DNA from: Niabella sp.
GTDB lineage: Bacteria; Bacteroidota; Bacteroidia; Chitinophagales; Chitinophagaceae
Direction: 5' to 3'
Length of the DNA: 64,000 nucleotides
Assembly: GCA_027493055.1 (NCBI GenBank)
Contig: JAPUDO010000063.1
Span: forward strand, 1 to 64,000
The notes under the pieces were generated by a model that saw only the letters and a program-made list of their open reading frames with translations, did not search any database and was not told the DNA's origin. Positions 1-64,000 of the stretch are shown piece after piece (within the stretch, counting starts at the first letter, position 1; each line of letters opens with the position of its first letter). The position numbers and the translations under genes were made by a program.

Positions 1-67
1 CTAACCCTTCGTACTTTATCTGCGGAATACCCCCAAAGTATTCTTTAGCGCCTAAGAGGACTTTCAT
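1..67 (-). CDS. xylA: Xylose isomerase, N-terminal fragment (runs off the left edge)
   Basis: Only the first 22 codons are inside the window; the reverse strand opens with ATG and reads MKVLLGAKEYF followed by GGIPQ and IKYEGL. The pattern of an acidic/aromatic K-E-Y-F block, a short Gly-Ile stretch and then I-K-Y-E-G is the usual beginning of Bacteroidota class II xylose isomerases, cytoplasmic enzymes that interconvert D-xylose and D-xylulose. The gene reads out of the window, so catalytic residues cannot be seen. A LacI-type palindrome lies 100 bases upstream in the divergent spacer, which suits a sugar-catabolism gene. The family call rests on a short match and could be wrong. Confidence 0.65.
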   Translation of the reverse strand, partial: MKVLLGAKEYFGGIPQIKYEGL

Positions 68-166
68 AACTAGTTATGTTTTTATATATGTGTAAAAAAT
101 ATTTCAAAAAGAAATGCTGGCATTAGTCGTATCAATAATTGTAAAATGCAATATTAAACAAAAAAA

Positions 167-180
167 TGTAATCGATTGCA
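167..180. promoter_or_regulatory. LacI-family-like operator between xylA and the propeller gene
   Basis: TGTAATCGATTGCA is a near-perfect 14-base palindrome centred on CG, with one mismatched pair. LacI/GalR regulators typically bind palindromes with a central CG step. It lies in the 153-base divergent spacer between the sugar isomerase gene on the left and the gene starting at 221. The assignment is by pattern only; no regulator gene is visible here. Confidence 0.4.
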
Positions 181-220
181 TAAAATTAGACTTTTTATTT
201 TTTTGGCTTACATTTAATTC

Positions 221-1210
221 ATGAAAGAGATACCGCTGCTGTCCCTGCTTATATGTTTTTTCAGCACCAGCCTTTCGGCCCAGAAACTGGAAATTCTTTC
301 CCAGGGTACAAAGACCAGTTTCCGTGGCTTAAGCATAGCAAAAAACTGCATTTGGGTGAGCGGCAGTGGTGGCACAGCAGGCCGGTCAACAGATGCGGGG
401 AAAACATGGCAATGGTTTACAGTGCCGGGCCAGGAGAAAAATGAATTCAGGGATGTTGAAGCGCTTGATAGTAATACCGCTATTGTAATGGGCATTGCGG
501 CTCCTGCTTATATTTTTAAAACAAGTAACGGAGGGAAAACCTGGGAAAAAGTGTATCAGAACAATCATCCTGCAATGTTCCTGGATGCCATGGCTTTTAA
601 AAGCAGGAAGGAAGGGATGGTTATTGGCGATCCTATTGACGGAAAGATCTTTGTTGCGGAAACCAAAGACGAGGGTGATACCTGGAAGGAAACCGATACA
701 CTGAAGTTACCGGCAGCGAAAGACGGTGAAGCTTTTTTTGCTGCAAGCGGAACAAATATTGTATGGTCCGGGTCTCAATATTACATGGTAAGCGGAGGAA
801 GAACTTCCCGGATTTTTATGAACAGAACTGCTATGAGGTTACCAACCACCCAGGGAGAACAAATGACAGGGGCTAACGGGCTTGCCATTCAGGGGAAAAA
901 CATCCTGGTAGTCAGCGGAGACTATAAAAATCCTGAAAAGGCAGACAGCGCTTTTGTTTATAGTACAGATGCCGGTAAAACATGGCAATTGCCTTACACA
1001 CCAACCGGTGGATACAGGAGCTGTATTTGCTTTGCAGGTAAGGATACAGCTGTTGCAGCAGGATTATCGGGTATTGATATTACCTATGATGCCGGTAAAA
1101 ACTGGAAAACAATCAGTAAGGAAGGATTTAATGCCTGTGCCTACAGCAGCATAGAAAAAGCAGTTTATCTTACAGGAAATAATGGCAGGGTAGGAAAAAT
1201 ATTACTATAA
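221..1210 (+). CDS. Exported Ycf48/BNR-like beta-propeller protein
   Basis: The 329-residue product starts with a Sec signal peptide (about residues 1-20, ending LSAQ) and is otherwise a repeat protein. Blocks of the form STDAGKTWQ, TSNGGKTWE, TKDEGDTWKE, YSTDAGKTWQLP and TYDAGKNWK recur every 50-70 residues; this S/T-x-D/N-G-G-K-T-W signature is that of BNR/Asp-box and Ycf48-like six- or seven-bladed propellers. Such proteins are often labelled 'oxidoreductase' in Bacteroidota without experimental support. I see no catalytic residues to assign. It probably acts in the periplasm or on the cell surface, possibly as a binding or assembly factor. It stands alone: the xylA-like gene diverges and the next gene has its own promoter. 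Confidence 0.8.
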   Translation: MKEIPLLSLLICFFSTSLSAQKLEILSQGTKTSFRGLSIAKNCIWVSGSGGTAGRSTDAGKTWQWFTVPGQEKNEFRDVEALDSNTAIVMGIAAPAYIFKTSNGGKTWEKVYQNNHPAMFLDAMAFKSRKEGMVIGDPIDGKIFVAETKDEGDTWKETDTLKLPAAKDGEAFFAASGTNIVWSGSQYYMVSGGRTSRIFMNRTAMRLPTTQGEQMTGANGLAIQGKNILVVSGDYKNPEKADSAFVYSTDAGKTWQLPYTPTGGYRSCICFAGKDTAVAAGLSGIDITYDAGKNWKTISKEGFNACAYSSIEKAVYLTGNNGRVGKILL

Positions 1211-1352
1211 GATTCCATCACCTGCCATTTTAGATGGGTCATAGGCTGAAAGTGGTGCTTTTCATAAATTAGCCTGTGTAATATCGGTTGCTTGATTACT
1301 CAAAAATAGGGATACAGCCTATAGACCAGCAACGGGAAAATAACGGTTTTTA

Positions 1353-1370
1353 TACGGGAATTTTCCCGTA
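1353..1370. promoter_or_regulatory. Perfect 18-base palindrome, candidate operator of the signalling operon
   Basis: TACGGGAATTTTCCCGTA is a perfect palindrome (8-base arms, TT centre). It touches the TTGG -33-like element of the promoter for the gene at 1420. A further direct ACGGGAA copy lies about 20 bases upstream (near 1332-1338) and an inverted ATTCCC copy at about 1379-1384. No T-tract follows, so it is not a standard terminator. A repressor or response-regulator site, perhaps for the regulator encoded at 3127, is the simplest reading; this is inference. Confidence 0.5.
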
Positions 1371-1399
1371 TTGGTAATATTCCCACTCTCCTAATTTTG
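1371..1399 (+). promoter_or_regulatory. Bacteroidota-type promoter for the signalling operon
   Basis: TTGG at 1371-1374 and TAATTTTG at 1392-1399 are separated by 17 bases. They match the Bacteroidota -33 (TTTG/TTG) and -7 (TAnnTTTG) elements. The ATG at 1420 lies 20 bases beyond the -7 box, giving a short leader. This is the best promoter match I found in the left 13 kb. Confidence 0.55.
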
Positions 1400-1419
1400 T
1401 TTATATAAAATCAACACGT

Positions 1420-1680
1420 ATGGACATAGCCAAAAACAATCAATGTAAAATGGAATTTTATTTTACAAGAGAGAAAATTGAGACACTTTTAAAAAAGAAT
1501 CCCACTGCCAAAGGAATTATTATCAGTCAGGAAATTAAGGTAAGGCAAACTGCTGATAAAGAAACAATCAATGTGGTAGAGATCAAAGCTACCGCTGATA
1601 ATGGTGGGCAAAAAATGAGAGCTATGTCCGTTCAAACCCTTGAAAGTGTAGATGGATGCCCCAGCCCTCCCGGTTGTTAA
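1420..1680 (+). CDS. Small hypothetical protein with C-terminal CPSPPGC tail
   Basis: The 86-residue product has no signal peptide or membrane segment, so it is presumably cytosolic. It has a compact domain (FTREKIETLLKK, then KGIIISQ and INVVEIKA, about residues 14-60) and ends in DGCPSPPGC, with two cysteines in a Cys-Pro/Pro-rich tail. The arrangement 'ST-K/R-x-I/L-E ... K-G ... N-x-V-x-x-A ... Cys tail' recurs in the soluble part of the product at 3802, so the two are probably distant relatives. It is the first gene of a run that continues with a seven-helix membrane protein and a histidine kinase. I do not recognise a named family. It could be a signal, ligand, adaptor or peptide precursor for that sensor pair; nothing in the sequence decides. 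Confidence 0.7.
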   Translation: MDIAKNNQCKMEFYFTREKIETLLKKNPTAKGIIISQEIKVRQTADKETINVVEIKATADNGGQKMRAMSVQTLESVDGCPSPPGC

Positions 1681-1725
1681 TTGAGCGTAGCATAAAAATA
1701 TTGATAGCAGGAAAACTTATAATCC

Positions 1726-2382
1726 GTGAAATTACTTACAGAGCTTTTAAATATTCTGGACAGCATCGGACCCGCTTTTGCAGGCACCTTTCTTTTGTAT
1801 AATAAAAGGCATCTTTCCAGTGAAATGGTGCTGATCACTATTTTCTGCCTTGTTCAATTTGTCTGTAATTCTATTGCTACAGCCCTGGACTGGGCTGATG
1901 CAAATAATTACTGGGTATATAAAATAAATTTTACAGCAAGCTTTCTTGTTCTACTTTATTTATTCGCAAAAAAGCTGGTACATTTAAAGCCTGCTACACT
2001 TTATACCTTACTGGCTTTTTACCTGGCAATTTCACTGTACCTGATGAAAAACGGTGATGGCGTTTCTCACTTCAATAGTTTAAGCGCAGCTATTGAAAGC
2101 ATTATTATTGTTAGTCTTTGCCTCTACTTTTTTTACTCAAAGCTTATTAATACTTCCGAAGAAATAAGCATCCCCGAAACAAGTATTTTTTGGTGCGTGG
2201 TAGGAATTTTCACCTATTACGCCGGGGCATTTTTTATATTTATATCTTATAGGTACCTGATCCATACAGATATCAGTACAGTTGCTGTGCTATGGCGTTT
2301 TCATAATATTTTACTGTTTATCTGCAGCCTGTACATAAGTTATGGAGTTCTATGCAAAAACTATCGAACGATATTATTGTAA
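1726..2382 (+). CDS. Seven-helix membrane protein paired with a histidine kinase
   Basis: The 218-residue protein is hydrophobic throughout, with about seven predicted membrane segments (near 9-25, 34-54, 68-82, 90-107, 117-140, 152-176 and 186-207). There is no signal peptide and no recognisable enzymatic motif. I take the GTG at 1726 as start because the next in-frame ATG (about 1825) would remove the first helix. Its 3' end overlaps the following kinase gene by 31 bases, which implies coupled translation. The kinase has only one membrane segment and no input domain, so this protein is the likely sensor half of a split receptor. A second protein of the same size and topology is encoded at 4334 in front of a second kinase. 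The function is inferred from context alone. Confidence 0.75.
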   Translation: MKLLTELLNILDSIGPAFAGTFLLYNKRHLSSEMVLITIFCLVQFVCNSIATALDWADANNYWVYKINFTASFLVLLYLFAKKLVHLKPATLYTLLAFYLAISLYLMKNGDGVSHFNSLSAAIESIIIVSLCLYFFYSKLINTSEEISIPETSIFWCVVGIFTYYAGAFFIFISYRYLIHTDISTVAVLWRFHNILLFICSLYISYGVLCKNYRTILL

Positions 2383-3155
2383 TACTTGGTGCTTCTGTAT
2401 TCCTGTTATTGATCACTTTATTTATTGTTATTCTGCTCATGGCTTATAAACGCAGGGATTACAAACATTTAAAGGAAAAGATGCTGTTAGAAGAAGATTT
2501 TAATAACCAGCTGCTACGCTCACAAATAGAAGTGCAGGAGCAAACATTTTCCCAGATTGGTAAAGAGCTGCATGATAATGTGGGGCAGTTGCTGAGCACT
2601 TCACGCATGCTGATGGGGCTTGCCGAACGACATCTCAAAACACCACCGGATACACTGATCACAGCCAATGCCACATTAGGCAAAGCCATTAATGAAATAA
2701 GGTCCCTGTCCAAATCTCTTGATAAAGAATGGCTGTCTCAATTTAACCTGATTGAAAATCTTAAAGCAGAAGTGATACGGGTAAATGGCTCCGGTGTGAT
2801 CAATGCATCGCTCCATATTCAATATGAGCCCTCTCTCCCTTCATCCAAACGGATCATTCTTTTCAGGATTATGCAGGAAGCTATACAAAATGCCATCAAG
2901 CATAGCGGCTGCAACAACCTCAACATCAGTATTACTAAAAAGGAGGAGCATATTGAAATCAATATATCTGATGATGGTACCGGAATGAAACCCGGGATCA
3001 TGAAAAAAGGAATGGGTTTGGACAATATGTTATACCGGGTAAAGCTATTAGGTGGCCATATTGTATATAAATCTTCTGAGAAAGGTACAAGAGTTACTAT
3101 ATTTATACCCGATAAACCAGAAAAAGATGAAAACCAGGATAGCCCTCGTAGATGA
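2352..3155 (+). CDS. Sensor histidine kinase, HisKA_3 (NarL/DesK-like) type
   Basis: The 267-residue product has one N-terminal membrane helix (about 8-31), a short linker (35-60), the HisKA_3 dimerisation segment with phospho-acceptor His74 in KELHDNVGQL, and a C-terminal HATPase_c domain. The ATPase motifs are visible as EAIQNAIKHSG (N box), SDDGTGM (G1) and KGMGLDNM (G2). There is no extracytoplasmic sensor domain, so input presumably comes from the seven-helix protein whose gene overlaps it. The downstream response regulator gene overlaps this one by 29 bases, which makes the two a cognate pair almost by definition. It would autophosphorylate at the inner membrane and pass the phosphate to Asp57 of that regulator. 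Confidence 0.9.
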   Translation: MQKLSNDIIVILGASVFLLLITLFIVILLMAYKRRDYKHLKEKMLLEEDFNNQLLRSQIEVQEQTFSQIGKELHDNVGQLLSTSRMLMGLAERHLKTPPDTLITANATLGKAINEIRSLSKSLDKEWLSQFNLIENLKAEVIRVNGSGVINASLHIQYEPSLPSSKRIILFRIMQEAIQNAIKHSGCNNLNISITKKEEHIEINISDDGTGMKPGIMKKGMGLDNMLYRVKLLGGHIVYKSSEKGTRVTIFIPDKPEKDENQDSPRR

Positions 3156-3768
3156 CCATCAGCTTTTTTTAAAATCTCTTAGCCTAATGCTGGAAAGCTT
3201 TAAAGTTTACCAGGTTGTGCTGGAAGCATCAAACGGGAAAGATCTGCAGGAAAAGCTCGGAAAAATAAAAGAGCTGCCTGAAATTATACTGATAGATGTA
3301 AATATGCCTATAATGAACGGTATTGAAACTGCAAAATGGCTATCTGAAAACTATCCCCAGATAAAACCTGTGGCTCTTTCTATGAATGCTGACGATAATG
3401 CCATCATTTCTATGTTTAAGGCCGGATGCTGCGGATACCTGCTTAAAGATACACACCCTAATGAGCTTGAAAAGGCTCTGGATGAAATTAACAGGAAAGG
3501 CTTCTATAATGCAGATGCAGGGAACATCAGCTTCAGGCGTATTTTAATGAAAGTAGATGAGAAGGAAGAGATACAGATTTCACCCAAGGAAATGATCTTC
3601 CTGCAATACGCATGCAGCGACCTTACCTATAAGCAAATTGCTACTGAAATGCATCTGAGCGAGCGAACCATAGACGGATATCGTGAATCTTTATTCAGAA
3701 AATTTAATGTGCTAAGCCGCGTTGGACTTTGCCTTGAAGCACTGAGAAAAGAATTTGTAAAATTGTAA
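3127..3768 (+). CDS. LuxR/NarL-type response regulator
   Basis: The 213-residue protein begins MKTRIALVDDHQLFLKS. I chose the ATG at 3127 because it starts exactly at the receiver domain; an upstream in-frame ATG would only add residues read from the kinase's other frame. The receiver (1-125) has the acidic pair Asp9/Asp10, phospho-acceptor Asp57 in LIDVNMP, and the conserved Lys in GYLLKDTHP. The C-terminal HTH of the LuxR class (about 148-208) contains SPKEMIFLQYACSDLTYKQI and LSERTIDGYRESLF. It is probably a transcription factor activated by the kinase at 2352 and, since no second regulator is present, perhaps also by the kinase at 4998. The palindrome at 1353 is a plausible target. This is autoregulation by inference only. 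Confidence 0.9.
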   Translation: MKTRIALVDDHQLFLKSLSLMLESFKVYQVVLEASNGKDLQEKLGKIKELPEIILIDVNMPIMNGIETAKWLSENYPQIKPVALSMNADDNAIISMFKAGCCGYLLKDTHPNELEKALDEINRKGFYNADAGNISFRRILMKVDEKEEIQISPKEMIFLQYACSDLTYKQIATEMHLSERTIDGYRESLFRKFNVLSRVGLCLEALRKEFVKL

Positions 3769-3801
3769 TCATATCTATTTTTATACTAAAACTTAAACAT
3801 T

Positions 3802-4344
3802 ATGGCAACTAACGAAACCTTCTCGGTAAAAAAAACACCTTTTTACCTGTTCCTTGTATTATTAGGCTTTTTGCTGTTTTATGTGTTTGATCTTGTAAGA
3901 AATAAGAGTAACGACAGAATCCCGGACATTCCTACAAAAGCCGGTCCGATACCAGAAAAAACGGCTAAGGAATACATAAACAATTATATTACCTCCCAGG
4001 ACTCGCTTGGTGATGCCTATAAATTAATTACCGAAAGCGGCGAAACATTGCGCGGATTCTGGCTGTCAAAAAAAACGCTGGAAAGTATCGATAGCATGAT
4101 AAAAAAAACAGATAAAGGCGCTGCTGTTGTGGGATATAGTATTTATTTTGGTAAAGTGAGCCCTTATTCAAAAGATAAAAGACAGGCGCTTAACCTTGTT
4201 GTAAGAGGTGCAGTTCCCGCTATAAAAGGAACTACCACTATGCAGAAAAGGAATAATGTAGCCGGCTACCCTCTTGGTGATATTATGGATGAAGGCGGTT
4301 ATTTTGACTCTATAGAGCCTTGCCCTGTAAATTGTGGAGATTAA
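3802..4344 (+). CDS. Single-pass membrane protein with C-terminal CPVNCGD tail
   Basis: The 180-residue product has a short N-terminus, one membrane helix (about 13-32) and then a soluble region. That region includes FWLSKKTLESIDSMIKK, GYSIYFGKV and LNLVVRGAVP, and the protein ends SIEPCPVNCGD. The segment from about residue 87 to 135 can be laid against residues 14-60 of the small protein at 1420 without large gaps, and both finish with a Cys-x-x-x-Cys type tail. I infer a shared domain, here carried on a membrane anchor. It lies 33 bases behind the regulator and overlaps the next membrane-protein gene by 11 bases, so it opens the second half of the operon. No named family is recognised. Confidence 0.7.
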   Translation: MATNETFSVKKTPFYLFLVLLGFLLFYVFDLVRNKSNDRIPDIPTKAGPIPEKTAKEYINNYITSQDSLGDAYKLITESGETLRGFWLSKKTLESIDSMIKKTDKGAAVVGYSIYFGKVSPYSKDKRQALNLVVRGAVPAIKGTTTMQKRNNVAGYPLGDIMDEGGYFDSIEPCPVNCGD

Positions 4345-5008
4345 GAGATTCTTTTTAGTTTTTATGTCAGGCAGATTTTTAATATATCTTATTATCTTAT
4401 TTATAATTATCCTTATCGGGCTATTTAATTTTAAAAAGTTAAATAGCCCTTTTAAGATTTTAACTGTATTTATCCTAATAACATTCATAAGCGAATCTTT
4501 AAGTCGTTTCTTTGCGAAAGAATACCGTAATAGCTCCCCGGTATATCCCGTTTATTTTTCCTTACAATACTTTTTTCTTACAGCATTCTACAGTTTTTAT
4601 CTCAAAAATAGCAGGACTATTATCGCATGGTCCTGGCCGGTAGTTCTTTTGATATTTTTTATCAATGCTGTTTTTTTTCAAACCGTCTGGCAATTCCCGT
4701 CAAATAATATACTTATATCATATCCTGTTTATGTGCTATGCTCGCTATTATTATTTAAAAATATGCTGCTTAAGATTGAGGAAGCGCCATTATTAAAGCA
4801 AGAGCTGTTCTGGTACAATACTTCCAGCCTGTTTTTGTATTTATTCACATTTTTTTGCTGGAGCTTTTTTAATATACTTGTAAGGAATAATAAAGTAGCT
4901 ACCTTAAATAGTATAATCTACTACCTGGTTATACAAAATTATATTATCACAGGTATTGCTATTTATATGAACAGCCGGCGTAATAAAAAAGTGACAAATG
5001 CAGGATAA
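4334..5008 (+). CDS. Second seven-helix membrane protein paired with a histidine kinase
   Basis: The 224-residue protein is strongly hydrophobic, with about seven membrane segments (near 13-33, 40-58, 70-90, 98-117, 123-145, 161-185 and 190-212) and a basic C-terminal tail (RRNKK). The GTG at 4334 overlaps the end of the preceding gene by 11 bases; an ATG at 4364 is the alternative and would keep the first helix. It overlaps the next kinase gene by 11 bases. Size, topology and gene order copy the protein at 1726, although the sequences have little obvious identity. I infer that it is the input subunit of the second kinase. No enzymatic motif is visible. Confidence 0.72.
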   Translation: MEIKRFFLVFMSGRFLIYLIILFIIILIGLFNFKKLNSPFKILTVFILITFISESLSRFFAKEYRNSSPVYPVYFSLQYFFLTAFYSFYLKNSRTIIAWSWPVVLLIFFINAVFFQTVWQFPSNNILISYPVYVLCSLLLFKNMLLKIEEAPLLKQELFWYNTSSLFLYLFTFFCWSFFNILVRNNKVATLNSIIYYLVIQNYIITGIAIYMNSRRNKKVTNAG

Positions 5009-5777
5009 TATTTCCGAGATATATGTTTTTATTATAACGGGTATCCTGTTGTTTGGCATACTTGCAGGCTTTATTATCTTCTTTGTTATTACTTATTATA
5101 AAAAGCAGCAGGAAAATACTAAAGAGAAACATTTACTGCAAACAAAATTTAATGAGGACCTGCTGACCAGTACTATTGAAATACAGGAAAAAGCTTTTGA
5201 TGACATCAGCAGGGAATTACATGATAATATCGGGCAGCAGTTATCAGCCGCATCCATTTATCTTAATCTTTCGCTGCAGGAGAAAGATAACGCAGGTAAT
5301 ACAAAGCTTCAGTCGTGCAGGGATATTATTACCGACAGCCTGCAGGACCTGAGGCATATATCCCAGACTTTGTTGGGTGAAAAAATAAGAACAACAGGTA
5401 TTATTCATTCTGTTAAGCTGGAAATAGACAAAATAAATAAACTGGGTATATGTACAGGAACACTCAAAACAACAGATATGCCGGTTTCCCTCGATCCTAA
5501 AAAGGAAATTATTTTATTCAGGATTATACAGGAAGCTATTAGCAATGCTACCAAACATGCGCCAGGCTGCAATATTGAAATCTCCATAGACCCGCAGCCC
5601 GATAGCCTGAAGGTATCTGTCAAAGATAATGGCAAAGGCTTCCTGCCGGAAAGCATTCAGGAATCGGGTATTGGTTTGATGAATATGAAAAGCAGGGCAA
5701 AAACCATTGGTGCAAGCTATGAGCTTAAAAGTGCTGAAGGAACAGGCACAACAATTGACATAAGCCTGGGCTATTAA
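4998..5777 (+). CDS. Second sensor histidine kinase, HisKA_3 type
   Basis: The 259-residue product parallels the kinase at 2352: one membrane helix (about 8-31), linker, HisKA_3 with His75 in SRELHDNIGQQL, then HATPase_c with EAISNATKHAPG (N box), VKDNGKGFLP (G1) and SGIGLMNMKSRA (G2). It lacks a sensor domain of its own. No response regulator follows; the next gene encodes an exported protein. The kinase may therefore phosphorylate the regulator encoded at 3127 or act on one elsewhere in the genome. It probably arose by duplication of the upstream membrane-protein/kinase pair followed by divergence. Catalytic motifs are complete. Confidence 0.88.
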   Translation: MQDNISEIYVFIITGILLFGILAGFIIFFVITYYKKQQENTKEKHLLQTKFNEDLLTSTIEIQEKAFDDISRELHDNIGQQLSAASIYLNLSLQEKDNAGNTKLQSCRDIITDSLQDLRHISQTLLGEKIRTTGIIHSVKLEIDKINKLGICTGTLKTTDMPVSLDPKKEIILFRIIQEAISNATKHAPGCNIEISIDPQPDSLKVSVKDNGKGFLPESIQESGIGLMNMKSRAKTIGASYELKSAEGTGTTIDISLGY

Positions 5778-5833
5778 AAAACATGCAAGCTTTTTTTTGA
5801 GCAGATGATTCCGTTTGCTATCTTTATCAAACC

Positions 5834-6547
5834 ATGACGGTGCGTTTCAAAATTAAATATCCGGTAACCCTTTGTGCATTCCTGTTTTTTTTCAGCAAGA
5901 CATTTGCTCAGCAGGTTGATTTTTCTGTTGATTCCAACTCTTATTTGCCACAGGTATTCTACAAAACATTTAACCGGGATTTACCTATATATAATGGCAG
6001 GCTTTTCAGCGGCTATCCCTCGGGCATCAAGGGTACGGCATTCTTCAACGATATACAAAAGGAAATAGGTACAGCTGTTTATGATGGTATAGCATATAAG
6101 AATCTGCCATTGATCTACGATGTCAATACCGATGAGTTGATTGTACGCAGTGATGATAACCTGCCCTATGTCCTGTTCAGTGACAGGGTATCGGCATTTA
6201 CTTTCCGCGATTTTACTTTTATAAGAATTGACAATGGTATCCTTCCTAAAGGGTTTTACCAGGTACTGGAGCGGGGTACGCTGACATTTCTTTGTAAAAG
6301 GCAGAAAATAATAAAGGAATCCATAGTAGGCATGAGCCTTGAACGCGATTTCCTGGTTACAGATAAATTTTATGTATTGAAAGATAACAAATTTTATCCT
6401 GTCACATCCAGGAAAACATTTTATAAAACAATTAAAGAAAAAAAGCAGTTGGTTGCAAAAGCGCTAAGGTCCAGGAATATAAAGTTTAAGAACGATCCGG
6501 AGGCTTTTATAACAACAGGCATTCACATTTACAACCAGCAACGATAA
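5834..6547 (+). CDS. Exported hypothetical protein, first gene of a TonB-receptor operon
   Basis: The 237-residue protein has a Sec signal peptide (about 1-25, ending KTFAQ). The mature part is rich in aromatic residues and beta-strand-like segments (IYNGRLFSGY, GIAYKNLPLIYD, LPKGFYQVLERG). A basic C-terminal third contains KTIKEKKQLVAKAL. I do not recognise a named domain. The stop codon is immediately followed by the start codon of the TonB-dependent receptor at 6548, with no spacer, so they are surely co-transcribed. It probably works in the periplasm or at the outer membrane together with the receptor. The spacer to the kinase gene upstream is only 56 bases, so read-through from the signalling operon is possible. 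Confidence 0.7.
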   Translation: MTVRFKIKYPVTLCAFLFFFSKTFAQQVDFSVDSNSYLPQVFYKTFNRDLPIYNGRLFSGYPSGIKGTAFFNDIQKEIGTAVYDGIAYKNLPLIYDVNTDELIVRSDDNLPYVLFSDRVSAFTFRDFTFIRIDNGILPKGFYQVLERGTLTFLCKRQKIIKESIVGMSLERDFLVTDKFYVLKDNKFYPVTSRKTFYKTIKEKKQLVAKALRSRNIKFKNDPEAFITTGIHIYNQQR

Positions 6548-9304
6548 ATGCGAGCAGCACTATACCTTTTCCTATCCGTACTTTTGGCAATATCCTGCCA
6601 GAACTATTGCAGTGCCCAAAATCTACCGGCTGTTTCGGGCAGGTATGAACAAACAGCAGCCGAAGACTTTTTTAAGGACCTGGAAAAACAAACCGGGTTC
6701 TACTTTTATTACGATACCACTCAGCTCGATTCTTTATATATAAATATACTTATAGAAAAAGAGCCGCTTGATGTGGCATTAGGCAAAGCGCTCCAGCCTA
6801 CCCTGCTAAAATCAGGCATAGATGCCGCTGAAAAAAAAGTGTATATTACCAGCAGGATGGCTATGCTTACAGCTTTACCGGCTGGTTTTTATACTAAAAC
6901 AGGTATTACAGGAGCAACTGCTGATATTACAGACTACGGTTTTGATAGCAAAGCCCGGAAAGCTATTGCCGAAAATAAAATACATGAAATTGGTAATAAA
7001 AATACCCCCTATAAACCTACCGCAATTTTGAGCGGGATAGTAAGAAGTGCCCGTACGGGGGAACCGTTTCCAAATGTTTCAATCCTGGTAGATGATACCT
7101 ATTCTGTTATCTCAGATACTTACGGAAACTACTCTATCAATATGCCGCCGGGCAAACACGTGCTGCATATCATTGGCTTTGGTATAAGAGAAACCCGTTT
7201 AACTCTGCAGGTTTATGCTGACGGCAGAATGGATATAGACTTACAGGAGCAGATACCAACACTTAAAGAGGTAGTAGTATCATCTGTACGTACAAGAAAT
7301 GTAAGGAACCTCCAGATGGGAGTTTCGCGCTTATCTATTGATGAAATAAAAAGAGTGCCTACTGTTTTTGGTGAAACAGATATTTTGAGGGTGATCACTA
7401 CTTTACCGGGTGTAAAAACAGTAGGTGAAGCCAGTACAGGCTTCAATGTAAGAGGGGGATCGGCTGATCAAAACCTTATACTGTTTAACGAAAATACGAT
7501 TTACAATCCTTCGCATTTTTTTGGGATGTTCTCAGCTTTCAATCCAGAGATTGTAAAAGACGTGGAATTATATAAGAGCTCTGTTCCGGCAAAATACGGT
7601 GGAAGGCTTTCATCAGTTTTAGATATCAACAGCCGGGAAGGAAATAAAAAGAAAATATCCGGTTCGGCCGGTATAGGGCTTGTCACCAGCCGGTTACAGC
7701 TCGAAGGGCCAATCGTAAAAGACAAAACCTCTTTCATTTTTGGAGGCCGTACCACTTATGCCAACTGGCTTATAGACCTGTTACCGGATGAGTATGACAA
7801 AAGCAGGGCTTCGTTCCAGGATCTCAATCTGGGTATTACCCATAATATAGACAGTAATAACAATATCTACTTCAACGGGTACTACAGCCGCGATCAGTTC
7901 AAGCTGAATCAGGATACTACTTATGGCTATGACAACCGTAACTTTTCTTTAAAATGGCAACACCGTTTCTCAAAAAGGTTGCAGGGCGAAATAATAGGTG
8001 GTTACGATTATTATAAATATGATATCAGGAGCGGAGAAAATTATGTAAATGCCTTTAAATTATTCTTTGATATCAGGCAGTACTTTGGAAAGATCAATTT
8101 TGTATATTATCACAGCCAGAAGCATGGCTTTGATTTTGGATTGAATACTGTAGCCTATAAATTGCGGCCCGGCACTTTTGAACCGCTCAATTCCAATTCA
8201 CTGGTAAGGCCTGACACTGTTAATACAGAAAGGGCACTGGAAAATGCTTTATATGTTTCCCACCGCTTCACTCCTACCAATAAACTGTCTTTTACAACCG
8301 GTTTGCGATATTCGCTCTACTCCTTCCTGGGACCTCAATCCGTTAGCTATTATGCCGCAGGCCAGCCTATGACTGATGATACCCGGCAAAGCACCATACA
8401 ATATGCCAAAGGAAAATTTATTAATAATTATCACGGACCAGAAATAAGGTTTACCTTACGATATGCCTTTACGCCTGATTTTTCAGTAAAGGCGGGTTAC
8501 AATACACAAAGGCAGTACATACACCTGCTGTCTAATACAACAGCCATCTCACCCACTGATATATGGAAACTAAGCGATCCTAATATCAGACCGCAACAAG
8601 GTGACCAGATATCTCTGGGCTTGTATAAAAATTTTCGTTCCAATACTATTGAAACATCTGTTGAAGCTTATTATAAAAATATCAAAGACTATCTTGATTA
8701 TAAGCCGGGCGCTAACTTATTCATGAATCATAATATTGAAACAGATGTTATAAGAACAAAAGGTAAAGCTTATGGTATTGAGCTGTTAATCAAAAAGCCT
8801 GTAGGCAAGCTTAACGGCTGGATAGGCTACACCTATTCCCGTATCCTGTTAAGATCAGCCGAAACAGGTTTGGGCAGTATGGTAAATGGTGGTGACTTTT
8901 ACCCTGCTAATTATGACAAGCCGCATGATTTTATCCTTGCCGGAAATTTTCGTATAAACCATCGCTTTAGCCTTTCCTTAAATTCAGCTTACAGCACCGG
9001 ACGGCCTATAACCTATCCTATAGGCAAGTTTTATTATGAAGGTGCGGAACGTGTTTTATATTCCGACAGAAATCAATACCGTATCCCCGATTATTACCGT
9101 ACAGATTTTGCAATGAACATAGATGGAAACCATAAAGTACATCAAAAAACACATAATTCATGGACCATTGGTGTGTACAATATGCTGGGCAGGCGAAATC
9201 CCTATTCTGTGTACTTTGCCACCGAAGGCGGACGTGTGAACGGGTACCAGCTATCTATTTTCGGAAGCGCCATACCTTTTATCAATTATAATATCCGTTT
9301 TTAA
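6548..9304 (+). CDS. TonB-dependent outer-membrane receptor with STN and CarboxypepD_reg-like domains
   Basis: The 918-residue protein has a signal peptide (about 1-23). It continues with an STN-like segment (about 35-85: FFKDLEKQTGFYFYYDTTQL), a carboxypeptidase-regulatory-like domain (about 155-230: ILSGIVRSARTGEPFPNVSI) and a plug (about 240-360: LPGVKTVGEASTGFNVRGGS, DVELYKSSVPAKYGGRLSSV). A long beta-barrel ends in an aromatic residue (NYNIRF). It is an active transporter of an unknown ligand across the outer membrane, powered by TonB/ExbBD. The STN domain often couples receptors to a FecR anti-sigma factor, but none is nearby. The DUF4249 lipoprotein follows after one base. That combination is common in Bacteroidota and differs from SusC/SusD systems. 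Confidence 0.9.
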   Translation: MRAALYLFLSVLLAISCQNYCSAQNLPAVSGRYEQTAAEDFFKDLEKQTGFYFYYDTTQLDSLYINILIEKEPLDVALGKALQPTLLKSGIDAAEKKVYITSRMAMLTALPAGFYTKTGITGATADITDYGFDSKARKAIAENKIHEIGNKNTPYKPTAILSGIVRSARTGEPFPNVSILVDDTYSVISDTYGNYSINMPPGKHVLHIIGFGIRETRLTLQVYADGRMDIDLQEQIPTLKEVVVSSVRTRNVRNLQMGVSRLSIDEIKRVPTVFGETDILRVITTLPGVKTVGEASTGFNVRGGSADQNLILFNENTIYNPSHFFGMFSAFNPEIVKDVELYKSSVPAKYGGRLSSVLDINSREGNKKKISGSAGIGLVTSRLQLEGPIVKDKTSFIFGGRTTYANWLIDLLPDEYDKSRASFQDLNLGITHNIDSNNNIYFNGYYSRDQFKLNQDTTYGYDNRNFSLKWQHRFSKRLQGEIIGGYDYYKYDIRSGENYVNAFKLFFDIRQYFGKINFVYYHSQKHGFDFGLNTVAYKLRPGTFEPLNSNSLVRPDTVNTERALENALYVSHRFTPTNKLSFTTGLRYSLYSFLGPQSVSYYAAGQPMTDDTRQSTIQYAKGKFINNYHGPEIRFTLRYAFTPDFSVKAGYNTQRQYIHLLSNTTAISPTDIWKLSDPNIRPQQGDQISLGLYKNFRSNTIETSVEAYYKNIKDYLDYKPGANLFMNHNIETDVIRTKGKAYGIELLIKKPVGKLNGWIGYTYSRILLRSAETGLGSMVNGGDFYPANYDKPHDFILAGNFRINHRFSLSLNSAYSTGRPITYPIGKFYYEGAERVLYSDRNQYRIPDYYRTDFAMNIDGNHKVHQKTHNSWTIGVYNMLGRRNPYSVYFATEGGRVNGYQLSIFGSAIPFINYNIRF

Positions 9305-9305
9305 A

Positions 9306-10445
9306 ATGTCTAAAATATTTAATATAATCTGGATATTCCTGCTGCCGGCTTTTTTTACCGGCTGTAAAGACAAATATTTCCCTGAAATACCATCTACAGA
9401 AACCAATTTCCTGGTTGTGGAAGGAGTTTTAAATGCAGGCAATGAACCTACTACCGTAAGAATTACAAGAACGTATGACATAAACGGGAACATAGGCAAT
9501 TTACGTGGAGAGACCAATGCCGTTGTAACGGTTGAAGGCAACGACAATTCAAGCAGGCCATTAACTATGGCTGATGCCGGTACTTACCAAAGCAGCAACC
9601 TGGCTTTATCAGCAAATAATGAATACAGGTTAAGGATCAAAACCATGGATGGCAAAGAATACCTTTCCAGCTATGTAAAAGTGAAGACTTCTCCCGAGAT
9701 TGACAGCGTCAGCTATAAGCCGCAGGATGGCAACATGCAGCTATACGTGAATACGCACGACCCGGCAAATAATACCCGCTACTATAAATGGAGCTATGAA
9801 GAAACCTGGGAAATCAATAGCTATTATTACTCCACGATTATTTATGATGCCAATGAACCCAAATTAATAAGAGAAAGAGAACCATCGGAGTATATATTCC
9901 GTTGCTGGAAATATAGTAAATCAGGTAAGATACTCTTTGGAAGCTCTGCTCAACTTACCTCCGACGTAATCTTTGAACAACCAATAAACAGGATACCCGG
10001 TGGTGATGAGCGTTTATCAGTAAGATACAGCATTCTTTTAAAACAATATGCCCTGGATAAGGATGCTTACGAATTCTTTGACCTGATGAAGAAGAATACA
10101 GAATCCTTAGGTAGTATTTTTGATGCGCAACCTTCTGAAATACGGGGAAATATTAAATGTGTTAATAATCCTGACGAAATAGTGATTGGCTATGTATCAG
10201 CGAGCACTGTTACCCAAAAACGAATATTTATCAACCGTCCTTCGGGATGGAATTTCAGACAGCTGTGCGATACCAGGCTGATAACACCTGACAGTGTACG
10301 TTATTATATGGCTAAGGGCGATTTCATTCCTATAGTGGAAGAACCGAGAATGGGTTCTCTTATTTCCGATTATTTGTCGTCTACTCCTGTATGTGTGGAC
10401 TGCAGGGAAAGAGGGGGCAATCTTCAGAAGCCTGCTTATTGGTAA
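9306..10445 (+). CDS. DUF4249 family lipoprotein
   Basis: The 379-residue product has a lipoprotein signal (FFTGCKDKYFPEIP, acylated Cys at about residue 20). The DUF4249 layout follows: an early FLVVEGVLNAG strand and R-I-T-R-T-Y-D segment, an immunoglobulin-like region with YRLRIKTMDGKEYLSSYVKV, and a C-terminal part with several conserved Cys residues (VCVDCRERGG). It is predicted to sit in the outer membrane and to cooperate with the TonB-dependent receptor just upstream, in the way SusD works with SusC, although the fold is different. The ligand is unknown. The gene begins one base after the receptor's stop codon and is followed by the MG2 protein gene. Confidence 0.88.
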   Translation: MSKIFNIIWIFLLPAFFTGCKDKYFPEIPSTETNFLVVEGVLNAGNEPTTVRITRTYDINGNIGNLRGETNAVVTVEGNDNSSRPLTMADAGTYQSSNLALSANNEYRLRIKTMDGKEYLSSYVKVKTSPEIDSVSYKPQDGNMQLYVNTHDPANNTRYYKWSYEETWEINSYYYSTIIYDANEPKLIREREPSEYIFRCWKYSKSGKILFGSSAQLTSDVIFEQPINRIPGGDERLSVRYSILLKQYALDKDAYEFFDLMKKNTESLGSIFDAQPSEIRGNIKCVNNPDEIVIGYVSASTVTQKRIFINRPSGWNFRQLCDTRLITPDSVRYYMAKGDFIPIVEEPRMGSLISDYLSSTPVCVDCRERGGNLQKPAYW

Positions 10446-10465
10446 ACAAAATTATTGAAAAGAGC

Positions 10466-12781
10466 ATGTTGAATAAATGGACATACATAAAACACGGGTT
10501 GAGTAGTATAGTTTTATACATACTTGTAGCGGTATGTATGGAAAGCAGGGCACAAACAACTTCATCCTTCCAGCCGGTTAAAGAAGAAAGCGTATCTGTA
10601 CATACAGATAAGCCCTCCTACCTGGCTGGTGAAATAATATGGTTTAAAGCTTTTTTGAAAGCCGGAACCGATGCTGTTACTACCAATTTCAACAGCAGTA
10701 TACTATATGTTGAATTATTAAATAACGAAGGAACCCCGGTTGCACAGGCAAAAACACACCTTACCAATGGTTCTGGTGACGGAAGTTTCTATTTACCTTT
10801 AAACCTTTCTACGGGAGTGTACACACTTACTGCCTATAGTACAAAACTCAAAAACGCCGGCTCCGGATACTTCTTCTACAAAAAAATCACGGTCATCAAT
10901 ACTATCAGGAACAGCGCCTCAACGGATTCTTTGTCAAATGGAGCTGCTGTTGTTAATTTCTTTCCTGAAAGCGGTGCCATGCTGCACAATGTGCCGGCAA
11001 AAATAGGCCTGCAGGTTACAGAAACCCGCACAAACAGGCCTCTTGAAAATATTAACGGGTATATTATCGAAAATAAAAAAGATACAGTTGCCAGCTTTCT
11101 AACAGGCCGGCTGGGCCTTGGACAATTCACTTTTACACCTAAAGCAGACAGGCAATATGAATGTATCTTAAAATACCCGGGACCAACCGGCATTGTCCAA
11201 ACACTTCCTTCAGTTAAAAATACAGGTTACCACTTGTCGGTAACGGAAGAAACAGACAAATACAGGATAAATATAGCATCCGCCCAGACTGCGTCCGGCA
11301 CAGTTTCGCTTTTAGTTAAGCCGGTAAACGGTTTAACTGTTTCAAACAACTTCGTGATTCATTCTGGTAAGCAAAGTATTGATATAGAAAAGTCGGGGCT
11401 AGAGACCGGGCTCAGCTACGTGATACTGTTAGATAACAACAATCAAACAGTAGCCGAACGTTTAATTTTCAAACCCGGACGTACCGCAATCCAAAAGCTG
11501 CAGCTTACTACCGATAAAACGGTTTACTCACCCCGGGAGAAAATGAATATCAGTATTTCCGGCAATAACGCATCCTCAATCATTAAAGGTTCTGTTTCTG
11601 TTAGTTATTCCCCCGCAAATGGTGTCACTCCCTGTGAAGACCTGGCCAGCTTATTAAGCAATGGTTCCTATAATGCATCTGAAATTGAAAATTTACTTTT
11701 GGTATATGGTCCGGATAATTTTACTATAGCCTCCAAGGCTGGTAATCTTGTACCTGAGTACGATGGCCATATAGTAACTGCCCGGGTTACCAGCCTGTGG
11801 AACGGGCAACCTGCACCGGGCATAAGATGTGCGCTTTCTATACCATCTGCCATTCCTTTTGGCTTTTATTTAGGCACCAGCGATACTGCCGGTATTGTAA
11901 GGTTTAATGTAAAAAAATACTATGGCTCCGGTAATGTCATTGTAAAAACTTTATCTGAAAAAAATTCTGCAGATTATAAGGTGGAACTGATGGATCCGTT
12001 TGCCGGTTTTACAGCCCGCAATGCTTCTGCTAACAAGGTATGGCTGAATGTAGCAGACAGTTCCGATCTTTTAAGAAGAAGTATTGCAATGCAGGTAACC
12101 AACAGCTATTATCCCGAACAGATCAATATATTTCAGGCACCGGCTTTTAAAGACACATTGCCCTTTTTTGGTAAAGCGGAGTTTAGTTACCTTTTGGACG
12201 ATTATAAGCGCTTCTCCACCATGGAAGAAGTGTTGAGGGAATATGTAACCAATATTAATGTTTCGATCCGTAATTCAAAACTCAGGATGACCATTTTTGA
12301 CGAAAAATATGGCAATATTTATGATAACAATATACTGGTATTGCTTGATGGAGTACCGCTTTCAGACTATAACAGCATTTTCAGCTATGATCCTTTAAAA
12401 GTGAAAAAGCTGGACGTAGTGCCCAGAAGGTACCTTCTGGGAAATGCTGTGTTTTCAGGTATTGCCAGCTTTGAAACTTATGATTCCAGGTTTGACGCTT
12501 TTGATCTTGACCCCGCAACTGTTTCGGCAGCGTATGACGGGCTGCAGCTAAACAGGGAATTTTTCCTTCCCCGGTATGACAACAATTATAAAGGAGACCC
12601 AAGGCTTCCCGACTATAGAACTACGCTGCTATGGAAGCCAGATATTACATTAAAAGGGAACAGCGCAAATATCATTGAAGCATCCTCTTCCGATTTTAAA
12701 GGAAGATATAAAGTGGTGTTTAACGGCATGTCTGAAGAAGGTACCCCATTTTACAGCGAGACTACTTTTGAAATAAAATGA
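10466..12781 (+). CDS. Exported MG2 (macroglobulin-like) / plug-domain protein
   Basis: The 771-residue product starts at the ATG at 10466, which gives a clean signal peptide (KWTYIKHGLSSIVLYIL to SRAQ); an upstream in-frame start would overlap the DUF4249 gene. The N-terminal MG2-like domain is plain: VSVHTDKPSYLAGEIIWFKA, then YVELLNNEGTPVAQ and YTLTAYSTK. Further beta-sandwich domains follow. Around residues 580-640 there is a short stretch resembling a TonB plug (MEEVLREYV, ILVLLDGVPLSDYN, VKKLDVVPRRYLLG). These proteins accompany TonB receptors in Bacteroidota and are thought to sit in the periplasm or outer membrane, but their role is unclear. The gene ends four bases from the convergent cutC gene. 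Confidence 0.8.
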   Translation: MLNKWTYIKHGLSSIVLYILVAVCMESRAQTTSSFQPVKEESVSVHTDKPSYLAGEIIWFKAFLKAGTDAVTTNFNSSILYVELLNNEGTPVAQAKTHLTNGSGDGSFYLPLNLSTGVYTLTAYSTKLKNAGSGYFFYKKITVINTIRNSASTDSLSNGAAVVNFFPESGAMLHNVPAKIGLQVTETRTNRPLENINGYIIENKKDTVASFLTGRLGLGQFTFTPKADRQYECILKYPGPTGIVQTLPSVKNTGYHLSVTEETDKYRINIASAQTASGTVSLLVKPVNGLTVSNNFVIHSGKQSIDIEKSGLETGLSYVILLDNNNQTVAERLIFKPGRTAIQKLQLTTDKTVYSPREKMNISISGNNASSIIKGSVSVSYSPANGVTPCEDLASLLSNGSYNASEIENLLLVYGPDNFTIASKAGNLVPEYDGHIVTARVTSLWNGQPAPGIRCALSIPSAIPFGFYLGTSDTAGIVRFNVKKYYGSGNVIVKTLSEKNSADYKVELMDPFAGFTARNASANKVWLNVADSSDLLRRSIAMQVTNSYYPEQINIFQAPAFKDTLPFFGKAEFSYLLDDYKRFSTMEEVLREYVTNINVSIRNSKLRMTIFDEKYGNIYDNNILVLLDGVPLSDYNSIFSYDPLKVKKLDVVPRRYLLGNAVFSGIASFETYDSRFDAFDLDPATVSAAYDGLQLNREFFLPRYDNNYKGDPRLPDYRTTLLWKPDITLKGNSANIIEASSSDFKGRYKVVFNGMSEEGTPFYSETTFEIK

Positions 12782-12785
12782 TCTC

Positions 12786-13526
12786 TTAAAACGCCTGGGC
12801 CAGTATATTTTTTAATTGTCGCACTTTTTCTTCATCTATGCTGTAATGATTATTTTCTTCATTTTCCTCAAATGCAGGCGGGAAAAAATTCATAACACTT
12901 TTTTTAAGCTCGCGTAATGAAGTATGGAACTCATGGCATTTTGTTTGCGCTGCCAGTGACAATATATTAGCATCTCTTACCCCACTGCCGGGCATTATGA
13001 CAATTCTACCGTTCGCTATTAAGTTCAATTCAGATATCAGCCCCGCTCCGTCTGGAGCATTCAGCTCCTGTCCGCTCGTTAATATTCGTTCACAGCCAAT
13101 ATTAATTAAATCTTCCAGGGCCTTAAAGGGTGCTGCGCACCTGTCAAAAGCCCGGTGAAAAGTTACACCCAGCGGACTTACCGCTTCCACAATTTTTGCT
13201 GTCCGCTCTATATCTATAGTAGCATCTTTATGCAGAAATCCAATTACTACGCCATCGCAGCCCAGCTCCTTGCACATCAAAGCATCCTGGTACATGCAAT
13301 CATATTCTTCATCGGTATAAAAAAAATCACCTCCTCTTACACGAATAATAGGATATATTTTTACATCAAAGCTTTCACGGCATTTCTTTATAACTCCGTA
13401 TGACTGTGTAGTTCCGCCTTCGCCCAGGTTTGCACAAAGCTCTATCCGGTCTGCACCGCCGGCAACAGCATTTCTGGTTGATTCAAAATCAGATGTTGCA
13501 ATTTCCAATGTAAATGTCTGATCCAA
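12786..13526 (-). CDS. cutC: CutC family protein (copper homeostasis)
   Basis: The 246-residue cytoplasmic protein shows the CutC TIM-barrel sequence: FTLEIATSDFESTRNAVAGG and ADRIELCANLGEGGTTQSYG at the N-terminus, then YPIIRVRGGDFFYTDEEYDC, CDGVVIGFLHKDATID, TFHRAFDRCAAPFKALEDL, ILTSGQELNAPDGAGLI and IVIMPGSGVRDANI. The length matches the family. CutC was linked to copper tolerance in Escherichia coli, but its biochemical role remains doubtful, so the name is by homology only. The gene converges on the MG2 gene with only four bases between stop codons, and no terminator is evident there. Confidence 0.93.
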   Translation of the reverse strand: MDQTFTLEIATSDFESTRNAVAGGADRIELCANLGEGGTTQSYGVIKKCRESFDVKIYPIIRVRGGDFFYTDEEYDCMYQDALMCKELGCDGVVIGFLHKDATIDIERTAKIVEAVSPLGVTFHRAFDRCAAPFKALEDLINIGCERILTSGQELNAPDGAGLISELNLIANGRIVIMPGSGVRDANILSLAAQTKCHEFHTSLRELKKSVMNFFPPAFEENEENNHYSIDEEKVRQLKNILAQAF

Positions 13527-13570
13527 AGTTCATGATTTATAGGTGAGTGAGAATGGGCTAATGATAATCC

Positions 13571-13653
13571 GGTATCAACATTGAAATAGATACCAGATGG
13601 TTTGTGCAGACACAAACCACGGCAGCGCCCCGGTCAGTGTCAACACTGACCGG
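13571..13653. repeat. Cluster of three consecutive inverted repeats, REP-like
   Basis: Three hairpins stand side by side in the 289-base spacer upstream of cutC. The first is GGTATC/GATACC (13571-13576 and 13589-13594). The second is TGGTTTGTG/CACAAACCA around a CAGA loop (13598-13619). The third is CCGGTCAGTGT/ACACTGACCGG with a two-base centre (13630-13653). None is followed by a T-tract on either strand, so they are not standard terminators. The rest of the spacer holds a 39-codon minus-strand reading frame (13685-13804) with an acidic/aromatic end (FAEEYEEFIKRYEF); it may be the tail of a decayed gene. A repetitive extragenic element is the best guess. Confidence 0.5.
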
Positions 13654-13815
13654 AAAAGTAATATGGGCTTTAATTAAAGCAATATTATCCTTTATATTTT
13701 TCAAATTCATATCTTTTGATAAATTCTTCATATTCTTCAGCGAATGTTTTTTGAGTTACTTTATCACTTGTTTTGATTGGTAAGCGTTCCCCCAAAATGA
13801 GCATTAACCATCTGC

Positions 13816-14838
13816 CTAACTAAACCAGCTCTTGGCCTCTACTAATCTTTCGGTAGTGGCGGTCTTAAGTGCATAGCTGAATCCTTTATGAATAGCACAG
13901 GAGCCCACTACCCCGTTTTTATTAATAGCCAGAAAAGCCACCTGTATTTTTTTAGCGTCATCGCCTTTAATTTTTACGATCCGCTCTATTACTTTCTGGC
14001 AGGCCAGCTCCGGCCCAAAGCCCTGGCGCATATACTCCACCACGCTATGCGAACCGGCCACTCTTATAACATCCTCTCCCTGTCCGGTTGCGGTACAGGC
14101 CCCAACTTCACCATCTACATAAAGTCCGGCACCTATAATAGGCGAATCGCCCAGGCGGCCGCGCATTTTAAAGCCCATGCCGCTGGTAGTACAGCTTCCT
14201 CCTAAATGCCCGTTGGCATCCAGGGCCACCATACCTATGGTATCATGGTTCCATTCCCCGTTTATTTGTGAAGGAGCAAAAGGCCCATGCCCTTTATTTT
14301 CTGTATTCTCCCTGTTGATTTGTGGTTCATATTTCGAGGTTTTCTTCCATTTCTCATACTCTTTTTTTGCATCCTCAGAAAGTTCCTGCGGTTCCAATGG
14401 AAACCCTTCGGCCAGTGCAAATTGCTGTGCGCCGCTTCCCACCAGCATTACATGCGGCGTTTTTTCCATCACCCGGCGGGCTACAGATATAGGGTGCTTA
14501 ATACGCTCTAAAAATGCCACGCTTCCGCAATTAAACTGGTGATCCATAATACAGGCATCCAATGTAACAAAGCCATCCCGGTCAGGATTAGCGCCCAAGC
14601 CCACACAGCAGTTGAGCTCACTTTCTGTAACCATCACCCCTTTTTCAACGGCATCCAATGCGCTGCCGCCTTTACCCAGCACTTCCCAGGCGCCTTTATT
14701 AGCCCTTAAGCCGGCATCCCAGGTAGCCACCACAACCGGGGCGCTTACCTTAACAATACGCTGAGAACGGGCTTTCTCTGTAAAAGCGGCAGCAATGCCT
14801 GTTAAAGCTCCTAATTGTAAAAAATGCTTACGGTTCAT
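13816..14838 (-). CDS. N4-(beta-N-acetylglucosaminyl)-L-asparaginase (glycosylasparaginase)
   Basis: The 340-residue Ntn-hydrolase starts MNRKHFLQLGALTGIAAAF, a signal-like N-terminus, when the ATG at 14838 is used. An ATG at 14883 with a GAGG motif in front would add 15 residues that do not fit a signal peptide. The family motifs are clear: VVATWDAGLRANKGAWEVL, ELNCCVGLGANPDRDG, LDACIMDHQFNCGSVAFL, and the autoproteolysis site WNHDTIGMVALD, whose Thr becomes the catalytic N-terminal residue of the beta chain. GGSCTTSGMGFKMRGRLGDS and GAGLYVDGEVGACTATGQGE line the active site. It splits GlcNAc-Asn released from N-glycoproteins and presumably acts in the periplasm. The GlcNAc-processing genes downstream (16972, 18694) are a fitting context. 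Confidence 0.92.
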   Translation of the reverse strand: MNRKHFLQLGALTGIAAAFTEKARSQRIVKVSAPVVVATWDAGLRANKGAWEVLGKGGSALDAVEKGVMVTESELNCCVGLGANPDRDGFVTLDACIMDHQFNCGSVAFLERIKHPISVARRVMEKTPHVMLVGSGAQQFALAEGFPLEPQELSEDAKKEYEKWKKTSKYEPQINRENTENKGHGPFAPSQINGEWNHDTIGMVALDANGHLGGSCTTSGMGFKMRGRLGDSPIIGAGLYVDGEVGACTATGQGEDVIRVAGSHSVVEYMRQGFGPELACQKVIERIVKIKGDDAKKIQVAFLAINKNGVVGSCAIHKGFSYALKTATTERLVEAKSWFS

Positions 14839-14960
14839 CGTCACGGGTTTATAAACCGAAAATAAGATTTTAAACAGAAGCATGTGCCTCGATTTCCAAT
14901 AAGTTCAAAACTTTTAAGAACAAATGTTTTATTTCGCTGTTATTTTCTAAACTTTATTAA

Positions 14961-15506
14961 ATGAATATCGAAATAATATCGGGAAGCCCCAGGAAAGAAA
15001 GCCTGACAGTACGCGCGGCTTATGCAGTTCAAAAATGGTTTCAGAAAAACTCAACACACCATGTTGGTATTATTGATTGCAGGGAATACCAGCTGCCCTG
15101 GGTAGAAAGGGTCTTTAATTCTATTGATAATACTCCTGATGAATGGAAACCTTTATTTGAACGTGTTTTTAAAGCAGATGCTTTCATTTTTGTTACACCT
15201 GAATATAATGGCAGCTACTCTCCTTCCCTTAAAAACCTGGTAGACCATTTCCCTAAACAATTGCACAAAACCCTGGGCGTGGTTACAGCATCTAACGGCG
15301 GTTTCGGGGGTATGAGAGCCGCCCAGCAATTGATTTTATTAGGCGCCGGGTTATTTACAGTAGTTTGCCCGCAAATGCTTATCATACCTGCTATCGATAA
15401 AAAAATTGACGCGAACGGGGATTTAACAGACCCTGCCTTTGAAAAAAGTATCCACAATTTTGCCTCCGAGTATTTATGGCTGGCTGAAAAGATCGCAAAA
15501 CCATAA
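14961..15506 (+). CDS. NADPH-dependent FMN reductase family protein
   Basis: The 181-residue flavodoxin-like protein begins with the phosphate-binding loop IISGSPRKESLTVR. It contains the family signature FVTPEYNGSYSPSLKNLVDH (about residues 78-97), with the usual P-E-Y-N-x-S flavin contact, and ASNGGFGGMRAAQQL (about 110-124). Such enzymes reduce FMN, quinones or azo compounds with NAD(P)H in the cytoplasm. The size is typical. It is divergent from the asparaginase gene, and the methyltransferase gene follows 29 bases later, so the two are probably co-transcribed. The physiological substrate cannot be told from sequence. Confidence 0.88.
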   Translation: MNIEIISGSPRKESLTVRAAYAVQKWFQKNSTHHVGIIDCREYQLPWVERVFNSIDNTPDEWKPLFERVFKADAFIFVTPEYNGSYSPSLKNLVDHFPKQLHKTLGVVTASNGGFGGMRAAQQLILLGAGLFTVVCPQMLIIPAIDKKIDANGDLTDPAFEKSIHNFASEYLWLAEKIAKP

Positions 15507-15535
15507 ATAATATTAAGCGCCATAATATTCAGTAT

Positions 15536-16240
15536 ATGAAATCAACCGTTGAAGAAATACGGGAACGCTTTGATAATGATGTAGCACGTTTTTCTAATGT
15601 TGAAACCGGTCAGCAGTCTACTATCGACGCTGCGATTTCCCTGGAGCTGATCACCGAAGCGGCTAAATGCATCGCTCCGGGCGCAACGCAGTTATTAGAT
15701 ATAGGATGTGGCGCGGGTAACTATACTTTGAAAATGCTGGATAAGCTGCCCGGCCTCAGCTGTACACTGGCAGATCTCAGCCAGCCCATGCTGGACAAGG
15801 CTTATGAAAGAGTAACAGCACAAACAGGCAATGTAGTGCATATATACCAGGGAGATATCCGGGAAATAGCTTTGCCTGAAAATCATTTCGATATCATTTT
15901 AGCCGGGGCTGTTTTGCATCATTTACGTGATGATGCCGATTGGATATTCGTTTTTCAAAAATTATATACCCTGCTTAAACCAGGTGGCTGTTTAATGATA
16001 AGCGACCTGGTAACCCAGGATAATGAGTCACTGAACAATTATACCTGGAATCAATACGGAAACTACCTGCAAAACCTCGGCGGTAAAGAGTATCGTGAAA
16101 AAGTACTGGATTACATTGAAAAAGAAGATTCTCCCCGCTCTGTAACCTACCAGTTAAACCTGATGCAGCAGGTAGGATTCAGTAAAGTGGAAATCTTACA
16201 CAAAAACCTTTGCTTTGCTGCTTTTGGTGGTATAAAGTAA
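15536..16240 (+). CDS. Class I SAM-dependent methyltransferase
   Basis: The 234-residue protein has a complete Rossmann-type methyltransferase core: motif I LLDIGCGAGNYTLKML (about residues 53-68), an acidic residue at the end of strand 2 (LADLSQ), motif II QGDIREIALPENHFDIIL (about 104-121), HHLRDD and the post-motif LLKPGGCLMISDLV (about 148-161). It resembles ubiquinone/menaquinone-type C-methyltransferases, but the substrate cannot be named. It probably shares a transcript with the FMN reductase gene upstream. An inverted-repeat terminator follows at 16258. Confidence 0.88.
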   Translation: MKSTVEEIRERFDNDVARFSNVETGQQSTIDAAISLELITEAAKCIAPGATQLLDIGCGAGNYTLKMLDKLPGLSCTLADLSQPMLDKAYERVTAQTGNVVHIYQGDIREIALPENHFDIILAGAVLHHLRDDADWIFVFQKLYTLLKPGGCLMISDLVTQDNESLNNYTWNQYGNYLQNLGGKEYREKVLDYIEKEDSPRSVTYQLNLMQQVGFSKVEILHKNLCFAAFGGIK

Positions 16241-16257
16241 GCTCGCACTTATACTCT

Positions 16258-16308
16258 GAGCATTGAATTATTGCATATTGAATATTTAATATTCAACAAT
16301 CAATGCTC
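16258..16308. terminator. Inverted repeat between convergent genes
   Basis: GAGCATTGA (16258-16266) pairs with TCAATGCTC (16300-16308). Inside it is the AT-rich palindrome TTGAATATTTAATATTCAA (16278-16296). The structure lies between the convergent methyltransferase gene and the NTF2-like gene, so it may end transcription from both sides. It lacks a GC-rich stem followed by T residues, so termination is inferred from position. Confidence 0.4.
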
Positions 16309-16394
16309 AACTTTCAATACTCATTGATAACATCAACCGTTTAAATAACCGACTTCAACTTCGGCCTTCTGACTTTCCGGTTCCGGACTCCTGC

Positions 16395-16874
16395 TTACTG
16401 CCCCCCATTCATTCTTTCCATAAACCGGTCCAGGCTCTTCCGGGCGCTTTTCTGCACCTTTCCTTTCATAAAACCCGTCCAGCCCAGCAGCGTTCCCTTT
16501 AACCCAAATGCCTGTGCCAGCCATGTACTAAGCCTGAAGCCATCACTATGCTCAATGATCTTCCCATCATTGATCTTCATAAATGCTTTTATATGGTTGG
16601 TCACCCTTTTACCTGTGCCGCTGAATGTGTAGGAAGCTACCCATTTGCAGGTTATATATTCATGATCTATTTCTCTAATATCATCAAAAGTTAAAATGAG
16701 GTCTGTGGCATTGGTACATAACATTTGCCACATAGCCCTCACTTCAGGTCCTTCCAGTAATCCAAATACCGGGTCGCTAAAAATAATATCATCTGCATAG
16801 CAGCTATTCATGGTTTCAAAGTCCCTCCGGCTGAATGCCTCATAAAATTTTTCAACTATTTGCTTATTTGTCAT
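16395..16874 (-). CDS. NTF2-like / SnoaL-like domain protein
   Basis: The 159-residue protein begins MTNKQIVEKFYEAFSRRDFE and continues NSCYADDIIFSDPVFGLL and EGPEVRAMWQML. This is the standard start of the cone-shaped NTF2-like fold, in which a helix pair is followed by a strand with a D-P turn. Later strands are ITCKWVASYTF and VTNHIKAFMKINDGKIIEHS. The last 35 residues are basic (FMKGKVQKSARKSLDRFMER). The fold is used by isomerases, hydrolases and binding proteins; no catalytic set can be assigned. It is a single gene divergent from the GH20 gene. Confidence 0.85.
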   Translation of the reverse strand: MTNKQIVEKFYEAFSRRDFETMNSCYADDIIFSDPVFGLLEGPEVRAMWQMLCTNATDLILTFDDIREIDHEYITCKWVASYTFSGTGKRVTNHIKAFMKINDGKIIEHSDGFRLSTWLAQAFGLKGTLLGWTGFMKGKVQKSARKSLDRFMERMNGGQ

Positions 16875-16971
16875 TTCAACTTTTTTTTAAGCAATCGTTT
16901 GCACTGTATTTCTGTCACATCGGTATTATAAAAATACCTATCTTGGCATTTCATAAAAAATAATCTTTGCT

Positions 16972-18627
16972 ATGCTCAAATCAGTTTCATTTTTATTTAC
17001 CATGCTGGCATGTTGTCACTTTTTAACAGCTCAGAAAGTAAATATTATTCCCCAACCCACAAGCATTACAGAAAGGGCTGGTACATTTACTATAAAGCGT
17101 AATACTGTTATTGTTGCCGGTACCAAAGATGAAATAAAATCAGCAAACTTTTTAAACGATTACCTGAATAGCTATTACGGCTTTAAACTTCCTGTAAAAT
17201 CTTCAGGCAATAAAGGTATCATTATTACCGCTGCAAATACCGGGAAAGACGAATATACTTTAGATGCAGGTAAGAAAGCCATTATTATAAAAGGAAGCTC
17301 TGCCCCTGGCGCTTTTTATGGTGTGCAAACGTTAATACAGCTGCTCCCTCTACAAAAGTCAACAGCGCTTACCGTTCCTGCAGTGAGCATTGCTGATGCT
17401 CCTGCTACCCAGTACAGAGGCTTACACCTGGACGTAAGCCGGCATTATTTTCCTGTTGATTTTTTAAAAAAATATATTGATTTCCTGGCGCTTCATAAAA
17501 TGAACTATTTCCACTGGCACCTTACCGATGACCAGGGCTGGCGTATTGAAATAAAGAAATATCCGGAGTTAACAAAAGTAGGTGCCTGGCGTAATGGTAC
17601 TATTATAGGAAAGTTTCCCGGCACCGGCAATACCAACCAGCGCTATGGTGGTTTCTATACCCAGGAGGAGGCTAAAGAAATAGTGAAGTATGCAGCAGAC
17701 CGGTTTGTTACTGTTATCCCTGAAATAGAAATGCCCGGACATGGAAGCGCAGCTATTGCCGCTTATCCTTTCTTAAGCTGCTTTCCTGAAAAATCTTCTT
17801 TTGAATTTTTTAAAAGAGCGGGAAATAAAGCTCAGAACTGGGCTGGCGCTACTACAGGTAAAACTGTAATGCAGAGCTGGGGTGTATATGATGATATTTT
17901 CTGCGCGGGGAAAGAAAGCACTTTTGAGTTCCTGGAAAATGTGTTAGATGAAGTACTGCCGCTGTTCCCTTCTAAAATTGTACATATAGGCGGTGATGAA
18001 GCACCAAAGAAAAACTGGGAGCAATGCCCTCTTTGCCAGAAGAGAATTAAAGAGCTTAATATAAAAGGAGATAAGAAACATAAGGCCGAGCATTACCTGC
18101 AAAGCTATTTTGTGCAAAGAATGGAAAAATATCTTAACGGAAAAGGAAAAACACTGTTGGGCTGGGACGAGATACTTGAAGGCGGGCTGGCTCCTAACGC
18201 ATGGGTAATGAGCTGGCGCGGTGAAAGCGGTGGTATTGAAGCAGCTACTGAGCAACATAACGTGATTATGACCCCCAACTCTTATGCTTATTTTGATCAT
18301 CAGCAGGTAGCAAAGGATGATTCACTGACCATTACCAATAATGACGGAGGCTTTCTGCCTATCAAAAAAGTATATGGCTGGAAATTGATGCCGGAAAAAC
18401 TTGGAAAGGAGTATCAGCAATATATACAGGGAGGTCAGGCTAATTTATGGACTGAATATATTACTAACTCCGCAAAAGTTGAGTATATGCTCTTCCCCCG
18501 TGTGGCTGCGCTTTGCGAGTCTTTATGGTCACCACAGGATAAAAAAGACTGGGACGGCTTCAGCAAACGACTGGAAACACAGAAAAAGCGATACGATTTG
18601 TGGGGTATCAATTACTACAGCAAATAA
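16972..18627 (+). CDS. Beta-N-acetylhexosaminidase, GH20
   Basis: The 551-residue protein has a signal peptide (1-20, ending FLTAQ), a GH20b N-terminal domain (about 22-145) and the GH20 TIM barrel (about 147-490). Markers include QYRGLHLDVSRHYFPVDFLK, YFHWHLTDDQGWRIEIKKYP, VIPEIEMPGHGSAAIAAYP and the catalytic pair Asp342-Glu343 in HIGGDEAPKKNWEQC. The mechanism is substrate-assisted, with the 2-acetamido group as nucleophile. It releases terminal GlcNAc or GalNAc from chitooligosaccharides or glycans in the periplasm. The bifunctional amino-sugar gene starts 66 bases later, consistent with a two-gene GlcNAc utilisation operon. A small perfect inverted repeat (GGTATT/AATACC, 16922-16938) lies upstream and may be regulatory. 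Confidence 0.94.
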   Translation: MLKSVSFLFTMLACCHFLTAQKVNIIPQPTSITERAGTFTIKRNTVIVAGTKDEIKSANFLNDYLNSYYGFKLPVKSSGNKGIIITAANTGKDEYTLDAGKKAIIIKGSSAPGAFYGVQTLIQLLPLQKSTALTVPAVSIADAPATQYRGLHLDVSRHYFPVDFLKKYIDFLALHKMNYFHWHLTDDQGWRIEIKKYPELTKVGAWRNGTIIGKFPGTGNTNQRYGGFYTQEEAKEIVKYAADRFVTVIPEIEMPGHGSAAIAAYPFLSCFPEKSSFEFFKRAGNKAQNWAGATTGKTVMQSWGVYDDIFCAGKESTFEFLENVLDEVLPLFPSKIVHIGGDEAPKKNWEQCPLCQKRIKELNIKGDKKHKAEHYLQSYFVQRMEKYLNGKGKTLLGWDEILEGGLAPNAWVMSWRGESGGIEAATEQHNVIMTPNSYAYFDHQQVAKDDSLTITNNDGGFLPIKKVYGWKLMPEKLGKEYQQYIQGGQANLWTEYITNSAKVEYMLFPRVAALCESLWSPQDKKDWDGFSKRLETQKKRYDLWGINYYSK

Positions 18628-18693
18628 TAATAATGAGCTAAATGTTACCTGAATTACTTAAATAAATAAACTAAAAAATCAATTTATATACTT

Positions 18694-20622
18694 ATGAGCA
18701 AGAAACAGGATACTATTGGTAAATTAGACAGCCTTGAAAAAATAAACGTTGATATTTTCGCGGATGTAAAAGCCGGATCATTGGCTATTGCCCAAACCAT
18801 TGCTAATCTCATTCGTAAGAAACAAGCTCAAAATCAGCCCTGCGTTTTAGGCTTAGCCACAGGTTCCAGTCCCAAAACCCTTTATGCCGAACTGGTTCGT
18901 ATGCATAAGGAAGAAGGATTAAGCTTTAGTAATGTAATTACTTTCAACCTTGATGAATACTATCCCATAAGCAAAACAGCGCCGCAGAGTTATAACAGCT
19001 TTATGAACGCGCATTTATTCAGCCATGTTGATATTAATCCGGAAAATATTCATATCCCCAATGGAGAGATTGCAAAAGATGATATTAAAGCAGCCTGCAC
19101 CGAATACGAAAAACAAATAGAAGCTGCAGGCGGCATTGACCTGCAAATATTAGGTATAGGAAATAACGGGCATATTGGTTTTAATGAACCTGGCTCCGGT
19201 ATCTATACCAAAACCCGGCTGGTAAACCTTAGCAACAATACCAGGCTGGCCAATGCCTACGAGTTTGCCAAAGTATCTGAAGTACCGCGCATGGCCATTA
19301 CTATGGGTATTGGTACTATCATGAAATCTAAACAGATCATACTGATGGCCTGGGGTCCGGCAAAAGCTATGGCAGTGAAAAAAGCCGTGGAAGATGAGGA
19401 CTCAGAACTGGTTCCGGCATCGTTCCTTCAAAACCACGACAATGTGAGCTTTGTGATTGATGAAGCGGCAGCAGCACAGTTAACCCGCTTTAAATCGCCC
19501 TGGCTTACAGGTGAGTGCGAATGGACACCTAAAATGATCAGGAAGGCAGTAGTTAATATGGCACTTCAGTTGGGTAAAACCGTTTTAAGCCTTACCAACG
19601 AGGATTACAATGATAACGGTTTAAGTGATTTGCTGGTAGAAAAGGGAGATGCTTATGAAATAAACCTTGAAGTGTACTATATGCTTCGCGATAGTATTAC
19701 CGGCTGGCCCGGCGGTAAGCCTAATGCAGTGATCCCCGGACATCCTGAAAGGTCTGAGCCCTATCCAAAACGTGTGATTATCTTCTCTCCTCACCCGGAT
19801 GATGATATCATAAGTATGGGCGGTACTTTCCTGCGCCTGCATGACCAGGGGCATGATGTTCATGTAGGTTATCAAACATCAGGTAACATTGCTGTAACTG
19901 ATGAGTTTGTAACCCGCTTTTTAGATTTTGCTGTTGGCTTTAACGAAATAGCCGATATCAATTCAGAAATACCCGGACAAATCCTCGGCGAAGCCAAAAA
20001 ATATATTGCTGAGAAAAAGCCCGGACAGGTTGATACTGCTACCATCCGCGCAATTAAAGGCCTGATAAGAAGAGGCGAGGCCAAAGCTACCTGTAATTAT
20101 GTGGGTATTAATCCTCAGAATATACATTTTCAAAACCTGCCTTTTTATGAAACAGGCACTATTGAAAAAAATCCATTGGGAGAAGAAGATGTACAGATCA
20201 CTGTTGATCTGTTACGTGAAATAAAACCACACCAGGTTTATTGTGCCGGTGATTTTGCAGATCCGCACGGAACTCACCTGGTTTGTTTTAATGCGGTACT
20301 GAAAGCATTGCAGCGTATTAAAGCTGAAGGTGATGAGTGGATCAACGATTGCTGGTTATGGTTGTATAAAGGGGCATGGCAGGAATGGGATATTGAAGAT
20401 ATTGAAATGGCCATCCCTATGAGCCCATCGCAGGTGTTAAAGAAGCGTTTTGGCATTTTCATCCACCAGTCGCAAAAAGACAGTGTGCCCTTCCAGGGAA
20501 GTGATGACCGCGAATTCTGGCAACGGGCAGAAGAGCGCAATGTCGCTACTGCAAAGATCTATGCAGATCTTGGTCTTACCCATTACGCTGCCATGGAAGC
20601 CTTTGTAAGGTGGCACTATTAG
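18694..20622 (+). CDS. nagB: Glucosamine-6-phosphate deaminase fused to a PIG-L/LmbE deacetylase-like domain
   Basis: The 642-residue cytoplasmic protein has two domains. Residues 15-270 are NagB: LGLATGSSPKTLYAELVRMH, FNLDEYYP with catalytic Asp87, and GIGNNGHIGFNEPGSG with His160 and Glu165. The Asp normally preceding that His in E. coli NagB is Asn158 here. Residues 355-620 are a PIG-L/LmbE metal-dependent hydrolase domain, with the zinc motif HPDDD (367-371) and HGTH (525-528). NagB converts GlcN-6-P to Fru-6-P and ammonia. The second domain suggests that removal of the N-acetyl group from GlcNAc-6-P is carried on the same chain; this is inference, though no separate nagA is nearby. Long NagB-like proteins of this build are known in Bacteroidota. 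It follows the GH20 gene. Confidence 0.9.
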   Translation: MSKKQDTIGKLDSLEKINVDIFADVKAGSLAIAQTIANLIRKKQAQNQPCVLGLATGSSPKTLYAELVRMHKEEGLSFSNVITFNLDEYYPISKTAPQSYNSFMNAHLFSHVDINPENIHIPNGEIAKDDIKAACTEYEKQIEAAGGIDLQILGIGNNGHIGFNEPGSGIYTKTRLVNLSNNTRLANAYEFAKVSEVPRMAITMGIGTIMKSKQIILMAWGPAKAMAVKKAVEDEDSELVPASFLQNHDNVSFVIDEAAAAQLTRFKSPWLTGECEWTPKMIRKAVVNMALQLGKTVLSLTNEDYNDNGLSDLLVEKGDAYEINLEVYYMLRDSITGWPGGKPNAVIPGHPERSEPYPKRVIIFSPHPDDDIISMGGTFLRLHDQGHDVHVGYQTSGNIAVTDEFVTRFLDFAVGFNEIADINSEIPGQILGEAKKYIAEKKPGQVDTATIRAIKGLIRRGEAKATCNYVGINPQNIHFQNLPFYETGTIEKNPLGEEDVQITVDLLREIKPHQVYCAGDFADPHGTHLVCFNAVLKALQRIKAEGDEWINDCWLWLYKGAWQEWDIEDIEMAIPMSPSQVLKKRFGIFIHQSQKDSVPFQGSDDREFWQRAEERNVATAKIYADLGLTHYAAMEAFVRWHY

Positions 20623-20645
20623 TTTTATAATAATATTTTTTATCT

Positions 20646-20676
20646 GAAGCTGTCTTTTGGGGCAGCTTCTTTTTTT
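20646..20676 (+). terminator. Rho-independent terminator after nagB
   Basis: GAAGCTG (20646-20652) pairs with CAGCTTC (20663-20669) across a loop, and a run of T residues follows to 20676. It lies 24 bases after the nagB stop codon and matches the standard hairpin plus T-tract form. Confidence 0.8.
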
Positions 20677-20708
20677 GCGTTGTTTTAAGTATTTTCAGGA
20701 AAAACAGC

Positions 20709-21131
20709 ATGGCCCCAAAACAGCATACCACTAATTATACCAATACCTTTATTGAGGTAGCAGAAGACTGCCCGGCAGCAATGGCCGAAGTGCCAAAATC
20801 TAAAGGAAGTGTAAAAACGGCAGCGCTGTTACAATATGAAATGATAGCAAAGCACCTTTATAAGTTCACGTCTGATGATGTATTATTTCTTGTATATGCA
20901 ACAAAGAATGACCTTACCCGGGCAGCGCACAAAAATGCCGGGTAGGTATTTTTTTCCAAAGGTCAACCTTGCTTCAGAGCCTCACCACTGACCAAGCGAT
21001 ATGGTTTTGGCGTACATGCAGACGAAAAAGGTAAAATTGCTTTATATGGCAGGGAAACAGAGGCGTATAAAAAACTGGCAGCAGCCCCTGATATAAAAAA
21101 AGTAAAAGCGATGCGCAGCTCTAAGAAATGA
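20709..21131 (+). pseudogene. DUF6157 family gene interrupted by an in-frame TAG
   Basis: Reading from the ATG at 20709 gives 78 residues (HTTNYTNTFIEVAEDCPAAM, LLQYEMIAKHLYKFTSDDVL, KNDLTRAAHKNAG) and then TAG at 20943-20945. The same frame continues without a gap to TGA at 21129-21131: VFFSKGQPCFRASPLTKRYG, FGVHADEKGKIALYGRETEA, DIKKVKAMRSSKK. Together the two parts give the normal full DUF6157 length of about 140 residues. The stop falls where the family has Glu or Gln, so a single GAG or CAG to TAG change explains it. The function of DUF6157 is unknown. It could be a fresh pseudogene or a sequencing error; a shortened functional protein seems less likely. Confidence 0.85.
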
Positions 21132-21213
21132 AATTTTCCATCAGTCAGGAAATCCCAGGTATTTTAGAAAATATCAGGCAATTCTTTGCAATGAATATTC
21201 CCTACAGAACAGT

Positions 21214-21252
21214 AAAAAAAATCTCCTGAACTAATATTAGCGCAGGAGATTT
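21214..21252 (-). terminator. Rho-independent terminator after the phosphoesterase gene
   Basis: AAATCTCCTG (21219-21228) and CAGGAGATTT (21243-21252) form a perfect 10-base stem. Read on the minus strand the stem is followed by seven T residues. It stands 20 bases past the stop codon of the minus-strand endonuclease/exonuclease/phosphatase gene and closes the SusC-SusD operon. Confidence 0.8.
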
Positions 21253-21272
21253 CTTAGTAAAACAAGGTTCTT

Positions 21273-22112
21273 CTATTTCAGCTCAACTTCTGCCAAAACA
21301 GGAAAATGATCTGAAGGAAATTTACCAAAATAAGTGTCGGTTAATATCCCCCACCTGCTGGAGGTAAATTGTTTTGTCATAAAGATATGATCGATAACTT
21401 CTGTCCCTCGTGGTGTTCTAAAACCATTGGCAGAAGAATTGTTGGCGTAAGGGAATTTAACGTTTGCATACGCATCGGTTAACAGGTTAGAAGTAGCTAA
21501 ATGCAGGTACCATTCACTCCTCCTGCCTCCGTTGAAATCGCCGGTTAGCAGCACGGGACTATTGCCAGCTATTTCAGTGATTTTTTTCAGGATCAGTACA
21601 CTACTCTCGCGGCGGGCTATAACACCCTGGTGATCGTAATGCACGTTGAAAGTATAGAATTTCTTTCGGGTTTTCCTGTCTTCAAGGTACACCCACGAGC
21701 AGATCCTGTTGCAGCAGGTAGCATCCCAGCCTTTACCCGGTTTGTCAGGTATTTCTGATAACCAGAAATCACCGCTTTTTAATAATTTAAACCGGTCTTT
21801 TTTAAAAAAGATAGCGGAATGTTCCCCTGCATCTTTACCATCATCCCGGCCTTTACCATAACGGGCGTATTCCGGCAGGGCAGCGCTGATGTCTTCCAGC
21901 TGGTTCATCAATCCCTCCTGAACGCCCAGTATGTCGAAGCCATGAAAACGGATAAGGTTGGATACAACAGGCGCCCTGTCTTTCCATAAATTTCCGGTGT
22001 CGCGTGGATTATCGAAACGGATATTAAAAGTGCCTACGGTAATTTTCTGTGCATTAATGCTACAGGAGATTGCCAGTATAAATATGGCAATGGTATATGT
22101 TTTCAGATTCAT
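21273..22112 (-). CDS. Exported endonuclease/exonuclease/phosphatase family protein
   Basis: The 279-residue product has a signal peptide (about 1-21, SCSINAQ); the Cys in this region could also make it a lipoprotein. The EEP fold motifs are in order: TVGTFNIRFDNPRD, FDILGVQEGLMNQL (metal-binding Glu), YTFNVHYDHQGVIARRES, VLLTGDFNGGRRSEWY (Asp/Asn), EVIDHIFMTKQF and FPSDHFPVLAEVEL (catalytic Asp-His). Such enzymes cut phosphodiester bonds in nucleic acids, phospholipids or sugar phosphates. The gene is the last of a SusC-SusD-EEP operon (26 bases after SusD), so its substrate is probably related to what the SusCD pair imports. Endonuclease or sphingomyelinase activity cannot be separated by sequence. 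Confidence 0.88.
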   Translation of the reverse strand: MNLKTYTIAIFILAISCSINAQKITVGTFNIRFDNPRDTGNLWKDRAPVVSNLIRFHGFDILGVQEGLMNQLEDISAALPEYARYGKGRDDGKDAGEHSAIFFKKDRFKLLKSGDFWLSEIPDKPGKGWDATCCNRICSWVYLEDRKTRKKFYTFNVHYDHQGVIARRESSVLILKKITEIAGNSPVLLTGDFNGGRRSEWYLHLATSNLLTDAYANVKFPYANNSSANGFRTPRGTEVIDHIFMTKQFTSSRWGILTDTYFGKFPSDHFPVLAEVELK

Positions 22113-22138
22113 TTGCTGTAATTTTTAAGAAGCTGTTT

Positions 22139-23917
22139 TTATTCCCAGCCCGGGTTTTGTTTTAAATTAGGATTACGCTGAAGGTCGTTCAATGGAATAG
22201 GATAGTAATAATTACGATCGTTCCATTTTCGCGAAATTTCATTCATCCATACCAGCTCGCCGGATGTACCGTTTTTCAGCAATTGTGAGTTAACGGCATT
22301 ACCAATCATGGATGATACATCTACATAGGTAACGCCGCTTACACCCGGAGTAGGTCGTGTACCCTGGTAAAATGCTACGTCTTGTATACCATCTTCATTT
22401 AAATCCATAGGCGTATTTAATGCCGGAACATAAAAGCCGTTCCACTCCTGCTGCATTAATTCACCTCTTTTCCATCTTAGCAGATCGGGAAAGCGCAATC
22501 CCTCCAGGCTTAATTCAATACCACGTTCTCTTCTTACTTCTAATATAGTGGGATTGGTTATACCGGGAAAGTAATGGGCTATCAGGTAGGGATCGGCAGT
22601 GGCAGGCTTTGTGGTTAATCCACCGGTAATGCCCGCCCTTGATCTTAATGCGCCCACAGTCAATGCCCAGTCAGCATCTGTTAAGGTACCCAGCTCGGCT
22701 TTTGCCTCTGCATAGTTCAGTAATACTTCAGCGTAACGAAATAATGCTATAGCATTGGTATTTAAGGCGCCCGCATCATAATACATATCATCAAGCGTCC
22801 ACTTAATAGGCTGGTATCCTGTAAAGGTATAAGAGAAAACAGGCGGCGCCGGTATCTGCTGCCCGTTGCTGATTCTTTTATAATCTCCTAAACGGATAGT
22901 TTGTTTTAACCTCAGGTCACGATTCTTTACCTCGTCTTTGAACAGCATAGTAGGATATGCGGGGTCATTGGTGAAAGGAGTACCGTCCAGTTTTAAATAA
23001 GTGTTGATAAAAGTGCGCGTGAAGCTGGCTTTGGCTCCGTAAGTACCACTGGTCCACCACCAGTTGGCTTCATTAAGCACACCCAGGTTTACATCGGCAA
23101 CAGCAGCCTGTAATACTTCATTGGCTAAAGGAGTATTGCTGGTAAATACCTGGCGGTAAGAGACACCTGCCCCTCCGGCTGTATTAATAGAGAAACCGCC
23201 GTTTTTAATGATCTGATCGGCTGCTGTTGCAGCTTCGTTCAGCCATTTGGCGGCAGTGCCGGTAAGATTTAATTCTGTATGATATTTTCTGAAAGTACCT
23301 TCAAAAAGACAAACCCTCGATTTATAAGCATAGGCCACCCATTTAGTGATTGTGGTGCGGCTGGGATCATTAGCAGTCTGTATATTGGCACAGGCAAAAT
23401 CAAGGTCAGCCAACACGGAGTCCATCACCAGCTCTCTTTTATCACGGCCAGCGGTTAATGCGGGATCATCAATATCCAAAGCTTTACCAATCCAGGGAAC
23501 ATCGCCAAAACGTTTTACTTTTTCCATATAAAAGTATGCCCTGAAATAGCGGGCTATGCCCAGGTAGTTATTGCGCACAGCCTCCGGTACTGCAGGATCA
23601 TTACAGTTTTGTATGAAGTAATTGATATTCCTTAAATCATTCCAGGTCCAACCTGAACTATTATTGGCAGCAAAACCTCCTTCACGGATAAAATCCGGTA
23701 CAGACCTCACTGCCAGATAATCGGACATAGCATCCTGGCTGGTTGAGTTCTTGGGAAGGAAGCCCATTCCATAAAATGAATTGGTATATAATTTTAAACC
23801 GTTTTCTGTACCAAAAACGGCCTTCTTGGACGCGGTTGATTGCGGTACCTGATCCAGCTTATCGCAGGCAGCAAAACACAGGCTGCCCAACAAAATTCCT
23901 ATATAAATTTTTTTCAT
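22139..23917 (-). CDS. SusD/RagB family nutrient-binding lipoprotein
   Basis: The 592-residue product carries a lipoprotein signal (LGSLCFAACDKLDQVPQS, Cys18). The SusD fold follows: FGTENGLKLYTNSFYG near the N-terminus, the TPR-like helices (YLGIARYFRAYFYMEKVKRF, GDVPWIGKALDIDDPAL), the loop region, and the C-terminal RagB signature (ALFRYAEVLLNYAEAKAELG, LEVRRERGIELSLEGLRFPD, LLRWKRGELM, YYYPIPLNDLQRNPNLKQN). It caps the SusC transporter on the cell surface and binds the oligomeric nutrient. It lies between the SusC gene (20 bases upstream) and the phosphoesterase gene. The ligand is unknown. Confidence 0.95.
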   Translation of the reverse strand: MKKIYIGILLGSLCFAACDKLDQVPQSTASKKAVFGTENGLKLYTNSFYGMGFLPKNSTSQDAMSDYLAVRSVPDFIREGGFAANNSSGWTWNDLRNINYFIQNCNDPAVPEAVRNNYLGIARYFRAYFYMEKVKRFGDVPWIGKALDIDDPALTAGRDKRELVMDSVLADLDFACANIQTANDPSRTTITKWVAYAYKSRVCLFEGTFRKYHTELNLTGTAAKWLNEAATAADQIIKNGGFSINTAGGAGVSYRQVFTSNTPLANEVLQAAVADVNLGVLNEANWWWTSGTYGAKASFTRTFINTYLKLDGTPFTNDPAYPTMLFKDEVKNRDLRLKQTIRLGDYKRISNGQQIPAPPVFSYTFTGYQPIKWTLDDMYYDAGALNTNAIALFRYAEVLLNYAEAKAELGTLTDADWALTVGALRSRAGITGGLTTKPATADPYLIAHYFPGITNPTILEVRRERGIELSLEGLRFPDLLRWKRGELMQQEWNGFYVPALNTPMDLNEDGIQDVAFYQGTRPTPGVSGVTYVDVSSMIGNAVNSQLLKNGTSGELVWMNEISRKWNDRNYYYPIPLNDLQRNPNLKQNPGWE

Positions 23918-23937
23918 CTGCTTGTTTTTTTAGTGCG

Positions 23938-26900
23938 TTAAAACCCAATATTTAGTCCGAATGAGTAACTTTTCAATAAAGGATAATTGTAACCATCTCC
24001 GTTAGTACTGTTTGGATTCAGATCCTGGTCTGAAGGCACAGCATTTTCTACGTCAATGGTGTTTTTAACAATTTTGTACATGGGTGAATGGGTGAAAAGG
24101 TTCTCACCAGAGAAAAACACTTTTGCATTGCGTACGCCAATTCGATTTACCCATCTTGAAGGCAGGTTATATCCGAACTGAATGTTCTTCATTCGTATAT
24201 ATGCCACATTTTGCAGGTAACGGGTTTGAGCTACACCTAAAGTGCGGCTGGTATTATTGGAAGCTGCTCTTGACATGGTTCTTGGGAAATAAGCGTCAGT
24301 ATTTTCAGGTGTCCACATATTACCCAAATGGAAAGCAGGTATGTTATTATAGGGTCTGTTATACTGGCCCCAGAACATTTCGGCTTCAGTACTTGGATAC
24401 CACTGTTGTTTGCCTACACCCTGGAAGAAAACCGAGAAGAATATATTATTCCAGTCTGCGCCAAGGTTAATACCATACATATACCTGGGCGCTGAATTAC
24501 CAATAATTCTTCTGTCGCCAGAGTTACCCACTTTATTTTCGCCTACATTAATAAAGCCATCACCATTCAGATCTTTTAATTTAATATCCCCCGGGAACCA
24601 AAGGCCTGACGGAGAGGCTCTCATCTGAGGATTTTGTTTAGCATGTGAAGCGATATCAGCCTCATCTATAAAGAAACCTTCCGTTTCATAACCCCATATT
24701 TCACCCAGCGTTTGCCCTTCGTAATAATCGCTTAGCAATTTATCAGGGTTATTGTACTTGTCTATTTTTGTTTTGTTATCTGATAAAGTCAGCCTTACAT
24801 TATAGTTAAAAGGTTTTTCAGGGCTACCAAATTTGTCATTCCAGGTAAGAGAAAATTCCCAACCGCGGGTAGTTAAATCAGCATAGTTTCCTTTAGGCAC
24901 ACCGGCTCCAAATACTGCAGGGGGTGTTAGTCCGGTTGTAAACATATCAGTTGTTTTACGAACATAAACATCACCCATAAAGGTTAATCGTCCTGATAAC
25001 ACGGCCATATCCAACCCCAGGTTGGTAGTAGTAGAAGTTTCCCAGGTTAAACCGTCAGGTACTACAGCTGGGTTGCTGGTGATTTGAGGCCTTGCCCCAT
25101 TTAAAATAACTCCCGACTGGCTGATATTGAAAATCTCCTGGAAAGCATAAGAAGCAATATTACCGTTACCCAGCGCTCCATAAGAAGCTCTGATCTTCAA
25201 ATCAGAAATAGCCTTTGGGGATACATTCCAAAACGATTCTTTATTAATTCTCCAACCAGCAGATACTGAAGGGAAGAATCCATAACGTTGGTTAGCCGGG
25301 AACTTAGAAGAGCCATCATAACGGGCGTTTATTTCAAGCAGGTAGCGGTCTTTAAAAGAGTAGTTCAACCTTGAAAAGCCGCCCAAAATAGCCCACTGCT
25401 CATAACCACCACCAGTGTTAATAGACTGCCCCAATACTAAATTTAAGTCGTTGGCATCCTCAAAAATAATACCGTTACGTTGTACGGAAATACGTTTATA
25501 AGTAGATTGCTCATAGTTATAACCAGCCATCGCTTTCAGGTAATGATCGTCTCCAAAACGGTTTTCATATTCTGCGTAAATATTAGTTGCCCAATACCTT
25601 GTGTCGCGTGAATCGAATAACAGATCATTGGTAGTAGTACCTACATAAGAAGTAACTCCCTGGAAATTGCTATAAGGCACCTGCACCCGTTTTTGCTCCT
25701 TGTCATTACTCGTATTTCGGAAAGTAAAATCAGCATTTACACGAAACTTATTGTTGAAGAACTTACTTCTCAAACCTGTAATATTCCTGAATACTTCGCG
25801 GCGGGTATCAATTCCGTTTTTACCGTATATAAAATCACCAACCGTGTAAACTGCCGAAAAAGTTAAGCTGCCATCAGGATTATATATAGGCATGGTAGGG
25901 TGCCCCTCATCGCCAATATTTCTCCAGATACCGCCACCTTCACCTACGTTAATGGGATTGTGGTAATTCATAATAGAATAGTCGGTATTATTTTCAATAC
26001 TTAACCAGGGAAACACCTGTACCGAGCCTCTTGCCCGTATATTTTTCATGCCATAATCATCAGAATTATACTGAAACAGGCCAGCCTGATTTAAGAGGCG
26101 ACCCGAAACCAGGAAAGTTGCTTTATCGCTGCCTCCACTCACCGATAGGTTATTTTCAAAAGCAGTTGTATTTCTTTTGTACAATTCGGCATAATAATCG
26201 GTGCTGCCATAATAAGTGTATTCACCCGTTGTGGGATTTACTTCTACTGTATTGTAGGGCGCTCCCGATTCTACTCTTCTTTTAAACTCATCTAAATAAG
26301 CCTGAGAAAATTTCTGTGTTTTATTAACATTTTGCGGGAAGGCGCCATCTCCATTCACAAAGGCTTCCGAGAACATTTTTGCCCAGGTATAACCATCGGT
26401 TACTAAATCAGGCCTGACTACAGGCGATTTTGATGCAAAATTGCTGCTGTACGAAACATTGGTACGCCCTTTTACACCTTTCTTGGTAGTAATTAAAACC
26501 ACACCAAATACACCTCTTGCTCCATAAATAGCCGCCGAAGCTGCATCTTTAAGGATAGAAATAGTTTCAATATCGTTAGGATTCAAAAGGCTGGGATCAC
26601 CCTCAAAACCATCAATCAGGATCAGCGCACTACCACCCTGACCAATAGAAGTAGTACCTCTTATATTATAGCTTGGCGATTGTGTAGGCTTACCATCCAT
26701 CATTTTCAGGTTCAGGTTAGGCAACATACCCTGTAGTCCCTGCGTAAGGTTGGTAACTGGTCTATTCTCCAGGCTTTTGGAAGATATCTGGTCTACCGAA
26801 CCTGTTGCATTTTCTCTTTTTTGTGTTCCATAACCCACTACAATTACTTCTTCCAGCGCCGCACTGGCAGCGGACGTCAGGTTTATAGCAAGAGGAGCAT

Positions 26901-27219
26901 TTTCTCCCGCTTTAACCTTATAGTTGTCAATCATTAGTGGCTGAAAGCCAATATGCGATACTCTAAAACGATAAATGGTTCCGGTAATAAGTTGCGAAAA
27001 ACGAAATATACCAGCTTCATTAGTTGTAGTACTATTTTGTATAGTACTGTCTGATAAATTGATCGCCGTAATAGTTACATTAGGCATTACAACTCCAGTT
27101 TGATCACGTACGATACCTGTAATAATTGTATTCGTTTGCGTCCATCCTTTAAAGGAAATGCCCAGTAAGAGCAATAGAAAGACAGCCAGATAGCGATGTC
27201 GCTTCAGTCCAATTTTCAT
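23938..27219 (-). CDS. SusC/RagA family TonB-linked outer-membrane transporter
   Basis: The 1093-residue protein has a signal peptide (RYLAVFLLLLLGISFKGW, about 1-27), a CarboxypepD_reg-like domain (about 30-115: IITGIVRDQTGVVMPNVTIT) and the SusC hallmark EEVIVVGYGTQKRENATGSV at about 120. The plug contains LTQGLQGMLPNLNLKMMDGK and DIETISILKDAASAAIYGAR, and a 22-strand-type barrel follows to the C-terminal LKSYSFGLNIGF. It imports a large ligand with its SusD partner, driven by TonB. The gene begins a SusC-SusD-EEP operon. There is no neighbouring anti-sigma factor or hybrid two-component regulator; the divergent PAS kinase at 27559 lacks a DNA-binding output. Confidence 0.96.
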   Translation of the reverse strand: MKIGLKRHRYLAVFLLLLLGISFKGWTQTNTIITGIVRDQTGVVMPNVTITAINLSDSTIQNSTTTNEAGIFRFSQLITGTIYRFRVSHIGFQPLMIDNYKVKAGENAPLAINLTSAASAALEEVIVVGYGTQKRENATGSVDQISSKSLENRPVTNLTQGLQGMLPNLNLKMMDGKPTQSPSYNIRGTTSIGQGGSALILIDGFEGDPSLLNPNDIETISILKDAASAAIYGARGVFGVVLITTKKGVKGRTNVSYSSNFASKSPVVRPDLVTDGYTWAKMFSEAFVNGDGAFPQNVNKTQKFSQAYLDEFKRRVESGAPYNTVEVNPTTGEYTYYGSTDYYAELYKRNTTAFENNLSVSGGSDKATFLVSGRLLNQAGLFQYNSDDYGMKNIRARGSVQVFPWLSIENNTDYSIMNYHNPINVGEGGGIWRNIGDEGHPTMPIYNPDGSLTFSAVYTVGDFIYGKNGIDTRREVFRNITGLRSKFFNNKFRVNADFTFRNTSNDKEQKRVQVPYSNFQGVTSYVGTTTNDLLFDSRDTRYWATNIYAEYENRFGDDHYLKAMAGYNYEQSTYKRISVQRNGIIFEDANDLNLVLGQSINTGGGYEQWAILGGFSRLNYSFKDRYLLEINARYDGSSKFPANQRYGFFPSVSAGWRINKESFWNVSPKAISDLKIRASYGALGNGNIASYAFQEIFNISQSGVILNGARPQITSNPAVVPDGLTWETSTTTNLGLDMAVLSGRLTFMGDVYVRKTTDMFTTGLTPPAVFGAGVPKGNYADLTTRGWEFSLTWNDKFGSPEKPFNYNVRLTLSDNKTKIDKYNNPDKLLSDYYEGQTLGEIWGYETEGFFIDEADIASHAKQNPQMRASPSGLWFPGDIKLKDLNGDGFINVGENKVGNSGDRRIIGNSAPRYMYGINLGADWNNIFFSVFFQGVGKQQWYPSTEAEMFWGQYNRPYNNIPAFHLGNMWTPENTDAYFPRTMSRAASNNTSRTLGVAQTRYLQNVAYIRMKNIQFGYNLPSRWVNRIGVRNAKVFFSGENLFTHSPMYKIVKNTIDVENAVPSDQDLNPNSTNGDGYNYPLLKSYSFGLNIGF

Positions 27220-27558
27220 TGTTGATAGTTTAGTTAATTTATTGGGATTCTTATATGCGTTATTCCTTAGTTTTTTACAGAAGGTTCTTATTTTGTTTTG
27301 GGATATCTTAATTTTCCACTAACAACCCAAGCTTGTGAGATTGCCAAACTCCAGGCCGATACATTTAATAATTTTTGAATTGCAAACCTATAAACATAAT
27401 TCGCTAACCAGCCGATTTGTATTTTAAGAAATTATAAACAATTGGTTAAGCGTATGTTTCGCTTATGAAACCGACATCTATAATTCAGAAAGCTATATCT
27501 TTAAGGATCGAAGCAAAGCTCATATTTATTTTAAACTTTATTTTTTGCTGATATTGTT
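27220..27558. other. Divergent intergenic region, susC-like gene and PAS kinase gene
   Basis: This 339-base spacer must hold the promoters of both flanking genes. On the minus strand TAGGTTTG (27390 to 27383) fits the -7 consensus and would give SusC a leader of about 160 bases; no matching -33 element is seen. TAAGCG/CGCTTA (27447-27465) forms a six-base inverted repeat around TATGTTT and could be an operator. I found no reading frame or tRNA in it. Confidence 0.4.
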
Positions 27559-28668
27559 ATGCCTGAACTGACTACCCATATATCTCAAGCAGAAGAGAAA
27601 CAAAGTATATTAGCAGCTATCGTTAATAATTCTGATGATGCCATTATAAGCAAAACCTTACAAGGTATTATAACAAGCTGGAACAAAGGAGCAGAAGCTC
27701 TTTTTGAATATACAGAAAGCGAAGCTATAGGTAAACATATTTCATTGATTATTCCGCCAGACAGGTATGCGGAAGAAACGCATATTATTAGCGAAATATG
27801 CAAAGGCAATAAAGTGGCACATTTTGAAACATTAAGAGTTTCAAAATCTGGAAAGGTGATTCCCATATCTTTATCAATATCTCCGGTGCTGAATGCAAAA
27901 GGTGAGATTATCGGGGCATCAAAAATTGCCCGAAATATTTCTGAGAAAATTAAAATACAGCAGGAGAAAGATCAATTATACAATGAAATCAAAGTATTAA
28001 GTAATAAAAAAGATGAATTTATTGCAGCCGTAACCCACGAGTTAAAGACGCCCGTTACAGCATTAAGCGGATCTTTGCAAATTTTGAAAAGGTATATTTC
28101 TTTGGAAGAAAAAGGTCTTTTAATTGTTGAGCGCTGTATTAAACAGGTTGACAAGGTTACTTTTCTTATAAACGATTTGCTTGATTTTTCCAAAGCTCAA
28201 ACAGGATTACTTCAGCTGCGCCCGGAAGTTTTTGATATAACCGGGTTAATTACAGATTGCATTGATCTTTTTAAAGGAGAGACACATCATAACTTTAAAT
28301 TTGATGCTGCTACTCCTGTTCAGTTAACTGCAGACCGGCTCCGGATAGAACAGGTGCTTATCAATCTTTTAGGAAATGCAGTTAAATATTCCCCTGCCGG
28401 CGGTTTGATAAAAATTGATGTAAACGAACAGGCAGATACTGTTTCTGTATCTGTTGAGGACGAGGGAATAGGTATTGATAAGGAACATCTGGATAAAATG
28501 TTTACCCGGTTTTATCGTGCTGTAAATACTGATTCCAATATCCCGGGATTGGGAATGGGGCTGTATATCAGCAGGGAAATAGTTAATCGTCATAACGGCA
28601 CTATCCATGTAAAAAGTGAAGCAGGGAAAGGATCTGTATTTTGTTTTATTCTACCTAAAAACAGGTAA
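27559..28668 (+). CDS. Soluble PAS-domain sensor histidine kinase
   Basis: The 369-residue protein has no membrane segment. A PAS domain (about 15-130) contains VNNSDDAIISKTLQGIITSW, KGAEALFEYTESEAIGKHIS and the PAC-type end ASKIARNISEKI. HisKA follows with His160 in AAVTHELKTPVTALS, and HATPase_c (about 260-366) with INLLGNAVKYSP, VEDEGIGIDKEHLDKMFTRF and GLGMGLYISREIVNRHNGTI. It is a cytoplasmic kinase, probably sensing a small molecule or redox state. No response regulator gene is adjacent, so it is an orphan. It is divergent from the SusC operon, which it might or might not control. Confidence 0.92.
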   Translation: MPELTTHISQAEEKQSILAAIVNNSDDAIISKTLQGIITSWNKGAEALFEYTESEAIGKHISLIIPPDRYAEETHIISEICKGNKVAHFETLRVSKSGKVIPISLSISPVLNAKGEIIGASKIARNISEKIKIQQEKDQLYNEIKVLSNKKDEFIAAVTHELKTPVTALSGSLQILKRYISLEEKGLLIVERCIKQVDKVTFLINDLLDFSKAQTGLLQLRPEVFDITGLITDCIDLFKGETHHNFKFDAATPVQLTADRLRIEQVLINLLGNAVKYSPAGGLIKIDVNEQADTVSVSVEDEGIGIDKEHLDKMFTRFYRAVNTDSNIPGLGMGLYISREIVNRHNGTIHVKSEAGKGSVFCFILPKNR

Positions 28669-28688
28669 GCGGCTGCTCACTATTTTCA

Positions 28689-28885
28689 GCCACATCTGAC
28701 AGGGCGGCCACATAAATTTAAATATATCAACCGTTATGCGGCTGAATTGGTGCTTTATCTTACCGCAGAGCGGTAACCCATTTATAGAAGATATTAATTC
28801 CCCCATTAAAAGCGTTGCATAGCTGCGCCACATTGCTCGGATATTTAAAGAAATAAATTTCCGCGTTTGCCTTGCCACATCTGAC
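28689..28885. repeat. Spacer with four GCCACAT copies and a hairpin
   Basis: The spacer between the convergent PAS kinase and DUF6496 genes carries GCCACATCTGAC twice (28689-28700 and 28874-28885). Shorter GCCACAT copies lie at 28707 and 28827, and there is a perfect hairpin TACCGC-AGA-GCGGTA (28761-28775). No convincing reading frame is present. It may be the scar of a small mobile or repetitive element; the hairpin might also serve as a weak terminator. Confidence 0.4.
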
Positions 28886-28931
28886 CTTAACTACACAATT
28901 GAAATATAATTTTACAGCATCCGTTGTAACT

Positions 28932-29141
28932 TTATTTTTTTGCAGCGGTCTTCTTTTTGGGAGCTGCTTTTTTCCTGGCAGGCACTTTTGCGCCTTCTTC
29001 GCGGGCTTCCGATAATCCAATTGCAATTGCCTGTTTTTTGCTTGTTACTTTTTTCCCCGTACCGGTTTTTAATTGACCTTCGTGCATTTCATGCATAGCT
29101 TTTTCTACTTTTTCCCCGGCTTTTTTAGAATACTTTGCCAT
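28932..29141 (-). CDS. DUF6496 family small basic protein
   Basis: The 69-residue, very basic protein begins MAKYSKKAGEKVEKAMHEMH, continues GQLKTGTGKKVTSKKQAIAI and GLSEAREEGAKVPARKK, and ends in a Lys/Ala-rich tail (KKAAPKKKTAAKK) like that of histone H1-type proteins. The middle is the DUF6496 signature. Members are widespread in Bacteroidota and Proteobacteria and are often found with stress genes. DNA binding is suggested by the tail but not shown. The SDR gene starts 35 bases upstream on the same strand. Confidence 0.88.
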   Translation of the reverse strand: MAKYSKKAGEKVEKAMHEMHEGQLKTGTGKKVTSKKQAIAIGLSEAREEGAKVPARKKAAPKKKTAAKK

Positions 29142-29176
29142 AATATTAAAATTGAATGAGTATAGTGAATGAGTAT

Positions 29177-30037
29177 TTAGCCATTAATAACCTCCCCGCC
29201 GTTTGGATGTAATACCTGTCCGCTGATAAACCCGCTATCCTCACACGCCAGGAAAAGAAATGAAGGAGCAATTTCATTAGGCATTCCAGCCCGTTTCATT
29301 GGTGCATCGCTACCAAAAGTGCTGACATCCTTCTTGCTGAATGTTGAAGCAATTAAAGGCGTCCACACAGGCCCGGGTGCCACTGCGTTTACACGAATAC
29401 CCTTTTCTACTAAATTATCAGCAAGGCTTCGGGTAAAGCTAATCACTGCGCCCTTTGCAGCGGCATAATCCAGTAACTTTGGGCTTCCTCTGTAAGCTAC
29501 TACGGATGCTGTGTTGATAATACAGCCATTTTTCTTTAAGTAAGGAATTGTGTGTTTACACATCCAGAAATAAGAAAAAAAGTCGGAGTGGAAAGTGCGC
29601 ATTAATTGAGCTGTATCAATATCCCGGATATCTTTTTCTTCCCAATGAAGTGCTGCATTGTTTACCAATATATCAATTTGCCCGAAAGCGCTCTTTGCCT
29701 TTTCAACCACTTTTTTACAATGAAGCTCTTTACCCAGATCTCCCTTTACGAGTACACATTTACGACCTAACGATATTACTTCTTTCTGCGTTTGCCGTGC
29801 ATCCTCTGTTTCGTTCAGGTAAGCAATCAAAATATCTGCACCTTCTGCTGCAAACAATAAAGAAACGGCTTTACCAATGCCACTGTCACCGCCGGTTATA
29901 ATAGCAACCTTGCCTTGGAGTCTGCCCTGGGGATATAGAACCGGGTACGTTTCGGAGACAGGCTCCAGTCTATCTTGCTGCCCCGGGCGTTGCTGGGATT
30001 GTTTGGGGCGTATGCTTTTTTTTGAGGACTTATTCAT
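29177..30037 (-). CDS. SDR family oxidoreductase (general-stress type)
   Basis: The 286-residue enzyme has a polar N-terminal extension (about 1-40, rich in Gln/Pro: RPKQSQQRPGQQDRLEPVSE). The Rossmann fold starts with VAIITGGDSGIGKAVSLLFA, then DILVNNAALHW, INTASVVAYRGSPKLLDYAA with the catalytic Tyr-x-x-x-Lys (YAAAK), and VNAVAPGPVWTPLI. This long-N-terminus group resembles the Bacillus stress dehydrogenases YhdF/YdaD. The substrate is unknown. It lies in a minus-strand group with DUF6496, topoisomerase IB and a DUF326 protein. Confidence 0.9.
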   Translation of the reverse strand: MNKSSKKSIRPKQSQQRPGQQDRLEPVSETYPVLYPQGRLQGKVAIITGGDSGIGKAVSLLFAAEGADILIAYLNETEDARQTQKEVISLGRKCVLVKGDLGKELHCKKVVEKAKSAFGQIDILVNNAALHWEEKDIRDIDTAQLMRTFHSDFFSYFWMCKHTIPYLKKNGCIINTASVVAYRGSPKLLDYAAAKGAVISFTRSLADNLVEKGIRVNAVAPGPVWTPLIASTFSKKDVSTFGSDAPMKRAGMPNEIAPSFLFLACEDSGFISGQVLHPNGGEVING

Positions 30038-30186
30038 AACACTCAGGAATTATGGTGAAAGCCTGATTCCATGTATCACGGCTTATAAGATTCAAATTTG
30101 ATACCAGCCACCTGGTACAAACAAAATGGATATTTTTAACCCGGTAACAACAACAATTTTCAAAAAAAATGCTGACTGTTATATTT

Positions 30187-31188
30187 TCAGGCGAGACTTT
30201 TCTTATTCCATCTCCTTTTTAACAAACATAATACGCCCAGTTCTTCTACTGAAAGCTTTTCATTTGCTTTAAGCATTTTGTCCACTTCTCTTTTAAAATA
30301 GCTTAATGTTTTGCCATGCATATAATTGTCAATAACACGCGGATCAATATATGAACCACGGGCAATGGCAGGTGTGTTACCCAATTTCTCACTCACCTTT
30401 ACCACTGCTTCACGGATATTTTTGTTCAGCTTTTTCTGTTCCCTGACTTCTACAGCACCCATCTCATCCAGTGCCATTGCGGCAATTACTGTTCCGGCCC
30501 AGGTACGGAAATCTTTGGCTGAAAATTCCTCACCCATTATTTCACGGATATATTCATTGAGGTCATTACTCTTAACATCATGGATGATGTCAGCCTCATC
30601 TGTATATTTGAAAATTTCGTAGCCAGGCATTTCATCCAGCTCCTGAACAATTTTTGTTAGCCTGGCGTCTGCTACGTGTCTTTCCTGTTGCTGGCCCGAT
30701 TTACCTTTATAAGAAAAAATCATTTCGTTGCCAGCTATTTCCAGGTGTTTGCTTCGTAAGGTAGTAAGGCCATAGCTCTTATTTTCTTTAGCATAAACCT
30801 CATTACCCGGCCGGAAAAATGCAGTTTCCAGGAGCCGTACCATTGTAGCCAGCACTTTTTCCCGGTTGGGTTTTCGCTTACGCAGGTGTTGCCCAGTTAC
30901 ACGGCGCATATGCTCCAGTTGAGCGGCAAAGCGAAGAATGCGGTCAAATTTCTTTTCCTCCTGCCTGCGCCGGAATTTACTGTTATAAATATATTGTTTC
31001 CTGCCCTTTGCATCAAAGCCTGCAGCCCATATCCTGGCACGGGGAGAAGTATTGATCTCAACTTTTTTCCATGCAGGGGGAATGACCAGTGACTTGAAAT
31101 AGGCTTTCAATTTGTTATCGGTAACAACACACCCCTCTTCATCAGCGTACACAAAGCCCTTTCCTCTTCTATTCCTGTAATAGCGCAT
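30187..31188 (-). CDS. DNA topoisomerase IB (poxvirus/bacterial type)
   Basis: The 333-residue enzyme is given from the ATG at 31188 (MRYYRNRRGKGFVYADEEG); an ATG at 31215 would add nine unlikely residues. The N-terminal domain has VIPPAWKKVEINTSPRARIW and AAGFDAKGRKQYIYN. The catalytic domain has YGLTTLRSKHLEI, FSAKDFRTWAGTVIAA (catalytic Arg228) and NTPAIARGSYIDPRVIDNY with the nucleophilic Tyr, most likely Tyr280. It nicks one DNA strand through a 3'-phosphotyrosine and relaxes supercoils without ATP. The family is scattered among bacteria and often travels with accessory stress genes. It runs in the same direction as its neighbours. Confidence 0.93.
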   Translation of the reverse strand: MRYYRNRRGKGFVYADEEGCVVTDNKLKAYFKSLVIPPAWKKVEINTSPRARIWAAGFDAKGRKQYIYNSKFRRRQEEKKFDRILRFAAQLEHMRRVTGQHLRKRKPNREKVLATMVRLLETAFFRPGNEVYAKENKSYGLTTLRSKHLEIAGNEMIFSYKGKSGQQQERHVADARLTKIVQELDEMPGYEIFKYTDEADIIHDVKSNDLNEYIREIMGEEFSAKDFRTWAGTVIAAMALDEMGAVEVREQKKLNKNIREAVVKVSEKLGNTPAIARGSYIDPRVIDNYMHGKTLSYFKREVDKMLKANEKLSVEELGVLCLLKRRWNKKSLA

Positions 31189-31223
31189 GACACAACAATT
31201 TTTCAGGATTATCAATGGGTTCT

Positions 31224-31786
<563 letters not shown>

Positions 31787-32059
31787 TTGATTTAAGGTTT
31801 AACATATCAAATTTTTGTACCAGACAAAAAATGATTCATGATGAATACATTTCAAATTCCCTGCCACTTTCCAAAAAGGAATTAAAACTGGATATGCAAA
31901 CGCACAAATGAAAGCATTAAAGGCATTACCTGTGTGGTGGTAAATAAAGATGTGCCAGGAGAACTACACAGCTTCCAATAAAGAAATATAAAGCGTATCT
32001 GTTTAAGAAGCATTAATGTAATGAAGTGCTGATGGACATTCTGGCGCTTTGAAAAGGTT
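31787..32059. other. Spacer without a recognisable gene
   Basis: This 273-base stretch separates the DUF326 gene from the aldehyde dehydrogenase gene. Only short reading frames interrupted by stops occur on either strand, and I saw no hairpin with a T-tract. It may contain the DUF326 promoter. Confidence 0.3.
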
Positions 32060-33553
32060 TTAACTATAAAACCTCATTGCTTCTTTAGTCAGTTCATTGT
32101 TTACTGTTCTCCAGATACCTAAAGGATTTTCATTCTTTAATTCATCAGGTAACAGTTCATTGCTCCAGTTCTGATAAGCTACCGGGCGTGCAAATCTTTT
32201 AATACCGTCTGCGCCTACCGAAGAAAACCTTGAGTCGGTTGTAGCTGGGAACGGGCCGCCGTGCTGCATACTAAGGCATACCTCAACACCTGTGGGCACA
32301 CCATTTAAAATAAAGCGGCCGCAAAGATTTTGAACGGCATCCACCAGTTCCGCATTACTTTTTGTATCTTCTTCCGTTGCCATTAAAGTAGCGGTCAGCT
32401 GCCCTTCAATATGCCTGGCTACATCTGTCATTTGCCGCATATCTTTACACTTTATGATTAAAGAATAAGGGCCAAATACTTCCTGGTGCAAAACGGGGTT
32501 ATTTATAAAAACATCTGCGGTAACAACCGCTACAGTAGGGATACCCTGCATTTCTTTTGATGCCACTTCTGAGACAGCAACTACCTGTACTTCCGGCAAA
32601 GACAAAGCCTGTGCTCTTTTGTCTGCATAATTCTCATAAATACCTTTGTTCAGCATGGTTACAGGAGCAATCGTTTTTATTTTTGCCGCCAGTGTAGTTA
32701 TGAATGTAGTAAGATCATTCCCTTCCAGGCCTATCAGTAAACCGGGATTGGTACAGAACTGTCCTGACCCCAAAGTGATTGAAGCTGCATATTGTTTTGC
32801 AATTGCAGCAGCCGATACGCGCATTTTTCCGGGAAGCAGGAATACGGGGTTTATACTGCTCATTTCTGCAAAAACGGGGATAGGGTCTTTACGCTGGTTA
32901 GCCCAGTCAAACAACTGCTTACCACCGGTAAAGGAACCCGTAAAGCCCGCTGCTTTGGTATAAGGATGCGTTACCAAAGCCCGACCAACTTCAAAACTCC
33001 TGCCATACAGATGCGTAAAAACACCTTTAGGTAAATGACAGGCTTCCACTGCTTTTATGATGGCACCTGCTACCAGCTTGCTGGTTTGGGCATGGGCAGG
33101 ATGTGCTTTTACAACTACCGGGCAGCCGGCAGCAAAGGCTGTTGCCGTATCACCACCGGCAGTAGAATAAGCAAACGGAAAATTGGAGGCGCCAAAAACA
33201 ACTACCGGCCCTAAAGGCACCAGCATTTTCCTGATATCCGGTTTAGGTGGTGCTTTATCGGGAATAGCCGTATCAATACGGGCTTCGAGCCATTCGCCTC
33301 TTTCACAGGCTGCTGCATAGGAGTTCAGCTGGAATATTGTTCTTGCCAGCTCCCCTCTTAATCTCGCCTCGGACAAATTGGTTTCCTTACCCGCTGTTAT
33401 TATCAGATCGTTGCCTAAGCTTTCTATTTGTTCCGCAATGGAGCGCATAAAGTGAGCCCGTTCTTTTAACGAACATTTTCTATAGATATGAAAGGCGTCC
33501 CATGCACTCTTCAGCGCTTCGTTTACCTCTTGTATTGTAGCATCGTTAAACAT
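32060..33553 (-). CDS. Aldehyde dehydrogenase, ketoglutarate-semialdehyde dehydrogenase type
   Basis: The 497-residue product has the ALDH core of the NADP-dependent 2,5-dioxopentanoate dehydrogenase group: LVPLGPVVVFGASNFPFAYS, GCPVVVKAHPAHAQTSKLV, GFTGSFTGGKQLFDWAN, VFAEMSSINPVFLLPG (general-base Glu) and LGSGQFCTNPGLLIG (catalytic Cys). Such enzymes oxidise alpha-ketoglutaric semialdehyde in pentose/uronate breakdown. The protein starts at FNDATIQEVNEAL, where relatives already have about 25-30 residues (the first strands of the fold). In-frame TAA lies 12 codons upstream, so that part is missing or was lost. Whether it is active is open. The gene stands alone on the minus strand. Confidence 0.85.
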   Translation of the reverse strand: MFNDATIQEVNEALKSAWDAFHIYRKCSLKERAHFMRSIAEQIESLGNDLIITAGKETNLSEARLRGELARTIFQLNSYAAACERGEWLEARIDTAIPDKAPPKPDIRKMLVPLGPVVVFGASNFPFAYSTAGGDTATAFAAGCPVVVKAHPAHAQTSKLVAGAIIKAVEACHLPKGVFTHLYGRSFEVGRALVTHPYTKAAGFTGSFTGGKQLFDWANQRKDPIPVFAEMSSINPVFLLPGKMRVSAAAIAKQYAASITLGSGQFCTNPGLLIGLEGNDLTTFITTLAAKIKTIAPVTMLNKGIYENYADKRAQALSLPEVQVVAVSEVASKEMQGIPTVAVVTADVFINNPVLHQEVFGPYSLIIKCKDMRQMTDVARHIEGQLTATLMATEEDTKSNAELVDAVQNLCGRFILNGVPTGVEVCLSMQHGGPFPATTDSRFSSVGADGIKRFARPVAYQNWSNELLPDELKNENPLGIWRTVNNELTKEAMRFYS

Positions 33554-33764
33554 CAGTGTAGCTTTTTTATTGGCAATTTTTGATTACCCGTTTTGCTGCG
33601 AATATGCGGGCCGGAACATGCAACACAAAAAAGTGAGTGAGCTGTCTACCCAACAGGCAGGTACAACAAAGATGCCATACTTGCCTGCTGCAAGCAGGTA
33701 TCCTTTTGCTAGTGTAACAATTAAAAGTATATAAAACTTTTTCGCAACAGGGTTAAACCGGCTT

Positions 33765-34748
33765 TTAAAAATGCCCCCTGATGGAAGGATAGATCTCACG
33801 GCTATATAAATCCCTTAATTGCTGCATCATTTCTTCACTTATCGGAGAAAGCTCAGCTGCCTTTATATTGCTGCAAGCTTGTGCAGCATTTGAAGCGCCG
33901 GGGATGACCGTGGTAATTTCAGGGTGCTGTAGAATCCATTTTAAACTATACTGGGCCAGGTTAGCTACGGGTAATATTTTGCTTATCTTATCTACAAGCT
34001 GCAGGGCTTTACCAAACTCGATACCGCTGAAAGTTTCGCCTGTATTAAATGCCTCTCCATTGGCATTATAATTCCTGTGATCGTTTTTGTCAAATACGGT
34101 TTGCGCTGTAAACTTCCCGCTTAATAGTCCGCTGGCCAAAGGCACCCTTGCAATAAGCGCCGTACCCTGCTCCCTGGCCTGTTCAAAAAATAAACCGGGC
34201 AAATGTTGCCTGAATAAATTGAATATGATCTGCAGGGAAGCCACATCTTTATGCTTTAAACAACTAAGGGCCTCATCGGCAGTTTCCACGCTTACACCAA
34301 AATACCGGATCAGGCCATCCTGTTGCAGGCGGCGTAAATGATCAAACACTTCTCCCTTTTCCAGCTCTGCCGAAGGAATGCAATGCAACTGCTCCAGGAA
34401 TAACTGGTCCATATCCAGATGGAGAAGCGAATCTTCCACATGCCGGCGCATAGCCTCATAGGTAAAATTCTGCGGCCAGCCATTAGGCGCATCCTGCCTG
34501 CGGCCCAGCTTGGTAGCAACAAACAGTTTTTTGCCGGTTTGTTTCAGGTAGCGCCCTATGATATTTTCGCTCACACCCATTCCGTACACATCGGCTGTAT
34601 CAATAAAGTTCCCGCCGTTTGTGGTATAAGTCTCTAAAATTTCAAATGCCTTATCTTCATCCACAACACCCCAGTCAGCGCTGCCTAACTGCCAGGTACC
34701 CAAACCTATTTCAGCAATCGGTTCTCCGTGAAAATTTCTGTAGTTCAT
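33765..34748 (-). CDS. Aldo/keto reductase
   Basis: The 327-residue TIM-barrel protein begins MNYRNFHGEPIAEIGLGTWQ and shows the catalytic tetrad as Asp50 and Tyr55 (FIDTADVYGMGVSE), Lys80 (FVATKLGRR) and His122 (EQLHCIP). The C-terminal NADP-binding region is KWILQHPEITTVIPGASNAA. It reduces carbonyl compounds with NADPH in the cytoplasm; the closest group is the YajO/Tas-like reductases. The substrate cannot be named. It lies just downstream of the polysaccharide locus on the same strand but is probably not part of it. A hairpin (TTAGTTAG/CTAACTAA, 34789-34809) separates it from the glycosyltransferase gene. Confidence 0.9.
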   Translation of the reverse strand: MNYRNFHGEPIAEIGLGTWQLGSADWGVVDEDKAFEILETYTTNGGNFIDTADVYGMGVSENIIGRYLKQTGKKLFVATKLGRRQDAPNGWPQNFTYEAMRRHVEDSLLHLDMDQLFLEQLHCIPSAELEKGEVFDHLRRLQQDGLIRYFGVSVETADEALSCLKHKDVASLQIIFNLFRQHLPGLFFEQAREQGTALIARVPLASGLLSGKFTAQTVFDKNDHRNYNANGEAFNTGETFSGIEFGKALQLVDKISKILPVANLAQYSLKWILQHPEITTVIPGASNAAQACSNIKAAELSPISEEMMQQLRDLYSREIYPSIRGHF

Positions 34749-34801
34749 ATTGTTATCAAATATTTGTGTAATATGAATCGCGCCATAATTAGTTAGTATA
34801 T

Positions 34802-36013
34802 CTAACTAACATGATTCATGATCCGTTCCAGAACATCTTCCTTTTTATAATAGTTCTTTACCATTTCCCTGCCTTTGGCTCCTTTAGTCGTAATATCAGA
34901 AAGGCCTTCCATAGAAAGCCTGTTCAGAAAATCTACAATAGCGTGCTTATTTCTATATTCGAAAGCCCAGCCCAGGCCATTCTCCAGAACAAATTGGGCT
35001 ATCTCTGTTTGCGTATTTCCCAAAAACAGGATGGGTTTACCTGCAGACAAAACATTATATGACTTAGATGGAACTCCAACTCCATAAACTTCATCGCTCA
35101 AACTTACCAAACCAATATGACAGGCATTGAGTACATTATTCATTTCGGATCTTGGATATGATGGCAAAAAGGTAACATTTTCAATACTATTCTGCTGTAC
35201 GAATAATTCCAGGTTATTCTTCGTAGCTCCCCCCCCGGCAAAAACATAATGCATATCAGGGTTATTGGTCTGCTGAATGATCTTTATAAATGATAGTAAA
35301 TTCTGTAATACTCCATGATTCCCCGCGAAAAGTATGATGATCTTATTATGCAATTGATATTCCTCTAACAACTTATTCTGCGCCTCCTTTAATGGGAATA
35401 TAGCTTCCGTATCGGCCCAGTTAGGTATTACTACAATATCATCTCTTCGATTAGCAAGATAATGCTTTAAAAGAAGCTCTTTCATGTCCCTCCCAATCAC
35501 AATAATTTTGTCTGCAGTTGATCTTGATTTAACAAAAAGGGATCTGGTTAAATGATAGAGCATACTGGGTTCTTTTATATATCCGCCAACAACCAGATTC
35601 TCCGGAAACACATCGTGCATTAGCAATATATATTCAAACCCTTTCAGCCATTTTAAAAATCCAAAAAACGGTGTTATAAAAGCAGGATTTGAAATAACAA
35701 ATGCTTTATCTGCTTTTTTTATTTTAAATCCATAAAAAAACAAGCCCAATGAAATTCCAATCACCCTGATCAAACGTTTGAGCTTATGATTTTTATTATA
35801 GTTGAAAAACTTCCACCTATGAATGTGAATATCTTCTAATTCGTTGCCATTAACAGAGCTGTTTTTCCGTTCATAGTCCTGCGGACCACAAATCACATGC
35901 ACTTCAAAACTTTCTCGGAATTTTAAAGCAATCTCTGTGGCTATATTGGCAGTAGCAATATCCGTGTCAGGATAAAAAACTTCTGAAACCACCCATATTC
36001 TTTTTTTCTTCAT
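34802..36013 (-). CDS. Glycosyltransferase family 4, WbuB-like (probable L-FucNAc transferase)
   Basis: The 403-residue GT-B enzyme starts KKRIWVVSEVFYPDTDIATA and has the GT4 signatures IIILFAGNHGVLQNLLSFIK, PSYPRSEMNNVLNACHIGLV and YGVGVPSKSYNVLSAGKPIL (the E-x7-E-like nucleotide-binding region has GVPSKSYNVLSAG). It resembles WbuB, the enzyme that adds N-acetyl-L-fucosamine next to fnlA-fnlB-fnlC in O-antigen clusters. Its gene is the last of that set here, 18 bases behind the FnlC-type gene, which supports the same role. It acts on the cytoplasmic side of the inner membrane. Donor and acceptor are inferred. Confidence 0.88.
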   Translation of the reverse strand: MKKKRIWVVSEVFYPDTDIATANIATEIALKFRESFEVHVICGPQDYERKNSSVNGNELEDIHIHRWKFFNYNKNHKLKRLIRVIGISLGLFFYGFKIKKADKAFVISNPAFITPFFGFLKWLKGFEYILLMHDVFPENLVVGGYIKEPSMLYHLTRSLFVKSRSTADKIIVIGRDMKELLLKHYLANRRDDIVVIPNWADTEAIFPLKEAQNKLLEEYQLHNKIIILFAGNHGVLQNLLSFIKIIQQTNNPDMHYVFAGGGATKNNLELFVQQNSIENVTFLPSYPRSEMNNVLNACHIGLVSLSDEVYGVGVPSKSYNVLSAGKPILFLGNTQTEIAQFVLENGLGWAFEYRNKHAIVDFLNRLSMEGLSDITTKGAKGREMVKNYYKKEDVLERIMNHVS

Positions 36014-36031
36014 AAAAAACTTACAGTATTG

Positions 36032-37171
36032 CTAAATAGCTTTAGACCATACCACACGTTTTACATAGCTGGTATAACTTAAAATAATCCTCACCATTTT
36101 TTCCGAAACATTGGGCATAGAATAATCAGCCACCTGCCTGAAGTTACGCTCCGCTCCTGTTTGCTGATATTGTAATTGCACAAGCCCCTGCATAATTCTT
36201 TCGGGCGATAAACCTACCATCATTACTGAAGCCTCTTCCATCGCTTCCGGTCTTTCATGTGCTTCCCGGATATTCAATGCCCTGAAATTTAAGATAGAGG
36301 ATTCTTCAGAAATAGTTCCTGAATCAGACAGAACAGCAAATGCATGCATTTGCAAAGCATTATAATCATGAAAGCCTAATGGCTTTAAAAACTGAACCTC
36401 AGGCCTTACCTGCACCTGCTTTTTCTCAATCATGTTCCTGGTGCGGGGATGTGTGGATACAATAACAGGATACTGGTATTTTTCTGCTATAGCATTTAAC
36501 GAATCAATGAGGCCGTTAAAATTTTTTTCTGAATTGATATTTTCCTCCCTGTGCGATGACACCACGAAATACTTATCTTTTTCCAGATTAAGACGTTGTA
36601 ACACATCTGACTTCTCAATCTGAGGCAGGTAATGCGTGAGCACTTCAAACATAGGCGAACCTGTTTTAATAACCCGATCCGCAGGCAATCCTTCGCGCAG
36701 CAAATATTCGCGTGCTATATCGCTATAAGTAAGATTAATGTCTGATATATGATCTACAATTCTCCTGTTCGTTTCTTCCGGTACCCGCTGGTCAAAACAA
36801 CGGTTTCCCGCCTCCATGTGAAAAATAGGTATTTGTCTTTTCTTAGCAGGAATAGCGCAAAGACAGCTATTGGTGTCGCCTAAAACCAAAAAAGCATCCG
36901 GCCTGATCTGTTCCAGCAAAGGATCTACTTTAATAAGAATATTTCCTATAGTTTCCGTAGCTGTTGTTCCTGCTGCGTTTAAAAAATGATCTGGTTTTCT
37001 TATTCCAAGATCTGAAAAAAAGATCTCGTTCAGTTCATAATCATAATTCTGCCCGGTATGCACAATGGTGTGCTCAATAGCTTCAGATTTGTCTAAAGCA
37101 GCTAATACTCTCGACAAACGAATGATCTCGGGGCGGGTACCCACTACTGTCATCACTTTCAAAGGATTCAT
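36032..37171 (-). CDS. UDP-2-acetamido-2,6-dideoxy-hexose 2-epimerase, FnlC/CapG type
   Basis: The 379-residue protein is a non-hydrolysing UDP-GlcNAc 2-epimerase relative: VMTVVGTRPEIIRLSRVLAA, VLGDTNSCLCAIPAKKRQIP, FHMEAGNRCFDQRVPEETNR, VVSSHREENINSEKNFNGLI and LSDSGTISEESSILN. The LNIREAHERPEAMEE segment, rather than the T-ERPE of WecB, is typical of the FnlC/CapG branch, which converts UDP-N-acetyl-L-pneumosamine to UDP-N-acetyl-L-fucosamine. CapE- and CapF-type genes lie upstream in the same operon. A WecB role would be the alternative, but the neighbours favour FnlC. The enzyme is cytoplasmic. Confidence 0.9.
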   Translation of the reverse strand: MNPLKVMTVVGTRPEIIRLSRVLAALDKSEAIEHTIVHTGQNYDYELNEIFFSDLGIRKPDHFLNAAGTTATETIGNILIKVDPLLEQIRPDAFLVLGDTNSCLCAIPAKKRQIPIFHMEAGNRCFDQRVPEETNRRIVDHISDINLTYSDIAREYLLREGLPADRVIKTGSPMFEVLTHYLPQIEKSDVLQRLNLEKDKYFVVSSHREENINSEKNFNGLIDSLNAIAEKYQYPVIVSTHPRTRNMIEKKQVQVRPEVQFLKPLGFHDYNALQMHAFAVLSDSGTISEESSILNFRALNIREAHERPEAMEEASVMMVGLSPERIMQGLVQLQYQQTGAERNFRQVADYSMPNVSEKMVRIILSYTSYVKRVVWSKAI

Positions 37172-37351
37172 ATACTGATAAGGTTTGACTAATTTCTATG
37201 ATTACAAAGATATACTCCGCAAGGGACAAATCAGTGAATTGGATTTTCAATATCTGACTATCGATTGTGGAGCAATTAAACAGAGAACGATCACACATTT
37301 CAATGTATAGCTCATAATTATATTGGCCATGGACTATTGACTCCCTAACCT

Positions 37352-38470
37352 TTACACGTCCTCAAAAAAGGTATCAGGATCTTCGGGGTTATAAAATTCA
37401 TTGATCCAGAATATAGTGTATAGATCTTCATTGCCTGTATTTTTAATATTGTGCGTATACCAAACAGGCATATCTACATAGGCCGGTTCATTACCCGATA
37501 ATTGAAAGTTCAGCACCTCATCTGTACTTATCCTCCTGAGCTGAATAAGTGCCTCCCCTTTTATAACAGCAAAACGCTCTATCTTTCTCGTGTGAAAATG
37601 ATTACCCCTTGTAATACCAGAAACTGTAGTGGAAAACGAAACCTGGCCCCCCATTCCCAACCGGATCACTTCCACAAAAGCACCGCGTGGATCAGTATGC
37701 TGTGTGAATTTAACCGGGAAATGGCGGACTATATCCATATAGCACCTGAAAGTATTAAATAAATTCAGCTCAAAACTATCAGCCAGGGCGGGTATCATAC
37801 CTTTATCCTGGTATTCGGCTTTATACTTTTGAAGCAGGGATAATATCTCTGACACTTTTGCTTTCGCAGTATGCGGTACCATATAATTTGAATCAGCAGT
37901 TTTCTTTTTTATAACATTGATGATCTCCTGTACCAGTTCGCCTACATAAATCAATTTTAAAGATCCGTCTACGTGTATCTCCGGTGTCTCTCCTTTTGTA
38001 ACCTGTGTACAGAAAGTGGCTACAACAGAGTTATAAAATGGTTTCCCGAAAGGGCCAAAAACGTTGGGAATTACCATCCCGGTAACTGCAGCCCCTGTTG
38101 CTTCAGACCACCCTGCTAACAGGAACCTGCCTTCTTTTTTTGATTTTCCATACAGGTTATCTTTTCCCTCCTGTGTGGAAGAGGAAAAAATAACATGTGG
38201 CCTGGCGCTGGTTCTCTTTAAAGAAGCAACCAGCGATTGTACCAAGCTCATATTGGTTTGATAAATAACATTCGCATTGTTATGGCGGTTCATTGCCGCC
38301 AGGTGTACTATTGCATCGCACTGCTGCACAAAAGCATCCATTTGATCTTCCTTTTCAAAACAGGAACGGTCAAAACGTACCAGCTCAAATTCTTCTTTAT
38401 AAAGTTTTAAGGTATTGTATAAATGGGTACCTACAAACCCGGCCTGGCCGGTAATACCTACTTTGATCAT
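37352..38470 (-). CDS. capF: CapF/FnlB-type bifunctional epimerase/reductase
   Basis: The 372-residue protein has two domains. Residues 1-245 are an SDR (MIKVGITGQAGFVGTHLYN; VHLAAMNRHNN; catalytic Tyr-Lys in DNLYGKSKKEG). Residues 250-370 are a cupin (TDPRGAFVEVIRLGMGGQVS, then GITRGNHFHTRKIERFAVIK with the metal-binding His pair). This order is diagnostic of CapF: the cupin epimerises C3 of the CapE product and the SDR reduces the C4 ketone with NADPH, giving UDP-N-acetyl-L-pneumosamine. The gene lies between the cupin gene and the epimerase gene, as expected for UDP-L-FucNAc synthesis. The 180 bases that follow show no feature. Confidence 0.94.
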   Translation of the reverse strand: MIKVGITGQAGFVGTHLYNTLKLYKEEFELVRFDRSCFEKEDQMDAFVQQCDAIVHLAAMNRHNNANVIYQTNMSLVQSLVASLKRTSARPHVIFSSSTQEGKDNLYGKSKKEGRFLLAGWSEATGAAVTGMVIPNVFGPFGKPFYNSVVATFCTQVTKGETPEIHVDGSLKLIYVGELVQEIINVIKKKTADSNYMVPHTAKAKVSEILSLLQKYKAEYQDKGMIPALADSFELNLFNTFRCYMDIVRHFPVKFTQHTDPRGAFVEVIRLGMGGQVSFSTTVSGITRGNHFHTRKIERFAVIKGEALIQLRRISTDEVLNFQLSGNEPAYVDMPVWYTHNIKNTGNEDLYTIFWINEFYNPEDPDTFFEDV

Positions 38471-38555
38471 AGTATAGTTTGAAGTTGAAAGATTGAAGGA
38501 AAGATTTTAGACGATAGACAATAGATTTTAGACACAACTACCTACTCACTATTCA

Positions 38556-38993
38556 CTACTTACTACTATTTACAGTAAAATAATCAGGAGGGAACCTGTA
38601 TTCATCCTTTATCTCACCCAACAGATAATCGCTCATAGCTAACAGAACTGAACCTTTCTCTAACGAATGTATTTTTGTGATGTATCCCGGGGGCACATAC
38701 AATATATCCAGGCTTTCCTGGTTAATGCTAAATGTATCTGACAACAGACTATTGGAAGGATTGTCCCAATTATCTACTTTAATTGCATTTATTGCAAATG
38801 CGCCCACAACGGCTATAAACCATCTTTGCTCAACTCTGTGGCCCTGCCAGCCACGCACAGGATTGCTTTCGCTATTTTGAATAAGGTACAAGCGCTTTAC
38901 CGGCGATGCATCAAAAGCATTGTTATATCTCAGCTCGCCCCTGTCGTCCCTGTAGCAGGCACCTTCAATTATAAATGGAGATTCCTGCATCAT
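38556..38993 (-). CDS. WxcM/FdtA-like cupin protein (sugar-nucleotide modifying)
   Basis: The 145-residue single-domain cupin reads SPFIIEGACYRDDRGELRYN, VKRLYLIQNSESNPVRGWQG (then HRVEQRWFIAVVG), and LDILYVPPGYITKIHSLEKG. It resembles sugar 3,4-ketoisomerases (FdtA) and WxcM C-terminal domains. Its start codon overlaps the stop codon of the CapE-type gene as ATGA, so translation is coupled. Why CapE should be accompanied by a free cupin when CapF already carries one is unclear; it might act on another 4-keto sugar, for example the substrate of the aminotransferases at 50-52 kb. The activity is inferred from fold only. Confidence 0.82.
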   Translation of the reverse strand: MMQESPFIIEGACYRDDRGELRYNNAFDASPVKRLYLIQNSESNPVRGWQGHRVEQRWFIAVVGAFAINAIKVDNWDNPSNSLLSDTFSINQESLDILYVPPGYITKIHSLEKGSVLLAMSDYLLGEIKDEYRFPPDYFTVNSSK

Positions 38994-40033
38994 ACCGGGT
39001 AATGTACAACATTGGTTTCGCCTAATATATCTTCTCTTATAACGGGCAGCTTCTTAAGCAGCTCTTTCATACCTTCCACGTCCAGCCGGTGCGTATTGTG
39101 GGAATGATATTCTTCTATCAATCCTTCTTTTGTATTTCCTTCAGAAAAATATTGTTCATAGTTCAGATCACGTGTATCAGCAGGAATACGATAATAATCG
39201 ACCATGTCTTCTGCTTTCAGCATATCTTCTCTGTTTACCAGGGTTTCATAAACTTTTTCACCATGGCGGGTACCGATTACTTTTATTTCGTTACCGGCAT
39301 TATACAACTCCAGCAATGCTTTTGCCAACGTTTCTATAGTAGCACCCGGCGCTTTTTGTACAAACAGGTCGCCCTGGTTTCCATTTTCGAAAGCATACAA
39401 CACCAGGTCTACGGCATCTTCAAGGGTCATCATAAAGCGGGTCATCTCCGGATCAGTAATAGTAAGCGGTTTGCCTGCTTTGATCTGATCAATAAAAAGG
39501 GGTATTACTGATCCTCTTGATGCCATTACATTTCCATAACGTGTAGCACAGAAAACAGTTCTGCTATCATCCAGGTTACGGGAACGGGCCACGGTTACTT
39601 TCTCCATTAATGCTTTAGACATACCCATAGCATTAATTGGGTAAGCAGCTTTATCAGTGCTTAGCACCACTACCCTCTTCACCCCGTATTTTTCGGCAGC
39701 GTTTAGTACATTGTCAGTACCCAGTACATTTGTTTTTACAGCTTCCAGAGGGAAAAACTCGCAGGAAGGCACCTGTTTCAATGCTGCGGCATGGAAGATA
39801 TAATCCACGCCGTTCACTACAGTTTCCACACCCGACAGATCGCGCACATCACCCAGGTAAAACTTGATCTTAGGGTTATTATAACGTTTACGCATATCGT
39901 CCTGTTTTTTTTCATCGCGGCTGAATATGCGTATTTCTCTAAAATGATCCGAATCCAGGAAACGGTTCATCACGGCATTCCCGAAAGAGCCGGTGCCGCC
40001 AGTAATAAGGAGGGTTTTGTTTTGAATTTTCAT
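38990..40033 (-). CDS. UDP-GlcNAc 4,6-dehydratase/5-epimerase, CapE/FnlA type
   Basis: The 347-residue SDR begins KTLLITGGTGSFGNAVMNRF and contains IFSRDEKKQDDMRKRYN, LKQVPSCEFFPLEAVKTNVL and STDKAAYPINAMGMSKALME. In that last block Met takes the place of the usual Tyr of YxxxK, a known trait of inverting dehydratases such as CapE, FnlA and PseB. It makes UDP-2-acetamido-2,6-dideoxy-beta-L-arabino-hexos-4-ulose from UDP-GlcNAc, the first step to UDP-L-FucNAc. The gene has its own -7 element upstream, so the block 40033-34802 may be transcribed independently of the AT-rich core. It is cytoplasmic. Confidence 0.93.
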   Translation of the reverse strand: MKIQNKTLLITGGTGSFGNAVMNRFLDSDHFREIRIFSRDEKKQDDMRKRYNNPKIKFYLGDVRDLSGVETVVNGVDYIFHAAALKQVPSCEFFPLEAVKTNVLGTDNVLNAAEKYGVKRVVVLSTDKAAYPINAMGMSKALMEKVTVARSRNLDDSRTVFCATRYGNVMASRGSVIPLFIDQIKAGKPLTITDPEMTRFMMTLEDAVDLVLYAFENGNQGDLFVQKAPGATIETLAKALLELYNAGNEIKVIGTRHGEKVYETLVNREDMLKAEDMVDYYRIPADTRDLNYEQYFSEGNTKEGLIEEYHSHNTHRLDVEGMKELLKKLPVIREDILGETNVVHYPV

Positions 40034-40073
40034 CTGTATTAAGGTGATAAGATTAAACGGTTACATTGACAAG

Positions 40074-40081
40074 CAAAAATA
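40074..40081 (-). promoter_or_regulatory. -7 promoter element upstream of the CapE-type gene
   Basis: On the minus strand TATTTTTG fits TAnnTTTG exactly and lies 41 bases before the start codon at 40033. No well-spaced -33 element is present, so the call is tentative. It would drive the UDP-L-FucNAc operon. Confidence 0.4.
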
Positions 40082-40148
40082 GCATTCTTCATTTCAATTT
40101 ATTATATATTTAGTGATTTCGTTATAAAAAACCTACCCGATAAATAAT

Positions 40149-41873
40149 TCAAAAATCTTGAAGATATTCCTCGGGAGTTTTTTCTCCATTCATAACAAAT
40201 TCTATTCCTATCGATTTTACATTTTCTTGAAAAAAGGCGATTTTTTTTCTAATCTCAGGAGAAAGTCTTATCCTTTTTGTTTGGATATTTCGCTTATATA
40301 TTTCGAGTTCAGCATAACAAACTGACAAAATCTCCTTTATAACTCGTTTGCTATAATTGCTGTTGTTTTTTACTTTCTGATAGGCTGAATTTAATATTGA
40401 ATTGTATTTTGATATATTTTCTAAAGAAAGAAAATCATTTCGGTAATCATAGGGAGACCCCCAAACACTTAAAGAAACGTGATGCATTCTAACTTGTTCT
40501 TGTTGAAGCTTAATATAACTCCTAATATCAGGAGCAGCTGGGCCATAAAAGAAATCCGTAAATTCCTTAATTTGTTTTTCAACGTCCGTTGAATTATCCC
40601 AAAGTAGCTTGCTTACTATATAAGATTTTAATTCTGACAACTCGGCCTTCTGATTTCCAATACCTTGCGAAAAAATTTTTAAAATATGTAGTCTTTTGAA
40701 ATAATCAAAGTTAGGTTTGAGGCTTTGAATATTAGGAAATGGTGCCATTGAATGAAAGTAATTCACTATGTAATCCCAAACAAAAATGTTAGTCGTTTGT
40801 TTTCTCCACTCTAAAAGAGCTTCTTTTTGTTTGATAGCCTCTGGTCTATTATCTTCTTCGATTAAAATAGCCCTATCAATATTAGTAAAACAAAACATAA
40901 TTTCCACATTCTTCGCTGGCGATACACTTTTAGAAGACATCATAGATTGATTATATGCTAGTGTACTTATTGTTTTGTTAGGAAATGCCAATGCAATTTT
41001 ATTTACAAAAGGTATAAGTGTTTCGCTAAATCCATTTCCTGATCTATGTTTTGGTTCACATAAATTACAGTGACAAAATAGAATATTATCAAGGTGACTT
41101 ACTGACCAAACCTGATTAGCAGGATATTCAGCCATCTTTCTTTGAAGCGCATCTTTTACTATCCTAAAAACATCTGGGTTGCTTAGACAAGGTTGAGCTG
41201 GATTCCTTTTCCCTTCTACTAATGCGAAATATTCCGGATGCTGTTTGAAGTAGACGTTTGCAGGAATATACCATCCTAGTGAGTGAACTGCATGAATTCT
41301 ACCTTCAAATGGAAAATTTAACTTATTCCAATTTACGTATGAAGAATCAAAAGCATCAACAAAATAAGTAGTCCGATATTCAAACGAAGGAAGTTTAAAA
41401 TAATAGATGGAAGCACTTATTTTTATTTTTGGTTGTTTAGGAATATGTTCTACATCTTTAGTAAATTTTCTGCAACCTAAATAATTCTCTAAAAATTCAT
41501 ATATACAATAAAGGACTCCTTTATGGCTCCCCCCAGTAAGAATAAGATCCTGTCCGTATGTTTTAATTAAAATACCGTCTTTATTTAATGCTGCATAATC
41601 AACTTTATTATTTCTATTTGTTCTTCCAACTTGTATCTCAAACCTTTGTTTAGTTATATTATCCTTTAAAATAGGAATCTTTACTCCAGATATTTGATGC
41701 AGATACTTTTGCAGTTCCTTTCCTGCAAATATTTCAGTGTCTGTAGCACTTTGGGATATTATAATCTTATAAAAACTTTTGCCATTATCTATCAGATTTA
41801 ATACCTGGCAAAATCCAAATTGTAAATTCAATAAACAAAAAAGAATTAGGCTCCCCTTTTTTTTAAAGCTCAT
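40149..41873 (-). CDS. Exported DUF4838 protein in the polysaccharide locus
   Basis: The 574-residue product is given from the ATG at 41873, because this gives a good signal peptide (SFKKKGSLILFCLLNLQFGF); an ATG at 41924 would overlap the glycosyltransferase gene by 62 bases. After the signal comes an N-terminal alpha/beta domain like that of GH67/GH20 enzymes (TDTEIFAGKELQKYLHQISG, LILTGGSHKGVLYCIYEFLE). DUF4838 follows (about 170-440), with HPEYFALVEGKRNPAQPCLS, a Cys-rich HLDNILFCHCNLC and FVWDYIVNYFHSMAPF. The family is thought to be carbohydrate-active, but no activity is established. Its place among glycosyltransferase genes suggests trimming or modifying the exported polymer; this is inference. 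Confidence 0.85.
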   Translation of the reverse strand: MSFKKKGSLILFCLLNLQFGFCQVLNLIDNGKSFYKIIISQSATDTEIFAGKELQKYLHQISGVKIPILKDNITKQRFEIQVGRTNRNNKVDYAALNKDGILIKTYGQDLILTGGSHKGVLYCIYEFLENYLGCRKFTKDVEHIPKQPKIKISASIYYFKLPSFEYRTTYFVDAFDSSYVNWNKLNFPFEGRIHAVHSLGWYIPANVYFKQHPEYFALVEGKRNPAQPCLSNPDVFRIVKDALQRKMAEYPANQVWSVSHLDNILFCHCNLCEPKHRSGNGFSETLIPFVNKIALAFPNKTISTLAYNQSMMSSKSVSPAKNVEIMFCFTNIDRAILIEEDNRPEAIKQKEALLEWRKQTTNIFVWDYIVNYFHSMAPFPNIQSLKPNFDYFKRLHILKIFSQGIGNQKAELSELKSYIVSKLLWDNSTDVEKQIKEFTDFFYGPAAPDIRSYIKLQQEQVRMHHVSLSVWGSPYDYRNDFLSLENISKYNSILNSAYQKVKNNSNYSKRVIKEILSVCYAELEIYKRNIQTKRIRLSPEIRKKIAFFQENVKSIGIEFVMNGEKTPEEYLQDF

Positions 41874-42882
41874 TGAATATAGTACGAAATTTTTCCAAAC
41901 GAGTTTCATACCTAAAATTTTCATCGATATGCTTTTTTGCGGAATATCTAACTTTTTTTAAAGCTTCATTGTTATTGAGTGTTAATACTGCTTCTTGTGC
42001 AGCCAGCTCGTAATTTACATCGTTACATATTATTCCAAACAAACCAACTCCATCAGCCAAACCGCCCTTATTTGTGTGCACAACCAAGTTCCCGGTCGCC
42101 AGAGCTTCTATAGCGGCCATTCCAAAGCCCTCATATTTTGACAATTGCAAATAGATAGAGCTTTCATTAAGAATTTTCATTTTAGTATCGTCATCCACGC
42201 TTCCAACTAACTTTATATAGTCAGTAAGATTTTCACTTTGAATAATTTTTAAAATATGATCGGAGCCCTTTCCTAATGTGCCAACAATAATCATCCGAAA
42301 ATCAGTATCTATTTTAATCAATTCCTTAAAGAAGAAAATAGCCTTATTAACCCCCTTTCTATATATGTTTTCAACATCTGCCATCCAGGCAATAGTTGTA
42401 ACTAGCTTTTTCTTAGACGTTTCAGGAAATGTCGTCAATTCTTTTTTAACTGTGTGAAAAGCCATTTCACATTTATTTTCAGGAAGTTCGTTCAAAACTA
42501 TTTGGATATTTTTTTTGTCAGAATTGGAAACGATTATAATTTTATCTGCAAGATAATAGCAAATTTTGAACAGCAATTTTTGAATGTAGTACTTTTTACC
42601 CGTAGCGTATTCCTTATCTAAGGCGTCTATTCCACCCGTAAAAATCACTTTTTTCCCCAATATTTTTGATAAGAGTGCAACCATTGCGCCAAAGCGATAA
42701 AAATAGATAAAAGCAATATCATATTTCCAGAAGGCAAAAAAATCGAAAATACTATTGCTTAAGGAAACTTTATAGCCAATCTCACGTAAGATATGAATAT
42801 CAGTACGATAAAATTGCTGAACAGCGAATAATTTTTTTGATTTTACGCTCGAATAAAATAAAACTCTTTTTCCACTTTTCAT
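41863..42882 (-). CDS. Glycosyltransferase family 4
   Basis: The 339-residue GT-B protein has the C-terminal GT4 motifs LVTTIAWMADVENIYRKGVN, FRMIIVGTLGKGSDHILKII and LQLSKYEGFGMAAIEALATG (the E-x7-E donor-binding motif), then GLADGVGLFGI. The N-terminal acceptor half is short and AT-rich. It starts one base after the polymerase gene's stop codon and overlaps the DUF4838 gene by 11 bases, so the genes are translationally linked. It probably adds one residue of the repeat unit on the cytoplasmic face; the sugar cannot be named. Confidence 0.88.
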   Translation of the reverse strand: MKSGKRVLFYSSVKSKKLFAVQQFYRTDIHILREIGYKVSLSNSIFDFFAFWKYDIAFIYFYRFGAMVALLSKILGKKVIFTGGIDALDKEYATGKKYYIQKLLFKICYYLADKIIIVSNSDKKNIQIVLNELPENKCEMAFHTVKKELTTFPETSKKKLVTTIAWMADVENIYRKGVNKAIFFFKELIKIDTDFRMIIVGTLGKGSDHILKIIQSENLTDYIKLVGSVDDDTKMKILNESSIYLQLSKYEGFGMAAIEALATGNLVVHTNKGGLADGVGLFGIICNDVNYELAAQEAVLTLNNNEALKKVRYSAKKHIDENFRYETRLEKFRTIFNEL

Positions 42883-43971
42883 TTAAAAATTAAATAGTAT
42901 TGATTTATATGGTAGCAATCCTCCATTTGGAATTTCAAGTATTCGCTGCAGCCCGATCATCGCAAAAACTGTAAAAAATAATAAAAGAAGTAGTCTCGAT
43001 AGCATTTTTTGAGGAGCAGATATTATAAAGGGAATAAAAATAGCCTCAAGCCCTTTATAATAATAACTTATACGCGCAGCCATTTCTGAACTAAACGAAA
43101 ACAATAAAAACAAAATAATACCAATCAAATATCCATTACGTAAAAGGAGTTTGAGATTTTCATTTATATTGATTTTATGAAAATAAAACAAAAATCCAAT
43201 AAAAATAATAAGTCTTTGAAACACAGTAAAGCTGATTATTTCAACATTTAAAACAAAATTCACATCGTCAGTTACATATGTATAATACTTACCAAAATCT
43301 TCTGTATCCATTAAATTAAAAAAAAAGTCACTTGTGCTGAAAAAATCTCGTAACGGAACTGCAATTAATAAAACAATGAATAGAAAAAAAACTAACATTT
43401 TATTAGACAGCTTAATTCTACTCAACCAGTAAAAAGGTATAAAAACTAAAGCAGATTTATGAAAGAATGAGGCAAGAAAAACAATAATTAAAAATGGTAT
43501 CAGTTTTTTTCGAATGATGCAGGGAAGACTTGCTAATGTTAGGCCTATCGCTACACCTTGTCTCATTCCGTTTAAATCATAAATAACAAAAATTGTGTAG
43601 ACATATATAATAAGCGAAATGAAAATATTTGTACTAAACTTTTTATAAATCCAAAACTTTATAGAAAACGCTGTTAGAAAAATCACAAATATAAAAAATT
43701 GAGTATTGTCACTGATCTTTTTAAGAAGGTAAGTCAAAACTGTAAATCCAACTTCGAACTTATCATTAGGGGTATTCTTAATCGATTCAATGTTATTGAA
43801 AAAAGATGTATATGATTCCCAATCTTGTCCCACCTGAAATCGTAATCCTCCAATACTACATAATATAGCAAAAGCTAATATAGAAAAAACATAATTTGCA
43901 GCCTTACTCTTTTTTAATTCAAAAAGAAACGCAAATACAAAAAGGATAATAATTATTATATAATAAATCAC
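42883..43971 (-). CDS. EpsG family polysaccharide polymerase (Wzy-like)
   Basis: The 362-residue integral membrane protein has about ten hydrophobic helices and begins with a helix (IYYIIIIILFVFAFLFELKK). The EpsG signature is seen in SIGGLRFQVGQDWESYTSFF near residue 42 and in IYDLNGMRQGVAIGLTLASL and FFHKSALVFIPFYWLSRI in the middle. EpsG-type proteins act as Wzy polymerases that join lipid-linked repeat units in the periplasm. With a flippase at 48389 and a Wzz at 52667 this completes a Wzx/Wzy-dependent pathway. The gene is very AT-rich, as is usual for polymerases. Confidence 0.87.
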   Translation of the reverse strand: MIYYIIIIILFVFAFLFELKKSKAANYVFSILAFAILCSIGGLRFQVGQDWESYTSFFNNIESIKNTPNDKFEVGFTVLTYLLKKISDNTQFFIFVIFLTAFSIKFWIYKKFSTNIFISLIIYVYTIFVIYDLNGMRQGVAIGLTLASLPCIIRKKLIPFLIIVFLASFFHKSALVFIPFYWLSRIKLSNKMLVFFLFIVLLIAVPLRDFFSTSDFFFNLMDTEDFGKYYTYVTDDVNFVLNVEIISFTVFQRLIIFIGFLFYFHKININENLKLLLRNGYLIGIILFLLFSFSSEMAARISYYYKGLEAIFIPFIISAPQKMLSRLLLLLFFTVFAMIGLQRILEIPNGGLLPYKSILFNF

Positions 43972-43976
43972 ACGAG

Positions 43977-44927
43977 CTACTTTTTCCGTTTAAGTACAAA
44001 TAAAATAGTTTTTTTGGGAACTACTAAAGCAATTATACACATTAAAAAATCTTTGGGATAAAAAAAAGCTAAACTAGGATTAAAAAGCTGTCTGATAGTA
44101 TTTCCGGAAGTATTTGTAAGAATAGAACGCTTAACCCAATTCAATTTTTGAAAAGCGATTAATTTTTTTACCGATTTTATATGTTTTTTTTTTATAGTGT
44201 TTGATCGCAATGCTTGAATTAAAGTCTTCGTCACCTCATATTCGTCAGGATAATACATCATATGGGTATTACCTGTAGTGTTCATATCATAAACTGCCAA
44301 AGGCTCAATAGAATAGGCTATTGGGTATTTTATGGCCACTCTACACCATAAATCACTATCCTCTGTTAATCGCACCCCTTTTTTATACCCTCCTATCGCA
44401 GTAAAAATATCTTTTTTAATTGCGTAGTTAGAGTTGGAAAAAGGGGATTTCCCCTTTTCCGCAAAAAGCTTAAAATAATCTTCAATTATGCCGTGTTTAT
44501 CTCCATTAAACAATTCATTATAATTTTCATATTGTTTGCGCCCATTTCCAAAATCAAAATAATTGTTCGTGGCATAAATTGCAGCTTCCGGATATTTATT
44601 TACCAAAAAATTTACTTGTTTTAAAAAACCCTTACACCATATATCATCAGCATCAATAAAAGCAACCAAGCCATACTTAGCGAAATGGACACCTTTATTC
44701 CTGGCTGCTGACACCCCAGCGTTTTCTTGACAGTATAGCCTAACTCGTGGATCACTAATTAAATTAACAATTTCAGTTCCTTTATCATTAGAACCATCAT
44801 CAATTATTATTATTTCAAATTTTGTATATGTTTGGTAAAGAATAGAATCTATACAACGTTTAATGTATTCAGCTTTATTGTAAAGCGGAATAACTACTGA
44901 GAATTCATATTCATTATAATTGCTCAT
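43977..44927 (-). CDS. Glycosyltransferase family 2
   Basis: The 316-residue GT-A enzyme starts FSVVIPLYNKAEYIKRCIDS, has FEIIIIDDGSNDKGTEIV, CQENAGVSAARNKGVHFAKY and the metal/nucleotide site AFIDADDIWCKGFL, and further on GGYKKGVRLTEDSDLWCRVA (acceptor-side E-D-x-D). These are all GT2 landmarks. A hydrophobic C-terminal stretch (DFLMCIIALVVPKKTILFVL) may hold it at the membrane. It lies between the polymerase and another GT2 gene. Donor and acceptor are unknown. Confidence 0.9.
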   Translation of the reverse strand: MSNYNEYEFSVVIPLYNKAEYIKRCIDSILYQTYTKFEIIIIDDGSNDKGTEIVNLISDPRVRLYCQENAGVSAARNKGVHFAKYGLVAFIDADDIWCKGFLKQVNFLVNKYPEAAIYATNNYFDFGNGRKQYENYNELFNGDKHGIIEDYFKLFAEKGKSPFSNSNYAIKKDIFTAIGGYKKGVRLTEDSDLWCRVAIKYPIAYSIEPLAVYDMNTTGNTHMMYYPDEYEVTKTLIQALRSNTIKKKHIKSVKKLIAFQKLNWVKRSILTNTSGNTIRQLFNPSLAFFYPKDFLMCIIALVVPKKTILFVLKRKK

Positions 44928-44946
44928 ATTTACATATATAAACTTA

Positions 44947-46128
44947 TTACTTTTTATGATGATTTAATTTTTGTTCAAGTTCATACTCTCTCAAAATCCT
45001 GTCTGCGATCTCTGCAGCTTTTTTAATATCACAAATCCCAGTTATTCTGTGTAATTTAAAAATATACTTCCTTGGAATTCTATTAGCTAACTTCTTCCAA
45101 ACTTTTTTTATATAAAGAATCAACCTATAAGCAAATACTTTTCTTTTAAAAGAGAATAATTCTTGTCTTTCCAACTTTTCAATTGTTTTTTGCATGAAAA
45201 AGGATGCAAATGCAGGCGAATCGTTTATTGCTGCAGCTAATATTTTAATTAAATTCAACTTTTTAATATCGGCTTCTATATTGCATTCCTTTATTGCCTT
45301 AATACCACTTTCTGCCCAAATCGTTGGCACAGAATAAAATGCAGGAACATTGTTATCCCATACATAATTTTCCCTACTTCTTAAATGTGGCGCATCCTCT
45401 AGCTTGCCGGAATGTTTGCCTTTAGAATTATCATATGTAGTACTTTGATCACAGGCTCCAGCAATTGTAAGCGGAAAATCAATTACAAGATTTGAGTTTG
45501 TTACCAAAGACAATGAAATACTTGAATAAATATCAGGACTTAATCCTCCAACATAATTTCCTGCTATAGATTTAACTTTCTCAAGTAACTCTCGTTTCAC
45601 AACCCCATGATATAATTTAGGCAAATTAAAATCTAAATATTGAATTATGCCATTATTAACTAACGGTTGTATATATTCTAAGGGACTATTATACCAAATT
45701 CTCGTGGAAAAGTATGGTATTGTCATCTTGCCATTTGTTTCCTTATTAGGCCATACATAGCTCACAAACTTTGCAGGACTTATTGAGTCAATATTATTTT
45801 CATTAGCCCATTTTACAATCTGAAAAAGCGATGTGCAAACTCCATCGTCATCACCAATTAAGCATAAATATCTACCACTAGCCAAGGAAATAGCCATGTT
45901 AAAATTGTCAATCGATGAAAAGGGAGGTGGTGTATAATTATATTTTAATCTATAATCTGAAAAGTTGTTTTCAACATGTTCCTTTAAGGAAAGATTATCT
46001 GTGTTATCTTGTATAATTAATTCAAAATCATGTTCATTGAAACTTAATATATGTTCAATAGCGGCTATACAATACTTGACTCGATTTTTAGTTGCGATAA
46101 CAATACTTAAGATAGGGGGCATTTTCAA
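44947..46128 (-). CDS. Glycosyltransferase family 2 (divergent)
   Basis: The 393-residue GT-A protein begins PPILSIVIATKNRVKYCIAA, with FELIIQDNTDNLSL, SIDNFNMAISLASGRYLCLI and the D-D-D site IGDDDGVCTSLFQIV. The C-terminal third is helical and basic (KRKVFAYRLILYIKKVWKKL). It belongs to the GT2 superfamily but is less typical than its neighbour. The gene is preceded by a 313-base spacer containing a -7-like element, so a new transcript may begin here. The sugar added is unknown. Confidence 0.85.
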   Translation of the reverse strand: MKMPPILSIVIATKNRVKYCIAAIEHILSFNEHDFELIIQDNTDNLSLKEHVENNFSDYRLKYNYTPPPFSSIDNFNMAISLASGRYLCLIGDDDGVCTSLFQIVKWANENNIDSISPAKFVSYVWPNKETNGKMTIPYFSTRIWYNSPLEYIQPLVNNGIIQYLDFNLPKLYHGVVKRELLEKVKSIAGNYVGGLSPDIYSSISLSLVTNSNLVIDFPLTIAGACDQSTTYDNSKGKHSGKLEDAPHLRSRENYVWDNNVPAFYSVPTIWAESGIKAIKECNIEADIKKLNLIKILAAAINDSPAFASFFMQKTIEKLERQELFSFKRKVFAYRLILYIKKVWKKLANRIPRKYIFKLHRITGICDIKKAAEIADRILREYELEQKLNHHKK

Positions 46129-46441
46129 TTAATTTGTCTACATATTTATCACAGGACCCTCACAAACTTGCTCTTTAAATTTACTGGCGATAAAGCAAAC
46201 TTTTTTACTTAGTTACTCTTTCATATTAGAGAAATAAATATAATCCTTAGGATAACATGTATAGGATAAGTCACTATAAATTAAGTTGTCATGGCTATAG
46301 TACAATTAAGTACACCATTTATTAAATTTATGAATAAATAATACAAATATAATGCAATGATACAAAAAGACTGCTATCCTTACTTCCTCAACAAGTATGA
46401 TACATTATGATTTTAATATAAAGTCATGAAAAACAAGAACT
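46129..46441. other. AT-rich spacer inside the polysaccharide locus
   Basis: This 313-base stretch has no credible reading frame. On the minus strand TATATTTG (46351 to 46344) matches TAnnTTTG and could start the transcript for the glycosyltransferase genes at 46128-41863, with a long leader; no -33 element fits. The sequence is among the most AT-rich of the window. A lost gene or insertion site is possible but not supported by any visible remnant. Confidence 0.35.
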
Positions 46442-47554
46442 CTAAAACGTTTTTACTGGCAATCCACCATATAATTGGAACCAACTGGCCACTTCGTAAG
46501 GAGTAGGAGTTAAGTTATATGAATTGTTGTATATTTTAAAGCTACCAACTATACCCGACCTGGCTTCGCTTGTATGACCTCCACTTTCAACAGAAGATAA
46601 AACAACATTTGCTCCTTTAGTAACGCAAAAGTTTACAAATCTTTTAGCGATTTCATAATATGCGATATTATCATCTTTTGTATTTATTATTTTATAAGGA
46701 ACCCTATATTTAATATTACTATCCAATACATATTTAAACGGATCGTATTTCTGAACCTTATTTTCTTCATAATTTGCTGCTAACAACTCTCCTAAAGTAG
46801 TTACGCTTTTCATACCATATATTTTAATGATATTAGCCCTATTTTGTAATCTATTAAATTCTCCAAATGAAAGCTTTCCGGTCTCTACAAACCAAGTATT
46901 CTCTTTGAGCGACATTTGAGGTTCGACTGCCACATGGGCTTTAAACGGTATTTTTGTAAGATTTACAAGATTAGCGGCAATCAAACCACCATGTGAATTG
47001 GCAAAAAGAAACACATCCCCTATATTATAATCTTTTACAACTAAATTGTAGGCATTTATATATTCCCGAAGCGCTATAAAACTTCCGCAATGCCTTCCCA
47101 TGTCTATTTTATTTTTTTCAGCATATTCTTTAGGAAGCCCGTTCACATCCAAAACAGCATAACCTAAACTTAAAAAATACTTTGGATAAATATCTGTTTC
47201 TACTTCACTGGAAGTTTCTGAAACATAACCGCCTCCACTATGACAATAGATAATCAGCTTGGTATTGATACCAGAATCTGTATAGGTAGATGGTAACAGT
47301 AATATTGCATTGTCTTCATAAAGCTCAGAAACTAAGTTTGCTGTGTTTGGATTTTTAGTGGAAGTTTTTACTTTAAAGCGAATCTTTTTTACTCCTGCTG
47401 AACTTTCAATAAAATAAGATATTATCCTTGCAGAAGGCATTTCCCAATCTTCTACTGTTCCCATTGAGGGAACCGATTTTACAATATTTTCAACTTTTTT
47501 TTTGCATGACAACGAAATAACAATTAGAGCAATTAGCAAAAAAGCTAGTTTCAT
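46442..47554 (-). CDS. Lipoprotein with alpha/beta-hydrolase fold
   Basis: The 370-residue product has a lipoprotein signal (LIVISLSCKKKVENI-type; acylated Cys17). The hydrolase fold shows an oxyanion region KLIIYCHSGGGYVSE (about 99-113), the nucleophile elbow FANSHGG with Ser187, an acid in NTKDDNIAYY (Asp294 or Asp295) and His327 in ESGGHTSEAR. The triad looks complete. It would be exposed on the outer membrane. The gene lies next to the acyltransferase gene inside the locus, so de-esterification of the polymer (deacetylase) is a fair guess, but lipase or peptidase activity is not excluded. I do not recognise a closer family. Confidence 0.75.
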   Translation of the reverse strand: MKLAFLLIALIVISLSCKKKVENIVKSVPSMGTVEDWEMPSARIISYFIESSAGVKKIRFKVKTSTKNPNTANLVSELYEDNAILLLPSTYTDSGINTKLIIYCHSGGGYVSETSSEVETDIYPKYFLSLGYAVLDVNGLPKEYAEKNKIDMGRHCGSFIALREYINAYNLVVKDYNIGDVFLFANSHGGLIAANLVNLTKIPFKAHVAVEPQMSLKENTWFVETGKLSFGEFNRLQNRANIIKIYGMKSVTTLGELLAANYEENKVQKYDPFKYVLDSNIKYRVPYKIINTKDDNIAYYEIAKRFVNFCVTKGANVVLSSVESGGHTSEARSGIVGSFKIYNNSYNLTPTPYEVASWFQLYGGLPVKTF

Positions 47555-47576
47555 AAAACGTTTGATCGAGAGGGTT

Positions 47577-48389
47577 TTAAATTATAAAATAAGCAAATGT
47601 TTGATATTCTTCGTCAGGAAATCCTAAAAATGTTTTAGTTTCCTGAGCAATTTTATTAGTTAAGAAATACTCTTGAAGCCTTATTTCTTCACTTTCTGAA
47701 AATATACGAACCACTCCTTTTGCCCTGACCCTAGCAGGAGAACCTACTAAAAAAGAACAAGATTCTACTCCTATAACAGAATTTTTGCTTAAGAATGCAC
47801 TTCTTCCTGTAATACAGCAATCTGGCAAATGAACTCCTTTTCCAACTAATGTTCCGGCGTTCAACCAACAATAACTGCCAATAACTATTGGAGAAAATGC
47901 CTTTTTAGTCACTCCAGTAGCGATATTTCTAATAAAATGCACATCTGTATCCATAACAACACAGTGGGCTGATAAACGAGTCATTTTCCCAAACGAGATT
48001 CCCTCTATACATTTAATAACACAACCACTTCCGAATCTGCAAAAATTACCTATTTCAACTGTCCCTTTCCAAATTGATAAATTAACTCCGCCCGAAAACA
48101 CTACATTCCCTTTGATTAAAAGCTTTCCCGAAATCAACAGAGTGGTTGGTAAAAAGGAAGCAGGAAATCCATCAATATCCTTTCCAAACTGTAATATACC
48201 AAACCTTATAGGACACTCAAATTCAATAGCGCCATTAATTGCAATTATTTTACACTTTCCCCAAACTATTATCGGAAATCTACAAGCGTTTACAAAGTTC
48301 TGTGTTTTAAAATTAATATATATAGTTTTAAACCAATTTATTTTTAATAAGTTAAAAATAAATTTAAGTCTTTTTTTTAGCAAATTCAT
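47577..48389 (-). CDS. Hexapeptide-repeat acyltransferase (left-handed beta-helix)
   Basis: The 270-residue protein has imperfect hexapeptide turns in the middle (GKLLIKGNVVFSGGVNLSIW, GTVEIGNFCRFGSGCVIKC) and the active-site region HCVVMDTDVHFIRNI, then IVIGSYCWLNAGTLVGKGVH and SFLVGSPARVRAKG, which is the usual end of the helix. The arrangement matches O- or N-acetyltransferases of the LbH class that use acetyl-CoA. Its start overlaps the end of the flippase gene by one base. It probably acetylates a sugar of the repeat unit in the cytoplasm. The acceptor is unknown. Confidence 0.88.
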   Translation of the reverse strand: MNLLKKRLKFIFNLLKINWFKTIYINFKTQNFVNACRFPIIVWGKCKIIAINGAIEFECPIRFGILQFGKDIDGFPASFLPTTLLISGKLLIKGNVVFSGGVNLSIWKGTVEIGNFCRFGSGCVIKCIEGISFGKMTRLSAHCVVMDTDVHFIRNIATGVTKKAFSPIVIGSYCWLNAGTLVGKGVHLPDCCITGRSAFLSKNSVIGVESCSFLVGSPARVRAKGVVRIFSESEEIRLQEYFLTNKIAQETKTFLGFPDEEYQTFAYFII

Positions 48390-49864
48390 TATTTTTTTAA
48401 TTTATCAATTATAGCTTTTTTTATAGAACCAAAATTTAATAATTTCTTTAAAATCGTTATACTAACAAAAAACGAAGCAATAAGAAGTAAGTATTGTAAA
48501 AGTTTAAAATTACAATGGAAAGCCCAAAAACCTAAGAAAGTATGAAATAGTATAAGTAAAAAATATCTATAAAACTGCTTGGTATAAGTAATAGAATATA
48601 ATTTATGCATAACTAATTGCAGTACAATAAAATGAGTTAACATATTTATTGAAAAAGCCATGCCTAATCCATCTAATCCATATAGATTATAGAGTATGAT
48701 ATAATTTAAAAGAAAAAAAGTTTGAAAACCTAAAACAGAAATAATAAAAATTTTCGAGTTATTCTTAGCTAATAATATCATTCCTAGTGGTTGTGAACAT
48801 GCCTGAAGAATAATACCAAATAGTGAGTATTTTATAAATCTTATAGATTCAAGAAAGTCTTTTGTATATAACAAAGCAATTACTTTTGGCATAAACACAT
48901 ATAGAAGCATTAAAAGCGGACTAATCACTAAGATTGTTAATAACGCTTGTTTATTGAGTTCATCTTTTAATTGGATATTGCAATTTGCTATTGCCGAGAT
49001 TCTCGGAAAATAATCGGTTGTTATAGCTGTAAAGATAATTCCAAAATATCCTACAACTATTGTATATGCTGTTTGAAAGAGCCCTAAATATTGTATTCCG
49101 CCATTTTTAATTAGGTAACTTCGTAGTAAGAACTCACTTAAACCGCTAAAAAAGGTTACCATCATCATGGAAACACCAAGTCTTATATTATTTTTTGATT
49201 GCCCAATAAATTCTTCAAATTTGATATTATATGTTTTAATGCTCAACTTTTGATAGTAAACCCATGCAAAAAAAAATGCTACTACGCCTGAAATAATAAA
49301 GCTATAGACAATACCTTTCTCTCTTAAATAATAAAACAAAGGAACCGAAGCCAAAAACCCCAAGATCGCACCAAGTGTAGTAGATTTGGCTAAATATAAA
49401 TGGTTACGTACTCCTTGAATTATTGCAAGAAAACCGTTTGCCAACGATGAAAAAAAAACTGCCAAGCTTAAAAGCTTTACATAGCTCTCGAGATTTTCGT
49501 CAGAAAGAATGAATTTGGATATAGGAAAGGCCAACAAGTATAGAAAAAGTGAAAAAAAGAAGCTCAGAAGTAGCAAAAGAAGCTTAAAGCTTTTTATATC
49601 TTTACCAAGTTTGGTTTGGTTTCCACTAACACTACTTATTGAAATAGTTCTAACTCCGCTTTTAGAAATACCTAAGTCAGATACGGAGGTAGCTAACGAT
49701 AATACTGAGCTAAGAAGCCCGAGAAAACCAATACCAGTCGTTCCTACAAAAAGTGCAATGATTTTATTTTTCAATAAATTGACTAACACAACGCCAATTT
49801 TAACTCCAGCAAAAAGTACGATGGTCTTAAATATTGCCCTATATGACTTTTCTTCTCTCACCAT
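48389..49864 (-). CDS. wzx: Wzx-type oligosaccharide flippase (MOP superfamily)
   Basis: The 491-residue integral membrane protein has about 12-14 hydrophobic helices. It starts SYRAIFKTIVLFAGVKIGVV, with KNKIIALFVGTTGIGFLGLL and SVSDLGISKSGVRTISI, which is the typical first-helix pattern of O-antigen translocases. Later helices (FVMPKVIALLYTKDFLESIR, YSLFGIILQACSQPLGMILL) fit as well. It moves undecaprenyl-linked repeat units across the inner membrane. The gene is AT-rich and lies between the GNAT and acyltransferase genes. Confidence 0.92.
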   Translation of the reverse strand: MVREEKSYRAIFKTIVLFAGVKIGVVLVNLLKNKIIALFVGTTGIGFLGLLSSVLSLATSVSDLGISKSGVRTISISSVSGNQTKLGKDIKSFKLLLLLLSFFFSLFLYLLAFPISKFILSDENLESYVKLLSLAVFFSSLANGFLAIIQGVRNHLYLAKSTTLGAILGFLASVPLFYYLREKGIVYSFIISGVVAFFFAWVYYQKLSIKTYNIKFEEFIGQSKNNIRLGVSMMMVTFFSGLSEFLLRSYLIKNGGIQYLGLFQTAYTIVVGYFGIIFTAITTDYFPRISAIANCNIQLKDELNKQALLTILVISPLLMLLYVFMPKVIALLYTKDFLESIRFIKYSLFGIILQACSQPLGMILLAKNNSKIFIISVLGFQTFFLLNYIILYNLYGLDGLGMAFSINMLTHFIVLQLVMHKLYSITYTKQFYRYFLLILFHTFLGFWAFHCNFKLLQYLLLIASFFVSITILKKLLNFGSIKKAIIDKLKK

Positions 49865-49910
49865 TAAATGGAATTCATTTCAATAATGATAATATAATAT
49901 TGAGAGAAAA

Positions 49911-50414
49911 CTAAAATAGCCTTCCAGAATATATAAGTTTATTAAAAATATTGGGTAATAAGAATCCCATAGTATATATCGGTATATTTAAGGAAGACGA
50001 TGAAACAGATGAATTATCTATTAGTTTCCAACCGCATTTTTCATAAAAAGGGATAAGCGCTTCTTTGCAAAATAACAAGCCTATTTGATCCGTAGTAATC
50101 AAATAATTACTTACCTCTTTCATGATTGCTTTTCCGTAACCTTTTCCCCTAACAACAGTACAAACATTTCCAATCCCAATTCCTACGGTTAATTTTGTAT
50201 CCAATAGAAAATTCATTTCAATTAGGTTCATGTAAGCAACTGGAAAGTTTTCACTTCTAAGAATGCAATGATAATCCCCTGATTTTAAATTATCATTAAT
50301 CCATTTAATTTGCTGTGTATAACTGTATGGCCAAACAGCAGATTTGATTCTTATTATTTCATCTAAATCGTTGGGCATTAAATCGGCATGTTTAACTATC
50401 TGTAGCTCGAACAT
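49911..50414 (-). CDS. GNAT family N-acetyltransferase
   Basis: The 167-residue protein has a GNAT core: HCILRSENFPVAYMNLIEMN, then VGIGIGNVCTVVRGKGYGKA with the acetyl-CoA pyrophosphate loop (R-G-K-G-Y-G-K), and GLLFCKEALIPFYEKCGW near the end. It follows the aminotransferase homologue after two bases, so the two are translated together. In such loci a GNAT after a DegT aminotransferase usually acetylates the new amino group of the sugar nucleotide; that is the likely role here. It is cytoplasmic. A general GNAT with another substrate cannot be excluded. Confidence 0.85.
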   Translation of the reverse strand: MFELQIVKHADLMPNDLDEIIRIKSAVWPYSYTQQIKWINDNLKSGDYHCILRSENFPVAYMNLIEMNFLLDTKLTVGIGIGNVCTVVRGKGYGKAIMKEVSNYLITTDQIGLLFCKEALIPFYEKCGWKLIDNSSVSSSSLNIPIYTMGFLLPNIFNKLIYSGRLF

Positions 50415-50416
50415 AC

Positions 50417-51505
50417 TTAAATCAGTTTAATTTGTTTCTCATCAACCCACCAACCAGATGGCAATGCAAAGAAACGTCTATAAAATTCTTCAACCCCTTT
50501 TAATAAATTGTATTTTCCAAAGACAGAGTATCGATTATTATTTAAGTGTACTCCAGAAGCATAAAATCCTCTTTCCCGAAAATATTTTATACACTCTAAT
50601 TTATTATCAGTCAGCATACCATAGACCCAATAGCTAGGTATACTATTACTCACTAAGCTAAGAGGATAACATTTTATATTGGAATCATCTAAAACAACTT
50701 TCCATTTATCTGCATTATTGCGTTGAAGAGTAAACAGGCTAGCTATATGCTTGCCTTGCATTTGCCTATGTCCAATAAAAGAGCAAACTTCATTTAAAGT
50801 TGCACCATATCCTTGGGATTGAATATCATAAGTTTCGCTAATCTCACCCATATTATCCCTAAATTTTGTTCGGTCAATCCCCAAATCGCGTAACATTTTT
50901 ATCTTTTTCGCAAACTTCGTACTTGTAAAGCTAATTGCGCCCCCTTCTATAGTATTAGGTAATCTTACTGCATGAAAAGAAATTACCGTCATGTCTGATC
51001 CACAATTTCCGACTTTTTGCCCTTCATATTCTCCTCCAAATCCATCTACACAATCATCTATACTAAATAATCCATATTTCTTCGCGATCCCATTGATTTC
51101 ATTAATATAGCCTACATAGCCCATATGATGATTATGAAAAATAGCTTTAGTCTTGGACGTTATTTTTCCTTCTACACTTTCGGGATTTAATGTACCTGTA
51201 TTAGGATCGATATCTGCCCAAACGATTTTTATTCCTCTAGTTGCTAAAGGCTGTGTTGATTGTAAACAACACATTGGCGACATTATTACCTCATCCCCAG
51301 AATTGATTCCGAGAGTACTAAGAGCTATATGCAAAGCTGACGAATAGGAATTAACAACTGCTACATTTTTTGTTTCTAAAAAAAGTTGCAGTTGTTCTTC
51401 GAACATGTTACCCCATTTGCTAAAAGCTAATTTACCTGAATATAAAATCTCATTTATTTCGGCATGTACATCAGCCGGCATGTAAGGCTTAAAAAGCGGA
51501 ATCAT
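50417..51505 (-). CDS. DegT/DnrJ/EryC1/StrS family protein with Arg in place of the PLP lysine
   Basis: The 362-residue protein has the full fold-type I aminotransferase layout of sugar aminotransferases (PLFKPYMPADVHAEINEILY, VVNSYSSALHIALSTLGINS, SPMCCLQSTQPLATRGIKIV). At the active site it differs. The SFxAxK position reads SFHAVRLPNTIEGG, with Arg181 (codon AGA) where the family has the Schiff-base Lys. The E-D-x-x-Q/H motif reads IDDCVDGFGG, so Asp151 is kept but the Gln/His is Asp154. It is probably unable to act as a normal transaminase. It may be a PLP-independent or dehydratase-like enzyme, or an inactive partner of the neighbour at 51509, which begins three bases upstream. Length is normal and the frame intact. 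Confidence 0.88.
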   Translation of the reverse strand: MIPLFKPYMPADVHAEINEILYSGKLAFSKWGNMFEEQLQLFLETKNVAVVNSYSSALHIALSTLGINSGDEVIMSPMCCLQSTQPLATRGIKIVWADIDPNTGTLNPESVEGKITSKTKAIFHNHHMGYVGYINEINGIAKKYGLFSIDDCVDGFGGEYEGQKVGNCGSDMTVISFHAVRLPNTIEGGAISFTSTKFAKKIKMLRDLGIDRTKFRDNMGEISETYDIQSQGYGATLNEVCSFIGHRQMQGKHIASLFTLQRNNADKWKVVLDDSNIKCYPLSLVSNSIPSYWVYGMLTDNKLECIKYFRERGFYASGVHLNNNRYSVFGKYNLLKGVEEFYRRFFALPSGWWVDEKQIKLI

Positions 51506-51508
51506 AAT

Positions 51509-52597
51509 TTACCATCCTTCCTTTATTAGTGAAACTATTTTTTCTCTTATTTCGTGACTAACCCACCAACCGCAAGGAATGTGTACCATTCTTTTGTAGA
51601 ACTTATCGAGCTCAGGTAAAACTTGAGCAAAATCATTTAAGTAGTCATGATAATCATTTCTTTTATGCAATTCTGAAGCCATTATCCCATTTTCTGCCAA
51701 CTTCGAAATAAACCCATCACGATTATCTACTTTTAAAGTGTATAGCCAATAAGAAGGTTTGCTCTCTACGTAATATTTCAAAAGCTCAACACCGGTAATA
51801 CCGTTTAACTCAACATCAAAGTATTTTCCGTTCTCAATATGTGCATTAACAATCATATCGATTTGCGCTAGTTGCACCAAGCCTATTACTGCATTCACAT
51901 TGTTCATATGATATTTAAATCCTTGTTCACAAATATTATTTTCCAGCCTTGTTTTCTTCTTATCAATACCAAACCAACGTATTAACTTCGCTCTTTCATA
52001 TTCAACTTGTGATTCTATTTGCAATATACCACCATCAATCGTAGTTAAATGCTTAATTGCCTGGAACGAAAAAACTGAATATGGAAAATGAGAGCCAACC
52101 TTTTTACCATTGAACGTTGAACCTAAAGAATGGGCCGCATCATGAATAACTGGTAAGTTATATTCTTTAGAAATAGTCTGAATACTTGAAACGTTAACTG
52201 GAATACCCGCATAGTCAACTATCATTATAGCCTTGGTACGTTCGTTGATATTCTGAACTATGGAATTTGGGCAAATAGATCCAGTATTAGCATCAATATC
52301 AGCATATCTTATTTTAGCTCCACTCATTTTTATTGAAACATTGGTAGGCTCTGCAGTGAGTGCTGTTGAAATAACTTCATCATCTTTTTTAACTCCAGCT
52401 AAAATTAATGCTATATGTAAAGCAGCAGTTCCTGAGTTTACCGATAATGAATAGTTTGAACCAATATATTCTTCAAATCGCTTCTCAAACAAATCTACTT
52501 GTTCGCCCTGAGCAACGTACCCGCTATATAATACTTTTTCAAGTTCTGGTAACAAAATCTCCCTAGGGGGAAGATTCGTTTTAACTAATGGTACCAT
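51509..52597 (-). CDS. DegT/DnrJ/EryC1/StrS sugar aminotransferase
   Basis: The 362-residue protein starts VPLVKTNLPPREILLPELEK and keeps all catalytic features: LSVNSGTAALHIALILAGVK, IHDAAHSLGS (Asp153 for the pyridine nitrogen, His156) and FSFQAIKHLTTIDGG with Schiff-base Lys182. It would transfer an amino group, usually from glutamate, to a 4-keto (or 3-keto) sugar nucleotide. It has exactly the same length as the downstream homologue and shares the FY-R/K-R ... G-W-W-V ending, but the two are clearly diverged. The CapE product made in the same locus is one possible substrate. It lies between the Wzz gene and the Arg181 homologue. Confidence 0.92.
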   Translation of the reverse strand: MVPLVKTNLPPREILLPELEKVLYSGYVAQGEQVDLFEKRFEEYIGSNYSLSVNSGTAALHIALILAGVKKDDEVISTALTAEPTNVSIKMSGAKIRYADIDANTGSICPNSIVQNINERTKAIMIVDYAGIPVNVSSIQTISKEYNLPVIHDAAHSLGSTFNGKKVGSHFPYSVFSFQAIKHLTTIDGGILQIESQVEYERAKLIRWFGIDKKKTRLENNICEQGFKYHMNNVNAVIGLVQLAQIDMIVNAHIENGKYFDVELNGITGVELLKYYVESKPSYWLYTLKVDNRDGFISKLAENGIMASELHKRNDYHDYLNDFAQVLPELDKFYKRMVHIPCGWWVSHEIREKIVSLIKEGW

Positions 52598-52666
52598 ATT
52601 TTTTGCTATAAATTTAAAATATTCCCAGATTATGCACTATCTCAAAACTGAACTGATAGTTGATTT

Positions 52667-53782
52667 TCAAACGCTCTTTAAAGCATCATTGATTATTTTT
52701 TGTACAATAAGAAAAACTAGTATAATAAATGCACTTAGAAATCCACCAAGTATCAAACCTTTCAACTTTCCAAATCGCATTTTTTCTAATGGTAATATCG
52801 GACCATCCACAATTCGAATTAATGGAGTTTCCTTACTCAAAGATATCTTGCTAAGTTCAAGATTTTTAATAAGTTCACTCAATATCTCCTTATTCACTTC
52901 GGCACTTGCTTTGGCACTCTCTATAGGAGCAATGCGTGGAGTCATTCGGCTAGGGTTTTGATTAGGAGTAGCATCTGCTACTTCAACAGCTCTATTAATC
53001 GCGCCTGTCATCAGTCCTCTTACTGAATCAGTTTTAGCCTGTAAAATGACTACATTCTCAAGATTTTTCTTTGCTTTTGTTTCTAAATAAAAGTTATTTA
53101 CGTTTTGCACTAGTTTTTCATTAAAACTCTTAGCAAAAAGCTCATCTAGAAACCTTACTGTAACATAAATAATATTTAATTTCTTATCCTTTTTAACGAC
53201 CTCTAGGTTTCCTTTTACAATTCCTTTTACAATTTGTGACATTATGCTATCATGCAATAATTGCGCTCTAGCATCTGTGTATTGATTATCCTGTTTAAAT
53301 CTAATATTCTTTAATTCCGATTTTTTTTCCCAAATATTTCTTAACTTATTGAAATCAATATAACGCTCAATTAACAATTGCTTTTTACCCTCAAATATTT
53401 CTTCTGATAGAAGAACTTTACTAATCATATTCCTTGACCTATACAGCTCCAATATGTTCTCCCCTTCAAATAAACCGCCGCCAGCACTACTCAAATCAAT
53501 TCCAAATGCTGAGGCAATACCTGCATAAGAACTTAAAGCACCTCTAGTACTACCCGTTTCCAGTACAAAGCTGGTAGTGGCCGTATAAACCGGCTCTTTG
53601 TTCAGCGCATATAAAAAACCAAGCCCCGCACCGGCAACACCAACTATAATAATGATTATTTTTTTCGACCAGAAATATCTTACCCAATCGCGTATGCTTA
53701 TTATGAAATCCTTTAAAGATTCTTCTTTATCTGAAGTTCCGGTAAAATCACTCTTTATGTTTTCCTGCATGTTATTGTCCAT
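52667..53782 (-). CDS. Wzz/chain-length-determinant family protein
   Basis: The 371-residue inner-membrane protein has one helix at each end: residues about 40-59 (KIIIIIVGVAGAGLGFLYAL) and the C-terminal LKGLILGGFLSAFIILVFLI. The large periplasmic part between them has coiled-coil character (VYTATTSFVLETGSTRGALS, KSFNEKLVQNVNNFYLETKA, SLSKETPLIRIVDGPILPLE). It lacks a C-terminal BY-kinase domain, so it is the Wzz form rather than Wzc. It controls polymer length with the Wzy polymerase. I use the ATG at 53782; a GTG two codons earlier is possible. Either way it overlaps the end of the export gene by 11-17 bases. Confidence 0.9.
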   Translation of the reverse strand: MDNNMQENIKSDFTGTSDKEESLKDFIISIRDWVRYFWSKKIIIIIVGVAGAGLGFLYALNKEPVYTATTSFVLETGSTRGALSSYAGIASAFGIDLSSAGGGLFEGENILELYRSRNMISKVLLSEEIFEGKKQLLIERYIDFNKLRNIWEKKSELKNIRFKQDNQYTDARAQLLHDSIMSQIVKGIVKGNLEVVKKDKKLNIIYVTVRFLDELFAKSFNEKLVQNVNNFYLETKAKKNLENVVILQAKTDSVRGLMTGAINRAVEVADATPNQNPSRMTPRIAPIESAKASAEVNKEILSELIKNLELSKISLSKETPLIRIVDGPILPLEKMRFGKLKGLILGGFLSAFIILVFLIVQKIINDALKSV

Positions 53783-56243
53783 TACCACTGTTATTTAATA
53801 TGGCAAATATGATAGCAGCAATTGATGCGGCGGCAGTGCCAATGCCGAACCACCCCTGGGCAGTCATCCCTTCCTTTTTTACCTTTTGAGGCACAGATAT
53901 TTCCGCTCCCGGGCTAACTGCGGGATAATTATTAAAGAACAAAGCCTTTGTAGTGCCTGCCACCGAACCATTGGCATTGCTGATAAACGCTCCCCGCTTA
54001 TAGGCCATTTTAGAGAACCCGCCGGCACTGTTTATATAATATTTAAACGGTTTTCCTGGCTTATATACCACAGAAATAGGGCGCAGCACTTCTCCGGTTA
54101 CCTTTACAGTTTGCATCAAAGTAGGTACCCGTATGATATCTCCTCCTTCTATTATCAGGTCGTACCTGGATTGCGGCGCTTCCAAGATTTTATTCAGTTC
54201 TATACCTACCAGGTCTGAAGCAACTGCAGACAGGTAAAGGTTAGCTTTTGCAGAAGAGTCATTGGCCCCGGCTTCTTTAAGACGTTCTAAGTTCATACCC
54301 CTGATTCTTTCCTCCTCTGCATCACCTGTTATTGAAGCAGGGCGTTTTAAAGAAGCGCCTTCAGCATAAGCAAAGGCCGTGAGACCGCCGGCTCTTTTAA
54401 TTAGATCGGAAATACGCTCATTTTTTGACTGTATGGTATAAATACCCGGACGTAATACCTCACCTAACACCTGCACCTGCTGCTGGCCTGTATAGCCTTC
54501 AACAGATCTTACGGATACTATATCAAAAGGCTCCAGTATAAATCCGGTATCGGCTAAACTAAGGTCTTTATTTACGGTGATATTAAATACCTGGGCTACC
54601 TGAGCAGATTTCTGGCTGAGGTCGGAACCTTTTACACGGCGGGCTACTTCAATATTAGCCGGGCTGGCGCCTTCCTTAAAACCACCAGCCATCTGTACCA
54701 GGTCTTCCACACGCATATTACGGGAAAAGTTGAAAGATCCGGGTTGCCTCACCTGACCGCCGATGCTTACCGTATATTCATCTCTTAAATCAAATATGGA
54801 TGATATCTGCACAATGTCCTCCCGTTTTAGCTCAATATCGGCTGTTGTGTTCTGAACAACACTGGAAACATCAAACGGAATTACTGAACTGGTATTATCA
54901 GCATTTAAACGAATAATATATCCCCTGTTCATAAAGGCATCTTCTTTCAGGCCATCCGCCTGCTGTATCAGCTTATTAAGCGTTAATCCCGGTGTAAGCT
55001 CATACACACCGGGCCTGAACACAGCCCCTACCAGCTGTATTTTATTCTCAAACCGGTCAAGAATAGGATCAACAATCACTTTGTCCCCGTTCCTGGGTTT
55101 ATAATCAGGATATTCTAACAATGTTTTACTCAGCACTTTTTTCTCTGTAGCTGTATTCTGAAATACTTTAACTCTTGCTTTATAAGCCATTTCTGAGAAG
55201 CCTCCTGCATATCTCAGCACATCGGCCAGACTTTCATCGGCGCGGATCTCATAAATGGCAGGCCTTTTAACTTCGCCGGTAACATCTACCCTTATCTGGT
55301 ACATCGGTATATGAATCACGTCCTGATCCTGCAGGCGGATATTTTCCATCTGTGTACCATTAATAAGAAAATCATAAAGATCCACAGTAGCAATCACATG
55401 ATTATTACGAATAACCTGTATGTTTCTGAAAGAACCATTTTCATTAGGACCGCCGGAAGCATACAAAGCATTATAAACACTGGCTAAAGAAGACAGCGTA
55501 TAAGTGCCGGGCTTTGTTACTTCCCCGCTGATGATTACTTTTATGCTCCTGATATTACCTAAGTTAACTGCCAGCTGCGTGCGCCCAGAACGAAGTGCAG
55601 GGTAAGTACCTTGCATAGCCGACCTGATCTTATTAGAAGCCTGCTCTATCGTCAACCCCGCCACAGCAATACGGCCCACATATTCCACTGAAATAAGACC
55701 TTCAGGAGAAACCCGTGGTTTATAGCTGGCCTCATTATCCCCGGTAAGATCAATCAATAATTCATCATCAGGCCCGATTACATAATTTTTGGGAGTTGGC
55801 ATGCGCATATTAGGCTCAAAAGTAAGGGAGCCGGTGCCAAACCGGTCCGATCCAAAGATGCGGGATTTAGGCTTCCCTGGTCCGGCAGCGGCCTGACCAG
55901 TAGTTATATTTGCTGACCGCCCGGTATTGGTTTCTCCATCCTCGCTGGCAATCTCAGCTTCTGTTTTTTCGGTATTTTGCTGGCGTATCTCAGTAATCCT
56001 GTCTTTTAGTTTTTTGATTTCTGTAGCGTCCATACCTCTTGCAGCAGCTGCCTGTTCCAGCTGAGCATCTGAATAACCCATATCTCCCATCTTCTTCATC
56101 ATTTCCCTGATCTGGGCATCTGAAAGCTGGTCTACTTTCATATTTTTATAATCTGCCTGGGCATTAACAGTTACAGAAATAAAAAAAAGGATAAGGAATG
56201 AAAAAATGATGCTGAATATATTTCTCATTTTCATATTTATCAT
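53772..56243 (-). CDS. Polysaccharide export protein with repeated SLBB domains (Wza-like)
   Basis: The 823-residue protein has a signal peptide (FLILFFISVTVNAQ), a charged linker (about 30-125), the Poly_export domain (YVIGPDDELLIDLTGDNEAS, ISVEYVGRIAVAGLTIEQAS) and then five or six SLBB domains. These are marked by VDVTGEVKRPAIYEIRADES, IQLVGAVFRPGVYELTPGLT, VSIGGQVRQPGSFNFS, VQVLGEVLRPGIYTIQSKNE and VKVTGEVLRPISVVYKPGKP. A C-terminal helix (GIGTAAASIAAIIFAILN) follows. It forms the outer-membrane or periplasm-spanning export channel. It is much longer than E. coli Wza because of the extra SLBB units, as is common in Bacteroidota. No lipobox is seen. Confidence 0.93.
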   Translation of the reverse strand: MINMKMRNIFSIIFSFLILFFISVTVNAQADYKNMKVDQLSDAQIREMMKKMGDMGYSDAQLEQAAAARGMDATEIKKLKDRITEIRQQNTEKTEAEIASEDGETNTGRSANITTGQAAAGPGKPKSRIFGSDRFGTGSLTFEPNMRMPTPKNYVIGPDDELLIDLTGDNEASYKPRVSPEGLISVEYVGRIAVAGLTIEQASNKIRSAMQGTYPALRSGRTQLAVNLGNIRSIKVIISGEVTKPGTYTLSSLASVYNALYASGGPNENGSFRNIQVIRNNHVIATVDLYDFLINGTQMENIRLQDQDVIHIPMYQIRVDVTGEVKRPAIYEIRADESLADVLRYAGGFSEMAYKARVKVFQNTATEKKVLSKTLLEYPDYKPRNGDKVIVDPILDRFENKIQLVGAVFRPGVYELTPGLTLNKLIQQADGLKEDAFMNRGYIIRLNADNTSSVIPFDVSSVVQNTTADIELKREDIVQISSIFDLRDEYTVSIGGQVRQPGSFNFSRNMRVEDLVQMAGGFKEGASPANIEVARRVKGSDLSQKSAQVAQVFNITVNKDLSLADTGFILEPFDIVSVRSVEGYTGQQQVQVLGEVLRPGIYTIQSKNERISDLIKRAGGLTAFAYAEGASLKRPASITGDAEEERIRGMNLERLKEAGANDSSAKANLYLSAVASDLVGIELNKILEAPQSRYDLIIEGGDIIRVPTLMQTVKVTGEVLRPISVVYKPGKPFKYYINSAGGFSKMAYKRGAFISNANGSVAGTTKALFFNNYPAVSPGAEISVPQKVKKEGMTAQGWFGIGTAAASIAAIIFAILNNSGNGQ

Positions 56244-56280
56244 AAGATTAAGGACGGCTTTGTGATATACAAATAGTGTG

Positions 56281-56288
56281 CAAATTTA
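56281..56288 (-). promoter_or_regulatory. -7 promoter element upstream of the export gene
   Basis: On the minus strand TAAATTTG matches TAnnTTTG and lies 37 bases before the start codon at 56243, a normal leader length. No -33 TTTG is visible at the right distance. It is the likely start of the main polysaccharide transcript. Confidence 0.45.
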
Positions 56289-56321
56289 GGGTGAACCTAT
56301 CTATTCGGGCAGATTTTTTGT

Positions 56322-56348
56322 AAAAAAATCGGGGCAGACAATGTCTGC
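56322..56348 (-). terminator. Probable terminator after the UDP-sugar dehydrogenase gene
   Basis: Read on the minus strand, GCAGACA-T-TGTCTGC (56348 to 56334) forms a perfect short stem, followed by CCCC and then GATTTTTTT. It lies about 65 bases past the dehydrogenase stop codon, upstream of the promoter for the export gene. The stem is short, so strength is uncertain. Confidence 0.45.
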
Positions 56349-56414
56349 AAGGTTTCTTTTGGCTAAGTTTTCCGCTCGAAAGAGACTATAATAACATAAA
56401 CCTCTGTCTCATTT

Positions 56415-57710
56415 TCAGAGCCTGGCATCAGTGAGGTCCCTGTCTATGAAAGCTTTAGTATCAAAAATAACGGCATGTTGCTTTTTATATTTTCCGAAAT
56501 TAAATCTTTTAAACGCTTCATGAGCAACAGCCAATATAATTGCATCATACCCAACCTCATTATCTATAGTTCCCAACAAAGATATATCATATTCATTTTC
56601 AACATGCTGCGCATCAGCATAAGGATCATATATATCAACAAGTAAGCCAAATTGTTTCAACTCCTTATAAATATGTATCACTTTGGTATTGCGAACATCA
56701 GGACAATTTTCTTTAAAGGTAATACCTAAAATAAGCGCTTTTGATCCTTTTATCGCTTTTCCTTTTTGGATCATCAGTTTTACAACTTTACCAGCTATAA
56801 AGGCGGGCATGGTATTGTTTACCCGCCTGCCGGACAAAATAACCTGCGGATGATACCCTAATTGAGAGGATTTGTGGGCTAAATAGTAAGGATCTACGCT
56901 GATGCAATGTCCGCCAACAAGGCCAGGCTTATATTTTAAAAAATTATATTTGGTTCCAGCCGCTTCCAGCACGTCATTAGTATCAATACCAAGTCGGTCA
57001 AAGATCAAGGCTAATTCATTTACAAAAGAAATATTTACATCACGTTGTGCATTTTCTATAGCTTTAGAAGCTTCGGCTACTTTAATACTCGGGGCTAAAT
57101 GAGTTCCTGCACTAATGATCTTTTTATAAAGGTTGTCTATTTGTTTTGCTGCTTCCGGAGTAGACCCTGAAGTAACTTTGACAATTGACGTCAACGTATT
57201 TACTTTATCACCGGGATTAATACGCTCCGGCGAATAACCGACAAAAAAACCCTCATTCAGCTTCAGTCCTGAAACTTCTTCTAAAACCGGTACGCAATCT
57301 TCCTCGGTACAACCCGGATATACAGTAGATTCATATATTACTATATCCCCATTTTTCAACACACTACCAATCATCTCTGACGCCTTTAGTAAAGGGCCCA
57401 GATCTGGAACATTATACCTGTCAATAGGGGTTGGAACGGTTATGATGAAAATATTGGCCGGTTTCAGGTCTTCCAGTATAGTAGTGAATATTAAACCATT
57501 AGTATTAGCAGAAGAAGGATTTAAGCTCAATGCTTTTTTCAGCTTTTCAACATTTGCCTCCTTTGTTTTATCAACTCCATTCTTCAGATCAGCTATCCTT
57601 CTGGCATCAATGTCGAAGCCAATGACAGGAAAGCTCCCCGAAAATTCAATTGCCAGCGGAAGGCCCACATAACCAAGCCCCACTATTGCTATTTTGGGAT
57701 TTTCAATCAT
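56415..57710 (-). CDS. UDP-N-acetyl-hexosamine/UDP-sugar 6-dehydrogenase (WbpA/TviB type)
   Basis: The 431-residue enzyme has the NAD-binding start IAIVGLGYVGLPLAIEFSGS, the middle helix with VAEASKAIENAQRDVNISFV, and the active site KPGLVGGHCISVDPYYLAHK with catalytic Cys269. The C-terminal sugar-binding domain has LGITFKENCPDVRNTKVIHI. The E-N-A-Q-R-D-V/I-N-I segment and the K-E-N-C-P-D-V-R-N motif are those of dehydrogenases acting on N-acetylated UDP-hexosamines (TviB, WbpA, CapL) rather than plain UDP-glucose. It would supply an acidic sugar to the polymer. The exact substrate is inferred. It is flanked by terminator-like structures on both sides. Confidence 0.9.
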   Translation of the reverse strand: MIENPKIAIVGLGYVGLPLAIEFSGSFPVIGFDIDARRIADLKNGVDKTKEANVEKLKKALSLNPSSANTNGLIFTTILEDLKPANIFIITVPTPIDRYNVPDLGPLLKASEMIGSVLKNGDIVIYESTVYPGCTEEDCVPVLEEVSGLKLNEGFFVGYSPERINPGDKVNTLTSIVKVTSGSTPEAAKQIDNLYKKIISAGTHLAPSIKVAEASKAIENAQRDVNISFVNELALIFDRLGIDTNDVLEAAGTKYNFLKYKPGLVGGHCISVDPYYLAHKSSQLGYHPQVILSGRRVNNTMPAFIAGKVVKLMIQKGKAIKGSKALILGITFKENCPDVRNTKVIHIYKELKQFGLLVDIYDPYADAQHVENEYDISLLGTIDNEVGYDAIILAVAHEAFKRFNFGKYKKQHAVIFDTKAFIDRDLTDARL

Positions 57711-57773
57711 AAATTTTGTTTCCTAAAAACTTTCAACTCCCGGATAATATTGTAGCTTGTAATACACCTGATA

Positions 57774-57806
57774 TAAAAAATCCGCCAGCTGACAACCGGC
57801 AGATTT
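57774..57806 (-). terminator. Rho-independent terminator after the tail-specific protease gene
   Basis: On the minus strand AAATCTGCCGG (57806-57796) pairs with CTGGCGGATTT (57788-57778), with two G-T pairs, around TTGTCAG. A T-rich tract (TTTTTTAT) follows. It lies about 25 bases beyond the protease stop codon and separates that gene from the polysaccharide locus. Confidence 0.7.
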
Positions 57807-57831
57807 CCTGATCATTATTTATTTCACTATA

Positions 57832-59955
57832 TTAATTCACTACAGCAACATTTTTACTTTCCGCAATCATATCATCCATTACTGCTCCCGCCTGGTTCAG
57901 GTAAATATCTTCACTAAGCCCTTTGACCCACAGCTTTAAGCGTTCCTGCTTATTTTTATCGTCCTTGAACTTATCCAGTTCCATAGGCAATAAGGACACA
58001 TCTAAGTTCTTCTTCAGCTTTTGGGCTGCAACGATCTGATCTGCTTTTACCTTAATATTTTTCTTCTCTGCCCTGTACTGATCAATATTCAAAGGGTAGC
58101 TTCTTTCATTTTCATTGGCCAGCCAGGTGCTGTTCCTTTTTATGATCTGGAAAGAGCTGTCTTTTAACAGGCGTTCCTCACTTAATCTCTTTAATGTATT
58201 AATGTCGTAAGCCGAATTCCAGGGAGTATAATTGGATTTTGAAATCTCATCATATTGCAATGCATATTCATTGTCTTTTTCCCTGAGCTTTAATAGTTCC
58301 ATCTGGCTGGGAAGCACAATATCAGATTCTACCCCTTTTAGTTGTGTAGAGCCGCCGCTAACGCGGTAAAACTTCCTCAGCGTAAGCTTTACAGCGCCCA
58401 AATCACCATCACCGTCTCTTTTAAATCCTGAATGATCCAAACCGATGTTTTGCTGAACAGTACCCTTTCCGTAAGTAGAAGTGCTGCCAATCACAATACC
58501 TCTTTTATAGTCCTGTATAGCGGCAGCAAAAATTTCGGAAGCAGAAGCGCTGAACTCATCAACCATAACAGCCAGCGGACCGGTATATAAAACTGAGGGA
58601 TCTTCATCTTTTAATACCTGTGGACCGTTCATCCTGTCTTTAACCTGCACCACAGGCCCTTCTTTAATAAATAATCCAACCATTTGCACCACATCATATA
58701 ATGATCCGCCACCATTGCGGCGCAAATCCATAATGATTCCGTCTACTTTTTCATCTTTCAGTTTCTGAACTTCCCTGGCTACATCCGTAAAGCTTCTCCT
58801 GCCATTAGGATCCTGGAAAGGTGTATAAAACTCGGGCAGGTAAATAATCCCTGTTTTGGTATTCTTAACACTGTCCCTGATGATGGCGCTTCTTGCGTAA
58901 GTATCAATATCGTTTTCAATCTTTTCCCTCACCAGCGACACTTCTTTTACATTGCCATCGGGCTTTTTAATAGTAAGCCTCACGGTTGTACCCTGTTTAC
59001 CCCTGATCAGCTTCACAGCGTCCTGTACATCATATCCCAACATATCTACAGGCTGCCCGTCTTTTCCCTGGGCCACCCTGGTAATTATATCGCCCGGAGC
59101 AAGCACTCCCGATTTGGCAGCAGGGCTTCCTACATTGATACTGATAATTTTGATCAACCCTTCTGTGTACTGAAGTCCGGCACCAATACCAAAAAAGCTG
59201 CCGCTAAGCTCTTCATCAAAGTAGCTTTTGTCAGCCGGAGGAAAAAACTCCGTATGCGGATCCATAGCAGTAGTAATATTATCCACAAAAAGATTGAATT
59301 TATCTTCTTCTGTGAACTTTACTTTATACCTGTCAAACATACGGGTCATCATCGTATCCACCTTTTCCCTGGCTTCTTTTTCCAGTTGGGCATCTGTTTT
59401 ACCTGACTTTAAAGAGCCTTTGGCATCCTGCAGGTCCACATAGCGTTCTAAAGCATAATATTTCAGCATTTTTCTCCACCTGTCAAGGCGTTCCTGCTGG
59501 CTGGCCGGATAGGCCATCTTTTTGCCATTCAGTTCAGCAGATTCATTTACTGTAAAATCAAATGGTTGGTCCAGCAGCTGCTTTTTCCATTCTGCAGATT
59601 CCGCAATTCTTTGGTCAAATACTTTAGAAACACCTATGAAGCTTTCTACAGCAGCTCCCTGCAGCTCATCGTCAATACGTTTGGCATATAATGCTCCCAA
59701 AGAGTCTACATCTCTCTTTAAAAAGATATTCTTTTTAGGATCCAGGTCTTCAAGATATTTATTAAAAACCTTTTCTGAAAATTCATCATTGATCGCTTTA
59801 GGATCGTAATGTCCTTGTGAAAGCAGCTTAGCTACCATTTGCATAATCAGCTCATACTTACCTACGGCTGCGCTATTAGGGATTATTTTGTTTTTGAATG
59901 CAAAGAACGACCCGGCCACAATAACCAACAATAACAAAAACGGCAATCTCTTCAT
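57832..59955 (-). CDS. prc: Carboxy-terminal (tail-specific) processing protease, S41 family
   Basis: The 707-residue protein is given from the ATG at 59955, which gives a membrane-signal sequence (KRLPFLLLLVIVAGSFFAFK) and lies downstream of a good -7 element; an ATG at 59988 would be too close to it. A helical N-terminal domain (to about 225) is followed by a PDZ domain (LSGSFFGIGAGLQYTEGLIK, GSPAAKSGVLAPGDIITRV) and the S41 core (IIMDLRRNGGGSLYDVVQ, DEFSASASEIFAAAIQDYKR with the catalytic Ser, STYGKGTVQQNIG with the Lys). A Tsp-type C-terminal domain ends the protein. It degrades or trims periplasmic and lipoproteins from their C-termini, forming a Ser-Lys dyad enzyme. It stands alone outside the polysaccharide operon. 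Confidence 0.93.
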   Translation of the reverse strand: MKRLPFLLLLVIVAGSFFAFKNKIIPNSAAVGKYELIMQMVAKLLSQGHYDPKAINDEFSEKVFNKYLEDLDPKKNIFLKRDVDSLGALYAKRIDDELQGAAVESFIGVSKVFDQRIAESAEWKKQLLDQPFDFTVNESAELNGKKMAYPASQQERLDRWRKMLKYYALERYVDLQDAKGSLKSGKTDAQLEKEAREKVDTMMTRMFDRYKVKFTEEDKFNLFVDNITTAMDPHTEFFPPADKSYFDEELSGSFFGIGAGLQYTEGLIKIISINVGSPAAKSGVLAPGDIITRVAQGKDGQPVDMLGYDVQDAVKLIRGKQGTTVRLTIKKPDGNVKEVSLVREKIENDIDTYARSAIIRDSVKNTKTGIIYLPEFYTPFQDPNGRRSFTDVAREVQKLKDEKVDGIIMDLRRNGGGSLYDVVQMVGLFIKEGPVVQVKDRMNGPQVLKDEDPSVLYTGPLAVMVDEFSASASEIFAAAIQDYKRGIVIGSTSTYGKGTVQQNIGLDHSGFKRDGDGDLGAVKLTLRKFYRVSGGSTQLKGVESDIVLPSQMELLKLREKDNEYALQYDEISKSNYTPWNSAYDINTLKRLSEERLLKDSSFQIIKRNSTWLANENERSYPLNIDQYRAEKKNIKVKADQIVAAQKLKKNLDVSLLPMELDKFKDDKNKQERLKLWVKGLSEDIYLNQAGAVMDDMIAESKNVAVVN

Positions 59956-59989
59956 ATTAAATATGTATTTTATAATTTTATGCACCACT

Positions 59990-59997
59990 CAAAAATA
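59990..59997 (-). promoter_or_regulatory. -7 promoter element of the tail-specific protease gene
   Basis: TATTTTTG on the minus strand matches TAnnTTTG and lies 34 bases upstream of the ATG at 59955. It supports that start codon over the one at 59988. No -33 element was found at the usual distance. Confidence 0.45.
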
Positions 59998-60001
59998 ACG
60001 C

Positions 60002-60464
60002 TTATCCATCGCTTATGGTTGCATTTAAGAAAACATTTTGAAATGTTTTTGGTAAAAATTTGAAAAAATCACAATATGTGGTATGATTTTTCATCAATCC
60101 ATATTGTTTAACGCAGAGAGTAATAAAAAAAGCTGCATTCCTGGCACAAAAAAATCCCGTAAAAAGCTGAGTCCTTCGTAATTTATCTATGCGTTGAGAT
60201 TTCTCTTCTGATAGATATCGGAACTCTCCTCGCGCTGGCCTCCCGGCCAGTGCGTTAGGGTTACTTAATATAAATTTCACTGGTTTAGTAACAGGTATGC
60301 CCAGGTCAGGAGACCTGAGCAAGAAGGGGTTTATGTTGGGATTCCATCGTTCCCTTTGCAGAATACGGAATGACGAAAAAAGCATCGATCTTTCTCAGGT
60401 AAAGTTTTTTCCACAAAAAATTTCTTATTTCCTGTTTTTTTATATACATTTGCAGCCCTAAAAT
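60002..60464. repeat. Intergenic region with strong hairpins, no credible gene
   Basis: This 460-base spacer between the protease gene and tRNA-His contains a 10-base stem with one G-T pair (arms 60231-60240 and 60245-60254, core CTGGCC-TCCC-GGCCAG) and a second hairpin CAGGTC-AGGA-GACCTG (60302-60317). A minus-strand frame of 127 codons (60002-60385) spans both, but its product is basic, lacks any domain and has no sensible start context. The GC-rich hairpins in otherwise AT-rich DNA look like a dispersed repetitive element. Copies elsewhere in the genome would confirm it. Confidence 0.45.
60445..60452 (+). promoter_or_regulatory. -7 promoter element of tRNA-His
   Basis: TACATTTG matches TAnnTTTG exactly and lies 12 bases before the tRNA 5' end. 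Its position fits transcription starting at or just before the tRNA. Confidence 0.5.
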
Positions 60465-60539
60465 GGTGGTTGTAGCTCAGTTGGTTAGAGCATCAGATTG
60501 TGGTTCTGAGGGTCGCCGGTTCGAGCCCGGTTAGCCACC
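60465..60539 (+). tRNA. tRNA-His (anticodon GTG)
   Basis: The cloverleaf is complete. The acceptor stem GTGGTTG pairs with TAGCCAC, and there is the extra G at position -1 and discriminator C that mark histidine tRNAs. The D arm is GCTC...GAGC, the anticodon stem TCAGA/TCTGA carries the loop TTGTGGT (anticodon GTG at 60500-60502), and the T loop is TTCGAGC. CCA is not encoded. A terminator follows directly. Confidence 0.95.
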
Positions 60540-60541
60540 CA

Positions 60542-60570
60542 AACCCTGAATAAATGTTCAGGGTTTTTTT
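60542..60570 (+). terminator. Rho-independent terminator after tRNA-His
   Basis: AACCCTGAA (60542-60550) and TTCAGGGTT (60557-60565) form a perfect nine-base stem with a six-base loop, followed by T residues. It begins two bases after the tRNA and separates it from the DUF445 gene. Confidence 0.85.
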
Positions 60571-60582
60571 ATAATACTCTCT

Positions 60583-61125
60583 ATGAACTCCTGGATTTTT
60601 TTAACTCCTCTTATCTCTGGCGGCATAGGCTGGCTGCTCCATATTTTTTTAGGCAACTATTTTTTGCACAGCTATTTGCCTGCGCAAAAAAATAAAATTG
60701 CAGCATCACTGGGAGCACAATTACAAGCTATGCTTCCTTTTTCTGCAATAGAGGAAAAAATAAGCAACCCGGCTTTGATAGAAAAAGCTATGCCCATGAT
60801 AGAAACACATATTGATGAATTTCTGTCGGTAAAACTTCCCCAGGAAATACCCATGCTGGCCATGTTTGTGGGCAATAAAACCACCGACAAGATAAAAGAA
60901 GTATTTATTACCCAACTTAAAGCTCTGTTTCCCAAAGTTATGGGCAATATTGTAAACGACCTTAAAGGGTCTTTTGATATAGAGACCATTATTAAGAAAG
61001 AGCTACAGCAAATAGATTTAAGCAGGCCTCTGAAAAAAGAACTGATGAAGTTTAGTTATATGGGCATTTTGACCGGTTTTATCATCGGGCTGGTGAACCT
61101 GTTTTTGTTTTACATGCTTCATTAA
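60583..61125 (+). CDS. DUF445 family membrane protein
   Basis: The 180-residue protein has a hydrophobic N-terminus (NSWIFLTPLISGGIGWLLHI) and a C-terminal helix (FSYMGILTGFIIGLVNLFLF). The amphipathic middle contains the repeated helix patterns of DUF445 (LGAQLQAMLPFSAIEEKISN, METHIDEFLSVKLPQEIPML-like segment, VMGNIVNDLKGSFDIETIIK). It is shorter than the 400-residue form found in other phyla but typical for Bacteroidota. It is predicted to sit in the inner membrane; the function is unknown. The start lies 13 bases after the tRNA terminator, so its promoter must overlap it. Confidence 0.85.
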   Translation: MNSWIFLTPLISGGIGWLLHIFLGNYFLHSYLPAQKNKIAASLGAQLQAMLPFSAIEEKISNPALIEKAMPMIETHIDEFLSVKLPQEIPMLAMFVGNKTTDKIKEVFITQLKALFPKVMGNIVNDLKGSFDIETIIKKELQQIDLSRPLKKELMKFSYMGILTGFIIGLVNLFLFYMLH

Positions 61126-61234
61126 AGTAAAATTGTTTCCCCCGCGTTACCATCTTTAAGCATTTTTTTACACTTATCATCTAAAGTCAGGACAAGTTAT
61201 AGCGACTTTTCGCGTCAAACCCTAAATTTTTTTA

Positions 61235-63883
61235 ATGCGATATATTTTTACAGGGCTGGTTTTGTTTTTCTCGAATATAATAGTAGCTCAGCAAGGCACA
61301 AATGGTCAAATGCCTAATGGTTCACTTTATGGCAAAGTAATAGACTCGATTACAGGTAAACCTATTGACGCTGCCACTATCCGCCTGTTTCAGGCTAAAA
61401 TGGACTCGGCTACCCAAACACCTAAAAATGTCCTGGTAACAGGTGCACTGGCTTCGGCTAACGGGAATTTCAGGGTTGAAGGCATACCGGCAATGGGGCA
61501 ATACAAATTAGAAATTTCTGGCATAGGACACAAAACCTATTCCAGGCCTTTTTCATTTATAGACAGGAAAACTTTGGCTAACAGTTCCAAAGATATGAGT
61601 GCTTTACTGGGCGCTTTGGATAAGGACCTGGGAAATATACGGTTAGCTCCTGATGTTGAGACACTGTCCAATGTTACTGTTACCGCCTCTAAACCAGCAG
61701 TGCAGTTGGGCATAGACCGGAAAATTTACAATGTTGAAAATAACCTTACTTCTGCAGGGGGGACTGCCACAGATGTTTTAAAAAACGTTCCCTCAGTAAA
61801 TGTAGATATTGATGGTAATATAAGTGTACGTAATGCCAGTCCGCAAATTTTCGTGGATGGAAGACCCACTACCCTTACGCTGGACCAGATACCTGCAGAT
61901 CAGATTGCCAGTGTGGAAGAAATTACCAACCCATCGGCAAAATATGATGCATCCGGGGGCACAGCAGGTATTTTAAATATCGTATTGAAAAAAACAAGAA
62001 CAGTAGGCTACAATGGTTCTTTACGTGCAGGTGTTGATGAGCGGGGCCGGTACAATTTTGGCGGCAATATCAATGTCCGCCAGGGCAAGTTTAACGTGTT
62101 TGCGAACCTGGGCTATAACCAGCGCAAAACTATATCTGACGGTACTACAGAACGCTCCACCTTTTTAAACGATACCACTATAAACCTGCGCCAGACAGAT
62201 CGCGCTGTTGGTGATGGACGTTTCCTGTTCAGCAGGGCGGGATTTGATTATTTCCTAGATAACAGGAACACACTTACGCTTTCAGGTATGATAGTGGACG
62301 GAAAATTTGAGAATTTTTCCAACAGTAACATTTTAATTGATACGGTTACCGGCACCAATAATATCCAATCAAAAATATTGCGTACAGCAGATGCCAATTT
62401 TCAGTTTAACATGAAAGGAGGCGCTGTAGGCTTTGTTCATAACTTCCCTAAAAATAACCATCAGCTTACTATTGACGGACAGTACAATAAAAGCAGAAAC
62501 GAAAATGTGAACCTTATCACCAATAATAATTACCTCCTGAGTAATGGTCCGCTCACCAGCACCAGCAGGCAGCAGCAAAATGGTAATGGCGGCAATGAAA
62601 GGGTTAATGCACAAATGGATTATACAAACCCTCTTTCAGACAAATCCAAGCTGGAAGCAGGAGTACGCTTCAACCAGACAAAAACATCGAGCGAGAACAT
62701 TTATAACCTCGTTGGGGCAGGGAATGTTTTAATACCCCAGCCATTATTATCTTCTAAATTTAATTATGCAGACCAGGTGTATGCAGGATACGCCACTTTT
62801 TCCAGCAAGATCGGGCAAAAGTTTGGCTATCAACTGGGCTTGCGTATGGAAAGCTCAGACTATAAAGGCACTGTATATAATACTGTAAGAAGTGGCAGCA
62901 GCACTAAAGACACGGTTTCTCACTTTAGCATCTCCTACCCCGTTAGTTTTTTCCCAAGCATATTTTTATCGCAGGAACTGCCTAACGACCAGCAGCTGCA
63001 ACTGAATTACAGCCGCCGGATCAACAGGCCCGGGTTCTTCCAGTTGTTTCCTTTTGTAGATTATTCCGATTCGCTGAACCTGAGCAGGGGTAATCCTAAC
63101 CTGAAGCCAGAGTTCACTAATTCTCTTGAATTATCCTATTCAAAGAATTTCGACAGGACCAATAACCTTATTCTATCGGTTTACTACAAAAACACCACGG
63201 GTTTAATAACCAGGTATCAATCGCAGGAAACCAACCCATTAACGAACCAGTTGGTAATTGTAAATACCTATATGAATGCCAATTCCAGCTTTGTAGGAGG
63301 TTTTGAAGCCGTGGCTAAAAATGCCCCTGCCAAATGGTGGGATATAACCAGTAATATTAATATTTACACTTCAAAGATCAATATCGATGATCCTTCCATT
63401 ACAACAGCCGGGCAAATGTATAGCTGGTTTGCTAAGATCAACAACACTTTCAAGCTACCCAAAAACTTCACTTTACAGCTGTCCGGAGACTATAACTCCA
63501 AAACAGTGTTAGCACCTGGCGGTTCCGGTGCCAGCAGCGGAGGCGGAGGTGGCCGCGGAGGATTTGGTGGTAACGTAAGCGGAAATGCCCAGGGTTACAG
63601 TATGCCTACTTACGGTGTTGATGTGGCTTTAAAGTATGAATTCCTGAAAAACAAAGCGGCTTCTGTTACGTTAACCGGCAGCGATATTTTCAAAACCCGT
63701 GTCAATGATGTGTATACTTCTGTCGGGTTCTTTAACCAGCATCAGTATCGCGTGCGCGACCAGCAATTCTTCAGCATCAATTTTTCTTACAGGTTCGGAA
63801 AGTTCGATGCCTCATTGCTCAAACGTAAAAACTTAAAGGCTGAGCAGGAAAGTATGCAGGGGGGAATGCAGGGGATGCCTTAG
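61235..63883 (+). CDS. Outer-membrane beta-barrel family protein (TonB-receptor-like, CarboxypepD_reg)
   Basis: The 882-residue protein has a signal peptide (about 1-18, IIVAQ), a carboxypeptidase-regulatory-like domain (about 25-115: GSLYGKVIDSITGKPIDAAT, SANGNFRVEGIPAMGQYKLE) and a plug (GGTATDVLKNVPSVNVDIDG, QIASVEEITNPSAKYDASGG). The C-terminal barrel of the OMP_b-brl_3 class has NYSRRINRPGFFQLFPFVDY and LSRGNPNLKPEFTNSLELSY. Near residue 770 is a Gly-rich loop (GGSGASSGGGGGRGGFGGN). The sequence ends in a Gln/Gly/Met-rich tail (QESMQGGMQGMP) rather than a terminal aromatic residue. Similar proteins are called TonB-dependent receptors, but whether they transport is not known. The gene is monocistronic as far as visible. 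Confidence 0.9.
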   Translation: MRYIFTGLVLFFSNIIVAQQGTNGQMPNGSLYGKVIDSITGKPIDAATIRLFQAKMDSATQTPKNVLVTGALASANGNFRVEGIPAMGQYKLEISGIGHKTYSRPFSFIDRKTLANSSKDMSALLGALDKDLGNIRLAPDVETLSNVTVTASKPAVQLGIDRKIYNVENNLTSAGGTATDVLKNVPSVNVDIDGNISVRNASPQIFVDGRPTTLTLDQIPADQIASVEEITNPSAKYDASGGTAGILNIVLKKTRTVGYNGSLRAGVDERGRYNFGGNINVRQGKFNVFANLGYNQRKTISDGTTERSTFLNDTTINLRQTDRAVGDGRFLFSRAGFDYFLDNRNTLTLSGMIVDGKFENFSNSNILIDTVTGTNNIQSKILRTADANFQFNMKGGAVGFVHNFPKNNHQLTIDGQYNKSRNENVNLITNNNYLLSNGPLTSTSRQQQNGNGGNERVNAQMDYTNPLSDKSKLEAGVRFNQTKTSSENIYNLVGAGNVLIPQPLLSSKFNYADQVYAGYATFSSKIGQKFGYQLGLRMESSDYKGTVYNTVRSGSSTKDTVSHFSISYPVSFFPSIFLSQELPNDQQLQLNYSRRINRPGFFQLFPFVDYSDSLNLSRGNPNLKPEFTNSLELSYSKNFDRTNNLILSVYYKNTTGLITRYQSQETNPLTNQLVIVNTYMNANSSFVGGFEAVAKNAPAKWWDITSNINIYTSKINIDDPSITTAGQMYSWFAKINNTFKLPKNFTLQLSGDYNSKTVLAPGGSGASSGGGGGRGGFGGNVSGNAQGYSMPTYGVDVALKYEFLKNKAASVTLTGSDIFKTRVNDVYTSVGFFNQHQYRVRDQQFFSINFSYRFGKFDASLLKRKNLKAEQESMQGGMQGMP

Positions 63884-64000
63884 TAAGTCAGAAAAGTTGG
63901 AAAAGTCAGAAAGTCCGAGGTCTGAAGTCGGATGTCGATAGTAACCAGCATTTGGCTTCAAGCTTTATGCTTTTAGCCTTTATAGTGCCGCTGTGCGAAG

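Follow-up and report, generated by a model that had tools for sequence, protein, structure and literature searches.

A recurrent cassette of small protein, seven-helix membrane protein, sensorless HisKA_3 kinase and NarL/LuxR-type regulator in Bacteroidota, with a second small protein-membrane protein-kinase set in a Niabella-type genome

The window, that is, the whole stretch of 64,000 nucleotides analysed, comes from a Niabella-type genome and carries seven close-packed genes. Analysis of open reading frames gives their order as S1-T1-K1-RR-S2-T2-K2, where S is a small protein, T a seven-helix membrane protein, K a HisKA_3 kinase and RR a response regulator. Neighbouring genes overlap by 31, 29, 11 and 11 bases or are separated by gaps of 45 and 33. 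The first-pass annotation had described seven close-packed genes with the S-T-K order occurring twice around a single regulator; this was borne out by the reading frames and domain searches, and the gene order is far from chance. The features are as follows.

1331..1346, + strand: degenerate copy of the candidate operator, AACGGGAAAATAACGG, lying 22 nt upstream of the principal palindrome, read from the sequence
1352..1371, no strand assigned: perfect palindrome ATACGGGAATTTTCCCGTAT, candidate RR operator
TTG at 1371-1373 and TAATTTTG at 1392-1399, + strand: candidate Bacteroidota-type promoter, read by eye
1420..1680, + strand: S1, small protein of 86 aa (reading frame), no export signal seen, tail GCPSPPGC
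1726..2382, + strand: T1, seven-helix membrane protein of 218 aa with a GTG start (reading frame, hydropathy, model), predicted N-out/C-in
2352..3155, + strand: K1, HisKA_3 kinase of 267 aa, single N-terminal TM, sensor domain absent, H-box HDNVGQ
3127..3768, + strand: RR, NarL/LuxR-type response regulator of 213 aa if started at ATG 3127 (earliest in-frame start, GTG at 3052), REC plus GerE
3802..4344, + strand: S2, small protein of 180 aa with an N-terminal membrane anchor, tail PCPVNCGD, no family at cut-off
4334..5008, + strand: T2, second seven-helix protein of 224 aa with a GTG start (reading frame), 17% identical to T1
4998..5777, + strand: K2, second sensorless HisKA_3 kinase, 259 aa, H-box HDNIGQ

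At this locus S, T, a sensorless K and RR lie adjacent on one strand, the arrangement by which the cassette is defined here. Both kinases match HisKA_3 (PF07730) and HATPase_c (PF02518) above the curated cut-offs and conserve the residues of the H, N and G boxes. A simple hydropathy count finds one TM in each, with almost nothing on the outer side of the membrane, and together with the domain searches this agrees with the earlier description of both kinases as having one membrane helix and no sensor domain. The regulator matches Response_reg (PF00072, 77.2 bits) and GerE (PF00196, 43.4 bits) above cut-off. K1, K2 and RR thus have the domain make-up of HisKA_3/NarL two-component systems.

Neither T1 nor T2, nor one T relative searched in the same way, matches a Pfam-A or NCBIfam family at cut-off, the matches lying far below. 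The simple hydropathy count gives six TM segments in each of T1 and T2; smoothed hydropathy over 130 aligned T proteins (those of 195-275 aa) gives seven hydrophobic stretches, and the AlphaFold2 model of T1 (4-row alignment, pLDDT 61, pTM 0.58) has seven long helices. The positive-inside rule places the C-terminus of T in the cytoplasm, and the N-terminus is predicted to be outside. A profile search of the PDB with T gave a best E of 3.9, set aside as chance, and Foldseek with the T1 model (pLDDT 61) gave nothing below E 0.001. The top Foldseek rows were largely GPCRs and microbial rhodopsins with TM scores of 0.4-0.5, along with some zinc transporters; these were not used as homology. At the T positions conserved in at least 45% of the 130 rows there is no His, Cys, Ser or Asp, and an AgrB-like protease role for T was rejected on the lack of His and Cys there. 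T is a free-standing protein: in none of the matches listed at E ≤0.001 does the open frame exceed 304 aa, and no T-K fusion was seen among the T matches listed, where an occasional fusion would be expected for a split receptor. One T-profile match at E 0.15 within a 703-aa kinase frame of the same genome was attributed to chance, not to fusion. Searches of plasmids with two T proteins and K1 gave no match.

S1, S2 and nine S-like relatives likewise match no Pfam-A or NCBIfam family at cut-off, their matches being far below it, and the best E in a PDB profile search with S (0.1) was set aside as chance. S1 is recovered by the S profile, of which S1 and S2 are themselves rows. In S2 the simple hydropathy count finds one TM, and its low-confidence AlphaFold2 model (pLDDT 44) places one helix plus two strands over the conserved block. 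An export signal is absent from 85 of 112 S-like genes, a set that favours CP/PP-type tails because upstream genes shorter than 70 aa, and those with neither a profile match nor a CP/PP tail, were left out. The exported forms include anchored proteins and lipoproteins. Within the last 50 residues, 68 of the 112 have a Cys pair and 35 have no Cys, so that the Cys tail, by which the small proteins had first been described, does not define them; the CPx1-4C motif occurs in the tails of 60 of the 97 S proteins with profile matches. Loci found by the S profile mostly carry T (25 of 30 by profile, 3 more with an unlabelled polytopic neighbour, 2 with none). Secreted double-S proteins without T occur in one genus (L182, L186). 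The small proteins had been proposed as ligands, adaptors or sensors: they do form a real family tied to T, but a single extracellular-ligand role for all of them is disfavoured by the 85 of 112 without an export signal, and since the location of S varies, one uniform role of any kind is doubtful.

The four-gene unit S-T-K-RR recurs in many Bacteroidota genomes and is not a local oddity. Counting one T per identical stretch (loci L033-L195), K lies directly downstream in 114 of 140 distinct T genes, and the T and K frames overlap in 88 of these 114 pairs, an upper estimate because reading frames were taken from the first start. The kinase is not adjacent in the other 26, which include the orphans L063 and L083. 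Forty further loci were collected (38 regions around additional T matches, taken by hand in list order, and two other copies in the same genome); T was called in 39 (all except L160), K came next in 35, K was followed by RR in 28, and S was present by profile in 31 and by profile or CP/PP tail in 35. Within the genus, T1 finds a strong match in only 7 of 17 genomes; like the T genes with no adjacent kinase, this counts against the explanation preferred below. Conservation of the gene order in other Bacteroidota, whose absence had been named beforehand as grounds for abandoning the proposal, is thus observed. The locus had also been called an undescribed system. This stands for the libraries searched and for the literature as far as titles and the opening lines of abstracts go, where no description of this gene set was found; the double set, in turn, elaborates locally on a single quartet that is widespread.

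The association of T with K depends on the kinase architecture. Among 66 HisKA_3-type kinases (E ≤1e-10) in four genomes of one family (G000, G003, G020, G044), 17 of the 20 short ones adjoin T as against none of the 46 long ones (Fisher 4.5e-13). The three short kinases without T by profile are one in an S-T-K-RR unit whose T the profile missed, a soluble PAS kinase and, within a cluster of cassettes, a kinase lacking any TM; two of the three are something other than one-TM sensorless kinases. The one-TM short kinases of these genomes have no recognisable sensor.

Distance correlations among the four proteins point in the same direction, though they are weak evidence because co-operonic genes share their history. 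In the 52 quartets with all four parts at minimum length, T and K correlate given RR (0.40) far more than T and RR given K (0.02), and the 40 non-redundant quartets give 0.40 and -0.03. The preference of T for the N-terminus of K, present in the 52 quartets, is gone in the non-redundant 40 (0.26 vs 0.35). For S and T given K the values are 0.41 and 0.28, and in the non-redundant set the latter is exceeded by S and RR given T (0.34). The earlier proposal that the seven-helix proteins are split input modules is well supported indirectly, since T accompanies sensorless and not long kinases, overlaps K in reading frame and co-varies with K beyond RR.

The palindrome before S1 is the only exact core match per genome in six of seven same-genus genomes searched, always before S1, and on this ground autoregulation of the operon by RR through the palindrome is probable. 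The same palindrome also precedes S in L041 and L056, and a stretch resembling the degenerate copy recurs at the equivalent position in three genera (9 loci). Positions 1371-1399 resemble the Bacteroidota-type promoter consensus; a scan for promoter and terminator consensus sequences stayed at shuffle level. A regulon beyond the operon was not supported, since one-mismatch palindromes in the same-genus genomes occurred at control frequency. Other RR clusters with at least 5 members were searched for palindromes of their own. In one cluster of 14, an AGTAA-type palindrome had exact arms in 3 loci, a number that shuffles also reach, and the pattern used to follow it up is partly circular because it was derived from loci of that same set; clusters 9 and 18 gave nothing above shuffles.

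Taken with the gene order and its recurrence, the kinase architecture, the S and T families and the conserved palindrome, the best explanation, to which we give a probability of roughly 0.7, is that S-T-K-RR is a signalling cassette in which K receives its input through T, a membrane module detached from it, RR feeds back on its operon and, in this Niabella, set 2 signals to that RR as well. T would contact K. Because K possesses no sensor and just one short TM, its membrane helix could take up a change in the T bundle, which would set the kinase/phosphatase balance of K. K would then phosphorylate RR, which may bind the palindrome upstream of S1 and control its own operon, with S as the first gene, and so close a feedback loop. 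S would be a dedicated partner of T in direct contact with it; its likeliest role is that of a subunit that binds the stimulus or provides feedback, whether S lies inside or outside the membrane.

The convergence of two inputs, K1 and K2, on one RR is plausible from the gene arrangement. Set 2 is a separate S-T-K cassette with no RR of its own, found behind RR in 4 of the 7 genomes with T1 and directly behind it wherever present. Its origin by recent tandem duplication was rejected: T1 and T2 are 17% identical and their nearest outside relatives differ. Alternatively, set 2 may be independent, with K2 signalling to another regulator or idle. K2 and T2 do look like another cassette, L130, which is equipped with a separate RR, and parts of set 2 are broken in G002 and G012, though other genes are broken in those assemblies too. 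However, among the regulators of G000 the one most similar to the RR of L130, the nearest related cassette, is the window RR itself (42%, the next 33%), so that the genome has no closer candidate, and the constant position of set 2 directly behind RR also speaks for sharing. Independence is considered rather unlikely.

T could instead be a negative or accessory membrane regulator of an intramembrane-sensing kinase, comparable to LiaF acting on LiaS. K would sense the state of the envelope or membrane through its short TM, and T and S would attenuate or adjust its response. Intramembrane-sensing kinases are short and almost without an outside part, and the LiaFSR operon is autoregulated; K resembles such kinases, the present operon is probably autoregulated as well, and LiaS is among the NCBIfam matches below cut-off. 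The one-TM sensorless kinases of the four genomes nevertheless come with T, as for an obligatory input, and no family match for T was obtained in Pfam or NCBIfam; neither point is decisive, and this explanation is considered unlikely. An autocrine circuit, in which S or its Pro/Cys-rich tail is a self-made signal sensed outside by T with positive feedback through RR, would suit the place of S as first gene after the palindrome, the single clear predicted RR site at the operon itself, the frequency of C-P-P-rich tail motifs and the N-out, C-in prediction for T. It is distinctly unlikely in view of the many S proteins with no export signal, the anchored and lipoprotein forms among those exported, the T positions devoid of conserved His, Cys or Ser suited to processing, and the fact that neither a transporter nor a protease was a regular member of the quartets examined. 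That S is the output, an effector switched on in response to an external factor detected by T and K, is very improbable: S is the sole non-signalling product of the quartet, the predicted RR site lies at its own operon only, the non-redundant set shows weak co-variation of S with T and double-S proteins do occur without T, but apart from these S is closely bound to T, in 25 to 28 of 30 loci, and co-varies with it given K in the full set.

If T is the detached input module of K, two unnamed families gain a role, a whole class of sensorless kinases gains a receptor, and signal specificity becomes open to study by cassette swapping; the short kinases, whose one-TM members make up this class, are 20 of the 66 HisKA_3-type kinases in the four genomes. 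Niabella relatives that differ in having one input set or two for a single regulator provide a natural experiment, and the conserved candidate operator is a ready reporter. A bolder generalisation, which must be called doubtful, would see in these genes a phylum-wide counterpart of receptor-ligand pairs, with a separate N-out/C-in seven-helix receptor, a co-encoded ligand S and a sensorless K in self-inducing cassettes that act chiefly on their own operon and can be stacked on a shared regulator.

Among known systems, seven-helix membrane input to a histidine kinase output is familiar from the 7TMR-DISM and HisKA_7TM domains, which are fused input domains of histidine kinases. T, in contrast, is a separate gene (at most 304 aa among the matches listed) and has no match among those Pfam families. 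Agr-type peptide quorum sensing employs a membrane protease with conserved His and Cys, unlike T, in which neither residue occupies the conserved positions. The best NCBIfam match of K1 (117.6 bits) and RR (101.7 bits) is MctRS (K2, 92.6 bits), with scores that fall well short of the cut-offs, 700 and 300; K matches only the C-terminal part of the 457-position MctS model, from about position 203. LiaFSR likewise combines a membrane accessory protein, a short HisKA_3 kinase and a NarL-type regulator. The LiaS model gives the kinases 67.9 and 80 bits, below its cut-off of 450, and by Pfam and NCBIfam family models none of S1, S2, T1 and T2 matches LiaF at cut-off. LiaF is termed a negative regulator of LiaRS (PMC3543457, PMC7191749). 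The UhpB model gives K1 107.6 and K2 91.4 bits, below its cut-off of 408. In UhpABC the polytopic UhpC, a transporter homologue, senses for the HisKA_3 kinase UhpB, itself polytopic, and UhpA is the NarL-type regulator. The cassette shares with it a separate polytopic sensor protein, a HisKA_3 kinase and a NarL-family regulator; it differs in that T has no family match (no MFS), K has one TM and S has no counterpart. On the proposed reading of T, S-T-K-RR would be a variant of split-receptor systems such as UhpABC.

The seven genes of the locus were present as first described, all on one strand, in the order S1-T1-K1-RR-S2-T2-K2 (S, small protein; T, seven-helix membrane protein; K, sensorless HisKA_3 kinase; RR, NarL-type response regulator). 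Their tight packing also stands: four junctions overlap, by 31, 29, 11 and 11 bases, and the other two are gaps of 45 and 33 bases. Curated family cut-offs place K1 and K2 among the HisKA_3 kinases and RR among the REC-GerE regulators; S1, S2, T1 and T2 reached no Pfam-A or NCBIfam family at its curated cut-off. Each kinase has one N-terminal transmembrane (TM) segment, and no domain was found ahead of the dimerisation helix, in agreement with the first-pass annotation. D-x-x-x-Q is a phosphatase motif form of this kinase class, and since K1 and K2 both retain HDNxGQ, both could phosphorylate and dephosphorylate RR. The T alignment (130 rows) displays seven hydrophobic stretches, with positively charged loops that point to a C-in, N-out orientation; a crude hydropathy count gives six TM in T1 and T2, and a low-confidence model predicts seven long helices.

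The reading of T as a split, membrane-bound input module of K, proposed in the first-pass annotation, finds its strongest reason in the kinases that T adjoins. Every HisKA_3-type match with E <=1e-10 was collected from four genomes (n=66), in which T has 19 matches. Short kinases (frame <=400 aa) adjoined T in 17 of 20 cases and long kinases in 0 of 46 (Fisher 4.5e-13 over the four genomes, which belong to one family, two of them to one genus, the cases not being independent). The short exceptions were a full S-T-K-RR set in genome G003 with its T missed by the profile, a soluble PAS kinase, and a TM-less kinase within the cassette cluster L039. K adjoined 17 of the 19 T matches; the others, both in genome G044, were an orphan on contig C8 and a gene on C25 about 1 kb past a cassette kinase. 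T accompanies kinases without a sensor, not longer kinases, and is read as their probable input module chiefly for this reason.

Starting from S led to T as well. The S profile, built with S1, S2 and the copy on contig C103 of the window's genome (G000) among its rows, had matches in 23 of 119 genomes of the class. T was recognized by profile at 25 of 30 S loci, and an unlabelled polytopic protein lay beside S at three more (L178, L183, L189). The two loci without T, L182 and L186 of one genus, carry double-S proteins. All four S matches of G000 adjoin T.

The cassette recurs far outside the genus. T1 as the sole query gave matches in 29 of 99 relatives, and the T profile in at least 98 of the family's 117 genomes and at least 61 of a phylum-wide sample of 296, these being lower bounds with the first 25 or first 10 candidates per genome scored. 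Within the genus T1 is patchy (strong match in 7 of 17 genomes, weak in one). Among 140 distinct T genes, from loci picked via T or S matches and not via K, K was directly downstream on the same strand in 114, with overlapping T-K frames in 88 of these (an upper estimate from first-start ORFs). Upstream of T, S was found by profile in 97 and some same-strand gene of <400 aa in 128. The 26 T genes without K next include tandem copies (e.g. L100, L113, L136), broken copies (L035, L037, L038), T behind the regulator (L046, L062), a small ORF interrupting the order (L134) and real orphans (L063, L083). A further 40 loci comprised two other G000 copies and 38 regions around phylum T-profile matches outside the loci shown first, hand-picked going down the match list to reach past the best matches. 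T was called in 39; K was next in 35, K then RR followed in 28, and S was present by profile in 31, or by profile or CP/PP tail in 35. Conservation of gene order in relatives, which the first-pass annotation had named as a check, was thus found in both samples.

Several related arrangements were observed. G000 holds a further S-T-K-RR cassette (C103:4831-7263, L165) and a T-K-RR cassette with S at the contig end (C12:117401-119665, L164), each with its own RR. L039 (G044:C65) contains two S-T-K sets, one without a regulator of its own, together with two regulators and a HisKA_3 kinase that lacks a TM. L100, L113, L116, L129, L136 and L137 have at least two T genes each, arranged in tandem or surrounding a single S or kinase, and T may act there as unlike pairs. 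An extra T-like gene directly follows the regulator in some Chitinophagaceae cassettes (L062, 4433-5092, minus strand; L046), and orphan T genes without a kinase lie behind other genes in L063/L214 (G044:C8) and L057/L083 (G059:C26).

Distance correlations over 52 complete quartets are consistent with a chain S-T-K-RR. The partial values were 0.40 for T-K given RR, 0.02 for T-RR given K, 0.82 for K-RR given T and 0.41 for S-T given K. In 196 of 200 half-samples the value for T-K given RR was above that for T-RR given K, and S-T given K was above S-RR given T in just 164 of 200. With 40 non-redundant quartets, T-K given RR was still 0.40 and T-RR given K -0.03; S-T given K dropped to 0.28, under the 0.34 of S-RR given T, and T no longer favoured the membrane part of K (0.26 vs 0.35). 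Co-variation thus lends mild support to the T-K link and no clear support to the S-T link.

S alignments contain a helix-prone stretch, a conserved G-x-R-x-Y block and a second hydrophobic stretch; a failed, very low-confidence model draws the conserved region as a helix and two strands. The tail is proline-rich, with CPx1-4C in 60 of 97. By a simple hydropathy rule, 85 of 112 S-like genes have no export signal, 19 an anchor or signal peptide and 8 a lipobox, at least one of the export calls reflecting a wrong start (L034, 101 aa). The last 50 residues hold a Cys pair in 68, one Cys in 9 and none in 35. Of the earlier proposal of S as ligand, adaptor or sensor, a single extracellular-ligand role would not fit all S, given the 85 without an export signal; a stimulus-binding or feedback subunit would fit. 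The two-S-domain proteins of L182 and L186 (G463, G502), judged from their N-termini to be secreted, place S outside the cassette.

Set 2 (S2-T2-K2) was present, whole or in part, in G000, G003, G012 and G002, and was not behind RR in G008, G006 and G001. Its genes are unbroken in G000 and G003, and pieces of it are split in G012 and G002, whose assemblies split other genes too. One common neighbour gene directly follows RR in G008 and G001 and K2 in G003 and G002, so gain or loss behind RR has affected set 2 as a unit. The window has an additional block (5834-12781) between set 2 and that neighbour. The closest out-of-genus relatives of T2 and K2 lie in the L130 cassette of another family, which has its own RR; the best match of that RR is the shared RR both in G000 (42% identity, next 33%) and in G003 (44%, next 30%). 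Sets 1 and 2 probably converge on one RR.

The block behind K2 encodes, as named by reading, a secreted protein, a TonB-dependent receptor, a DUF4249-like lipoprotein and a large secreted protein; its start also follows K2 in Niabella hibiscisoli (L032), not in G003 (L034). S2/T2 or T1 genes are frameshift-split in three same-genus assemblies (L032/L035, L037, L038), as assembly errors or pseudogenes. A large surface-polysaccharide cluster occupies 34802-57710 on the minus strand (glycosyltransferases, sugar epimerases, flippase and export proteins, named by reading).

A candidate operator was found upstream of the locus:

1352-1371, candidate operator ATACGGGAATTTTCCCGTAT, about 50 bases ahead of S1

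A degenerate copy lies 22 bases upstream. The exact core TACGGGN6CCCGTA occurs once each in six of seven same-genus genomes with T1, always upstream of S1, and the seventh has CCGGGAAAATTCCCGG at the same place; the rest of the upstream region has largely diverged. The window's RR cluster has three members outside the genus: L041 (G039) and L056 (G022) carry ACGGGN6CCCGT ahead of S, arranged in tandem as in the window, and L120 only a version with three mismatches. Among L032-L165, exact ACGGGN6CCCGT was absent from loci outside this cluster. No second palindrome copy was detected within the 64-kb window at up to three mismatches, and one-mismatch sites in the seven same-genus genomes were about as frequent as a control pattern. 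RR thus likely controls its own operon, with no wider regulon visible in the window or these seven genomes; activation rather than repression would be our guess. Another RR clade (L062 and the L069-L096 group) has an AGTAA/TTACT palindrome about 100-210 bases before S, with exact AATAGTAAATTTACTATT in L075 and L092 and shuffle P <=0.05 in 7 of 15 loci, the pattern being derived from loci of the same set. In several loci of that clade a second, divergent NarL-type regulator lies beyond the palindrome.

The first-pass annotation took the cassette to be undescribed, and among titles and abstract starts of the open-licence literature no paper on an S-T-K-RR set was found. Membership tests with Pfam-A and NCBIfam assigned the locus to neither UhpABC nor LiaFSR. 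UhpABC, whose HisKA_3 kinase takes its input from a membrane receptor that is a protein of its own, is nearest to the cassette in its way of working; among systems that join a short kinase with a membrane accessory protein, LiaFSR comes nearest.
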